Assembly (NCBI GenBank): GCA_938045955.1
Contig: CALIBK010000025.1
Location: 1-46,289, forward strand
DNA length: 46,289 bases
Direction: 5' to 3'
Source of the DNA: an uncultured bacterium
Lineage (GTDB): Bacteria > Desulfobacterota > BSN033 > UBA1163
The position numbers and the translations under genes were made by a program. The notes beneath the pieces were generated by a model, which saw only the letters and a program-made list of their open reading frames with translations, searched no databases and was not told the DNA's origin. Numbering within the stretch: the first letter of the stretch is position 1; each line of letters begins with the position of its first letter. Below, piece by piece: positions 1-46,289 of the stretch.

Positions 1-53
1 CTTCACAAATCAATTCACTCCCCTGAAAAATCATCTATCTCTCAAAAAATAAA

Positions 54-80
54 AACTTCTACCGAAAAACAGTAGAAGTT
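54..80 (-). terminator. Rho-independent terminator-like hairpin, minus strand
   Basis: Perfect 9-bp inverted repeat AACTTCTAC/GTAGAAGTT; on the minus strand it is followed by TTTTTATTTTTT. Confidence 0.5.
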
Positions 81-169
81 ATCATTCCCCCTTTGGGGGA
101 CGTTTAAGGCGAACTTCATCACCCAGATCATTTAAATTTAATCTTAGTATGGGTCAAAAAAATGAAAAA

Positions 170-331
170 CCTAAATTGAGCGATTCTTAGTATTATTTAA
201 AGATAACCCTTCTGGATTCCCGTTTTCACGGTAATGACGTTTTCATTTATTGATTGGTAGTTGTCATTCCTGCGGAAGCAGGAATCCAGTATATTTGATT
301 CAATGAATGACGAAAAATCGCCCAATTTAGG
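170..331 (+). mobile_element. MITE-like element copy A (~162 bp)
   Basis: Terminal inverted repeats CCTAAATTGAGCGATT / AATCGCCCAATTTAGG; flanked by AAAAA direct repeats (165-169 and 332-336); internal palindromes CTGGATTCC..GGAATGAC / GTCATTCC..GGAATCCAG; related in inverted orientation to 1476-1638. Confidence 0.7.
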
Positions 332-644
332 AAAAAGTTAATTTTTTCTCTTTTGTAATCCATCAGTTATGGTTGTTAAATAGGCCTGATAAGTGTATTG
401 GAGAAAACCTGAGTGCGGTTACCTTAAATTGCCTCTCAAGCTCTCAGATTCAACCCGCTTTGATGAGAAATCTAATTCTACAGTGGATCGTTTCGTATTC
501 CATTTTATACTGAATCCATTTGCTTTCTAAGGGTTTCGGAAATACCCCTGTCAGGCCAAAATGATCCCAACTCTTCAGTGAGGCAATACAAATTAAAAGG
601 GTCTCTCCATTCGGGGGGATTCCTCTTGAAGGGTCAAAAAGATC

Positions 645-1376
645 ATGATAAGAAAGAATAAAATGATATGGAATAAAGAACTGAAAAACTTACAAGAAGA
701 GATCATTAGCTGCAAAAAGTGTAAAAGGTTGGTCCCCTATCTTCAGTACCTTTCAATTCATAAACCCAAAAGATTCAGGGATTGGACTTACTGGGGAAAA
801 CCTCTTCCCAGTTTTGGAGACCCTGAGGCTCGGGTACTCATCGTAGGTCTGGCTCCGGCAGCTCATGGGGGAAATCGAACCGGGCGGATGTTTACAGGGG
901 ATCGGAGTGGGGAATGGCTCTTCCAAGCGCTTTACCTATCCGGTTTTTCAAACCAACCCTTCTCCTCACGAAGAGATGATGGGCTTTGTCTCAAGGATTG
1001 TTACATCACAGCTACCATTCATTGTGCCCCTCCTGGAAATAAACCCCTTCCCGAAGAGATCGAGAATTGTCGAAGTTACTTTTTAAGGGAATTAGACCTT
1101 CTCAGGAGAGTTCAAATTATTGTTCCCTTGGGGCAGATCGCATTTCTCCAGACATTAAAATCTCTGAGATTAAAAGGATACGATATCCCTTCCCTCCCTT
1201 TTGGTCATGGAAAGATTTACAGACTTTCCGGGGAAACTTCCCCTCTCACCCTCATTACCACCTACCACCCGAGTCAGCAAAATACTCAAACAGGAAAATT
1301 AACTCGAGAGATGTTTCAATCAATTTTCCATCAGGTCATTCGCCACCTCAAACAGAATCGAAGGGATCTTTCTTAG
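645..1376 (+). CDS. Uracil-DNA glycosylase family protein (family 5/UdgB-like)
   Basis: Motifs GLAPAAHGGNRTGRMFTGDRSGEWL, ITATIHCAPPGNKPLPEEIENC and TYHPSQQNTQTGKLT. Confidence 0.88.
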   Translation: MIRKNKMIWNKELKNLQEEIISCKKCKRLVPYLQYLSIHKPKRFRDWTYWGKPLPSFGDPEARVLIVGLAPAAHGGNRTGRMFTGDRSGEWLFQALYLSGFSNQPFSSRRDDGLCLKDCYITATIHCAPPGNKPLPEEIENCRSYFLRELDLLRRVQIIVPLGQIAFLQTLKSLRLKGYDIPSLPFGHGKIYRLSGETSPLTLITTYHPSQQNTQTGKLTREMFQSIFHQVIRHLKQNRRDLS

Positions 1377-1475
1377 AAGATCAATCCTTGGTCATCTTCC
1401 CCTTTTCTTTCAAATAGGCCTCTTTTCCTGCTTTAATCGCCGCATAGAGAGGAGAGCTCTGAGAAATTATTTTAA

Positions 1476-1638
1476 CCTAAATTGGGCATTTTTCTTGGTG
1501 AATTGAATCATAGATACTGGATTCCTGCTTCTGCAGGAATGGCGACTATCCCTCAATGAATGAAAATGTCATTCCCTTGAAAACGGGAATCCAGAAGGGG
1601 TTTACCTCGAAATAATTCTAATTATTGCCCAATCTGGG
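1476..1638 (-). mobile_element. MITE-like element copy B (~163 bp)
   Basis: Reverse complement aligns along its length with 170-331; ends CCTAAATTGGGC and GCCCAATCTGGG; flanked by TTTAA direct repeats (1471-1475 and 1639-1643). Confidence 0.7.
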
Positions 1639-1727
1639 TTTAAATAAATTTAGAGACATGAGTTTTGACAGAGGAGGGTTTTTCTTGTTAAAAATAATAG
1701 ATTAAGATTGAAACAAGGAGCGAAACT

Positions 1728-2927
1728 GTGCCAACTTATTCTCATTCCCAGCTTTCTACCTATGAGAATTGTCCCCAGCAGTATAAACTCGCTTACATTG
1801 ACAGAATCAAGATCGAGACGGAAGGGATTGAGGCCTTTATGGGGACAAGGGTCCATGAAGCCCTGGAGAAGCTTTATCGAGACCTCAAAGTCACAAAGCT
1901 CAATACCCTTGATGAACTTCTCACTTACTATCATCAGTCCTGGGAAAAGAATTGGAGCGAGACGGTTCAAATCATTCGAAAGGAATATAGTGCCGAGGAT
2001 TATCGACGTCTGGGGGAGAGATGCCTTCGAGATTATTACAACCGTTATTTCCCATTTGATCAAGGAAAAACATTGGCCCTGGAGGAGAATATCTACTTTC
2101 CCTTAGAGGAGGGGTACTGGATTCGGGGGGTCATTGACCGTCTAACCCTTTCTGACCATTCTGTCCTCGAGATCCACGATTATAAAACGGCCAATCGACT
2201 TCCGACCAGAGCCGAGGTGGATTCTGATCGGCAACTGGCATTCTACCAGATGGGAGTGGAAGGAAGATGGAAGGATATTCGAGAAATCCGTTTGATCTGG
2301 CATTACCTCACCTTTGATCTCGAGATTCAATCTTCAAGAACCCCGGAAGAACTCCAGCGGCTCCGTGCGGAAACCATGGAGTTGATCAGGCGAATCGAAG
2401 CCGACCGGGAATTTTTACCCAGAGAGGGTCCCCTTTGTGACTGGTGTGATTTTCAGGGATACTGTCCCAAAAGAAAACATCTGATCTTTGTAGAAAACCT
2501 TCCCCCCAATGAATATTTGCGGGAAGAGGGGGTGACCCTGGTAAACCGATATGTCGAATTGAAAGAAAAAAAGAGAATGATGAACGAAGAGATGGATGCG
2601 GAGCTGGCAAAGATCGAAGAGGCCCTCTTTGCCTATGCCCAACGGGAGGGGGTAGATTCTATTTACGGAAGTGATCATGTTGCCAAGATCAAGATCGAGG
2701 TAAAGGAGAAGTATCCATTGAAAGGGGATCCGAACCGGAAATTGTTAGACGAATTGATTAAAAAGGCAGGGAAATGGATGGAGGTCTCCGATTTAAATCC
2801 ATGGATGTTGGCCAGGGTGATGGAACGCGGAAGTTGGCCGTCCTCTCTGGTGAATCGGATAAAAGAATTCTGTTCACTGGAACAGAGCCGTTCAATTACC
2901 ATTCAAAAATTGAAAGAGATAGATTAG
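1728..2927 (+). CDS. PD-(D/E)XK nuclease family protein (RecB-like, putative Fe-S nuclease)
   Basis: SHSQLSTYENCPQQYKLAYIDRI start; VLEIHDYKTA nuclease motif; C-terminal CDWCDFQGYCP. Confidence 0.82.
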   Translation: MPTYSHSQLSTYENCPQQYKLAYIDRIKIETEGIEAFMGTRVHEALEKLYRDLKVTKLNTLDELLTYYHQSWEKNWSETVQIIRKEYSAEDYRRLGERCLRDYYNRYFPFDQGKTLALEENIYFPLEEGYWIRGVIDRLTLSDHSVLEIHDYKTANRLPTRAEVDSDRQLAFYQMGVEGRWKDIREIRLIWHYLTFDLEIQSSRTPEELQRLRAETMELIRRIEADREFLPREGPLCDWCDFQGYCPKRKHLIFVENLPPNEYLREEGVTLVNRYVELKEKKRMMNEEMDAELAKIEEALFAYAQREGVDSIYGSDHVAKIKIEVKEKYPLKGDPNRKLLDELIKKAGKWMEVSDLNPWMLARVMERGSWPSSLVNRIKEFCSLEQSRSITIQKLKEID

Positions 2928-2937
2928 TGGAGGGTAT

Positions 2938-4434
2938 ATGGATATTCGGGTCGAAAAGGCGATGGCTGAAACGTATCCCTGTGAACTCCTTCTTCTCTTC
3001 TCCTTTGAACCTCCCCTTCCCCTGGAGGGAGTCCTCGCAAGCCTGGATCAGGAATGGAAGGGGTGGATTTCAGGGATCCTCAAAGAAGGAGATTTTAAAG
3101 GGGAGCGTTTTGAATGTAAACTCTTTCATACCCAAGGCCTTTTCCCAGCCAGACGAATCCTCCTCACAGGGCTCGGAAAAAAGGAGGAGTTTAGCCTGGA
3201 GAGATGGCGAGAGGCTTCCTCAAAGGCCGGACAATTCATTCGAGACTCAGGGCTAAAGCGGTTTGCATTCCATATCACGAAGTTAGAAAATTATTCTGAA
3301 GAAGTCCTCGCAGAGGCCTTTATTATTGGGCTTAGGCTCGGAACCTATCAATTCAAAGAGTTAAAGACCCAGGAGCTTGAGAAGATAAAAGAGATAGAAG
3401 AAGGGATTCTTTTGGGAAGGAATGATGAAGAGGTCCTGGCCATCCAAAAGGGGTGCCATCTCGGGGAGATTATTTCAAAGGCAGTTTATATGGCGAGGGA
3501 TTTAGTCAATCGCCCAAGCAGTCAGGTCACCCCTACCTTCCTGGCAGAGAAAGCAAGGGAGATTGCCCAAACCTATGGGATGGAAATCGAAGTATTGGAT
3601 ATGTCTCAGGCAGAGGCCTTAGGTATGGGTGCTTTTGTGGGAGTAGCCAGGGGAAGTCAGGAGCCCTGTAAGTTTATCATCCTCGAATATAATAAAGGAA
3701 AAGGTTTTGAAACGATTGCTCTGGTGGGCAAAGGGATCACCTTTGATAGTGGGGGAATCTCTTTAAAACCTTCCGAAGGGATGGAAAAGATGAAAGGGGA
3801 TATGTCCGGAGCAGCTGCAGTATTGGGGACCCTCCAGGCGGCCTCAGAACTTCAACTTCCCCTTCACCTTGTTGGACTCATTCCCGCTACGGAGAATCTC
3901 CCGAGCGGGAGAGCCTTAAAACCCGGAGATGTGTTAAAAACCCTCTCCGGTCAAACGGTGGAGGTGATCAGCACGGATGCGGAGGGGCGACTCATCCTTT
4001 CCGATGCCTTGACCTATAGCCTTCGCTATCAGCCTCGGGCGATCATTGATCTGGCCACTCTCACCGGAGCTATTGTGATTGCCTTAGGAGATTATGTCAT
4101 CGGGCTCTTTGGAAATGATGAGACTCTTCTCCAAAGAGTGGAGAAGGCCTCTCAACAATCGGGGGAGAAGGTTTGGAGAATGCCGCTCTGGGAGGAATAT
4201 TTCGATTATATTAAGAGCGATGTGGCCGACTTCAAGAATGTCGGGACCCGTGCAGCAGGAGCCATCATTGGAGCGATCTTTTTGAGCAAATTTGTAGGGA
4301 AAACACCGTGGGTCCATCTCGATATCGCAGGTCCAGCATTTATTGAAAAAGAAAAACCATTACTCCCTAAAGGAGGGAGTGGAGCAGGAGTGAGATTGTT
4401 GATCCAGATGCTGAGAAATTGGAGCTATTCTTAA
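2938..4434 (+). CDS. pepA: Leucyl aminopeptidase (M17)
   Basis: LVGKGITFDSGGISLKPSEGMEKMKGDMSGAA and STDAEGRLILSDALTY signatures. Confidence 0.95.
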   Translation: MDIRVEKAMAETYPCELLLLFSFEPPLPLEGVLASLDQEWKGWISGILKEGDFKGERFECKLFHTQGLFPARRILLTGLGKKEEFSLERWREASSKAGQFIRDSGLKRFAFHITKLENYSEEVLAEAFIIGLRLGTYQFKELKTQELEKIKEIEEGILLGRNDEEVLAIQKGCHLGEIISKAVYMARDLVNRPSSQVTPTFLAEKAREIAQTYGMEIEVLDMSQAEALGMGAFVGVARGSQEPCKFIILEYNKGKGFETIALVGKGITFDSGGISLKPSEGMEKMKGDMSGAAAVLGTLQAASELQLPLHLVGLIPATENLPSGRALKPGDVLKTLSGQTVEVISTDAEGRLILSDALTYSLRYQPRAIIDLATLTGAIVIALGDYVIGLFGNDETLLQRVEKASQQSGEKVWRMPLWEEYFDYIKSDVADFKNVGTRAAGAIIGAIFLSKFVGKTPWVHLDIAGPAFIEKEKPLLPKGGSGAGVRLLIQMLRNWSYS

Positions 4435-4463
4435 TCTTCAACGTCAGAGATTCGTAATAAAAA

Positions 4464-5525
4464 TTGATGAACCGATCCGAAACTCAACCCCCCTTTCTCT
4501 TAGCCTGTCACAGGAAACCCACCCCTTATACCCCTATCTGGTTGATGCGTCAGGCAGGACGGTATATGAAGGAGTATCGGGCCCTTCGAAAGAGATACTC
4601 CTTTTTAGAGATGTGTAAAACCCCGGAGATTGCCACAGAAGTGACTCTCCTCCCGATCAAGAAGTTTAAGGTCGATGCAGCGATCATCTTTTCGGATCTC
4701 CTTCTTCCTCTGGAACCGATGGGAGTGAGTTTAGAATATCGAAAGGGAGAAGGTCCTGCGATTCATCCTCTCCGTGGGGAAAAAGAGATCTCCCGACTTC
4801 GTATCTTTCATCCTGAAGAGTCCCTCTCTTTCTTATTAAGAACTATTCGAATGGTTCGAAGAGAATTAAATGGAAAGATCCCTCTCATCGGATTTTCCGG
4901 GGCTCCCTTTACCCTTGCGAGTTACCTGATTGAGGGAGGACACTCCACCCATTATGTCATGACTAAAAGTCTCATGTATCGAAATCGCACTGGCTGGGAT
5001 ACCTTGATGGAGAAACTTTCGGAAGTATTAGCACGTTGCCTTCATGCACAGGTCGAGGCAGGGGTTCAGGCCATTCAGGTTTTCGATTCGTGGGTAGGAT
5101 GTTTAAGCCCGAAGGATTATGAAGAGTTTGTCCTCCCTTACTCAAAACGAGTGATCGATAGAGTAAAACATAAAGTGCCTGTCATCCATTTTGCTACCTC
5201 TCATGCGACTCTTCTTCGATTAATGAAAAAGGCAGGGGGGGACGTGATCGGGGTGGATTGGCGGATAGAGATTGGAGAGGCATGGGCGCGGGTGGGCTAC
5301 GATGTTGGAATTCAGGGGAATCTCGATCCCGCCGTTTTACTCGGACCTTTGGATCTCATCAAAAAAGAGGTCAAGAGGATTCTTGATTCCTTAAAGACTC
5401 GACCGGGCCATATTTTTAATCTGGGCCATGGGGTCCTTCCCAACACCCCTGTGAAAAATGTTGCAGCATTGGTAGAGATGGTCCACGAATATAGTTCAGC
5501 CTTAAGAATTAATAAAGAGGATTGA
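4464..5525 (+). CDS. hemE: Uroporphyrinogen decarboxylase
   Basis: PIWLMRQAGRYMKEYR, IIFSDLLLPLEPMG and IQVFDSWVGCLSP motifs. Confidence 0.96.
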   Translation: MMNRSETQPPFLLACHRKPTPYTPIWLMRQAGRYMKEYRALRKRYSFLEMCKTPEIATEVTLLPIKKFKVDAAIIFSDLLLPLEPMGVSLEYRKGEGPAIHPLRGEKEISRLRIFHPEESLSFLLRTIRMVRRELNGKIPLIGFSGAPFTLASYLIEGGHSTHYVMTKSLMYRNRTGWDTLMEKLSEVLARCLHAQVEAGVQAIQVFDSWVGCLSPKDYEEFVLPYSKRVIDRVKHKVPVIHFATSHATLLRLMKKAGGDVIGVDWRIEIGEAWARVGYDVGIQGNLDPAVLLGPLDLIKKEVKRILDSLKTRPGHIFNLGHGVLPNTPVKNVAALVEMVHEYSSALRINKED

Positions 5526-5538
5526 AAGTTTTAGATAA

Positions 5539-6462
5539 ATGATAAAAGCCCTTCTTCTATTAGCCTTTGGAGGGCCTCGATCCCTCGATGAAGTAGAGAC
5601 TTTTCTCAGCCACCTTTTTAGAAATCGGACTCCTTCATCAGAACAATTGGAACGGGTGAAAGACCGTTATCGAAAAATCGGAGGCTCTTCCCCTCTGTTT
5701 GAGATTACCCAGAGGCAAGGCCGGAGGCTTGAAGAGAGGTTGAGGGAGAGAGGCTATGAATTTAAATCTTATATCGGGATGTGTTATGGAAAACCCTTAA
5801 TTGAAGAGGTATTAAGAGAGATTCGAGAGAATGGTCATCAAGAGATAGTGGCCCTTCCGATGACCCCTTTTCGATCAAAATTTAGTACAGGAATTTATAG
5901 AGAAAAATTGGATCATGGAAATGAAGAAATGGGTTATCCTTTTAAGATTCAACTCATAGAAGGGTGGCACAGCCATTCTCTCTTTTTAGAGGCCTGGGTT
6001 GAAAGGGTGAAGGAAGGATTAGAGTTTTTTCCGTCACAGAGTAGAAAAAAGGTTCATCTCATTTTTACAGCCCATAGTCTTCCTGAGTCCGTAATCCAAA
6101 ACGACCCCTATGTAAAAGACTTCAGAGAATGTGTGGAGGGGATCCTGCGGAGAATGGAGCCCCTTTCATGGCACCTTGCTTTCCAGAGCAAAGGAGGGGG
6201 GTCTGAGAAGTGGATCGGGCCAGACGTGGAATCCGTGCTCATCGGACTGAGGAAAATTTATGTGAAGGAGATATTGATCGTTCCTGTTGGTTTTGTCTCT
6301 GATCATATCGAAATCCTCTACGATATTGATCTCTTCTATCGGGAGAAAGCCAACTCCCTGGGAATGGTGTTAAAACGGGCTCCTTCGCTCAATGATTCTG
6401 AGAGGTTTATTGAGGCGTTGGCAAGTTGGGTGGAAAATCAATTTAGAGAAGCCGAAGGATAA
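5539..6462 (+). CDS. hemH: Ferrochelatase
   Basis: LLAFGGPRSLDEVETFL, FTAHSLPESVI, VPVGFVSDHIEILYDID; adjacent to hemE. Confidence 0.93.
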   Translation: MIKALLLLAFGGPRSLDEVETFLSHLFRNRTPSSEQLERVKDRYRKIGGSSPLFEITQRQGRRLEERLRERGYEFKSYIGMCYGKPLIEEVLREIRENGHQEIVALPMTPFRSKFSTGIYREKLDHGNEEMGYPFKIQLIEGWHSHSLFLEAWVERVKEGLEFFPSQSRKKVHLIFTAHSLPESVIQNDPYVKDFRECVEGILRRMEPLSWHLAFQSKGGGSEKWIGPDVESVLIGLRKIYVKEILIVPVGFVSDHIEILYDIDLFYREKANSLGMVLKRAPSLNDSERFIEALASWVENQFREAEG

Positions 6463-6479
6463 AGAGATTCGGGAAATTT

Positions 6480-7982
6480 ATGAAACGAATCATCATCATT
6501 GGAGGGGGAGTGGCTGGTCTTGGAGCGGCTTATAAAATCCGGCGAGCTGCCTCCGAAGGACATGGGGTCGATTTTTTTCTTATCGAAAAAGATCCACGCC
6601 TGGGGGGAAAAATCCTTACCGAGATCATTCGAGATCCTTTCGGAAAGGGAGTATTTATTGTCGATGGAGGACCGGACTGTTTTCTCACCGAGAAACCTGC
6701 CTGTCATCGAATCGCAAAACTTTTAGGGATCTTTGAGGATGAGTTGCCCACAGACGATTCAAAGAGGGGGACACTGATCTTCTCTCAAGGGAAACTTCAC
6801 CCTTTACCCGATGGAATCATGATGTTTGCTCCAACCAAATTTCTCCCTTTTATCACGACCCAGTTATTCTCGTGGTCAGGGAAGATTCGGATGGTAATGG
6901 ATTTATTTATCCCTCCAAGGAAAATTAAACCCGGGGAATCCTACGACGAGACACTGGAGAGCTTTGTGGTGAGGCGGATGGGGAGGGAGTGTCTGGATCG
7001 TCTCGCTGAACCTCTGGTGGGAGGCGTTCATGCCTCCGACCCCAGAACCATGTCCCTCGCTGCTACCTTTCCAAGACTCCTCGAAATGGAGCAGGCCTAC
7101 GGATCTCTTATCAGAGCTTTTCTTGTAGCCCGAAAAAAGGTCGAGGAGATGAGAAAAAAATACCCTCCCAAACCAGGGCAGAAGCCGAGAACCTTTTTTA
7201 CCTCTTTTATAAAAGGGATGCAACAATTGACAGATAGAATGGCTGAGGCTTCGGGTCCGGAGAAGATGCGGCTTGGAGTTTCCGTCACCTCACTCCAGAT
7301 AGGTCACCAAAATCGGTGGAGGGTTCATTTATCAGATGGCACCTTCCTGGAAGGAGATGGGGTCATCCTTGCTACCGAGTCCTGGGCCGCGGAGCCTCTC
7401 ATCAGACCGATTGACCGAGAAATGGCAGATGCCTTAGCAGAGATTCCGTGGACTTCTTCAGCGACCATCTCTTTTGCCTTTGATGAAAAAGAAGTGGGTT
7501 TGGATCTGAATGCCTTCGGGGTCCTGTGTCCCATGGTTGAGGGTCGTTCCATCCTGGCAGCCACCTACTCCTCCTCCAAGTGGCCGGGGAGAGCCCCTCC
7601 AGGAAAGGTTCTTCTTCGTGGTTTTGTTGGAGGGCCTCACAATCAGGAAGTCCTGGAACGATCAGATGAAGAATTGGTTCAGATCGTCCTTTCAGAGTTT
7701 CATGAGATTTTAGGTCTCAATCCAAAGGCAAAGCCGATTTTTTTCCGTCTTTATCGGTGGCCCCGGGGAATGCCCCAATATACCCTTGGACATCTTGAGC
7801 GGGTGGAATTGATAGAGAATCATAGTGCTCAGATTTCAGGCCTGGCCCTTGCCGGTGGAAGTTATCGAGGAGTTGGAATTCCAAACTGTATCGAGAGCGG
7901 GGAGAGGGCCGTTTCAAAAATTCTTAATGAATGGGGCATCGATCTTGCCGAAGACCACATCGAAGAAAAGCGGTATTATTAA
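6480..7982 (+). CDS. hemG: Protoporphyrinogen/coproporphyrinogen oxidase (HemY-type FAD protein)
   Basis: N-terminal GGGVAGLGAAYKI FAD motif; LAEPLVGGVHASDP; C-terminal LAGGSYRGVGIPNCIESGE. Confidence 0.92.
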   Translation: MKRIIIIGGGVAGLGAAYKIRRAASEGHGVDFFLIEKDPRLGGKILTEIIRDPFGKGVFIVDGGPDCFLTEKPACHRIAKLLGIFEDELPTDDSKRGTLIFSQGKLHPLPDGIMMFAPTKFLPFITTQLFSWSGKIRMVMDLFIPPRKIKPGESYDETLESFVVRRMGRECLDRLAEPLVGGVHASDPRTMSLAATFPRLLEMEQAYGSLIRAFLVARKKVEEMRKKYPPKPGQKPRTFFTSFIKGMQQLTDRMAEASGPEKMRLGVSVTSLQIGHQNRWRVHLSDGTFLEGDGVILATESWAAEPLIRPIDREMADALAEIPWTSSATISFAFDEKEVGLDLNAFGVLCPMVEGRSILAATYSSSKWPGRAPPGKVLLRGFVGGPHNQEVLERSDEELVQIVLSEFHEILGLNPKAKPIFFRLYRWPRGMPQYTLGHLERVELIENHSAQISGLALAGGSYRGVGIPNCIESGERAVSKILNEWGIDLAEDHIEEKRYY

Positions 7983-7997
7983 ATCATCACCCTTCAT

Positions 7998-8035
7998 TAA
8001 GGGGCAGACCTTTTAAAAAAGGCCTGCCCCTTTTT
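7998..8035 (+). terminator. Rho-independent terminator after hemG
   Basis: AAGGGGCAGACCTTTTAAAAAAGGCCTGCCCCTTTTT hairpin plus T-run. Confidence 0.75.
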
Positions 8036-8040
8036 ACCGA

Positions 8041-8748
8041 TTAATTTGTTTTAATTTTTTCTAAATCCAGGTCTTCAAGAATCACAATTCCTCTGGATTT
8101 CATTTCGTCGATCGCTTTTTGAGAGGTATCGGGCGCGACCCCTCTGGAAAGATTTTTTATCATAATCACCTTGTATCCTGCGGTTACCGCATCCAGAGCA
8201 GTGGCCCTGACACAGTAATCGGTAGCAATGCCGTAAACGACTACTTTTTTGATCCCATCTTTTTTAAGAATCTTGTCCATATCGGTCTTCTTTCCACCAT
8301 CGTCCTGGAAGCCTGAATAACTATCATACTGGGGGTCCATGCCCTTCTTTACCACGGCTTTAAGGAGTTTTTGATCGAGCAGGATTTCGGCTCCCGGGGT
8401 ATTCTGGACACAGTGAGGAGGCCAGAGCACCTGATCTTTTCCATGAAGTTTGATCACATCAAAGGCCTTCTTCCCGGGATGATTGGTAAAGAAGGAGGCA
8501 TGATTTTTGGGATGCCAGTCCTGGGTGGCATAGATTGGATAACCTGCGGACTTCAGCCTCCTCGTAGCCTCTTCAACGGCCTTAATATAGGCTTCATCTG
8601 TCCCTTCTACAGCCAGAGAGCCATTCTTGAATTTTGTGAAGTCCCCCTGAACATCGACCACAATCACACCAATCTTCTCTGCTGCCATAGCCCACCCTCC
8701 AATCAACATTAAGATAGTTACGATGCAAAAAACTCCCCATCTTTTCAT
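8041..8748 (-). CDS. Isochorismatase/nicotinamidase family protein with N-terminal signal peptide
   Basis: MKRWGVFCIVTILMLIGGWAMAAE signal-like start; VVDVQGDF, TQDWHPKNHASF, GIATDYCVRATALDA. Confidence 0.88.
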   Translation of the reverse strand: MKRWGVFCIVTILMLIGGWAMAAEKIGVIVVDVQGDFTKFKNGSLAVEGTDEAYIKAVEEATRRLKSAGYPIYATQDWHPKNHASFFTNHPGKKAFDVIKLHGKDQVLWPPHCVQNTPGAEILLDQKLLKAVVKKGMDPQYDSYSGFQDDGGKKTDMDKILKKDGIKKVVVYGIATDYCVRATALDAVTAGYKVIMIKNLSRGVAPDTSQKAIDEMKSRGIVILEDLDLEKIKTN

Positions 8749-8806
8749 ATAGCACCTCCCTTATGGGTTTTACTGGATTACCACCCGCTACTCCGGGGTT
8801 GAAAGG

Positions 8807-10141
8807 CTAAGATTTGGCCATCTCTTTTGAAACCTCTTTCGTCGCCTCTATGATTCTTTTGATATCCTCATCGGAGTGAGCGAAGGATAAACCCCCTCCT
8901 CCATGCATCACATGAACCCCATGATTAAGCATCCTGATTCTGAATTCGACCTCCCTCCTTTCGATATCCGTAAACTGATGGATATGATGAGGGGAGTGGA
9001 GTTCCAACCCCTTCTTAAAAGGGAAGTGGACCTGGTAAAGGGAAGCGAAGCCTGTCACTGCAGCCCCCAATCCTTCCTGGTCGAAGATCTCCTGGAGACT
9101 TCTTCTCAGTTTCTCCCCAGCCCTCTCGAGGGTAGGGTATACCACATTCGCATTCTCCTTTAGAAACCGAAGCATGGCTAATCCTGAAGTCACAGTGAGT
9201 GGATGGGCAGAGAAGGTCCCTCCCCCGATAAGAATTCGGTTTCCTTTCTCCTTTTTTAATTCAGGGGAGGTTTGAATCAATATCTCTTTTTTCCCTGCAA
9301 TCACCCCTACTGGCATTCCCCCGCCTGCAATCTTTCCTAAGGTAGTTAGATCAGGGATAATTCCGAACCTCTTCTGTGCCCCTCCTAAAGCGACCCTGAA
9401 ACCCGAGATCACCTCATCGAAAATGAGAATCGCACCGAGTCTCTCTGTTTCTGAACGAAGCATCTTCAAATATTCAGGGGCGGCAGGTGAAAATCCACCT
9501 TCTGCGATTACCGGTTCAAGGATGATTGCTGCCAGATCCTTTTTATTCTGATCGATGATACGAAGTGTCCCATCGATGTCATTAAAGGGGATCGTTTTTG
9601 TATAAAGTTGAAGTTCTGGTAAAAGGCCGAGACTTTCCTCCTTTTCATAAGGCGTCTTAATACCCACAGTGAGGTCGGAATTGGCTCCATGCCAGCCTCC
9701 CGCAATTTTCAGGATTGTCTTTCTGCCAGTAAAGGCTCTTGCTACCCTCACTGCGTACATCGTGGCCTCAGTTCCGGAGCAACAAAATCGGACCATTTCT
9801 GCAGATGGGATTAACTCCTGAATGAGTTCAGCCCATTCAATCTGTTCTTCAAAGAGTGCCCCCCAGTGAATTCCCTTCCGGAGTTGTGTTTCTATGGCTT
9901 GAGTGATGATTTGAGGTCGATGGCCCAGGAGGTGAGTATAGTTTCCCATCCAGAGATCGATATATTCATTTCCATCGACATCGATGAGTTTCGAGCCCGT
10001 TGCATCTTTTATCAGGATGGGATAGGGGGGAAAATAATGAATATTATGAGAGATTCCTCCAGGCATGACTTTTCGAGCTCGTTGAAAAAGAGTCTCTGAA
10101 AGAGGGGTCTTTTTTCGGTAAAAGTCCAAATAGGATTCCAT
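8807..10141 (-). CDS. Class III aminotransferase, glutamate-1-semialdehyde aminomutase-like
   Basis: ARKVMPGGISHN, CSGTEATMYAVRVARAFTGR, FDEVISGFR, TLGKIAGGGMPVGVIAG. Confidence 0.85.
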   Translation of the reverse strand: MESYLDFYRKKTPLSETLFQRARKVMPGGISHNIHYFPPYPILIKDATGSKLIDVDGNEYIDLWMGNYTHLLGHRPQIITQAIETQLRKGIHWGALFEEQIEWAELIQELIPSAEMVRFCCSGTEATMYAVRVARAFTGRKTILKIAGGWHGANSDLTVGIKTPYEKEESLGLLPELQLYTKTIPFNDIDGTLRIIDQNKKDLAAIILEPVIAEGGFSPAAPEYLKMLRSETERLGAILIFDEVISGFRVALGGAQKRFGIIPDLTTLGKIAGGGMPVGVIAGKKEILIQTSPELKKEKGNRILIGGGTFSAHPLTVTSGLAMLRFLKENANVVYPTLERAGEKLRRSLQEIFDQEGLGAAVTGFASLYQVHFPFKKGLELHSPHHIHQFTDIERREVEFRIRMLNHGVHVMHGGGGLSFAHSDEDIKRIIEATKEVSKEMAKS

Positions 10142-10202
10142 AGGGAAAAGACCGGAATTGAAAGTAATTCTTTATAGCATATTTTTTTAAATTCAAAAAG
10201 AA

Positions 10203-10231
10203 TTGACAATTAATTCAAATTCATATAAATA
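10203..10231 (+). promoter_or_regulatory. Candidate sigma-70 promoter for the TAXI-TRAP operon
   Basis: TTGACA followed after about 15-17 nt by TATAAATA-type A/T-rich hexamers upstream of the 10321 gene. Confidence 0.35.
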
Positions 10232-10314
10232 GAATAGAAGTCGAAGAAAGGGGGTGAGAAACAGATCCTCTCAAAAGAGCCTTTCGTTTTTTTAAACCAA
10301 TTCATTAAAGGAGG

Positions 10315-11292
10315 TTGGGGATGAAAAGAAGAATCGTTACAGGAATTTTGATTTTATGTTTATTGACTTTTTTCTCGGTCATTCATCTTGAGACGGTGCA
10401 GGCTGCAAGAAAGTATGTTTCCATCGCCTCTGGATGGGTGGTGGGAGTCTATTTCCCTCTTGCAGGGGCAATCTCCCGTATCGCTCATGAAAACCTTCCT
10501 GACATCAAGATTACGGTCGAATCCTCGGGAGCCTCGGTGGCCAATGCCAAATTAATTGCTACAGGAGATGCGGATTTGGCGATCCTCCAGAATGATATCG
10601 CCTATTATGCCCTTAATGGAACAAAACCTATGTTTGACAAACCTGTCCCCAACATTCGAGGGATTGCAGCCCTCTATCCAGAACATTGCCAGATCCATGC
10701 AAGAAAAGATGCCAAAATTGCAACGGTCAAAGATCTCAAAGGTAAAAGAGTGGCTGTGGGACCTCTCGGTAGCGGAACAGAGGCAAATGCGATGCAGATC
10801 CTTGAGGCCTATGGATTAAAGTTTGAGGATCTCGGGAAGGTTGAAAGACTCTCGGCAGCCGAATCGGCAGACTATCTGAAAGACGGCCGAATAGATGCAG
10901 CCTTTTACACCGTAGGGGTTGGGGCCTCTGCGATTGTGGATACCGCCCTGATGGTCGATACGATGATTGTCCCCATTGATGGGCCTCAAGCCGATTCCTT
11001 AATCAAGAAGTATCCTTTTTATGCAAAAGATAAGGTTCCAGCGGGAATCTACAAGGGCGTGGATAAGGACGTTCCTACCGTGGCGGTATTAGCCATTCTG
11101 GTGGCCAAGGCAGAATTGGAAGAGGACGTCGTTTATCGGATTACCAAGGCGATGTGGGAGAATATTGGACGCATCGAAAGTGCTCATGCCAAAGGGAAAG
11201 AGGTGAAATTAGAGAAAGCCCTGATCGGGATGCCCATTCCTCTTCACCCCGGGGCTCAGAAATTTTACAAAGAGAAAGGGATGATCAAATAA
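10315..11292 (+). CDS. TAXI family TRAP transporter solute-binding subunit
   Basis: Signal peptide; SIASGWVVGVYFPLAGAISRI; LKGKRVAVGPLGSGTEANA; adjacent to TRAP permease. Confidence 0.92.
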   Translation: MGMKRRIVTGILILCLLTFFSVIHLETVQAARKYVSIASGWVVGVYFPLAGAISRIAHENLPDIKITVESSGASVANAKLIATGDADLAILQNDIAYYALNGTKPMFDKPVPNIRGIAALYPEHCQIHARKDAKIATVKDLKGKRVAVGPLGSGTEANAMQILEAYGLKFEDLGKVERLSAAESADYLKDGRIDAAFYTVGVGASAIVDTALMVDTMIVPIDGPQADSLIKKYPFYAKDKVPAGIYKGVDKDVPTVAVLAILVAKAELEEDVVYRITKAMWENIGRIESAHAKGKEVKLEKALIGMPIPLHPGAQKFYKEKGMIK

Positions 11293-11297
11293 ATAAA

Positions 11298-11810
11298 ATG
11301 AAGGGTTGGAGGCATTTCATCTTCAATCGAAGAGTGGGATGCCTCCTCTTTATTTTTTTTCTATCCCTCGCTCTTTTCCCTGTATCCACTTTAGAAATAA
11401 AAAATAAGAGCGAAGGGAAGGTCCTCTATTTTAGAAGAGTTTCTCCGGGCGACCGATTTGAGTTTAGATATCTCCATTCCGTCGATAAAACCCCAGTCAC
11501 TGGGTATTTTCTTATTTCTTCCAGAACGAAGATTAAGCCGATCGAGACCCGATTCCAATCCTATGGTCCAGGGCTTCCCTCTATGGAGAAGAATATCTGC
11601 AGGAATGGAAAGGAATTTAAGGTAGGGGTAGAGGGGACTGAAATGGAAGATTTCTCTTTTTTTGTTTCTCCTATGACCCGACAGACGTTTATCCTTAAAG
11701 GGGATAGGGTGGAGTTTTCTCATCTCCAAGAAGGTGGGATAATCAGCATAGAAGTGAGCCTTCGTCCTTTATTTTGGGAGGTCATTTTCAAACATGGAAG
11801 TCCATCGTGA
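11298..11810 (+). CDS. DUF1850 domain-containing protein
   Basis: Lies between TAXI SBP and TRAP permease; FEFRYLHSVDKTPVTGYF. Start chosen at ATG 11298 rather than the ORF-track start at 11154, which overlaps the upstream gene. Confidence 0.78.
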   Translation: MKGWRHFIFNRRVGCLLFIFFLSLALFPVSTLEIKNKSEGKVLYFRRVSPGDRFEFRYLHSVDKTPVTGYFLISSRTKIKPIETRFQSYGPGLPSMEKNICRNGKEFKVGVEGTEMEDFSFFVSPMTRQTFILKGDRVEFSHLQEGGIISIEVSLRPLFWEVIFKHGSPS

Positions 11811-13812
11811 GGTGGTCGATAAGGACCTCTTAGAGAAGTCAAAAGAGCTCGCCGAAGGGGCGGACTATGGAGCTCGGCGTCTCTCCGGTCCTCTTTTTTA
11901 TGTCTCTGCAGGAGTCGCTCTGGCGATGTCTTGTTTTCAACTCTATACAGCAATCTTTGGAGCACTCACCGGGACGATCCAGCGCTCCATTCACCTCACT
12001 TTTGCAATCATCCTCTGTTTTTTATTCTTTCCGATGACTAAAAAATCGAAAACCAGAGGAATCCCTTTCTATGATCTCATCCTTGCGGCCATCGGGGGAT
12101 TCGGAGCCCTCTATGTGACTCTCTTCTACGCCGATCTGGTAAAACGAATCGGGAATCCTACCCCGATGGATGTGATCATGGGAGTCGTCACCATCCTCTT
12201 TGTCCTTGAGTCTGCAAGAAGGGCGATCGGATTTCCACTTCCTCTTATTTCAGGTCTTTTTATTGCTTATGCCTTTCTTGGACCCTATCTGCCAGAACTT
12301 CTGGCTCATCGGGGATATGGATTTCGCCGAGTGATCGATCATCTCTACCTTACCATGGAGGGGATTTTTGGGGTTCCCCTCTGGGTTTCTTCAACGTTTG
12401 TGTTTGCCTTTGTTCTTTTTGGAGCCATTCTTGAAAAGACGGGGGCTATGGATTTCTTCATGAAGATGGCTTTTTCTTTAGTCGGTCATACCCGGGGAGG
12501 ACCCGCAAAGGTAGCCGTGGTTTCAAGTGCCTTTATGGGAACGATCTCAGGGAGTGGGGTTGCAAATGTGGTGACCACTGGTTCTGTCACCATTCCCCTG
12601 ATGAAACGGCTTGGGTTTAAACCAGAGATTGCAGGGGCGATCGAGACAGCCGCAAGCGGAAACGGTCAATTGATGCCTCCCGTAATGGGTGCGGCGGCTT
12701 TCATTATGGCGGAATTTTTAGGGATTCCATACTTGAATGTGGTTGTAGCTGCTGCATTGCCCGCCGTGATCGACCAATTGGCCCTTTTAGGGGCGGTTCA
12801 TCTTCTTTCTGTTAAATTTGGATTAAAGGGAATTCCTCGAAAAGATCTTCCAAAATTTTTGCCCATTCTCATTCGGGGATTACATTTTGTCGTCCCTATC
12901 GGGGTACTCCTTTATTATCTGATCATCAAAAGAGCAACCCCACTGACCTCTGCTGCTGCTGGAATAGTCGCCACGATTTTGATCTTTTTTATCCAGGAGA
13001 TGCTAAAGGGCTCTGGTTTGGGGAATTTCGCAAAAAAGGGTACTGAATCCCATCAAATTGATCCATTGAGCCCTTTCATCTCTTTTTTTACGAATATGGC
13101 TGATGCAATGTATAAGGCTGCAAGGATGATGGCAGGAATTGGAGCGACCTGTGCGTGCGCAGGAATCGTAGTGGGAATTGTGACCCTCACAGGGGCCGGT
13201 CTCAACATGACCAATATTATCATAGGATTATCAGGAGGGAATCTCTATTTTGGACTCTTTCTCACCATGGTGACCTGTTTAATCTTAGGGATGGGGGTTC
13301 CTACCACGGCAAACTATGTGATTATGGCTACGATTATGGCTCCTGCCCTGAAGGCCATGAATCCGGATGTCCCCCTCATCGCCATTCATCTTTTCGTCTT
13401 CTATTTCGGAATCCTTGCTGATGGAACCCCTCCGGTCTGTGTAGCTGCCTATGCAGCGGCAGGGATTGCGGGAGCCGATCCTTTAAAGACAGGAATCAAT
13501 GCATTTAAACTGGATATGAGAACCTTTCTCCTGCCCTTCATGTTCATCACGGCTCCGGCCATGCTTTTAATCAACACCACCTTTATGGAGGCCGCCTGGA
13601 TATTTATCTCTGCCTCGATCGGGATGTATGCCTTAGCTGCTTCCATGCAAGGGTTTCTCCTCACGGATTTAAGATGGTATGAACGGATCGTCCTTTTTGC
13701 CTCAGCCGTGGCGATGGTAAAACCAGGAGTCATTACGGATGCGATGGGCTTGGCAGGTTTTACCTTGATCTATTTCCTTCAAAGAAGGGCATTAAGGAGA
13801 CCCACAATTTAA
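11794..13812 (+). CDS. TRAP transporter permease (fused 4TM/12TM)
   Basis: Many TM segments; GTISGSGVANVVTTGSVTIPLMKR; GMGVPTTANYVIMATIMAPAL; ADGTPPVCVAAYAAAGIA. Confidence 0.95.
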   Translation: MEVHREVVDKDLLEKSKELAEGADYGARRLSGPLFYVSAGVALAMSCFQLYTAIFGALTGTIQRSIHLTFAIILCFLFFPMTKKSKTRGIPFYDLILAAIGGFGALYVTLFYADLVKRIGNPTPMDVIMGVVTILFVLESARRAIGFPLPLISGLFIAYAFLGPYLPELLAHRGYGFRRVIDHLYLTMEGIFGVPLWVSSTFVFAFVLFGAILEKTGAMDFFMKMAFSLVGHTRGGPAKVAVVSSAFMGTISGSGVANVVTTGSVTIPLMKRLGFKPEIAGAIETAASGNGQLMPPVMGAAAFIMAEFLGIPYLNVVVAAALPAVIDQLALLGAVHLLSVKFGLKGIPRKDLPKFLPILIRGLHFVVPIGVLLYYLIIKRATPLTSAAAGIVATILIFFIQEMLKGSGLGNFAKKGTESHQIDPLSPFISFFTNMADAMYKAARMMAGIGATCACAGIVVGIVTLTGAGLNMTNIIIGLSGGNLYFGLFLTMVTCLILGMGVPTTANYVIMATIMAPALKAMNPDVPLIAIHLFVFYFGILADGTPPVCVAAYAAAGIAGADPLKTGINAFKLDMRTFLLPFMFITAPAMLLINTTFMEAAWIFISASIGMYALAASMQGFLLTDLRWYERIVLFASAVAMVKPGVITDAMGLAGFTLIYFLQRRALRRPTI

Positions 13813-13830
13813 ATTTGTGAGATAAAGGAC

Positions 13831-14916
13831 TTACTCTAAAGCAATTTCCATTGTCCGTTCAACGATCCTGATATAATCGTGAAACTCAATTCCATCGACA
13901 GAGTGTTCCTGCTTACCCGTAATGCCATCAATCGCAGGACCCTGGTGAATCAGATGATCCAACACCCTTTGTTCATGAGCTGAAGAGATTTCTTTTAAGA
14001 TTTCTCTTTTCCCCATCGCCAGAGCCGCACCCGCAAGTAAGGCATATCCTCCCCAGTTAGAAATCCCGCTGGAAATAAAATAATCGGTCTTCACACGGCA
14101 GCAGAAGATGGCTTCCCGATGGGATGGAGAATGATCCTTGAAGACCTCCCATGGGATTCGACCTGCACCGACCTCATTCCCTCGATCTCCAATCCCGATG
14201 CTTTCAATAGGAAGCTTCCATTTCCTCTGAACTTCCAGGAGCAGATGCGTTTTTGCGGTAAATCGACTAATGTCCTCAAGACGGGAACTGAAGCATCGGT
14301 TCCTGAGATGGGGAGGAAGGAGTCTTTCAAATTCCTCAACCGGAGCAGACCCTTTTCGTTCCTGCTGAAGAAAGGAGTGAAGGGTATGATTGGGGCCAAC
14401 CCTTTCGATATAGATGAGATGGGTGATGCCTTGCCCTACTGCACTGTGAAAAAAATTCTCAGAGAAACGAAGGGAAAGGGAACCTTCTTCTTCATTTTCA
14501 ACCTCCCTCGTGGGGGGGTGATCGGTCTGCTCGAGAGGGAACCAGATCAAGGGGATCTCTTTTTCATTGAGTTGAAGAATATGAAGCCCTGCTTTCAATG
14601 CAGGAAGCGTAAACTCATCAGAAAGCAGGATGACCTCCATCCCTAAGAGTTTCAATCCCCATGCAAGGATCAGAGCTCCAGGAGGACCATCTGTCTCTGT
14701 GGCAGGAGGCTGACCTCCCGGTATATAAAATCCTGTGATAATAAGAATTTTTCTCCCTTTTTCAGCAAGGGATTGAGCAGCTCCCATTAGATTGGAATAA
14801 GGAACCATCGGGAGATTTTCCCAATGGTATCCCCGGTCAGAAAGAAGAGAGGCGGGGAAGTTGATGACCTCTTCTATCAAAGAAATTTTATTATGGATTT
14901 GCTCACGAAGAATCAT
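13831..14916 (-). CDS. DUF4392 / D-glutamate cyclase-like protein
   Basis: ILIITGFYIPGGQPPATETDGPPGALILAWGL; SIGIGDRGNEVGAG; SSGISNWGGYALLAG. Confidence 0.75.
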   Translation of the reverse strand: MILREQIHNKISLIEEVINFPASLLSDRGYHWENLPMVPYSNLMGAAQSLAEKGRKILIITGFYIPGGQPPATETDGPPGALILAWGLKLLGMEVILLSDEFTLPALKAGLHILQLNEKEIPLIWFPLEQTDHPPTREVENEEEGSLSLRFSENFFHSAVGQGITHLIYIERVGPNHTLHSFLQQERKGSAPVEEFERLLPPHLRNRCFSSRLEDISRFTAKTHLLLEVQRKWKLPIESIGIGDRGNEVGAGRIPWEVFKDHSPSHREAIFCCRVKTDYFISSGISNWGGYALLAGAALAMGKREILKEISSAHEQRVLDHLIHQGPAIDGITGKQEHSVDGIEFHDYIRIVERTMEIALE

Positions 14917-15584
14917 GAACCTGGCCTTTTCCCCTTTGTCTCTATTTTGGTTCCATAGTCACACCATTTTCGAATGACACATCGGTTACAGAGGGGTTTT
15001 TTGGCCGTACAGGTCCTTCGACCATGCCAGATTAGGAGATTGGAGAAATGGGTCCACTCTTTTTTGGGGACCACTTCCATGAGGTCAAACTCAATCTTCA
15101 CAGGATCATCATTTTTCGTGAGGCCGATCCTCTGACTTACTCGATGGACATGGGTATCTACCGTAATCCCGGGGATTCCATAGGCGTTTCCTAAGATGAC
15201 ATTGGCGGTTTTTCTTCCAACTCCTGGCAGGGTTATAAGTTCTTCAAGGGTCTCTGGGACTTTCCCTCCAAATCGGGTCACGAGTTCTTGACAGCACTTC
15301 TGAATCGCTCTGGCCTTATTTTTATAGAATCCGGTGGGACGGATATCCTCTTCTATTTCTTTAAGATCAGCCTCCACAAAATCTTTTGGAGAACGATACT
15401 TTTTGAAGAGGGTTTCGGTGACTTGATTCACCTTGACATCTGTACATTGAGCAGAAAGGATCGTAGCGATGAGAAGTTCAAAGGGATTTCTGAATCTCAG
15501 GGCGATTCGATCATCCGGAATCTCTTTGGATAAGGCTTTCAAGATCTCCTCAACCCTTTTTTTTATACTCGTATCTTTTTTCAT
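14913..15584 (-). CDS. nth: Endonuclease III
   Basis: [44 protein letters not shown]; 4-Cys cluster C..C..C..C at C-terminus. Confidence 0.95.
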
Positions 15585-17287
15585 ACTTTCTCCTGTTTAT
15601 TCCCTTGGTTGATTGTCCCGGCGAGTTTAGCCCAGGAATCCCGAAGGGGAACGATTCGATTAAAAACCGGTCTCTCCGAAGAGGAGAGTTTAGGATCGAC
15701 ACAAAAATACCCGATTCTTTCAAATTGATACCTACTTCCAGGGGGAGCCCCTCTAAGGCTGGGTTCGACCTGGGAGGAGGAAAGAATTTCAAGGGATTTG
15801 GGATTAATATATTCTATAAAGTCATCCCCCTTAGCCCCAGGATTGGGTATATTAAAAAGACGATCGTAAAGACGGACTTCTGCGGGAAGGGAATGTGCTG
15901 CGGAGACCCAGTGGATGACCCCTTCAGTCCTTCGAATCCCCGAAGAAGAAGGGCGAAGCGATTCCGGGTCATAACTACAATGGATTTCCATCACCTTTCC
16001 ACTCTTGGGATCCTTGACTAATCCTTCATATTTGATTTTATAGGCATATCGGAGCCGGACTTCCCGGCCGGGGGCGAGACGATTATATTTTGGAGGCGGA
16101 GATTCACAAAAATCATCTTCTTCGATATACAGGACTTTTGAAAATGGAACTTTACGGATACCCATGGAAGGGTTTTTGGGATGGTTAGGGCACACTATCT
16201 CTTCTGTTTTTTCCTCGGGGAAGTTATCAATGATGAGGCGAAGAGGCCGCAACACCCCCATCACTCGAGGGGCCCATTGATTCAATACCTCTCGGACACA
16301 GTGTTCGAGGAGAGAGAGGTCTACTAAATTTTCAGTCTTGGCCACTCCAATTCTTTCGCAGAAATCTCGAATGGCCTCAGGGGGATATCCCCTCCTCCGC
16401 ATCCCAGCCAGGGTGGGCATTCGGGGATCATCCCATCCCTCTACCACTCCTCTCTCAACCAATTCAATTAATCTCCTTTTACTCAGAATCGTATAACTGA
16501 GATTGAGTCGAGCAAACTCGATCTGCTGGGGATGATGTTCCACCCTTAATGTATCGAGAAACCAATCATATAAAGCTCGATTATTTTCAAACTCCAGGGT
16601 ACAGATCGAATGGGTGATCTTTTCGATCGAGTCCGAGAGGCAATGGGCAAAATCGTACATTGGGTAGATACACCATTGGTTCCCTGTTCGATAGTGAGGG
16701 ACCTTTTTAATTCGATAGATGACCGGATCTCGCATGACCATATTCGGGGAGGCCATGTCGATTTTGGCTCGAAGAACATGAGTCCCTTCTTCAAATTCTC
16801 CTGCCCGCATCCTTTCGAAGAGATCCAGGTTTTCCTCCACCGAGCGGTTCCGATAAGGACTTTCCCTGCCCGGTTCGGTCAGGGTTCCCCGGTATTGCCG
16901 GATCTCATCAGGGCTGAGACTGCACACATAGGCCTTTCCTTCTTTTATCAACTGAATCGCATACTCGTAAAGTTGATCATAATAGTCTGATGCAAAATAG
17001 AGACGGTCTCCCCAATCGAACCCTAACCATTTCACATCCTGAAGAATTGCATCGACATACTCCTGGCTCTCCCCGCTTGGATCCGTGTCGTCCATTCTTA
17101 AATTGCATGTCCCTCCATATTGAGCTGCGATACCGAAATTAAGGCAGATGGATTTGGCGTGGCCAATATGGAGATAACCATTGGGTTCGGGGGGAAAACG
17201 GGTAGCGACCCTTCCCTGGAAACGATTGGTTCGAATGTGTTCTTCAATAATTTCCCGAATGAAATCTGATCCTTCAGATAGACCCAT
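15581..17287 (-). CDS. glnS: Glutaminyl-tRNA synthetase
   Basis: [59 protein letters not shown]. Confidence 0.96.
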
Positions 17288-17422
17288 GAGAATACTCTTA
17301 CCTCCAGAGTAAGAATGCTAACCAGGCGGAAACGGTTGTCTCTTTCTTTTTTTTGTAGTATCTATATATAGCAAATCACAATCTATCCGCAAGTACTTTT
17401 TAGAAAGTGGGGGGAGGGAGAG

Positions 17423-18358
17423 ATGGAACGATTAAAGGGATTTGTACTCAAACATTTTGAGAAGATTTTAGTTTTAATCATTCTCTTAGCGGCCTTTCTC
17501 GGGACTTATCTCATTGAGGAAAAATCGATCGTCCTGAATTTTTATTATCTCCCTGTCCTCGCCACGGGTTACTTTTTGGGGAGAAGGTTAGGGGTCCTTA
17601 CAGCGGTTTTCTCGATCCTGGTCATCGTTATCTCCTTTATTCTTTTCCCCGAGCATTTTTTTAAGGGACAGGAGATGTTGAAAAGCATTGGTCAGCTTTC
17701 TTCATGGGGAGGATTTCTGATCCTGGCCAGCGTCGCGGTTGGAACCCTCTATGAACAGAATGAACGACGCCTTCAGGATTTAAAGAATGCCTATATCGGA
17801 ATTCTCGAGATCCTCTCGAAATACCTCGAGTCTACCGATCGATACACGAAAGGTCATTCCGTGAGGGTTTCGGAACTTGCCTCGGAGATTGCCATGGCGA
17901 TGGAGCTACCCCGGACAGAAGTGGAGAATGTCCGGGTGGCTGGTTTGCTACACGATATTGGAAAGATCGAGGTGAGCGGGGAGATTCTAAGAAAAGCAGC
18001 AGAATTGACTACCGAAGAGAGAGAATTGATGAACGAGCATACGGTCAAGGGAGCCTATCTCCTCTCTTCGGTCGGTTCGGTATTAAAAGAGGTCGTCCCC
18101 ATCGTTGTTTCCCATCATAAATATTTTATCGATACGATTGAGGGGGCCCAGAGGGAGATGGTCAAGATCCCCCTTGGAGCAAGGATTCTTGCCGTTGCAG
18201 ATGCCTTTGACGCCATGACCACTGATCGACCCTATCGAAAAGGGATGCCTCCCTGGGAGGCCTTGGAAGAGATTGTGCGGAAAACAGGGAAGCAGTTTGA
18301 TCCTGAAGTCGTGGAGGCTTTTAAACGGGTGATGAAGGAAAGGTTAGAGAAGGTTTAA
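17423..18358 (+). CDS. Membrane-anchored HD-domain (HD-GYP-like) phosphohydrolase
   Basis: N-terminal TM helices; YTKGHSVRVSELA, LLHDIGKIEVSGEIL, VADAFDAMTTDRPYRKGM. Confidence 0.88.
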   Translation: MERLKGFVLKHFEKILVLIILLAAFLGTYLIEEKSIVLNFYYLPVLATGYFLGRRLGVLTAVFSILVIVISFILFPEHFFKGQEMLKSIGQLSSWGGFLILASVAVGTLYEQNERRLQDLKNAYIGILEILSKYLESTDRYTKGHSVRVSELASEIAMAMELPRTEVENVRVAGLLHDIGKIEVSGEILRKAAELTTEERELMNEHTVKGAYLLSSVGSVLKEVVPIVVSHHKYFIDTIEGAQREMVKIPLGARILAVADAFDAMTTDRPYRKGMPPWEALEEIVRKTGKQFDPEVVEAFKRVMKERLEKV

Positions 18359-18392
18359 TCAAGGGATTAAGAATCAAGAGGGGGCAGGGAAA

Positions 18393-19343
18393 TCAGAATA
18401 AGGCCTGAACAAACTCGGTGGCATTGAATTCTTTTAAGTCTTCCAGCCCTTCCCCAATTCCAATATAACGGATGGGAATCTTCATCTCTTCTGTAATTCC
18501 AATGATGATCCCTCCTTTGGCTGTTCCATCCAGTTTTGTCAAGGCGATTCCGGTAACTCCGACAGCCTCGTGGAAGAGTTTTGCCTGGGATATCGCATTT
18601 TGACCGGTCGTTGCATCGAGGACGAGAAGAATCTCATGGGGAGCACCCGGGTACTCCCTGTTCACAATCCGTTTTATTTTCTTCAGTTCTTCCATTAAGT
18701 TGACTTTGGTATGGAGTCTTCCAGCAGTATCGATAAACACCAGATCCACTCCTCTTGATCGTGCTGCGTGAATGGTATCGAAAGCCACTGCAGAAGGATC
18801 AGATCCCATCGACTGTTTTATGAAATCAGCTCCCACCCGTTTCGCCCAGATTTCGAGTTGTTCGACCGCAGCAGCACGAAAGGTGTCAGCTGCACCGATG
18901 AGGACCCTTCTGCCCAGGGAGGAATAGGAATGGGCGATCTTCCCGATGGTGGTCGTTTTACCGACTCCATTGACCCCGACGACTAAAAATACAAATGGTT
19001 TGATTTGGGCAAAATCGATGGCAAGTGGTTTTTCCCCTGACTTTAAGATATGAAAAATTTCTTCTTTAATAAACTCTTTTACCCTCTCGGGATCCTTAAG
19101 CTCCCCCCGTTTTAAACCTCGCTGAACCTCTTCGATCAGATGGCTGGTCGTCTTCACCCCAAGATCCGCTTCGTAAAGAATGGCCTCCAATTCCTCTAAT
19201 AACTCTGGATCGATGGTTTTCTTTCCAAGAAGAAGTCGATCGATCCTCTCCACAAAACCCTGGTGGGTCTTGGCCAGTCCTTTCTTTAATTTTTCGATGA
19301 AACCGAACATCCTTCCCTCCAGGGAAATATAAGTATCACCCAA
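18393..19343 (-). CDS. ftsY: Signal recognition particle receptor
   Basis: [58 protein letters not shown]. Confidence 0.96.
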
Positions 19344-19368
19344 CGGGGATCAAACGGATTTTGATACA

Positions 19369-19399
19369 AAAAGAGCGAAGGGAAACCCTTCGCTCTTTT
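19369..19399 (-). terminator. Rho-independent terminator downstream of dnaK
   Basis: Perfect 14-bp stem AAAAGAGCGAAGGG/CCCTTCGCTCTTTT with 3-nt loop. Confidence 0.8.
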
Positions 19400-19418
19400 C
19401 CTGAGAAGAATGGTCCCT

Positions 19419-21335
19419 TTACTTCTTACTCACATCTTCATAATCAGCATCCACCACGTCCTCCTGGGTCTTCTGTTTCGAACTCTCATAGGAACCAGTT
19501 CCAGGACCGGTTCCCGCAGCACCTCTTTGAGAAGCTTTTGCATACATCGCCTCTGCCAATCTATGGGAGGTTCGGGTGAGATCCTCCTCGGCAGACTTAA
19601 TGGTTCCGATGTCATTGGATTCCATCGCCTTTTTAGCCCTTGATATGGCCTCTTCGATGGCTTGTTTATCACTCGAATCAATTTTATCTCCGAATTCTCT
19701 TAGGGATTTTTCAGTGGTATAGATGAGCGTATCGAGATGGTTTCGAGCTTCGGCGAGTTCCCGTCTCTTCTTATCCTCTGCCGCATGGGCCTCTGCCTCT
19801 TTGATCATCCTCTTGATCTCCTCCTCTGTCAGTCCGCTGGAGGCTGTGATCCGGATCGACTGCTCTTTCCCAGTTCCGAGATCTTTGGCTGAGACATGGA
19901 CAATTCCGTTGGCGTCTATGTCAAAGGTCACTTCGATTTGAGGCACTCCCCTTGGGGCGGGTGGAATCCCCACTAATTCAAACATCCCCAGGGTTTTATT
20001 ATCGGCAGCCATTTCCCTTTCACCCTGCAAAACATGGATCGTCACCGCCGTTTGGTTGTCCGTAGCCGTAGAGAAGATCTGACTTTTCCGGGTCGGGATG
20101 GTCGTATTTCTTTCGATCAGTTTGGTAAAGACCCCGCCAAGGGTCTCAATCCCGAGAGAAAGAGGAGTCACATCCAGAAGAAGAACATCCTTGACCTCTC
20201 CCTTCAGGACCCCTGCCTGGATGGCTGCACCGATGGCCACCGCCTCATCAGGATTGACACTCTTGTTGGGTTCCCTTCCAAAGATCTCTCTCACTTTTTC
20301 CTGAACCTTAGGCATTCGGGTCATTCCACCCACAAGGATGACCTCATCGATGTCCCGTGGTGAAAGCCCGGCATCCGCAAGGGCCTGTCGACATGGCCCT
20401 TCGGTCATCTCCACGAGGTCTTCGGTTAATTTTTCTAATTTCGCTCGGGTCAATTTCATATTTAAGTGTTTAGGACCTGAGGCATCCGCTGTGATGAAGG
20501 GGAGGTTGATATCTGTTTCCATCATGGAAGAGAGCTCTATTTTTGCCTTTTCGGCAGCTTCTTTCAGTCTCTGAAGAGCCATTCGATCCTTCCTGAGATC
20601 AATCCCCTGGTCCTTTTTAAACTCATCGGCAATATAGTCAATGATCCTTTGGTCAAAGTCATCTCCTCCAAGATGGGTATTTCCATTCGTGGATTTGACC
20701 TCGAATACTCCGTCTCCCAGTTCCAGAATGGAGATATCGAAGGTCCCCCCACCTAAGTCGAAGACAGCAATCTTTTCGTCTTTCTTTTTATCGAGCCCGT
20801 AGGCCAAAGAGGCCGCCGTGGGTTCATTGATAATCCGGATCACGTTGAGACCCGCGATTCTTCCGGCATCCTTTGTGGCCTGACGCTGACTATCATTAAA
20901 GTAAGCAGGTACCGTGATCACCGCATCGGTGACCTTCTCGCCCAGGTAGGCTTCTGCCGTTTCCTTCATCTTCTGAAGAATGAAGGCCGAGATTTCGGGT
21001 GGGCTGTAATCTTTATCCCTGACCCTGACCCAGGCGTCTCCGTTCTTCGCCTCAATAATTTTGTAAGGAAGGATTTTAATATCCCTCTGCACCTCGGGAT
21101 CCCGGTATTTCCTTCCCATGAGCCTCTTGATCGAAAAGATTGTATTCTCTGAGTTGGTGATAGCCTGGCGTTTTGCAATTTGGCCTACCACCCTTTCCCC
21201 TTTATCCGTAAAAGCAACCACAGAAGGGGTGGTCCGGCTTCCTTCGGGATTGGAAATGACTACCGGATCTCCTCCCTCCATCACGGCCACCACCGAGTTT
21301 GTCGTTCCTAAGTCAATACCTATTGTTTTTGCCAT
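19419..21335 (-). CDS. dnaK: Chaperone DnaK
   Basis: [46 protein letters not shown]. Confidence 0.98.
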
Positions 21336-21361
21336 ATCGATTCCCCCTTTTTAAGATTCTT

Positions 21362-21979
21362 TTATGATTCCAGTGCCTGAGTCTCTTTCTGTAGAGGCTT
21401 AGACACAGAAACCATGGCTGGTCTTATGAGTCGATCGTGTAAAAAATAACCTTTTTGAAACTCCTCCACCACGTGATCGGGTTCATGTTGATCCGTTTCC
21501 ACGACCAACATGGCCTCGTGACGGGTCGGATCGAAAGGTTGTCCTACAGAGTTGAAACTACTGAGGCCAAATTTATTTAAGGTGCTCAGGAGCTCTTGAA
21601 GGGTAAGCCTTACCCCTTCCACCAGCACTCCCGAATCCACTACCTTTTCCGCATGGTTGACCGCTCTCTCGAGATTGTCCACGAAAGGAAGAATCGCCCT
21701 TATCAAATCTTCATGGGCATATTTTATATATTCTTCCTTCTCCTTCGCCGCTCGTTTTTTATAATTTTCAAGTTCTGCAGCCATTCTCAAGAAGCGATCA
21801 TAATTCTCTTTGGCCTCCTTCTCCTTTTCTTCTAATCTCTTCTTCAATTCCTCAATTTCATTCTCTTTCCCTTCTTTTTCCACCTCGGAAGGTTTCCCTT
21901 CTAAGGCGGACTCTTCTGATTTTTCATTTTTTGGATTATCCCCATGGATGGAGATTTTTTTCTTTTCCCCCTTGTTCAT
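21362..21979 (-). CDS. grpE: Nucleotide exchange factor GrpE
   Basis: FLRMAAELENYKKRAAKEKEEYIKYAHEDLIRAILPFVDNLERA; upstream of dnaK. Confidence 0.95.
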   Translation of the reverse strand: MNKGEKKKISIHGDNPKNEKSEESALEGKPSEVEKEGKENEIEELKKRLEEKEKEAKENYDRFLRMAAELENYKKRAAKEKEEYIKYAHEDLIRAILPFVDNLERAVNHAEKVVDSGVLVEGVRLTLQELLSTLNKFGLSSFNSVGQPFDPTRHEAMLVVETDQHEPDHVVEEFQKGYFLHDRLIRPAMVSVSKPLQKETQALES

Positions 21980-21994
21980 TTTTCAACTCCAGTG

Positions 21995-23035
21995 TTAGTA
22001 ATAATAGGATTCCAGAATCTGAGATAGAAGTTTTGCCGAGTAATCCACCAGAGGAATAATTTTGGAATAGTTCATTCTTCTGGGACCGATGACTCCCAAA
22101 GCTCCCCAGATTCTTCCCTTACACCCGTAGGTCGAGGTCACAAGACTGCAGACTTCCATCTCCTGAATTTGGCTTTCTGATCCAATCGAGATTTGAACTC
22201 CCTGGGGTGAAAGGCATTTGTCGAGCAGTTTGACCATCGTTGCCTTTTCTTCAAAGGCCCGAAAGAGGTCTCTCATGACCGAGACATTCCCAAAGTCGGG
22301 CTGTTGAAGGATGTTGGTTCGCCCCTCGATAAAAACATCGGTCTCGTCAAAGGAGGCCAGAGCCCTCTCCCCCAGCTTTATTGCCTGTTCCATGAGACGG
22401 TCATAGGTATGTTTTTCTATTCTCATCTGTTCGAGCAACCTCTCCCTGACTTCATAAAGGGTCAGTCCGGTGAGAAGGGTATTAAGATAATCTGAGAGAT
22501 GATCTAATTCGGACTGGGAGAAATCTTCCTCCATTTCGATAATCCGGTTCTGAACCAGTCCTGTCGAACTGATGAGAATCGCCAGAATGAGATGTCTTTT
22601 CAATTTAACAAATTCAATATGCTGAAGGATCAGCATCCCCATTCGGGGGGCCCAAACGACAGCCAGATAATGAGAAGATGAGGAAAGAATGCGACAGGCC
22701 TCCCGAAAGAGTTCTTTTCCTTCGAGTTGATAATGTAAGTAATTGGATCGAATTCGTTCCCGTTCCTCCTCGCTTAACTCATGAATGTCAAGAAGATGAT
22801 CAATGTAATATCGGAGCCCCTTCTCGGTTGGAACCCTCCCCGCAGAAGGATGGGGTTGATAAAGAAATCCTAAATCCTCAAGATCCGACATAATATTTCG
22901 GATAGTTGCAGGACTAAGAGAAGACTCTAACTTCTTCGAAACCGTCCTGGAACCCACCGGTTCTGCGGTCTGAATATAATCCTCGACAATCATTTTTAAA
23001 ATTTCTTTCATTCTTGAATTAAGAAAGGGAATCAT
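21995..23035 (-). CDS. hrcA: Heat-inducible transcriptional repressor HrcA
   Basis: DYIQTAEPVGSRTVSKKLESSLSPATIRNIMSDLEDLGFLYQPHPSAGRVPTEKGLRYYI. Confidence 0.95.
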   Translation of the reverse strand: MIPFLNSRMKEILKMIVEDYIQTAEPVGSRTVSKKLESSLSPATIRNIMSDLEDLGFLYQPHPSAGRVPTEKGLRYYIDHLLDIHELSEEERERIRSNYLHYQLEGKELFREACRILSSSSHYLAVVWAPRMGMLILQHIEFVKLKRHLILAILISSTGLVQNRIIEMEEDFSQSELDHLSDYLNTLLTGLTLYEVRERLLEQMRIEKHTYDRLMEQAIKLGERALASFDETDVFIEGRTNILQQPDFGNVSVMRDLFRAFEEKATMVKLLDKCLSPQGVQISIGSESQIQEMEVCSLVTSTYGCKGRIWGALGVIGPRRMNYSKIIPLVDYSAKLLSQILESYYY

Positions 23036-23089
23036 TTAAGCCCCCTTCTTTATTAAAAAAGCTAAAACATTAGAAGATTCATCGTTGAA

Positions 23090-23118
23090 AAGATAATAAT
23101 AGAAGAATGGTTTGTCAA
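23090..23118 (-). promoter_or_regulatory. Candidate sigma-70 promoter of hrcA-grpE-dnaK
   Basis: Minus strand TTGACA - 17 nt - TATCTT, about 55 nt upstream of hrcA. Confidence 0.45.
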
Positions 23119-23224
23119 GAAGAGTTAGAGATTGACCCCGACGGGTATAATAAATTTTTCTTTGTATTTTCAATAATTTTCATGAAAGGAGATGAAAACC
23201 TCTTTTATAGATCCTCTCTCTTAT

Positions 23225-24235
23225 CTAACCTCCAGGGGTTTTTAAAAAATGGTCAAAACCCAGTTGAGTGGGAACCTGAATTTTTCCATTCCTGTGAATC
23301 AGCTGAAGGCCTTCATTCTCAGGGAGAATCTCTCCGATGCAAGTAACAGGAAGACCAAGGGAATGACTCAAAGAAGAAATTTTTGTCCTTACTTTTTTAG
23401 GTGCTGTGAATAAGAGTTCGTAGTCTTCTCCTCCTCTTAGGGCCAGCTGGTAAGGCTCCCTGGAGTATCGCCTGACCCATCGGAAATAATTTTTAGAAAG
23501 AGGAAGACGCTCTTCCCATATTCGGGCCCCCACCCGACTCTCCTCAAGGAGATGCTGGGTATCGCTCAGAAGTCCATCACTGATATCAATCATGGCATGA
23601 GCCAGTCTCTGCTGAGCGAGAGCCTGACCCAATTCAATTCTCGGAGTGGGAGCAAGATGTCTTTCAATCAATCCCTTGGGTTTTTTCTTCATCCTCTTAT
23701 CTTCAAGAAACTTTAATCCAAGTGCCGCATCCCCTAAGGTGCCTGAAACATAAAGGTCGTCCCCGACCTCAGCCCCCTTTCGGAAAATAAGCTTTCCCCT
23801 CTCTCCCTTGCCAATCAAACAGATGTTGATCATCAATTTCTCAGAGAGGGAGGTATCTCCACCAATCAAATCCACATTGAACTTTTTAGCCTCTTCTTTT
23901 AGTCCTCGATAGAAACTGGAGATAAAAGTGAAAGAGAGAGTCTGGGGTACCCCAATACTGATCAGAAAGTATTTCGGGATTCCTCCCATTGCCGCAATGT
24001 CGCTGAGATTCACGGCCAAAGATTTTTTCCCTAAAAGGTAGGGGTTCGTCCAGGATCGCATAAAATGAACATCTTCGATCAGAACATCGGTGGTCAAAAG
24101 GAGGTACTTCCTACCGAATTGAACGACCGCGACGTCATCTCCAATCCCTTGGATCAGATCTGGGTCCGAGGGGGTGATCCATCTTTCGATCTCACGAATC
24201 AAGCCGAATTCTCCGAGTTGTTGAAGGGATTTCAT
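23225..24235 (-). CDS. thiL: Thiamine-monophosphate kinase
   Basis: GIGDDVAVV; SLAVNLSDIAAMGGIPKYFLIS; LIGGDTSLSEKLMI; ISDGLLSDTQHLLEES. Confidence 0.94.
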   Translation of the reverse strand: MKSLQQLGEFGLIREIERWITPSDPDLIQGIGDDVAVVQFGRKYLLLTTDVLIEDVHFMRSWTNPYLLGKKSLAVNLSDIAAMGGIPKYFLISIGVPQTLSFTFISSFYRGLKEEAKKFNVDLIGGDTSLSEKLMINICLIGKGERGKLIFRKGAEVGDDLYVSGTLGDAALGLKFLEDKRMKKKPKGLIERHLAPTPRIELGQALAQQRLAHAMIDISDGLLSDTQHLLEESRVGARIWEERLPLSKNYFRWVRRYSREPYQLALRGGEDYELLFTAPKKVRTKISSLSHSLGLPVTCIGEILPENEGLQLIHRNGKIQVPTQLGFDHFLKTPGG

Positions 24236-24238
24236 CGA

Positions 24239-24730
24239 TCACTCTATTCCTTTCCCATATCGGGTGAGGATGGTTTCAATAAGATTTGAGGTGGAGTGAC
24301 CCTCCACAAAAGGGAGAACCACCACTTTTCCTCCGGAAGCCTCAACAATCTCTTTCCCTACAATAGCCTCTTTGGCCCAGTCTCCCCCTTTGACAAGGAG
24401 ATGGGGTTGAATCTGGGCGATCAGCTCTAAAGGAGTGGGTTCCTCGAACAGGGTGATATAATCGATGCATCTTAAACCGGAAAGGATTTCCGCTCTTTCG
24501 TCCTCGGGAAGAATAGGTCGTTTCGGACCCTTCAATAAGCGAACTGAACGATCACTGTTTACTCCAACGATCAGGATATCCCCGAGGGTCTTTGCCTTTT
24601 CAAGGTATCGAATATGGCCCACATGGAGAAGGTCAAAGCATCCATTGGTAAAGACGATTCGTTTCCCTTCGGCTTTAAGCCTCGCTACAATTTTTAGAAG
24701 CTCCTCTCTTCTTTTAATCTTCTCTTTCAT
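24239..24730 (-). CDS. rfaE2: D-glycero-beta-D-manno-heptose 1-phosphate adenylyltransferase
   Basis: [57 protein letters not shown]. Confidence 0.93.
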
Positions 24731-24876
24731 TTGCTTATGTTAAGTATCAAATTTTGTCCTCTCCGTCAATCTTTTGATCAATCGAAAGAGATTCTCCTTG
24801 AAGTATTCGAAGAGAGAGGAAAGGCAAGGATGATAGACTTAATTAAAGAGGCCAAATTCCAAAAGATTTACCTATC

Positions 24877-25140
24877 TCATTGAAAAGGGAGTGATTCATC
24901 TTCTGGTTCAGAAGAGGAGTGAAGGGCCGTTTCTGCTGTCCGAGCCATTGCTTCAAGAACCAAGACACTTGGAAAAAAGGAAATTTTCAGGAAACCACTC
25001 TGGAGATAAGGTTCGCCTCCAGTTATATTCTTAATCGGGATGACCCTCTTCTTTGGAATCATTTCGATGATTCGGTCAATCATTCGAAAGGGGAAACGAT
25101 GGGGGAGCTTTATAAAAAACCATCCATAAAATGAAATCAA
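24877..25140 (-). pseudogene. Truncated, degenerate FabZ-like hotdog relic
   Basis: LPHRFPFRMIDRIIEMIPKKRVIPIKNITGGEPYLQSGFLKISFFPSVLVLEAMARTAETAL resembles the FabZ N-terminal half; the expected catalytic GHFPG motif reads SGFLK; the C-terminal half is absent; TTG start. Confidence 0.6.
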
Positions 25141-25232
25141 TTTCAGAATTGGGACTAAAGCTTTTTAGCATAACTCATAAGGGAAATCTATTTCATTTTA
25201 ATTCGATGTGATAAAATAGGTTTCGAATAGAA

Positions 25233-26198
25233 ATGGCAAAATCCTTTTCCATTTTTGTCACTGAAAAAGATCAGGGAAAGAGGATTGACCAATTCCTTTC
25301 AGAGACACACCTTCTTCTCTCCCGTTCCCAGGCAAAACGATTAATTGAGAATGGTCATGTCTATCTCAATCAGAGGCCCATCAAACCGAGCGCCCGATTA
25401 AGATCAGGGGATCTCATTTCTGGAACCCTCCCTGAGCCTAAACCAATCTCTCTTCAACCTGAACCGATTCCTCTCTCCATTCTTTATGAGGATTCTTCGT
25501 TGATCGTGATTAACAAACCTCCGGGGATGGTGGTTCATCCTGCTCCAGGGAATCCCTCGGGAACGCTTGTCAATGCCCTCCTCTACCATTGCCAGGATCT
25601 TTCGGGGATTCATGGATTGTTAAGACCTGGAATTGTCCATCGATTGGATAAGGGTACCTCTGGAGTGATGGTGGTCGCCAAGGAGGATGAGGCCCATGAT
25701 CAATTGGTGTGGCAATTTAAGAATCGATTGATCGAGAAGACCTATTGGGCCATCGTTTTTGGATCTTTTAAAGAGAAAGAAGGGCTAATCAATCTCCCTA
25801 TCGGAAGACATCCTTCTGAAAGGAAGAGGATGTCCACGAAAACAAAGAAGGGAAAGGAGGCTTTGACCCGTTGGAAGGTCTTGGAGGAGTTCAATGGTTA
25901 TACCCTTCTTGAGATTCATCCCCAGACGGGTCGAACTCACCAGATCAGAGTTCATCTTGCAACCATCGGGCATCCTATCCTGGGGGATCCTCTTTATGGA
26001 AGAAAGAACAGACCCGGGATGTCCCATGATCCTTTACTCAAAGAATGTTTAAAAAAGATCGGACGTCAAGCCCTTCATTCCTTTCGGTTAAAATTTTATC
26101 ATCCCAGAACGAAAAAACTTTTAGAGTTTCTTGCCCCCATTCCTCCGGACATGATGGAAGTGATAAAAATTTTTCGATCAGCAGGAAGAAAAGAATGA
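25233..26198 (+). CDS. rluD: RluA-family pseudouridine synthase
   Basis: S4 domain KRLIENGHVYLNQRPIKPS; VHRLDKGTSGVMVVAK; TGRTHQIRVHLA. Confidence 0.93.
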   Translation: MAKSFSIFVTEKDQGKRIDQFLSETHLLLSRSQAKRLIENGHVYLNQRPIKPSARLRSGDLISGTLPEPKPISLQPEPIPLSILYEDSSLIVINKPPGMVVHPAPGNPSGTLVNALLYHCQDLSGIHGLLRPGIVHRLDKGTSGVMVVAKEDEAHDQLVWQFKNRLIEKTYWAIVFGSFKEKEGLINLPIGRHPSERKRMSTKTKKGKEALTRWKVLEEFNGYTLLEIHPQTGRTHQIRVHLATIGHPILGDPLYGRKNRPGMSHDPLLKECLKKIGRQALHSFRLKFYHPRTKKLLEFLAPIPPDMMEVIKIFRSAGRKE

Positions 26199-26986
26199 AT
26201 CGGCTGGATCTCTCCTCCCTTCGAGTAAAGAATGGAATTCCTTATTTCAGTAACCCTGAACTAGACCGATTGGGTTGGGCCATCCATGGTTTTTTAACTC
26301 GCCAAGGAGGAACGAGTCCTTCCCCCTTTCACTCTCTCAATGTGGGGTTGAATAGTACGGATCAGAAGGAGAATATTTTAAAGAATCTTGGCCTTATTAC
26401 CCATACCTTTGAATTTAAAGAGAAACGGCTCCTGCTCCTTAACCAGATGCAAAAAGATGGAATCCTTTCGATTAGACCCTCAGATGAATCTGTTTCTTCT
26501 TTTCTTCCTTATGATGCGATGATTACCAATCTTTCCAATCTTATATTAGGAATAAAAACCGCAGATTGTCTTCCCATTCTCATTGTGGATGTGAAAAAGA
26601 GGGTGATTTCTGCTATCCATTCTGGACGACAGGGAACGGCCCTTGAGATTACCCGAAAGGTATTAAGAAAAATGAAAGAGGAGTGGGGTTCTACTTTAGA
26701 GAATCTCCTTATTACTCTGGGCCCCTCTATTGGTCCGTGTTGCTATGAAATCGATGAAAAGGTTTTTAGAAAAGAGTGGGAACCTTTTTCTATTCCTACG
26801 AAACCTAAAAGATGGAAGGTTGACCTCGCTATGATTAATATTTCCCAGATGAAAGAAGAGGGCGTTCAGGAGAAACAGATCTGGAGGGTAGATGTCTGTA
26901 CTTGCTGTCATTCGGATCTCTTCTTTTCCTATAGAAAAGAAGGCCGGACAGGAAGGCAGCTCTCTTTTATTGGGATGATTTATTAG
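26195..26986 (+). CDS. pgeF: PgeF/YfiH family polyphenol oxidase-like protein (purine nucleoside phosphorylase activity in characterised members)
   Basis: LNVGLNSTDQ; IKTADCLPILI; AIHSGRQGTALEI; LGPSIGPCCYEID. Start set to ATG 26195 overlapping the rluD stop (ATGA). Confidence 0.9.
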   Translation: MNRLDLSSLRVKNGIPYFSNPELDRLGWAIHGFLTRQGGTSPSPFHSLNVGLNSTDQKENILKNLGLITHTFEFKEKRLLLLNQMQKDGILSIRPSDESVSSFLPYDAMITNLSNLILGIKTADCLPILIVDVKKRVISAIHSGRQGTALEITRKVLRKMKEEWGSTLENLLITLGPSIGPCCYEIDEKVFRKEWEPFSIPTKPKRWKVDLAMINISQMKEEGVQEKQIWRVDVCTCCHSDLFFSYRKEGRTGRQLSFIGMIY

Positions 26987-26996
26987 ACGGAAAGGG

Positions 26997-27263
26997 ATGA
27001 AAGAGAGTTTCGTTAAGATTTACTTACAATCGAGAGCTCCAAAAAATGAGTTAGTCGGTCCCTATCGAGATGGGATTAAAGTGAGGGTGACCGCTCCACC
27101 CGTTAAGGGAGAGGCCAATGAAGCTCTCATTCGATTTTTAGCAAAGCTCTGGGGACTTTCGCCTTCCCGGATTGAAATTCAAAAGGGTCATCATTCTCGT
27201 GAAAAAATATTAAAGATTTCGGGAGAGGTTCAAGGAGTTGACTTTGAAAGGAAAATCGATTAG
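26997..27263 (+). CDS. DUF167 family protein (YggU-like)
   Basis: VKIYLQSRAPKNELVG..KVRVTAPPVKGEANEALIRFLAKLWGLSPSRIEIQKGHHSREKIL. Confidence 0.9.
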   Translation: MKESFVKIYLQSRAPKNELVGPYRDGIKVRVTAPPVKGEANEALIRFLAKLWGLSPSRIEIQKGHHSREKILKISGEVQGVDFERKID

Positions 27264-27273
27264 TTTAAAAAAT

Positions 27274-27368
27274 GGAAGTGGAAAGGTCCTGGTGGGCCTC
27301 CTGGACTTCAAATCCAGTGGCGGGCCGAAGAGGTCTGCGGTGGGTTCGATTCCCATGCACTTCCGCCA
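27274..27368 (+). tRNA. selC: tRNA-Sec (anticodon TCA)
   Basis: 95-nt selC-like sequence GGAAGTGG...CTGGACTTCAAATCCAG...GGTTCGATTCCCATGCACTTCCGCCA with long acceptor/variable arms and encoded CCA. Confidence 0.95.
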
Positions 27369-27421
27369 AAGCAGGTTATACCCCCTGCTATTTGCAGGTA
27401 TAAAAATCAAAGGAGGAGAGA

Positions 27422-27616
27422 ATGTTTGGAATTGGAATGCCAGAATTATTAGTCATCTTGGTCATTATCCTGATTATCTTTGGAGCTGGAAAACTTCCTC
27501 AGATTGGAGAGGGATTGGGAAAAGGAATCCGGAATTTCAGGAGGGCGACCAAAGAGAAGGATGAAATCGACGTGACCCCCAAAAAGACGGAAGAGATTTC
27601 TGAAAAAAAGGAATAA
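27422..27616 (+). CDS. tatA: Sec-independent protein translocase TatA/E family
   Basis: [42 protein letters not shown]. Confidence 0.95.
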
Positions 27617-28102
27617 ATGCCCCACCTTGCCTATCTCGGGATCGGTTCAAACCTCGGCGATAAAATAGAACAGTGTCGAAAGGCCATTACAGAAATTCTC
27701 GCCATCCACGGTCATAGACTTTTAGCTCAATCTTCCTTTTATAAAACACAACCGATGGGTTATCTGGCCCAAGATTGGTTTATCAATGGGGTGATTCATA
27801 TTGAAACCGATTTGGACCCCTTAGAACTCCTTAGGAAGTTGAAGGAGATAGAATCTAAAATGGGGCGAAAAGAGACTGTTAGATGGGGTCCCCGGGCAAT
27901 TGACCTCGATCTTCTCCTTTATGATGATTTGGTAATGAAAACCGAAGAGCTTGAAATCCCCCATCCACGATTAAAGGATAGACAGTTTGTCCTCATTCCC
28001 TTGGTCGAAATCAGCCCCAATTTAATCCATCCCTCCATAAAAAAGACAATGAGAGAACTCCTTTCAGAGATTCAGGAAGACCAAGGAGTGGAGAAGATTT
28101 AA
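27617..28102 (+). CDS. folK: 2-amino-4-hydroxy-6-hydroxymethyldihydropteridine diphosphokinase
   Basis: YLGIGSNLGDKIEQC; RWGPRAIDLDLLLYDD; IPHPRLKDRQFVLIPL. Confidence 0.95.
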   Translation: MPHLAYLGIGSNLGDKIEQCRKAITEILAIHGHRLLAQSSFYKTQPMGYLAQDWFINGVIHIETDLDPLELLRKLKEIESKMGRKETVRWGPRAIDLDLLLYDDLVMKTEELEIPHPRLKDRQFVLIPLVEISPNLIHPSIKKTMRELLSEIQEDQGVEKI

Positions 28103-28165
28103 AAATTTGACAAATCCGAAGATATATGTTAAGTTCTAAATTAAAGAATTGAAAGGAGGTTGACG

Positions 28166-28459
28166 ATGCAAATGAGAACTATTACCCTTTTATTTATTTT
28201 TGTCTTTCTTTCATTTTCGCTCTCTGGTTGTTATTACTTTGCGGCAAAGAATGAGATCAAAGAAGCCGAGAAATATTTAGCCGAATTGAAAGCGGCAGGA
28301 GGGGAGAAGAACGCACCTTACGAATATTGCAGTGCAGAGTCTTACCTTTATGGAGCCAAATTAGAGTTTGACCACAATGATTACAAGGTGGCAAAAGGAT
28401 TTGCATCCCAATCGAAATCTGCATCAAAGTCAGGTTTAGAAATTGTAAAAAAGAAGTAA
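28166..28459 (+). CDS. Small lipoprotein, DUF4398-like
   Basis: Lipobox LSGC; AKNEIKEAEKYLAELKAAGG..YCSAESYLYGAKLEFDHNDYKVAKGFASQS; RBS AAAGGAGG upstream. Confidence 0.75.
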   Translation: MQMRTITLLFIFVFLSFSLSGCYYFAAKNEIKEAEKYLAELKAAGGEKNAPYEYCSAESYLYGAKLEFDHNDYKVAKGFASQSKSASKSGLEIVKKK

Positions 28460-28489
28460 CCTAAATCGAGGAAAGGGGGGAGATCAAAG

Positions 28490-29302
28490 ATGAATCCAAA
28501 ATCAATAATCCTGGTTCTACTCATTCTGGGGGCAATGGTTATCTCAGGATGTGCTGTCAGTAAAGAGACGATGATGGCCTATAATGATGCGAAAGAAACC
28601 TTTCAAAAAGCTACTGATGCTGGGGCAAAAAAGTGTGCCCCCTGTCAATATGCGACCGCAGAAGCTTATTTAGCCCTTGCTGACCATGAAATTAAGCACT
28701 ACTGGAGAGAATTAGAGAATCTTAAAAAACATATTGGCATTGTAAAAGAAAAATCCCTGGAAGCCTTACGACTTACACCTTGTGAAGAGGTTCCAAAACC
28801 TGCTCCACCCCCACCAGCACCTCCGACACCTACACCGGTTCCCCCTTCACCTGCACCTCCACCTCCAGCACCGGCGCCTCCAGCACCAGAACCGGCGCCT
28901 CCACCTCCAGCTCCAGCACCTGCACCTCCAGCTCCAGCACCGGCACCTCCTCCACCTAAGGCGGCTCCGGTTTTCGATCCTGTTTATTTTGATGTGAATA
29001 AAACCAATATTAGCCCAACCGCTGCGAAGGCACTGGATCGGAATGGAGAGATCCTAAAGAAGAACCCTGAAATCAAGGTTGAAATCGGAGGCCATACGGA
29101 TTCAGGTGGACCAGAGAAAGTGAATCAGAAGATATCGGAGAAAAGGGCTCAGAGTGTCAAGAAGTATCTAATGGATAAGTTCGGAATCGAGGAGAATCGA
29201 TTGATCGTAAAGGGGTACGGTTCCACAAGGCCTGTTGCAGACAATAAAACGGAGGAAGGGAGGGCTAAAAATCGGAGGGTGGAACTGAGGCCCCTTCCTT
29301 AA
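28490..29302 (+). CDS. OmpA/Pal-family lipoprotein with Pro/Ala-rich linker
   Basis: Lipobox ISGC; PAPPPPAP linker; C-terminal VEIGGHTDSGGPEKVNQKISEKRAQSVKKYLM..VKGYGSTRPVADN..NRRVEL. Confidence 0.9.
   Translation: MNPKSIILVLLILGAMVISGCAVSKETMMAYNDAKETFQKATDAGAKKCAPCQYATAEAYLALADHEIKHYWRELENLKKHIGIVKEKSLEALRLTPCEEVPKPAPPPPAPPTPTPVPPSPAPPPPAPAPPAPEPAPPPPAPAPAPPAPAPAPPPPKAAPVFDPVYFDVNKTNISPTAAKALDRNGEILKKNPEIKVEIGGHTDSGGPEKVNQKISEKRAQSVKKYLMDKFGIEENRLIVKGYGSTRPVADNKTEEGRAKNRRVELRPLP
28796..28970 (+). repeat. Low-complexity Pro/Ala codon repeat within the OmpA-family gene
   Basis: Repeated CCACCTCCAGCACC/GGCGCCTCCAGCACC units. Confidence 0.8.
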
Positions 29303-29339
29303 AAAAGGATTTTCGATAATTTTTAAAGATCCATTCCAT

Positions 29340-29375
29340 GGTGGTAGGGGAAAATTCTTACCACCTATTTTTTTA
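29340..29375 (+). terminator. Rho-independent terminator after the OmpA-family gene
   Basis: GGTGGTA..TACCACC hairpin followed by TATTTTTTTA. Confidence 0.7.
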
Positions 29376-29394
29376 TTTAAAGAGGAGGATGAGA

Positions 29395-30045
29395 ATGAAA
29401 ATCTTTATCGACACAGCCAATCCTGATGAGATCCGTAAAGCTTATGAGATGGGAGTGATTGATGGCGTGACGACGAATCCAACCCTTATTTCTAAAGAAG
29501 GAAAACCCTTCGACTCCCTTGTTCATGAGATCTGCAGCATCATTGGAAAACTTCCGATTAGTCTCGAAGTCATCAGTCTTAAGGCAGAGGAAATGATTGA
29601 GGAGGCACAGAAACTTTCTAAGATCGGAGAAAACATCGTGGTAAAGATTCCGATGACCTCCGAAGGATTGAAGGCGGTAAAGATTCTCGTTGGGCAAGGG
29701 ATCAAGACAAATACAACCCTTGTCTTTTCTCCTGCTCAAGCTTTGCTTGCGGCAAAGGCAGGAACCACTTACGTCAGTCCATTTATCGGAAGATTGGACG
29801 ATATCTCCCAGACCGGGATGGAGCTGGTCGAACAGATTGTGACCATCTTTGAAAACTATCAATTTGAATCGCAGGTCATTGTTTCAAGTATTCGACATCC
29901 CGTTCATGTTCTCGAGGCTGCCCTTATCGGAGCCGATGTGGCTACGGTTCCTTATAAAGTCATCGAACAACTGATCCGTCATCCTCTGACCGATATTGGA
30001 ATTGAGAGATTCCTTTCGGACTGGAAGAAGGTTCCAAAAAAATAA
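29395..30045 (+). CDS. fsa: Transaldolase / fructose-6-phosphate aldolase family
   Basis: [59 protein letters not shown] before ATG 29395. Confidence 0.92.
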
Positions 30046-30128
30046 GAAAAAAATTTTATTCCCATCAATGATGACCTGTTCTGGTCAGGAGGAAATTTTT
30101 AAAGGGAAATGGGGTTTCTCGGGGAACG

Positions 30129-30572
30129 TTAAATAGTTTCTATAAGGATCTGTTTGGGTTGAACCTCTTGTTTTTTGGGGAGAATAATCTTTAGCATTCC
30201 ATCTTTATAAGAGGCTTTTATTTCTTCTTGATTGATGAGTTTCGGAAGAGTGAATGTCTTTCGAAAGGGACCATAAGGCCGTTCGATCTGAATGTAACGT
30301 TCGTCCTCCACTTCTTTGAGGAGTTTTCGGTTTCCCTGAATGATTAATGTATTCTCTTCCACTTTTATCTCGATTTCATCTTGATTAAGCTCAGGGAGAT
30401 CCATCTTTAAGACAACCTCTTTTTCACGTTCAATAATATCCACAGGAGGAGACCATCCTCCTCCAGGCATTTCTTCCTTAAAGATACGGGAGAGGGTTTC
30501 GTCAAAAAGCCGGGTCATTCGATCCTGCATCCTCATCAGATCTCGAAATGGCTCCCATTTGACATGGACCAT
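30129..30572 (-). CDS. Hsp20/alpha-crystallin small heat shock protein
   Basis: PPVDIIEREKEVVLKMDLPELNQDEIEIKVEENTLIIQGNR..FRKTFTLPKLI..YKDGMLKIILPK. Confidence 0.94.
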   Translation of the reverse strand: MVHVKWEPFRDLMRMQDRMTRLFDETLSRIFKEEMPGGGWSPPVDIIEREKEVVLKMDLPELNQDEIEIKVEENTLIIQGNRKLLKEVEDERYIQIERPYGPFRKTFTLPKLINQEEIKASYKDGMLKIILPKKQEVQPKQILIETI

Positions 30573-30626
30573 GTTCCCTACCTCCGAAATAATTTATAAA
30601 AATTATAATTCAATAGGAGGGGAATT

Positions 30627-31340
30627 TCAACTTCGACAGGTATAACAGACATCGAAGAAATCTTTGGGGAGGTTTGCCTTTTCTCTAAATTTCTCCAATT
30701 GATACCACGGGGCAAAATAGTTTCCACAGATCTTACACTGCTTCATTTTGAGGGTTCGTTTCCAACGAGTAATGGTCCGTTCATCCCCCTCTTCCTTCAT
30801 CCCGATCACATTAACAGGGCAAACCACGACACAAGCACCACAGGCAATGCAATCCTTTGGTTGTTCCATAAAGGGGGGGCATACCTCTCTACGATCTCCT
30901 CTGAATGCAAATTGTATTGCATGGGCTCCAACTACCTCATCACATACCCTTGCACATAGTCCACATAGAATGCAATCTTTATCCTCTTTTTTAAATCTTA
31001 TCTCATTGATGCCCATCTCTTTTGCCATCTCCTGAAGAAGCTTACTTCCAGGGCACATGGCCAGGAGTAGCTCCATGACCATCTTGCGGGCCCGAAGAAC
31101 CTTCTCGGTCGAGGTAAAAACTTCGATCCCTTCCATTACAGGATAATTACATGAGGTAGTAATTCTTGATCGACCTTTTCTTGAAACCTCCACCAAACAG
31201 AGACGACAGGCTCCATAAGGTTTTACATTTTCATTATAACAAAGATGTGGTATATCGAAACCTTCATCTAAGGCCACCTCAAGTACGTTTTGATCTTCCT
31301 TGGCTTCGACGGGCTGTCCATCAATGGTAAATGAAACCAT
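30627..31340 (-). CDS. 2Fe-2S/4Fe-4S diaphorase subunit (HoxU/NuoG-N-terminal-like) with C-terminal CxxC..CxxC extension
   Basis: PHLCYNENVKPYGACRLCLVEV; CILCGLCARVCDEVVGAHAI; CIACGACVVVCPVNVIG; C-terminal CKICGNYF..CYTC. Confidence 0.88.
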   Translation of the reverse strand: MVSFTIDGQPVEAKEDQNVLEVALDEGFDIPHLCYNENVKPYGACRLCLVEVSRKGRSRITTSCNYPVMEGIEVFTSTEKVLRARKMVMELLLAMCPGSKLLQEMAKEMGINEIRFKKEDKDCILCGLCARVCDEVVGAHAIQFAFRGDRREVCPPFMEQPKDCIACGACVVVCPVNVIGMKEEGDERTITRWKRTLKMKQCKICGNYFAPWYQLEKFREKANLPKDFFDVCYTCRS

Positions 31341-31372
31341 TCCTTTCTCCTTTTTATAAATTTTATATATTT

Positions 31373-33244
31373 TTATTGCACCTCGATGGCATTAAATTTA
31401 CAGGTTTCAAAACACATTCCACATTTTATACACTTTTCTTCATCTATTTTGAACGGAATTCCTTCTTCTTTCTTCGTTTTTCTTTTACCTGTAATGGCAT
31501 TGACCGGACATTCCTTGGCACATCGACCACACATTGTACATGCATCAGTTAAAATTCGATATCTTAGTAGTGCTTTACAAACCTTTGCAGGGCATCTTTT
31601 ATTAATAATATGTTCTTTATATTCATCTCTAAAATACCGGAGTGTTGAAAGGACGGGATTGGGGGCTGTTCCACCCAGGGCGCAAAGGGAAGCCTCTGCA
31701 GTAACCCAACCCAACTCTTCAAGGAGATCCAGATGTTCGATCTTTCCCCTCCCCTCACTTATCTCTGTAAGGATCTCATACATCCGTTTTGTCCCCTCCC
31801 TGCACGAAGTACATTTACCACAAGACTCATCTTTTAAAAAGTTCATAAAATATTTAGCCACATCGACCATGCAGGTGGACTCATCCATCACAATCATTCC
31901 TCCTGAACCCATCATTGAGCCAACCTCGGTTAATCGGTCAAAATCAACAGGAAGATCAAGAAGCGATTCTGGGATACATCCTCCAGATGGTCCTCCAGTT
32001 TGAACAGCCTTGAGTTTTTTACCACCCGGAATTCCACCACCAATATCATAAACGATTTCTCGTAGAGTAATCCCCATAGGAACCTCTACAAGCCCCGTAT
32101 TATTGACCTTTCCAACCAGTGAGAAGATCTTCGTTCCTTTACTTCCTTCGGTGCCAATCTGCCTATACCAATCAGCGCCTTCATTAATAATGACCGGGAC
32201 GTTTGCCCAGGTTTCAACATTGTTCAGATTAGTCGGTCGACCATAAAGGCCGCTAATCACTGTGTGGACATGTTTGGCTCGTGGTTCCCCCACATTGCCT
32301 TCAATAGTGGCCATTAAAGCTGTGGATTCCCCAGCCACAAATGCGCCTCCTCCCCGACTGATCTTGATATCAAAATTAAATCCTGAACCTAAGATATCTT
32401 CTCCTAACAGGCCTCGTTCTCGAGCCTGATCAATAGCAATTCCAATATTCTCAAGAGCAAGGGGATACTCATGTCTGACAAAGATATAGCCCTCATTGGC
32501 ACCAATAGCAAAACCTCCAATGATCATTCCCTCAAGAACACTATGAGGATTCCCTTCCAATAAGCTCCTGTCCATATAGGCTCCAGGGTCGCCCTCATCA
32601 GCATTACAAACAACATATTTAATGGTCCCGGGGGCATTCCGGCATTGTTCCCATTTCAGACCAGCAGGGAATCCCCCACCCCCTCGACCTCTCAAATTAG
32701 CCTTTTTTATCTCCTCGATGATCTCCACCGGTTTCATAGAAAATAGGGCCTTAACAAGGGCTCGGTATCCTCCAACCGCAATATAATCTTCAATTTTGGT
32801 GGGATCAATACTTCCATTGCTACCGAATATAATCCGTTTCTGCTTCCGGTAAAATGGAACTTCCTCTTCAGAAACAATCTTTTCTTTGGTCACTGGGTGC
32901 TCATAGAGAAGATCCTGGATGACCTTTCCCTTCAGAACCGTTTCCTGGAAAATCGCAGGTACATCCTCTGGTTTTACCTTTTGGTAAAAAACCTTCTGTG
33001 GATGAATAACCACCAGCGGTCCTCTCTCGCAAAACCCGTGGCAGCCTGTCACTCTCAGACCGATCCTATTTTCCTCGGCCTTCTCATGAAGAACTCTTTT
33101 AAAGGCTTCCACTACCGCATGACAGCCGGAAGCATGGCACCCCGTTCCTCCGCAGACCGTTATAACAGGTTGATCGAGATTCCGTTTGGAAAGAATTTCA
33201 TTTCTGTATTTCTCCAACTCCTGAGGAGAACTAAGTCTTGCCAT
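31373..33244 (-). CDS. NuoF/HydB-like NADH-binding flavo-iron-sulfur subunit
   Basis: N-terminal 2Fe-2S thioredoxin-like domain; NLRGRGGGGFPAGLKW; CNADEGDPGAYMDRSLLEGNPH; ESCGKCTSCREGTKRMYEIL; C-terminal 2x[4Fe-4S]. Start set at MARLSSPQ (33244). Confidence 0.93.
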   Translation of the reverse strand: MARLSSPQELEKYRNEILSKRNLDQPVITVCGGTGCHASGCHAVVEAFKRVLHEKAEENRIGLRVTGCHGFCERGPLVVIHPQKVFYQKVKPEDVPAIFQETVLKGKVIQDLLYEHPVTKEKIVSEEEVPFYRKQKRIIFGSNGSIDPTKIEDYIAVGGYRALVKALFSMKPVEIIEEIKKANLRGRGGGGFPAGLKWEQCRNAPGTIKYVVCNADEGDPGAYMDRSLLEGNPHSVLEGMIIGGFAIGANEGYIFVRHEYPLALENIGIAIDQARERGLLGEDILGSGFNFDIKISRGGGAFVAGESTALMATIEGNVGEPRAKHVHTVISGLYGRPTNLNNVETWANVPVIINEGADWYRQIGTEGSKGTKIFSLVGKVNNTGLVEVPMGITLREIVYDIGGGIPGGKKLKAVQTGGPSGGCIPESLLDLPVDFDRLTEVGSMMGSGGMIVMDESTCMVDVAKYFMNFLKDESCGKCTSCREGTKRMYEILTEISEGRGKIEHLDLLEELGWVTAEASLCALGGTAPNPVLSTLRYFRDEYKEHIINKRCPAKVCKALLRYRILTDACTMCGRCAKECPVNAITGKRKTKKEEGIPFKIDEEKCIKCGMCFETCKFNAIEVQ

Positions 33245-33719
33245 TCGCTTCCTCCTTCTTCTTTTCAGACCAGAATTTCTTAAGGGTTTCTTCAACTTTT
33301 GCCGGACTCATCTTTCCAAAGTATTCACCATCAATAGCAACCACGGGCCCAGCGGCACAGACGCCTAAACAGTTAACCGTCTCTAAAGTAAAATTCTGGT
33401 CTCTCGTTGTCTCTCCTGGGCGAATCCCTAATTCGAGTTTGATCTGATCAACAATCCGTTGGGCCCCCCGAACATGGCAGGCCGTCCCCATACAAACACA
33501 GATTTCGTGTTTCCCTCTGGGCATCAAACTGAAGGCCCGATAGAACGTGGCAATCCTGTAAATTTTACTGATTGGAATATTTAACTTCTCTCCAACAAGT
33601 TCAAGGGCTTCCCTTGGAAGATATTTCTCCTTTGCCTGAATGTCTTGGAGGATCGCGAGGATGGACGATTCTTTATTTCCATACTTATTGATGATCATTT
33701 CAATTTCAGAACGCGTCAT
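33231..33719 (-). CDS. NuoE-like 2Fe-2S subunit
   Basis: ILQDIQAKEKYLPREAL; YRIATFYRAFSLMPRGKHEICVCMGTACHVRGA; TVNCLGVCAAGPVVAIDGEYFGKMSP. Confidence 0.94.
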   Translation of the reverse strand: MTRSEIEMIINKYGNKESSILAILQDIQAKEKYLPREALELVGEKLNIPISKIYRIATFYRAFSLMPRGKHEICVCMGTACHVRGAQRIVDQIKLELGIRPGETTRDQNFTLETVNCLGVCAAGPVVAIDGEYFGKMSPAKVEETLKKFWSEKKKEEANGKT

Positions 33720-33721
33720 GA

Positions 33722-34654
33722 TTAGAATCCCCTTTTCATTCTTTCTCGCAAAATTTCATATTCTCGCTGAGTACGATCTTGAATTTCTTCAATCATCTCA
33801 TCTGTTAAGTGTCTAAACCGACCCTGAAGTTTAATATATTCTTTAACTGGCTTTAATTTTGGGAAATCGATGCTCAAATGATATCTTCCATACTCCACCT
33901 CATAAAGAGGGAAAATACCGGTCTCCACCGCCAATCGCCCTAATTTGATAGAAAGCTCTGGGGCGGATCTCCATCCGGTCGGACAGACTGAGAGGATATG
34001 GATGTATGCAGGCCCCGGGATCTCAGCGGCCTTCCTGACCTTTTGAACGAGATCAATGGGATAGCTCGGACAGGCAGTCGCTACATAAGGAATATTATGG
34101 GCAGCGGCAATAGCAGCCATATTCTTCTTCCAGGTGATCTGACCCATTTTCATTCGACCGGCGGGGGAAGTCGTCGTAGAGGCCCCAAAAGGGGTAGAAG
34201 AGGATCTCTGGATCCCTGTATTCATATAGGCTTCATTATCCGTGCAAACATAGATGAAATCGTGACCTCTTTCAAGGGCTCCAGAGAGAGCCTGTATCCC
34301 TATATCTGCAGTGCCACCGTCCCCAGCCATCGCAAGGGTTACAATTTTCTTTTTAGGGATCCTTCCCTTTCTCATGAGAACCTTCAAGGCTGCTTCGATT
34401 CCAGAGGCCACGGCTGCCGTGTTCTCAAAAGCTACATGGATCCAGGGAACTCGCCATGAGGTAAAGGGAAGTGGGGAGGAAACAATTTCCATACATCCCG
34501 TTGCGTTTGCAATAATCACGTTTCGCCCCAAGGCCTTAAGGACAAGCCTGACCGCTAAAGCCTCCCCGCATCCCTGGCAGGACCGATGGCCGGGAGCGAA
34601 GTATTCTTTTTGAGTTAACGTTCGGACCGCAAAGACATTTAATGTTTCTGTCAT
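33722..34654 (-). CDS. porB: 2-oxoacid (pyruvate):ferredoxin oxidoreductase beta subunit
   Basis: HRSCQGCGEALAVRLVLKALG; AMAGDGGTADIGIQALSGALERGHDFIYVCTDNEAYMNTGIQRSSSTPFGA. Confidence 0.93.
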   Translation of the reverse strand: MTETLNVFAVRTLTQKEYFAPGHRSCQGCGEALAVRLVLKALGRNVIIANATGCMEIVSSPLPFTSWRVPWIHVAFENTAAVASGIEAALKVLMRKGRIPKKKIVTLAMAGDGGTADIGIQALSGALERGHDFIYVCTDNEAYMNTGIQRSSSTPFGASTTTSPAGRMKMGQITWKKNMAAIAAAHNIPYVATACPSYPIDLVQKVRKAAEIPGPAYIHILSVCPTGWRSAPELSIKLGRLAVETGIFPLYEVEYGRYHLSIDFPKLKPVKEYIKLQGRFRHLTDEMIEEIQDRTQREYEILRERMKRGF

Positions 34655-35823
34655 TCTCTCACCCCGTAAAGTTCAAAACCTTCTCGATTTCCTTCTTCAA
34701 TCTCAACTTCTGCTTTATCGACCATTTTAATGAAATCGGAGGGAGCCACATCCCTCCCAGAGATCCCTGCCACAAAATTATAGATCGAGGGTCTCACTGG
34801 TTCACCATAAAGGGCCGCTTTAATTTCTGAGGCAACAGGTCCACAGGCTCCAACCGAAATCGCCCGATCGATCACCACCAATTGTTTGGCATGGAGGGTA
34901 GCCCTTTTAAAGGCCTCAAAAGGGAAGGGCCGCCAGAGGCGAATCTTTACAAGACCCACAGCTCTTCCCTCTTTTCTCATTCGATCTACTGCGACCGAGG
35001 CTGTTTCTCCAAAGCTTCCCATCGTAACGAGAAGCGTCTCCGCATCCTCGGCCTTGTAGGTTTCCACCGGGGAATAATAGCGTCCTGTCATTTCGCCAAA
35101 GGCTTTCCAGGTCTCAAGAATTTTGGGGATGGAGGATCGGAGAGCGACCTCCTGAGCCTTTTTTGTTTCCATAAAGATGCTGGGAAGGGCGTAGGCCCCC
35201 ATCGTAATAGGCCTATCCGGATGGAGTCGATAGAGAGGCTGATAGGGTGGAAGGAATTGGTCAATCTTTTCCTGTTCGATGAGTTCGATCGGTTCGATCA
35301 CATGGCTTAATATAAAGCCATCCATATTGATGATCACCGGGAAGAGAACGGATGGATCCTCTCCGAGCCGATAGGAGATGAAAACATGATCATAAACCTC
35401 CTGTCCATTCTCGACAAAGAATTGAATCCAACCGCAATCCCGAATCATCATTGCATCACTATGATCGTTCCAGATGCTCAAGGGAGCAGAGAGGGTTCGA
35501 TTGGCAAGGATCATGAGCATGGGAAGTCTTAGCCCTGAGGCAATGAACGTGATTTCACTCATCAACGCCAACCCCTGAGAACTCGTACAGGTAAACGCCC
35601 TGGCTCCCGCAGCCGCTGCCCCCACACAGACACTTAGAGCGGAATGTTCCGATTCGACACAGAAGAATTCTGCATCGAGCTCTCCATTGGCAACCAATTC
35701 TGAAAGTTTCTCTACGATATGGGTCTGAGGGGTAATCGGATAAGCTGAGATGACGTCGACATTGCACTGTTTTACCGCCTCAGCAGCTGCAATCGAAACC
35801 TCCATTCCAACCCTTTTGCCCAT
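34651..35823 (-). CDS. porA: 2-oxoacid (pyruvate):ferredoxin oxidoreductase alpha subunit
   Basis: DVISAYPITPQTHIVEKLSELV; FCVESEHSALSVCVGAAAAGARAFTCTSSQGLALMSE; ATG overlaps the downstream partner. Confidence 0.93.
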   Translation of the reverse strand: MGKRVGMEVSIAAAEAVKQCNVDVISAYPITPQTHIVEKLSELVANGELDAEFFCVESEHSALSVCVGAAAAGARAFTCTSSQGLALMSEITFIASGLRLPMLMILANRTLSAPLSIWNDHSDAMMIRDCGWIQFFVENGQEVYDHVFISYRLGEDPSVLFPVIINMDGFILSHVIEPIELIEQEKIDQFLPPYQPLYRLHPDRPITMGAYALPSIFMETKKAQEVALRSSIPKILETWKAFGEMTGRYYSPVETYKAEDAETLLVTMGSFGETASVAVDRMRKEGRAVGLVKIRLWRPFPFEAFKRATLHAKQLVVIDRAISVGACGPVASEIKAALYGEPVRPSIYNFVAGISGRDVAPSDFIKMVDKAEVEIEEGNREGFELYGVRE

Positions 35824-36120
35824 CTATTTTTCCTCCTCTAAGACCATCGAGATGGCCCCTGTGGGACACTCTGTTGAACAGATCCCACATCCTTTACAAT
35901 AAAAAAGATCAGCCACGAAATATCCTTCTTCGTCCAGATGATAGGCCATATCCGGACAGTATATATAACATAGCCCGCAATGCACGCAGAGTTCCTTATT
36001 CAGAACAGGTTTGAGGGTTTTCCAATCTCCTGTTCGATACTGGCTCGCATTTCCAGGTTCTAAAATCACATTGCCGACCGGCAACTCCTTCCACGTCCAT
36101 TCGTATTCTGGTTTGGTCAT
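35824..36120 (-). CDS. porD: 2-oxoacid:ferredoxin oxidoreductase delta subunit, 2x[4Fe-4S]
   Basis: CVHCGLCYIYCPDMAYH; CKGCGICSTECPTGAISMV. Confidence 0.92.
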   Translation of the reverse strand: MTKPEYEWTWKELPVGNVILEPGNASQYRTGDWKTLKPVLNKELCVHCGLCYIYCPDMAYHLDEEGYFVADLFYCKGCGICSTECPTGAISMVLEEEK

Positions 36121-36152
36121 CTCTCTCGACCCCTTTCCATTATAAATTGGAA

Positions 36153-36698
36153 TTAAATAATAACAGTATTTTGATAGGCCCTTTCAAAGGCAAAGATATT
36201 CTTTTCGGCGATTCGGCCAAAGCGTTCCTTGAAGGGAGGAATGAAAGATTCTTTTTTGACCAATCCTGCCGTTTTTACCAGAGACCCCAGCATGGTGGTA
36301 TTCGTTATCGGGAGGCCAAGAACCTCCCTTGCTATTTTTACAGCATCGACCACCCCGATACGATTCTTTATTTTGAGAAGACTTTTAACAGCTTCGGGAG
36401 AATCACTACTGGTGGTAACCACCAATCCATTCGGCTTTAGACCAGAAGCGACATTGACAATTTTAAGCAAGGAGGCATCGAGGACCACCACAATATCCGG
36501 CTCATAGATATTGGCACGAATTCGAATCGGTTGGTCGTCAATTCGGCAGAATGCAACTACAGGGGCTCCTCTTCGTTCAGGTCCAAAACTTGGAAAGGCT
36601 TGTGCATATTTTCCCTCCTCAATGGCTGCAAGGGCCAAGAGTTCTGCTGAAGTGACGGCCCCCTGGCCACCCCTTCCATGAAATCGAATTTCAATCAT
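36153..36698 (-). CDS. porC: 2-oxoacid:ferredoxin oxidoreductase gamma subunit
   Basis: [53 protein letters not shown]. Confidence 0.93.
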
Positions 36699-36780
36699 TT
36701 GTCTTCTCCATTATTAGCCTAAAAGTTGAATAAAAACAAATCGTTAATTTAAAAAAGAATTTTTTCATTATTGAATTAGC

Positions 36781-36813
36781 GTTAACGTTAACCTTTTTTA
36801 AAAAAAATGTCAA
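36781..36813 (-). promoter_or_regulatory. Candidate por-operon promoter with palindromic operator GTTAACGTTAAC
   Basis: Minus strand TTGACA (36808-36813), 17-nt spacer, TAACGT hexamer inside the perfect 12-bp palindrome at 36781-36792. Confidence 0.45.
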
Positions 36814-36827
36814 GGGAAAATAAGAAT

Positions 36828-37427
36828 TTATACCTCTCTTCTTCCCTCCAGGGCTTTAGTAAGTGTCATTCCATCCGAGTATTCGATCTCTCCTCCCACA
36901 GGAATACCGGAGGCAATCCGTGTTAATTTGATTCCCAGTGGTTTGATGAGGTCAGTCAAATAAAGAGCGGTGGCCCCTCCTTCTACTGTGGGATTGGTGG
37001 CAAGGATCACTTCTTTTACCTTTTCCTTTTGAAGTCGTTCCATCAATTCTTTGATTTTTAAATGTTCAGGACCTATACCTTCGAGTGGGGCAATGGCTCC
37101 ATGAAGAACATGATAACGGCCTCGATAAACTCCGGTATTCTCAATCGCCATGAGGTCATTGGGACTTTCCACAATACAGAGAATTTCCTTTAACCTTTGT
37201 TCATCTTTACATATGGGGCACGGATCTTCATCTGTTAAATTAAAACAGAGGGAGCATAGGCGAATCTTCTCTTTTACCTCCAGGATAGCTCGGGCCAATG
37301 CCTGGGCTTCAGAAAGACTGGAGCGAAGAATATGAAAAGCCAACCTTAAAGCTGTTTTCCGGCCAATTCCTGGAAGCCTGGTCAAGGCTTCGATTAAGGA
37401 CTCGATGGGTTTAGCATAACTCGACAT
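36828..37427 (-). CDS. recR: Recombination mediator RecR
   Basis: LIEALTRLPGIGRKTALRLAFHIL; CSLCFNLTDEDPCPIC; LATNPTVEGGATALYL; ASGIPVGGEIEYSDGMTLTKALEGR. Confidence 0.96.
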   Translation of the reverse strand: MSSYAKPIESLIEALTRLPGIGRKTALRLAFHILRSSLSEAQALARAILEVKEKIRLCSLCFNLTDEDPCPICKDEQRLKEILCIVESPNDLMAIENTGVYRGRYHVLHGAIAPLEGIGPEHLKIKELMERLQKEKVKEVILATNPTVEGGATALYLTDLIKPLGIKLTRIASGIPVGGEIEYSDGMTLTKALEGRREV

Positions 37428-37452
37428 ATTCTAAAAATCTTTTCTTTCCCTT

Positions 37453-37767
37453 TTAGAAGAGTCCGGGGATACTCAATCCTCCAGTGATCTTTTTCATCTC
37501 CTCCGTCATCATCTCCTGGGATTTCCGGATACCCTCATTCACAGCAGCTATAATCAGATCCTGAAGCATCTCAATATCCTCTTTATTGACAACCTCGGGA
37601 TCAATACGAAGAGAAAGGATTTCCTGTTTCCCGTTCATCACGACCTGAACCATCCCGCCTCCGGCAGAGGTTTCTATGGTTTTAGAGGCCATCTCCTCCT
37701 GGAGTTTGGTAATTCTGGCATGGATCTGCTGGGCTTGTTTCAGGATGTTCCCAAATCCCTTTGTCAT
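37453..37767 (-). CDS. YbaB/EbfC family nucleoid-associated protein
   Basis: ETSAGGGMVQVVMNGKQEILSLRIDPEVV; between recR and dnaX. Confidence 0.94.
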   Translation of the reverse strand: MTKGFGNILKQAQQIHARITKLQEEMASKTIETSAGGGMVQVVMNGKQEILSLRIDPEVVNKEDIEMLQDLIIAAVNEGIRKSQEMMTEEMKKITGGLSIPGLF

Positions 37768-37785
37768 TGGAATCTCCTTTTCTCT

Positions 37786-39495
37786 TTATTTTTCAACAAT
37801 CTTTCCATTGAAAAGGCGGAGGGCTTCCTGGATCATTAAGTGTTCATCGTTTCGAAGGGTCGATATTTCTTTTCTAAATGATGGAGAAGTCTTTTGAGCA
37901 GTTGGATCTGTTTTTTCCTTCCCTCCTTCTCCCAGGGGAGAAACAATCACTTTGATCTTTTTATTAAAAAATTCCTGGCAGATTGATTCCAATTGGTTTC
38001 TGTAAGGTTTTTCTAATATCCGTTCATAATGGAAGGAATCCTTCTCAAAACCAATCTCAACCCTCTCCCCATCAAGATGAAGAGGTGTCCCAAAAGATAG
38101 AAAAGAGCCAAGGATGGGATTCTTCCCCCGGGTAAAGTTGAGCAATTCTTTCCAGGTCTCTTCCTCAAAAGGAGGGGCGCTTTCTAATTTTTTTCCTTCT
38201 TCGGATATGGGAACCCCTTGGTGACCCTCTCGAGAAGGGATGGGATCTCGGGTTCCTATCTCTTTCAGGCTTTCCTTATATAAAGGGGAATCTTTTGCCT
38301 GGGTTTGGACCATCTCTTGAGAACTCTCTTTTTTAAAGGTTTCCCCTTTATCTTTCTCCCCTCCCATTCTCTCCAATTTCTCAATAATTTCGTCAATTGG
38401 AAGAAGAGACCTCAATGTGGCCATGCGGATCAAAGTCATTTCGAGCATGATTCTGGGAAAGGTCGATTGAACGATCTCTTGTTCCCCTTTTAAGAGAAGG
38501 TGAAAGAGGTGATCCAGGTGCTCAAATTGGAATTTTTCTGCCTGTCTCTTCAGTCCTTCTAACTCCTCCCCATCAAGGTCTAACAGTTCTTCCGGTTCGC
38601 TGCTCACTTTAATGAGGATTAGATTTCGGAGATATTGAAGGAGTTCTCTGCAGTAATATTGGATGTCAAACCCATAATGATAGAGATGTTGAACGATCTC
38701 GATACATCTCTGGGGGTCCTGATCAGCGATGGCCTCGATCGTCTCATAAAGAATTTTTTGATCGATCACCCCGAGGATCTCTTCCACATCTTCGTCCCGA
38801 ATCTCTTTTCCTCCATAGGAGATGACTTGGTCGAGGAGGCTCTGGGCGTCTCTCATGCTCCCTTCCGCCTCTCGAGCAATAAGCATCAAGCTCCTCGGAC
38901 TGATCTGAACCCCTTCTTTTTCAGCAATCTGTTTTAAGGTGTTGAAGATCTCTTTCAAGGGAATTCGTTTAAAATCGTATCGTTGACATCGGGAGAGGAT
39001 GGTGGCCGGAATCTTATGGGGTTCGGTGGTCGCAAAGATAAAGATAATATGGGGAGGGGGTTCCTCTAACGTCTTTAAGAGGGCATTGAAGGCTTCTCGG
39101 GTGAGCATATGAACTTCATCGATGATGTAAATCTTGTATCGACTCTTTGCAGGGCTGTAACGAACATTTTCCCTGAGCTCTCTAATCTCTTCGACTCCCC
39201 GATTAGAAGCCCCATCAATTTCAATCACATCAATGGAATGGCCTTCCGTAATCTCCTTGCAGTGAATACATTGATTGCAGGGGTTGAGGTTAGGGCCTTT
39301 CTCGCAGTTAAGGGCCTTTGCTAAAATTCGAGCCGTGGAGGTTTTGCCCACCCCTCTTGCTCCTGCAAAGAGGAAGGCATGAGCAACCCTTCTCTGAACA
39401 ATGGCATTCTGGAGGGTTTGGGTGATGGTCCGTTGTCCCACCACTTCTTCAAAGATCTGAGGTCTCCATTTTCTGGCAAGGACTAAATAAGACAT
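37786..39495 (-). CDS. dnaX: DNA polymerase III subunit gamma/tau
   Basis: MSYLVLARKWRPQIFEEVVGQRTITQTLQNAI; FAGARGVGKTSTARILAKALNC. Start set at MSYLV (39495). Confidence 0.95.
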   Translation of the reverse strand: MSYLVLARKWRPQIFEEVVGQRTITQTLQNAIVQRRVAHAFLFAGARGVGKTSTARILAKALNCEKGPNLNPCNQCIHCKEITEGHSIDVIEIDGASNRGVEEIRELRENVRYSPAKSRYKIYIIDEVHMLTREAFNALLKTLEEPPPHIIFIFATTEPHKIPATILSRCQRYDFKRIPLKEIFNTLKQIAEKEGVQISPRSLMLIAREAEGSMRDAQSLLDQVISYGGKEIRDEDVEEILGVIDQKILYETIEAIADQDPQRCIEIVQHLYHYGFDIQYYCRELLQYLRNLILIKVSSEPEELLDLDGEELEGLKRQAEKFQFEHLDHLFHLLLKGEQEIVQSTFPRIMLEMTLIRMATLRSLLPIDEIIEKLERMGGEKDKGETFKKESSQEMVQTQAKDSPLYKESLKEIGTRDPIPSREGHQGVPISEEGKKLESAPPFEEETWKELLNFTRGKNPILGSFLSFGTPLHLDGERVEIGFEKDSFHYERILEKPYRNQLESICQEFFNKKIKVIVSPLGEGGKEKTDPTAQKTSPSFRKEISTLRNDEHLMIQEALRLFNGKIVEK

Positions 39496-39515
39496 CAATT
39501 GGCCCTTTAAATCAA

Positions 39516-39629
39516 CTTGTTGATAGCCAGGCGTCCCTGCGGCACACAAAAGGGATTACTACCGTTGCTTCCTTCCGGACCTGGCGGGGTTTGTAATCTT
39601 TTGTTGCGCAGGACCCGACTATCAACAAG
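39516..39629 (-). ncRNA. ffs: Signal recognition particle RNA, small bacterial type (4.5S)
   Basis: Minus strand GGTCCGGAAGGAAGCAACGG signature; 11-bp perfect terminal stem CTTGTTGATAG/CTATCAACAAG. Confidence 0.93.
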
Positions 39630-39672
39630 CTTTTCGAACCCTTTCATCCTCCATAGAGGACCTACTGGAGGG

Positions 39673-39761
39673 TGGCGGAGAGGGTGGGATTCGAACCCAC
39701 GTCTCCTTTCGGGAGAACCGCTTTTCGAGAGCGGCGCCTTAAGCCTCTCGGCAACCTCTCC
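39673..39761 (-). tRNA. tRNA-Ser (anticodon CGA)
   Basis: GGAGAGGTTGCCGAGAGGCTTAAGGCGCCGCTCTCGAAAAGCGG..GTGGGTTCGAATCCCACCCTCTCCGCCA on minus strand; anticodon loop CTCGAAA. Confidence 0.95.
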
Positions 39762-40066
39762 GGTGAACTTTTAAATTATGATAGTTTCTCTGATAGTTTC
39801 TCCTTTTCCTGGACTATCACAAATTCTTCTGGGTGGTACCGCTTTTTCCGCCAAAGGCGGACCCGCCTCTGGCGGGCGAGAGCGGCGCCTTAAGCCTCTC
39901 GGCAACCTCTCCGGTGAACTTTTAAATTATGATAGTTTCTCTGATAGTTTCTCCTTTTCCTGGACTATCGCAAATTCTTCTGGGTGGTACCGCTTTTTCC
40001 GCCAAAGGCGGACCTGCCTCTGGCGGGCGAGAGCGGCGCCTTAAGCCTCTCGGCAACCTCTCCGGT
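39726..40066 (-). repeat. 151-bp tandem repeat (two full units plus partial third) carrying tRNA-Ser(CGA) 5' halves
   Basis: Unit boundaries 39726, 39877, 40028. Full units differ only at a few positions, for example actatcacaaa/actatcgcaaa and ggacccgcc/ggacctgcc. The third copy ends near CCGGT at 40066. Confidence 0.95.
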
Positions 40067-40075
40067 CAATTAATT

Positions 40076-40167
40076 TGGCGGAGAGAGAGGGATTCGAACC
40101 CTCGATCCCGTTTTAGCAGGATACTCGCTTAGCAGGCGAGCCCCTTCGGCCTCTCGGGCATCTCTCC
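40076..40167 (-). tRNA. tRNA-Ser (anticodon GCT)
   Basis: GGAGAGATGCCCGAGAGGCCGAAGGGGCTCGCCTGCTAAGCGAG..GAGGGTTCGAATCCCTCTCTCTCCGCCA on minus strand; anticodon loop CTGCTAA. Confidence 0.95.
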
Positions 40168-40172
40168 GTGCT

Positions 40173-40637
40173 CTATTGTTCTCTTTTCTTTTTAAAAAAG
40201 TTCCTCAAGAGATCGGAGCATTTTTTTTCGAGGATCCCACCCCGAACTTCAATCTGATGATTCAGCCCTTCCTTTTCAAAGAGTCTAAAGGTTGATTCAA
40301 CTGCTCCAAATTTTTTCCCCCAGGCCCCGAATACTAATCGTGAGATTCTTGCATGGAGCATTGCAGAGGCGCACATCAGACACGGCTCTGCAGTCACATA
40401 AAGGTCCGTTTGGTTAAGTCGATAATTTTTTAATACCCGCCCCCCCTTTCGAAGCACAAGAATCTCCGCATGGGCCGTCGGATCACTGAGCTCGACACAT
40501 CGATTATGATCCTTTGCGAGGATCTTTTTCTCTTTCACTAAAACGGCACCGATAGGAACTTCTCCAAGTTGGGCCGCTCTTCTTGCTTCTTCCAGCGCGA
40601 TTTTCATAAATTCTTCGTCGGGTTCCCTTCTTCTCAT
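40173..40637 (-). CDS. tadA: tRNA-specific adenosine deaminase
   Basis: GAVLVKEKKILAKDHNRCVELSDPTAHAEILVLRKGG; TAEPCLMCASAMLHARI; start chosen at MRRREPDEEF. Confidence 0.93.
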   Translation of the reverse strand: MRRREPDEEFMKIALEEARRAAQLGEVPIGAVLVKEKKILAKDHNRCVELSDPTAHAEILVLRKGGRVLKNYRLNQTDLYVTAEPCLMCASAMLHARISRLVFGAWGKKFGAVESTFRLFEKEGLNHQIEVRGGILEKKCSDLLRNFFKKKREQ

Positions 40638-40751
40638 TAAATTCAATAACAGATACATTTTTATCACACTTCCTCCCCGATTTCAAATATCCCGGAGTTC
40701 ATCCAAAAGGGGCAGGAAATGGAGGGGATCAAGGTTCAGGGGAGAAGAGCT

Positions 40752-41738
40752 TTATAAACGAGATAAGTTCTTCAGATACCAATTCCAGGCGGTTTCGATA
40801 ATCCCTTCGATCGCTTCATAGCGAGGTTTCCATTCGAGAATCTCCGTAGCCTTTTGGCTACTGCTAATGAGAATAGGAGGATCTCCCTCTCTCCTTTCAG
40901 ACGGAACCACCTTAAATTCTCTACGAGTTACTTTTTTTGCCGCCTCGATGACTTCCCGAACGGAATGTCCATATCCATTGCCTAAATTAAAGGAGTCACT
41001 TCTTTCTTCACGGAGAAGATATCGAAGGGCTTTGAGATGGGCATCAGCCAGATCCAGGACATGGATATAATCCCGGATACAGGTGCCGTCTTGAGTGGGA
41101 TAATCCGTCCCATAGATCTTCACCTCTGGTCGTCGCCCTAAGGCAGCATAGAGGACCAGAGGAATGAGATGGGTTTCGGGTTGGTGAAGTTCTCCAATCT
41201 CTCCATCGGGATCGGCTCCCGCTGCATTGAAATATCTCAGATTAATGTGTTTCAGACCGTAAGCCCGATCATAGTCCTTCAGGATCTCTTCGATGATCAG
41301 TTTGGTCCGACCGTAGGGGTTGATGGGTCTCTGGGGATGATCCTCCGAAATCGGGATCTTTTCGGGAAGGCCATAGGTGGCACAGGTAGAGGAAAAAATG
41401 AAGTATCTGACTCCAAAGGCACGCATCACCTCAAGAAGTTTCAATGTCCCGATCACATTGTTGTGGTAATATTTTTCCGGATCAAGAACAGATTCCTCTA
41501 CCAGGGCGAAGGCACTAAAATGCATGACCGCCCCGATCCTATATTTTCTAAAACAGGAGCGAAGTCGCTCTTCTTCCAATAGATCTCCTTCAAAAAACTC
41601 CCCCCACTTGACGAATTCCCGATACCCTCGACTCAAATTGTCGAACACCACGGTGTTGAAGCCATTCAGATGGAGGAATTTATTGACATGGGCTCCAATG
41701 TATCCTGCTCCTCCTACAACTAAAATATAATCCTTCAT
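40752..41738 (-). CDS. galE: UDP-glucose 4-epimerase
   Basis: ILVVGGAGYIGAHVNKFL; SSTCATYGLPEKIPISEDHPQRPINPYGRTKLIIEEIL; LRYFNAAGADPDGEIGE. Confidence 0.95.
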   Translation of the reverse strand: MKDYILVVGGAGYIGAHVNKFLHLNGFNTVVFDNLSRGYREFVKWGEFFEGDLLEEERLRSCFRKYRIGAVMHFSAFALVEESVLDPEKYYHNNVIGTLKLLEVMRAFGVRYFIFSSTCATYGLPEKIPISEDHPQRPINPYGRTKLIIEEILKDYDRAYGLKHINLRYFNAAGADPDGEIGELHQPETHLIPLVLYAALGRRPEVKIYGTDYPTQDGTCIRDYIHVLDLADAHLKALRYLLREERSDSFNLGNGYGHSVREVIEAAKKVTRREFKVVPSERREGDPPILISSSQKATEILEWKPRYEAIEGIIETAWNWYLKNLSRL

Positions 41739-41760
41739 AAAGGTCTTCCTCCGGGTAATC

Positions 41761-42177
41761 TTAAGCTCTTTGATTCGACCTGTTTCTTGTTTTTAGAAAA
41801 TAATGGAGAAGAGTAAGCGCAAGGACTATCCCCAAGACATCGAGAACGAGATCATTGAAAGAGGCATTTCGAGTGGGGAGGTGAGACTGATAAATCTCAT
41901 CCCCCACAGCGACCATCAAAGTGATCATCCCTACTCGATAGAAAGATCTTTTCTCGTTCCCTTGGACCTGATCGAGCCAATCCTTTAGGTGGATGGATGG
42001 GGTTTTAGAGGGAGAAGGGATTGAGAAAATGAGAAGAAGGCTAAGGATCCCATAAAGAGGAATGTGCAGAAGACTATAAGGGTTGAAACGGGAAAGTTCT
42101 CTCACTATTGGAGCATCCGCCAAAATGAAGATCCCTGCAATATAGAGAAGGGTGATGAGTCTTAGGATCAACCGCAT
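41761..42177 (-). CDS. VanZ family membrane protein
   Basis: TM helices; GDEIYQSHLPTRNASFNDLVLDVLGI. Confidence 0.82.
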   Translation of the reverse strand: MRLILRLITLLYIAGIFILADAPIVRELSRFNPYSLLHIPLYGILSLLLIFSIPSPSKTPSIHLKDWLDQVQGNEKRSFYRVGMITLMVAVGDEIYQSHLPTRNASFNDLVLDVLGIVLALTLLHYFLKTRNRSNQRA

Positions 42178-42349
42178 AGGGTTTCTTTAACTATTCCTTT
42201 ACCTTCTTATACTTTACTTCTATTTTTTCGTCAAACAAAATAGTTGTAATTCGTTCTGGAATTAGATAACATACTCAAGGGGATTTAACTTGGGGAGAAG
42301 ACCCTAAAAACGTCGATGACCCTTATCCTAAAGTTCAAAGGAGAAAAAA

Positions 42350-42973
42350 ATGGATAAAGAATGGAAGGAACTCCTGGAGCAGAAATTTCTCATTTTTTCA
42401 AAAAGAGAAGATATAGAAAGGTTAAGGCAAGAGATTCTCTCCCATTTCTATAAATTCAGAGAGGACTACAGAGACTCTATCCTTCGGTGGCTGAAGGAGA
42501 CGAAAGAGGCCATCGAAAAGATAAAGGAGGAAGAAAAGGGTTCTAAATGGGAATCTACCCTCGAAGGGATAGAGAAGAATGTGGAGGAGATTTCAGATCG
42601 TTTAAATCGAGGGGTTCATGGAGAGCTCCAGGCGGTGAAAAAAGGGTTCGAGCATGTCCTGGAACAGTTAAGAGTGGAGATTGAGTCTAATCTTCAAAGA
42701 ATAAAAGAGGAAAGTCTATCTCAATTTTCATCTTCCAGTGAAGAGACTCGAACGAACCTTTGGGAGATTCGAGAGACCCTTAAAAACCTGAATGAACAGC
42801 TCAGAAGGATAGCCGAGGAAAAGACCCTTTTGAGTGAAAGGTTAAAAGAAGGTTTTGAAAGCATCAAGGAAGAATTGGGTTCGATGATTCGATTATCCTA
42901 TGGAGATCTGGAAAGACGGCTAAATGCCCTGGAGATGCGTGTAAAGGCTCTTGAAAAAATTGTTCTCCCATAA
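42350..42973 (+). CDS. Hypothetical coiled-coil protein
   Basis: 207 aa, highly charged heptad-like sequence; GGAGAAAAAA upstream. Confidence 0.65.
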   Translation: MDKEWKELLEQKFLIFSKREDIERLRQEILSHFYKFREDYRDSILRWLKETKEAIEKIKEEEKGSKWESTLEGIEKNVEEISDRLNRGVHGELQAVKKGFEHVLEQLRVEIESNLQRIKEESLSQFSSSSEETRTNLWEIRETLKNLNEQLRRIAEEKTLLSERLKEGFESIKEELGSMIRLSYGDLERRLNALEMRVKALEKIVLP

Positions 42974-42996
42974 CTTTCCCATCCTCTCATCCCTTT

Positions 42997-43743
42997 TTAA
43001 GGAGAGTCTGGAGGGACCAATCTCTTCAAGGTAAAAGCATTTTTCACAGCATATCCATAGGCGTCGTTATTAAAATAGATGAAGATATCTTTAGCTTTTC
43101 TCCTCCACGAAAGAATCTTCGTCGCCCATCCCCTTAATTCCTGGTCCGAGTAGTTGGAACCATAGAGCACTTCCCCTCCATGGAGACGAAGATAGATGAA
43201 ATGGGAAGTAATCCTTTCCATATAGGGTAGGCCTGACCCATGGGCAATGGTGAATGCAAACTTAAAATCTTTCAGGATCTTAAAAGTCTCTTCACAAAAC
43301 CAACTTTCATCTCTAAACTCAAAGGCATGCCGAAGGGTTCCTGAATAGGGAAGAGTGGAGAGGAGGAGGCAGAATTCCTCAAGCCTCTCTTCTTTAAATG
43401 GGAATCGGGGAGGAAGTTGCCATAGGATGACCCCCAATTTTTCTTTTAAGGAAGAGGCATGGCTTAAAAGGAGAGAGAGAGGTTCCCTGCAATCCCTCAG
43501 ACGCTTAATATGGGTGATATATCGACTCCCCTTCAGCGCAAAGATGAATTCCCTCGGGGTCCTTTTATACCAACCTTCAAAGGCCTCTTTTTCAGGCAGA
43601 CGATAGAAGGAGACGTTGAGTTCCACACTGTTAAAATGTTGCGCGTAGTATTCAAGCCATTTTCTCTGGGAAAGCCCAGGGGGATAAAACACTCCGTTTC
43701 CCCAGTGAGAATAATTATAACCACTTGTGCCAATAAGAATCAT
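42997..43743 (-). CDS. DUF72 domain-containing protein
   Basis: IGTSGYNYSHWGNGVFYPPGLSQRKWLEYYAQHFNSVELNVSFYRLP; YIYFNNDAYGYAVKNA-type end. Confidence 0.93.
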   Translation of the reverse strand: MILIGTSGYNYSHWGNGVFYPPGLSQRKWLEYYAQHFNSVELNVSFYRLPEKEAFEGWYKRTPREFIFALKGSRYITHIKRLRDCREPLSLLLSHASSLKEKLGVILWQLPPRFPFKEERLEEFCLLLSTLPYSGTLRHAFEFRDESWFCEETFKILKDFKFAFTIAHGSGLPYMERITSHFIYLRLHGGEVLYGSNYSDQELRGWATKILSWRRKAKDIFIYFNNDAYGYAVKNAFTLKRLVPPDSP

Positions 43744-43793
43744 GATGTAAAGGAGAGAAGGTTTTAATATTGATCAACGATCTCAATATACAT

Positions 43794-44465
43794 TTAGTGA
43801 TAATAATCCTTCCCTCCGGATTCTTTTTTAGTCCATTTTCTCCTGTAATAGGTCTGTCTGATCTTATGTCTAAGCATGGGGTAGGACATATAAAAGAGCC
43901 CGAAAAGGAGCCCCCCTAAATGGGTGATGTGAGCAATTCCTCCTCCAGTTCCCTCCAGAGAGGCGAAGAGTTCAATGCATCCATAAAGAATGACCATATA
44001 TTTTGCAGGGATTGGAAAGAGAAAATAGATGAAGATGGGTCGATTGGGAAAGAGCCAGCCAAAGGCCAAGAGCAGGCCATAAATAGAACCTGAGGCTCCA
44101 ATGACAGGGATGAATTGAAGGGGTGAGAGAAGGACGGTCAGGATTCCTGCTCCAATTCCACAAAAAAGGAAATAGAACAGGAATTTTTTGGGCCCCCAGT
44201 AATTTTCCAACTCTCCCCCAAACCACCAGAGGGCTAAGAGATTGAAAAGGAGGTGAGTGAACCCTCCATGGAGAAAGAGGTAGGTGAGGAGTTGCCAAAA
44301 AAAGTATTTTTTCCAAACCAGGATAGGGACCAATCCAAGATAAAAGTTGATCCTATGGCTAACAAACATTTGGAGGAGAAAGAAAGCTCCCATCAGGATC
44401 ATTAGTTTTTTGATGAGGGGAGGGAAACCATAACTAAAAGAGAAGCGGTAACGGTAATAAGTCAT
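43794..44465 (-). CDS. Rhomboid family intramembrane serine protease
   Basis: TYLFLHGGFTHLLFNLLALWWFGGELE; GASGSIYGLLLAFGW; AHITHLGGLLFGLFY. Confidence 0.94.
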   Translation of the reverse strand: MTYYRYRFSFSYGFPPLIKKLMILMGAFFLLQMFVSHRINFYLGLVPILVWKKYFFWQLLTYLFLHGGFTHLLFNLLALWWFGGELENYWGPKKFLFYFLFCGIGAGILTVLLSPLQFIPVIGASGSIYGLLLAFGWLFPNRPIFIYFLFPIPAKYMVILYGCIELFASLEGTGGGIAHITHLGGLLFGLFYMSYPMLRHKIRQTYYRRKWTKKESGGKDYYH

Positions 44466-44488
44466 GATGAGGCTCCAGAAAGGATTTT

Positions 44489-45856
44489 TTAGAATCGAAT
44501 CCCATACTTTTTCATCTTGTATCGAAGGACTCGTTCACTGATTCCTAAACTCTCGGCCGCTTTTGTTTGGACTCCTCGATGATCTCGAAGGGCTTTGAGG
44601 ATGAGATCTTTTTCCAGTTCTTCCAGCGATTCAGGGAGAGTTTTGGGCTTCCCCAAAGATTCCCATAGCTTTTCGGATTTTTCATCCTGAAGATGAAAGG
44701 GGAGATCTTGGGTGGTAATGATTTCCCCTCGGCAAAGGACCACAGCTCTCTCAATGATATTCTCAAGTTCTCTCACATTACCGGGATAAGAATAACGGAG
44801 AAGAAGCATCCGTGCTTCTTGGGAGAGGTTTGAGACATTTTTTTGATTCAATTGAGAATATTTCTTTAAAAAATGGTCAATCAGGGGGGGAATATCTTCC
44901 TTTCTCTCTCGTAGAGGAGGAATCATAATAGAGATGACATTGAGTCGATAATAGAGATCCTCCCTGAACTTCCCTTTTTTCATCGCCTCCTCAAGATTTC
45001 GATTCGTTGCCGCAATAATCCTTGCTTCACTCTTAAGAGTGACATTGGACCCTAATCTCTGAAACTCTTTTTCCTGTAAGATTCTCAGGAGTTTTACCTG
45101 AAGCGCAGGGGAGAGCTCCCCAATTTCATCGAGGAAGATGGTTCCTTCACTGGCCTCTTCAAAACGTCCAATTCTTCTCTGAATAGCTCCTGTAAAGGCC
45201 CCTTTTTCGTGGCCGAAAAGTTCGCTTTCAAGAAGGGTTTCCGGAATGGCGGAGCAGCTTACTTTAACAAAGGGTTTTTCCGCCCGGGGGGAGGCATAAT
45301 GTATCGCATTAGCGATGAGTTCTTTTCCTGTTCCGCTTTCTCCTCGAATCAGAACGGTCGATGAACTGGGAGCGACCCGGCCGACCAGGTTCATCACTTC
45401 TTCCATTTTCGGACTTTGATAAATAATATGCTTGAACATATATCGTTCTTTGAGTTGGGCTTTTAAGATCTTATTCTCATGGATCAGACGAGATCGTTCC
45501 AAAACCTTCTCAAAGATGAGGAGAAGTTCATCGAGATCGATAGGTTTCGTAAGATAGTCCAGGGCTCCTTCTTTCATCGAGGCGACTGCGGTTTCCACGG
45601 TTCCATAGGCTGTCATCATCACCACCGGGAGTTCAGGATAGAGACGGTGGATCTCACGAAGGGTTTGGAGCCCATCGAGTTCAGGCATTTTATAATCAAT
45701 CAGGGCAATATCATAAAAGTTTTCTCGAAGCCTCTGAAGGGCCTCTCGACCACTTTCCACCCCGTCGACCTCAAATCCCTCTTTCCTTAGAAACCCCTCG
45801 AGCAATTCTCTCTGGGTCTTTTCATCTTCGGCAATGAGAACTCTTCCTTTTTTCAT
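44489..45856 (-). CDS. Sigma-54-dependent response regulator (NtrC family)
   Basis: Receiver [48 protein letters not shown]-terminal Fis-type HTH. Confidence 0.96.
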
Positions 45857-45865
45857 TTCCCTTCC

Positions 45866-46289
45866 TTACACCAAGAAAGTCCCCTTCAGCGTCTTGGATT
45901 TATCCTTTTGAATTACAGGCAGTGTAATCGTCACCTGGGTTCCCACTCCTAATTGACTTTCCACTTTGAGTTGACCTCCGTGGGCTTCAATAATTCGATG
46001 GGCAAGCGGAAGACCCAATCCTACCCCTTTCTCTTTGGTGGTGTAGTAGTAGTTAAAAATTCGCCCCATCTGGTCGGGAGGGATCCCGGAACCGGAGTCC
46101 GAAAAGACTATCTCTATACCATCTCGAAAGGGGTGGGCGGTGATTTTTAAAACCCCTCCGTTTTCCATAGCCTCCGTTCCATTCTTCATAATATTGATAA
46201 AAGCCTGTGTCAACTGTTCTTCATCGATCGGGAGGGGGGGGAGCTCAGGGATTTCTAATTGGAGGTGGACCTTGCGGGAAGAGGCCTCT
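45866..46289 (-). CDS. Sensor histidine kinase, C-terminal ATPase part (truncated by window end)
   Basis: QAFINIMKNGTEAMENGG; FSDSGSGIPPDQMGRIF; GVGLGLPLAHRIIEAHGGQL; reading frame stays open to the window edge. Confidence 0.92.
   Translation of the reverse strand, partial: EASSRKVHLQLEIPELPPLPIDEEQLTQAFINIMKNGTEAMENGGVLKITAHPFRDGIEIVFSDSGSGIPPDQMGRIFNYYYTTKEKGVGLGLPLAHRIIEAHGGQLKVESQLGVGTQVTITLPVIQKDKSKTLKGTFLV

Follow-up and report, generated by a model that had tools for sequence, protein, structure and literature searches.

A tandem array of palindrome-interrupted tRNA-Ser(CGA) 5' parts in an uncultured bacterium and its possible descent from a small GIY-YIG module beside tRNA genes

SegB of the T-even phages is a free-standing GIY-YIG homing endonuclease that cuts within tRNA genes, with the motif RAWTSGAAC (GTTCSAWTY on the other strand), and in phage T6 it drives a tandem amplification of the tRNA-Tyr and segB segment that relies on short homology shared by the tRNA 5' end and the segB 3' end (PMC13096335). 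Two further described systems meet tRNA genes or palindromes, namely the group I introns with homing endonucleases in tRNA anticodon loops (PMC3984707) and the REP/BIME palindromic repeats, together with the insertion sequences that target them (PMC1525189, PMC2817692). In the present study, we analyzed a window of 46,289 nucleotides, the whole stretch of DNA under consideration, in which partial tRNA-Ser(CGA) copies form a tandem array, and compared it with a recurrent chromosomal module built around a small GIY-YIG gene.

Like SegB, this module has a GIY-YIG protein without intron or intein, a gene among tRNA genes and, putatively, amplification of a tRNA-containing segment. In contrast to SegB, the present ORFs are chromosomal, bacterial and about 80-110 aa long, the remnants of the targeted tRNAs bear palindromes, and the clades follow tRNA identity; cleavage would be ascribed to them by analogy. 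Furthermore, the GIY-YIG ORF had no tblastn match among 50,697 phage records at E 1e-5, which argues against a close relationship with SegB, and none in a plasmid collection at the same threshold; a phage or plasmid origin of the ORF was rejected because neither collection gave matches. We speak of analogy with SegB, at the level of the shared GIY-YIG domain, and claim no homology. The only solved structures reached by profile were those of the single-domain UPF0213/YhbQ proteins (PDB 1ywl, 1zg2), alike in size and domain, whereas the present ORFs form target-tRNA-specific groups beside tRNA genes. A literature search, conducted mostly outside subscription papers, brought up only phage SegB and no chromosomal GIY-YIG genes beside tRNA remnants.

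The remaining likenesses are more partial. With group I introns the structure shares the anticodon-loop location and a homing endonuclease, but the insert is of 30 nt, Rfam returned no intron match in the window or in 16 related loci, and a second copy, not splicing, makes the tRNA whole again. As in REP/BIME elements, the insert is a double hairpin, an imperfect palindrome found at several genome sites, with dispersed relatives in the source and related genomes; it would differ from those elements, which are numerous, mostly intergenic and paired with a RAYT transposase, in its few copies per genome (9 palindrome sites in the source genome), and the palindromes in tRNA remnants occupy loops or replace whole arms. 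Finally, elements inserted by integrases likewise use a tRNA gene as target and reconstitute the tRNA, yet no integrase was seen here, and the module, about 350 bp with its GIY-YIG ORF, differs in this from them.

Anatomy of the array in the window

The original prediction had placed a 151-bp repeat, with starts at 39726, 39877 and 40028, between tRNA-Ser(CGA) and tRNA-Ser(GCU), and all of these coordinates hold: units occupy 39726-39876 and 39877-40027, and a third copy of 42 nt lies at 40028-40069 (TRF score 668). Read in the direction of the transcript, on the minus strand, the two units span 39913-40063 and 39762-39912, and they are identical at 149 of 151 positions, with 2 differences. 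Each opens with tRNA-Ser(CGA) nt 1-36 and continues through a 30-nt double palindrome and AAAAGCGG (nt 37-44) to a 77-nt spacer (Table 1), and the two 36-nt 5' ends, located where they had been predicted, match the full tRNA-Ser(CGA) at 100%. The palindrome was correctly assigned to the anticodon loop, while a length of 30 nt fits it better than the 29 nt first given; this insert, CCCGCCAGAGGCGGGTCCGCCTTTGGCGGA, stands exactly between tRNA nt 36 and 37, i.e., between anticodon positions 2 and 3 (CG/A), with no tRNA base lost. After it, as also foreseen, the 3' anticodon strand is restored, and homology to the tRNA stops where the anticodon arm ends, at nt 44-45. ARAGORN and Rfam confirmed both tRNA-Ser genes and the SRP RNA, and with them the predicted minus-strand order from tRNA-Ser(GCU) through the two 151-bp units and tRNA-Ser(CGA) to the SRP RNA; upstream and downstream of these lie genes which we take, from reading the sequence, to be tadA-like and dnaX, respectively.

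Table 1. Features of the array and its immediate neighbors, in transcript order
Feature	Position	Strand	Basis
Intact tRNA-Ser(GCU), on the 5' side of the array as transcribed	40076..40167	-	ARAGORN, Rfam
First tRNA-Ser(CGA) 5' remnant, nt 1-36, 100% identical	40028..40063	-	Comparison with intact gene
30-nt double palindrome with one G-to-A change, between anticodon positions 2 and 3	39998..40027	-	
AAAAGCGG, tRNA nt 37-44: remaining anticodon loop and 3' anticodon strand	39990..39997	-	
77-nt spacer of first unit; tRNA homology ends at spacer base 1; homologue not found	39913..39989	-	
Second tRNA-Ser(CGA) 5' remnant, nt 1-36, 100% identical	39877..39912	-	
30-nt double palindrome CCCGCCAGAGGCGGGTCCGCCTTTGGCGGA in anticodon loop	39847..39876	-	
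AAAAGCGG, tRNA nt 37-44, second unit	39839..39846	-	
77-nt spacer of second unit; homologue not found	39762..39838	-	
Intact tRNA-Ser(CGA), putatively left or restored whole by the module	39673..39761	-	ARAGORN, Rfam
SRP RNA, downstream; neighborhood, outside the module	39522..39620	-	Rfam

The 151-bp unit contains neither a GIY-YIG ORF nor a remnant of one, so that the array could only be an ORF-less derivative of such a module. Searches for the 77-nt spacer gave no homologue in relatives, elsewhere in the genome or in any GIY-YIG module, and the idea of a lost ORF within it was rejected since similarity search found none. Scans of the array revealed no sigma-70-like promoter and no minus-strand terminator-like site; the palindrome itself was discarded as a terminator because, in transcript sense, its hairpin is followed by a run of A, not T. 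Elsewhere in the window, we noted a fluoride riboswitch (RF01734) at 66-132 on the minus strand, a tRNA-Sec gene at 27274-27368 on the plus strand, and a short tandem repeat array with 21/48-bp periods at 28848-28950.

The tRNA-Ser(UGA) locus and its distribution in the family

ARAGORN found 44 tRNA genes in the extracted tRNA-bearing stretches, the window and one further locus (C10) of the source genome (G000), and remnants occur at two of them, tRNA-Ser(CGA) in the window and tRNA-Ser(UGA) at C10; no partial tRNA copies were present near the other 42 (flanks of ~1 kb, less at contig ends). All three remnants in this genome comprise nt 1-36 followed by a palindrome. The order at C10 is serS, a tRNA-Ser(UGA) half, an 89-aa GIY-YIG ORF and the intact tRNA-Ser(UGA), in whose D loop the ORF stops, and the half is made of nt 1-36, a double palindrome of the same type at the same position and AAAACCGC. 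The ORF belongs to PF01541 (Pfam, E 3.7e-14), a second value for the domain in this sister module being 1.1e-11, and the catalytic residues R28, H32 and E64 are invariant in the GIY-YIG alignment (A1), which applies to the sister module and not to the window unit.

A search for the unit and the palindrome in the genome and its relatives, as had been envisaged, recovered the split with its palindrome in three other genera; given this recurrence and the lack of partial copies at the other 42 tRNA genes, the arrangement is not due to chance. The distribution is patchy. Among 17 family genomes the UGA module is present in four, the source and one from each of three other genera (G000, G002, G006 and G011), and the CGA half in three, including two of those other genera (G000, G002 and G006), without an ORF in any of the three; all three genomes with a CGA half fall among the four with a UGA module (p about 0.006). 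In G006, the 5' part of the UGA module, including the ORF, is truncated at the contig start, and in G002 the module is split by a contig break, with the beginning of the ORF readable at one contig end and its final part at the other. Seven aligned Ser remnants share a single break point, and the CGA remnant of G006 extends through the tRNA, its variable and T loops holding more palindromic inserts. Sites that are empty were also seen: serS, whose neighborhood is occupied in the source genome, adjoins an uninterrupted tRNA-Ser(UGA) in two relatives (L038, L044).

Duplicated tRNAs that hold a palindrome in the T loop but have no GIY-YIG gene close by are present in four other genomes (G004, G009, G010 and G014). 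A second palindrome family (GGCGACC...GGAGCGAAGCGAGCGAGCACA) lies in the T loop of duplicated tRNA-Ser at L040 (1270-1450), L185, L183 and L184, where a GIY-YIG ORF is likewise absent from the vicinity. The T loop (GTTCGAATC), the site of this second type in relatives, is resembled by the SegB strand GTTCSAWTY.

The order of tRNA-Ser genes varies as well. Most relatives have tRNA-Ser(CGA), tRNA-Ser(GCU) and SRP RNA, with GCU and CGA reversed in the window; the pair in G002 is CGA and GGA, and in genus g4 GCU stands at the tRNA-Arg(ACG) locus, with GGA adjoining the SRP RNA in the single genome covered (G003). This shuffling would fit recombination between tRNA-Ser genes and does not by itself prove a role for a nuclease. 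At L034 (1739-1945, G002) the body of the tRNA-Ser(CGA) that follows the remnant departs clearly from that of the remnant, as if a foreign tRNA had taken its place.

Small GIY-YIG genes and palindromes beside tRNA genes across phyla

A broken copy plus an intact tRNA, usually with a small GIY-YIG gene, is a design that bacteria of at least four phyla share. When 85,462 species genomes were scanned with the GIY-YIG alignment, 10 loci emerged, each with a full tRNA gene on the same strand within about 150 bp, in hosts from Syntrophaceae and other Deltaproteobacteria, Cyclobacteriaceae, Mangrovibacterium, Echinicola, Stahlbacteria, Omnitrophota and Thermodesulfovibrionales. Within the phylum, a relative of the ORF was detected in 75 of 396 genomes (E 1e-8), and most of the best 29 loci have an adjoining tRNA, most of those in turn a partial copy of that tRNA, which nearly always matches the local tRNA exactly over the aligned blocks. 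Altogether, small GIY-YIG ORFs stand beside intact tRNAs in Desulfobacterota, Nitrospirota, Bacteroidota, Omnitrophota and Stahlbacteria, and remnants of the same tRNA, interrupted by palindromes, often accompany them. The layout takes one of two forms: a broken 5' part followed by the ORF and the intact tRNA (Ser, Asn, Arg, Leu), or the intact tRNA followed by the ORF and a broken 3' part (Ala, Asn, Asp, Leu). The equivalent structure at tRNA-Asn lies within a single-contig genome (G065, L188), and the same anatomy is present in the cultured Mangrovibacterium marinum (L139; DSM 28823), whose module stands at tRNA-Arg(CCU).

We collected 58 distinct small GIY-YIG ORFs, 31 linked to tRNAs, 21 unlinked (two of these near SRP RNA or tmRNA) and 6 at contig edges. 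Thus, a same-strand tRNA lies within 350 bp of 31 of the 52 ORFs with enough flank, versus about 1% expected by chance; three of the 31 had first been found via tRNA-Ser similarity and the others via the GIY-YIG protein. The clades follow tRNA identity (Ala, Ser, Leu, Asp, Asn): in a tree weakly resolved because of its 80 columns, Ala-linked ORFs from two phyla form one clade (100/99), as do the Ser-linked (99/97) and the Leu-linked ones (96/94), and every one of 200 shuffles left the tRNA labels less clustered than they are on this tree. Additionally, a separate small GIY-YIG clade adjoins the SRP RNA (L069 482-889, with two in tandem; L097 1357-1984), which suggests that other stable-RNA genes may be targets, and a small GIY-YIG ORF lies about 270 bp from a tmRNA gene (L134 1382-2253).

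The remnants retain exact tRNA sequence, yet they bear hairpins in the D, anticodon and T arms. Inserts of at least 8 nt between tRNA blocks numbered 39 (D arm 12, anticodon arm 17, T arm 9, variable loop 1), and 24 of the 39 are at least 60% paired; some replace exactly the 17-nt anticodon arm (Ala, Asp). In tRNA-Ala(GGC) remnants (L195, L202, L112, L145) an 11-nt mini-hairpin, GTCGNATCGAC, takes the place of this arm, giving a pseudo-tRNA without an anticodon arm; at L145, in a second phylum, the sequence is similar. The palindrome families are dispersed and mostly away from tRNAs: CCGCCNNNGGCGG occurs at 9 sites in the source genome, several of them double hairpins outside tRNAs, and CCTGCCTNNNNNAGGCAGG at 1 to 12 sites in four other genomes. 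We therefore rejected the palindrome as a private part of a tRNA module, or a dedicated part of the endonuclease module, and the remnants are hotspots for hairpin insertion and not its sole site. By eye, the Mangrovibacterium palindromes CCTGCCTGCGGTAGGCAGG (L217-L226) lie mostly within a host repeat that is itself hairpin-like, and this hairpin-in-hairpin structure of several of them hints at the targeting of loops.

Origin of the array

With restrained confidence, we incline to the view that the array in the window arose by tandem amplification of an ORF-less remnant, and that this remnant stems from a chromosomal GIY-YIG homing module that targets tRNA genes and reconstitutes them. A complete module consists of a small GIY-YIG gene between a palindrome-interrupted, broken tRNA copy and an intact copy of the same tRNA. 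By analogy with SegB, we propose that its endonuclease breaks the tRNA-Ser gene around the anticodon loop and that recombinational repair via short tRNA homology then installs the module; the resident 5' part would stay behind as a remnant, while the 5' half brought by the module would be fused to the resident 3' half, so that a whole tRNA is kept. The remnant would then be free to accept hairpin insertions, and the unit in the window may have been doubled when the 42-bp tRNA repeats recombined unequally, perhaps prompted in trans by cuts from the GIY-YIG gene at tRNA-Ser(UGA). Since an ORF is lacking in the window unit and no GIY-YIG module resembles its spacer, the derivation of this unit from an ORF-bearing one is a step that we infer.

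In favor of this proposal stand the module at tRNA-Ser(UGA) in the same genome and its co-occurrence with the CGA half, the empty sites in relatives, the frequent linkage of small GIY-YIG ORFs to tRNAs, the clades that follow tRNA identity, the exact tRNA sequence kept in hairpin-bearing remnants, and the precedent of SegB. Against it counts that none of the three genomes has an ORF at its Ser-CGA half, that duplicated tRNAs with a palindrome in the T loop arise with no GIY-YIG gene in their vicinity, that the palindromes are dispersed elsewhere as well, and that 21 small GIY-YIG ORFs have no nearby tRNA. Moreover, the restored tRNA should remain a target, so that the module would need a way to avoid cutting itself.

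A neutral tandem duplication is a serious rival, though in our judgment an unlikely one: tRNA-Ser(CGA) would have been doubled, a dispersed palindrome would have landed in the spare copy, and unequal crossing over would have redoubled the unit with no endonuclease involved. It stays serious because the spacer has no homologue and GIY-YIG-free duplications occur in relatives, and the lack of an ORF and the membership of the double palindrome in a dispersed family would also suit it. However, it leaves aside that break point and palindrome are the same as at tRNA-Ser(UGA), where an ORF is present, that the CGA half co-occurs with the UGA module in three of three genomes, and that, among the tRNA genes found in the source genome, the remnants are confined to two tRNA-Ser genes. 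The duplication with palindromic insertion into a tRNA copy in the original prediction was right as far as it went, and what it overlooked is the recurrent GIY-YIG-linked module.

Its other suggestion, a source of stable 5' tRNA-half RNAs, found no support, since the spacer lacks a homologue, the array is patchy in the family, no sigma-70-like promoter was found and the predicted fold of the half differs from that of a tRNA half or arm. A functional RNA in the wider sense, in which the array is transcribed with the neighboring stable RNAs to give 5' tRNA-Ser halves or hairpin-capped decoys, accords with its position between two tRNA genes, upstream of the SRP RNA and on the same strand, and with the full identity of the halves to the tRNA, but the same points and the different ways in which remnants are cut up in other genomes make it improbable. 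Integrase attachment sites typically show tRNA fragments as direct repeats together with a reconstituted tRNA. The halves have this appearance and might be att scars of an integrase-driven element using the anticodon loop, yet the sister module holds only a GIY-YIG ORF between half and tRNA, and a hairpin insertion in one copy of an att core is not expected, so that we regard this origin as equally improbable. Least probable is an assembly artefact of a short-read metagenome bin, for which speak the draft state (177 contigs) and the frequent ending of relatives' contigs at these tRNA loci, and against which stand the two differences between the units and the same anatomy in independent assemblies, including those of the cultured Mangrovibacterium and of the single-contig genome with the tRNA-Asn example.

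Returning to the GIY-YIG module, its recurrent design suggests a little-noticed selfish element that invades and rebuilds tRNA genes. More tentatively still, several phyla may carry minimal selfish elements of this kind, each specific for one tRNA and composed of a tRNA part, a single-domain GIY-YIG protein and a replacement tRNA, which would invade tRNA genes without disabling them, leave palindrome-loaded remnants, spawn ORF-less satellites such as the array in the window, and promote the exchange of tRNA genes between loci. Few targets in any genome are as essential and as well conserved as tRNA genes. If the proposal is true, this would be a very small, self-sufficient mobile element that carries its own repair and has a target common to distant species; odd tRNA fragments and the reshuffling of tRNA genes would find an explanation in it, and the story of phage SegB would extend to bacterial chromosomes. 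The remnants, for their part, record the insertion of hairpins into the loops of structured genes, a process that can now be tested in cultured Mangrovibacterium marinum.
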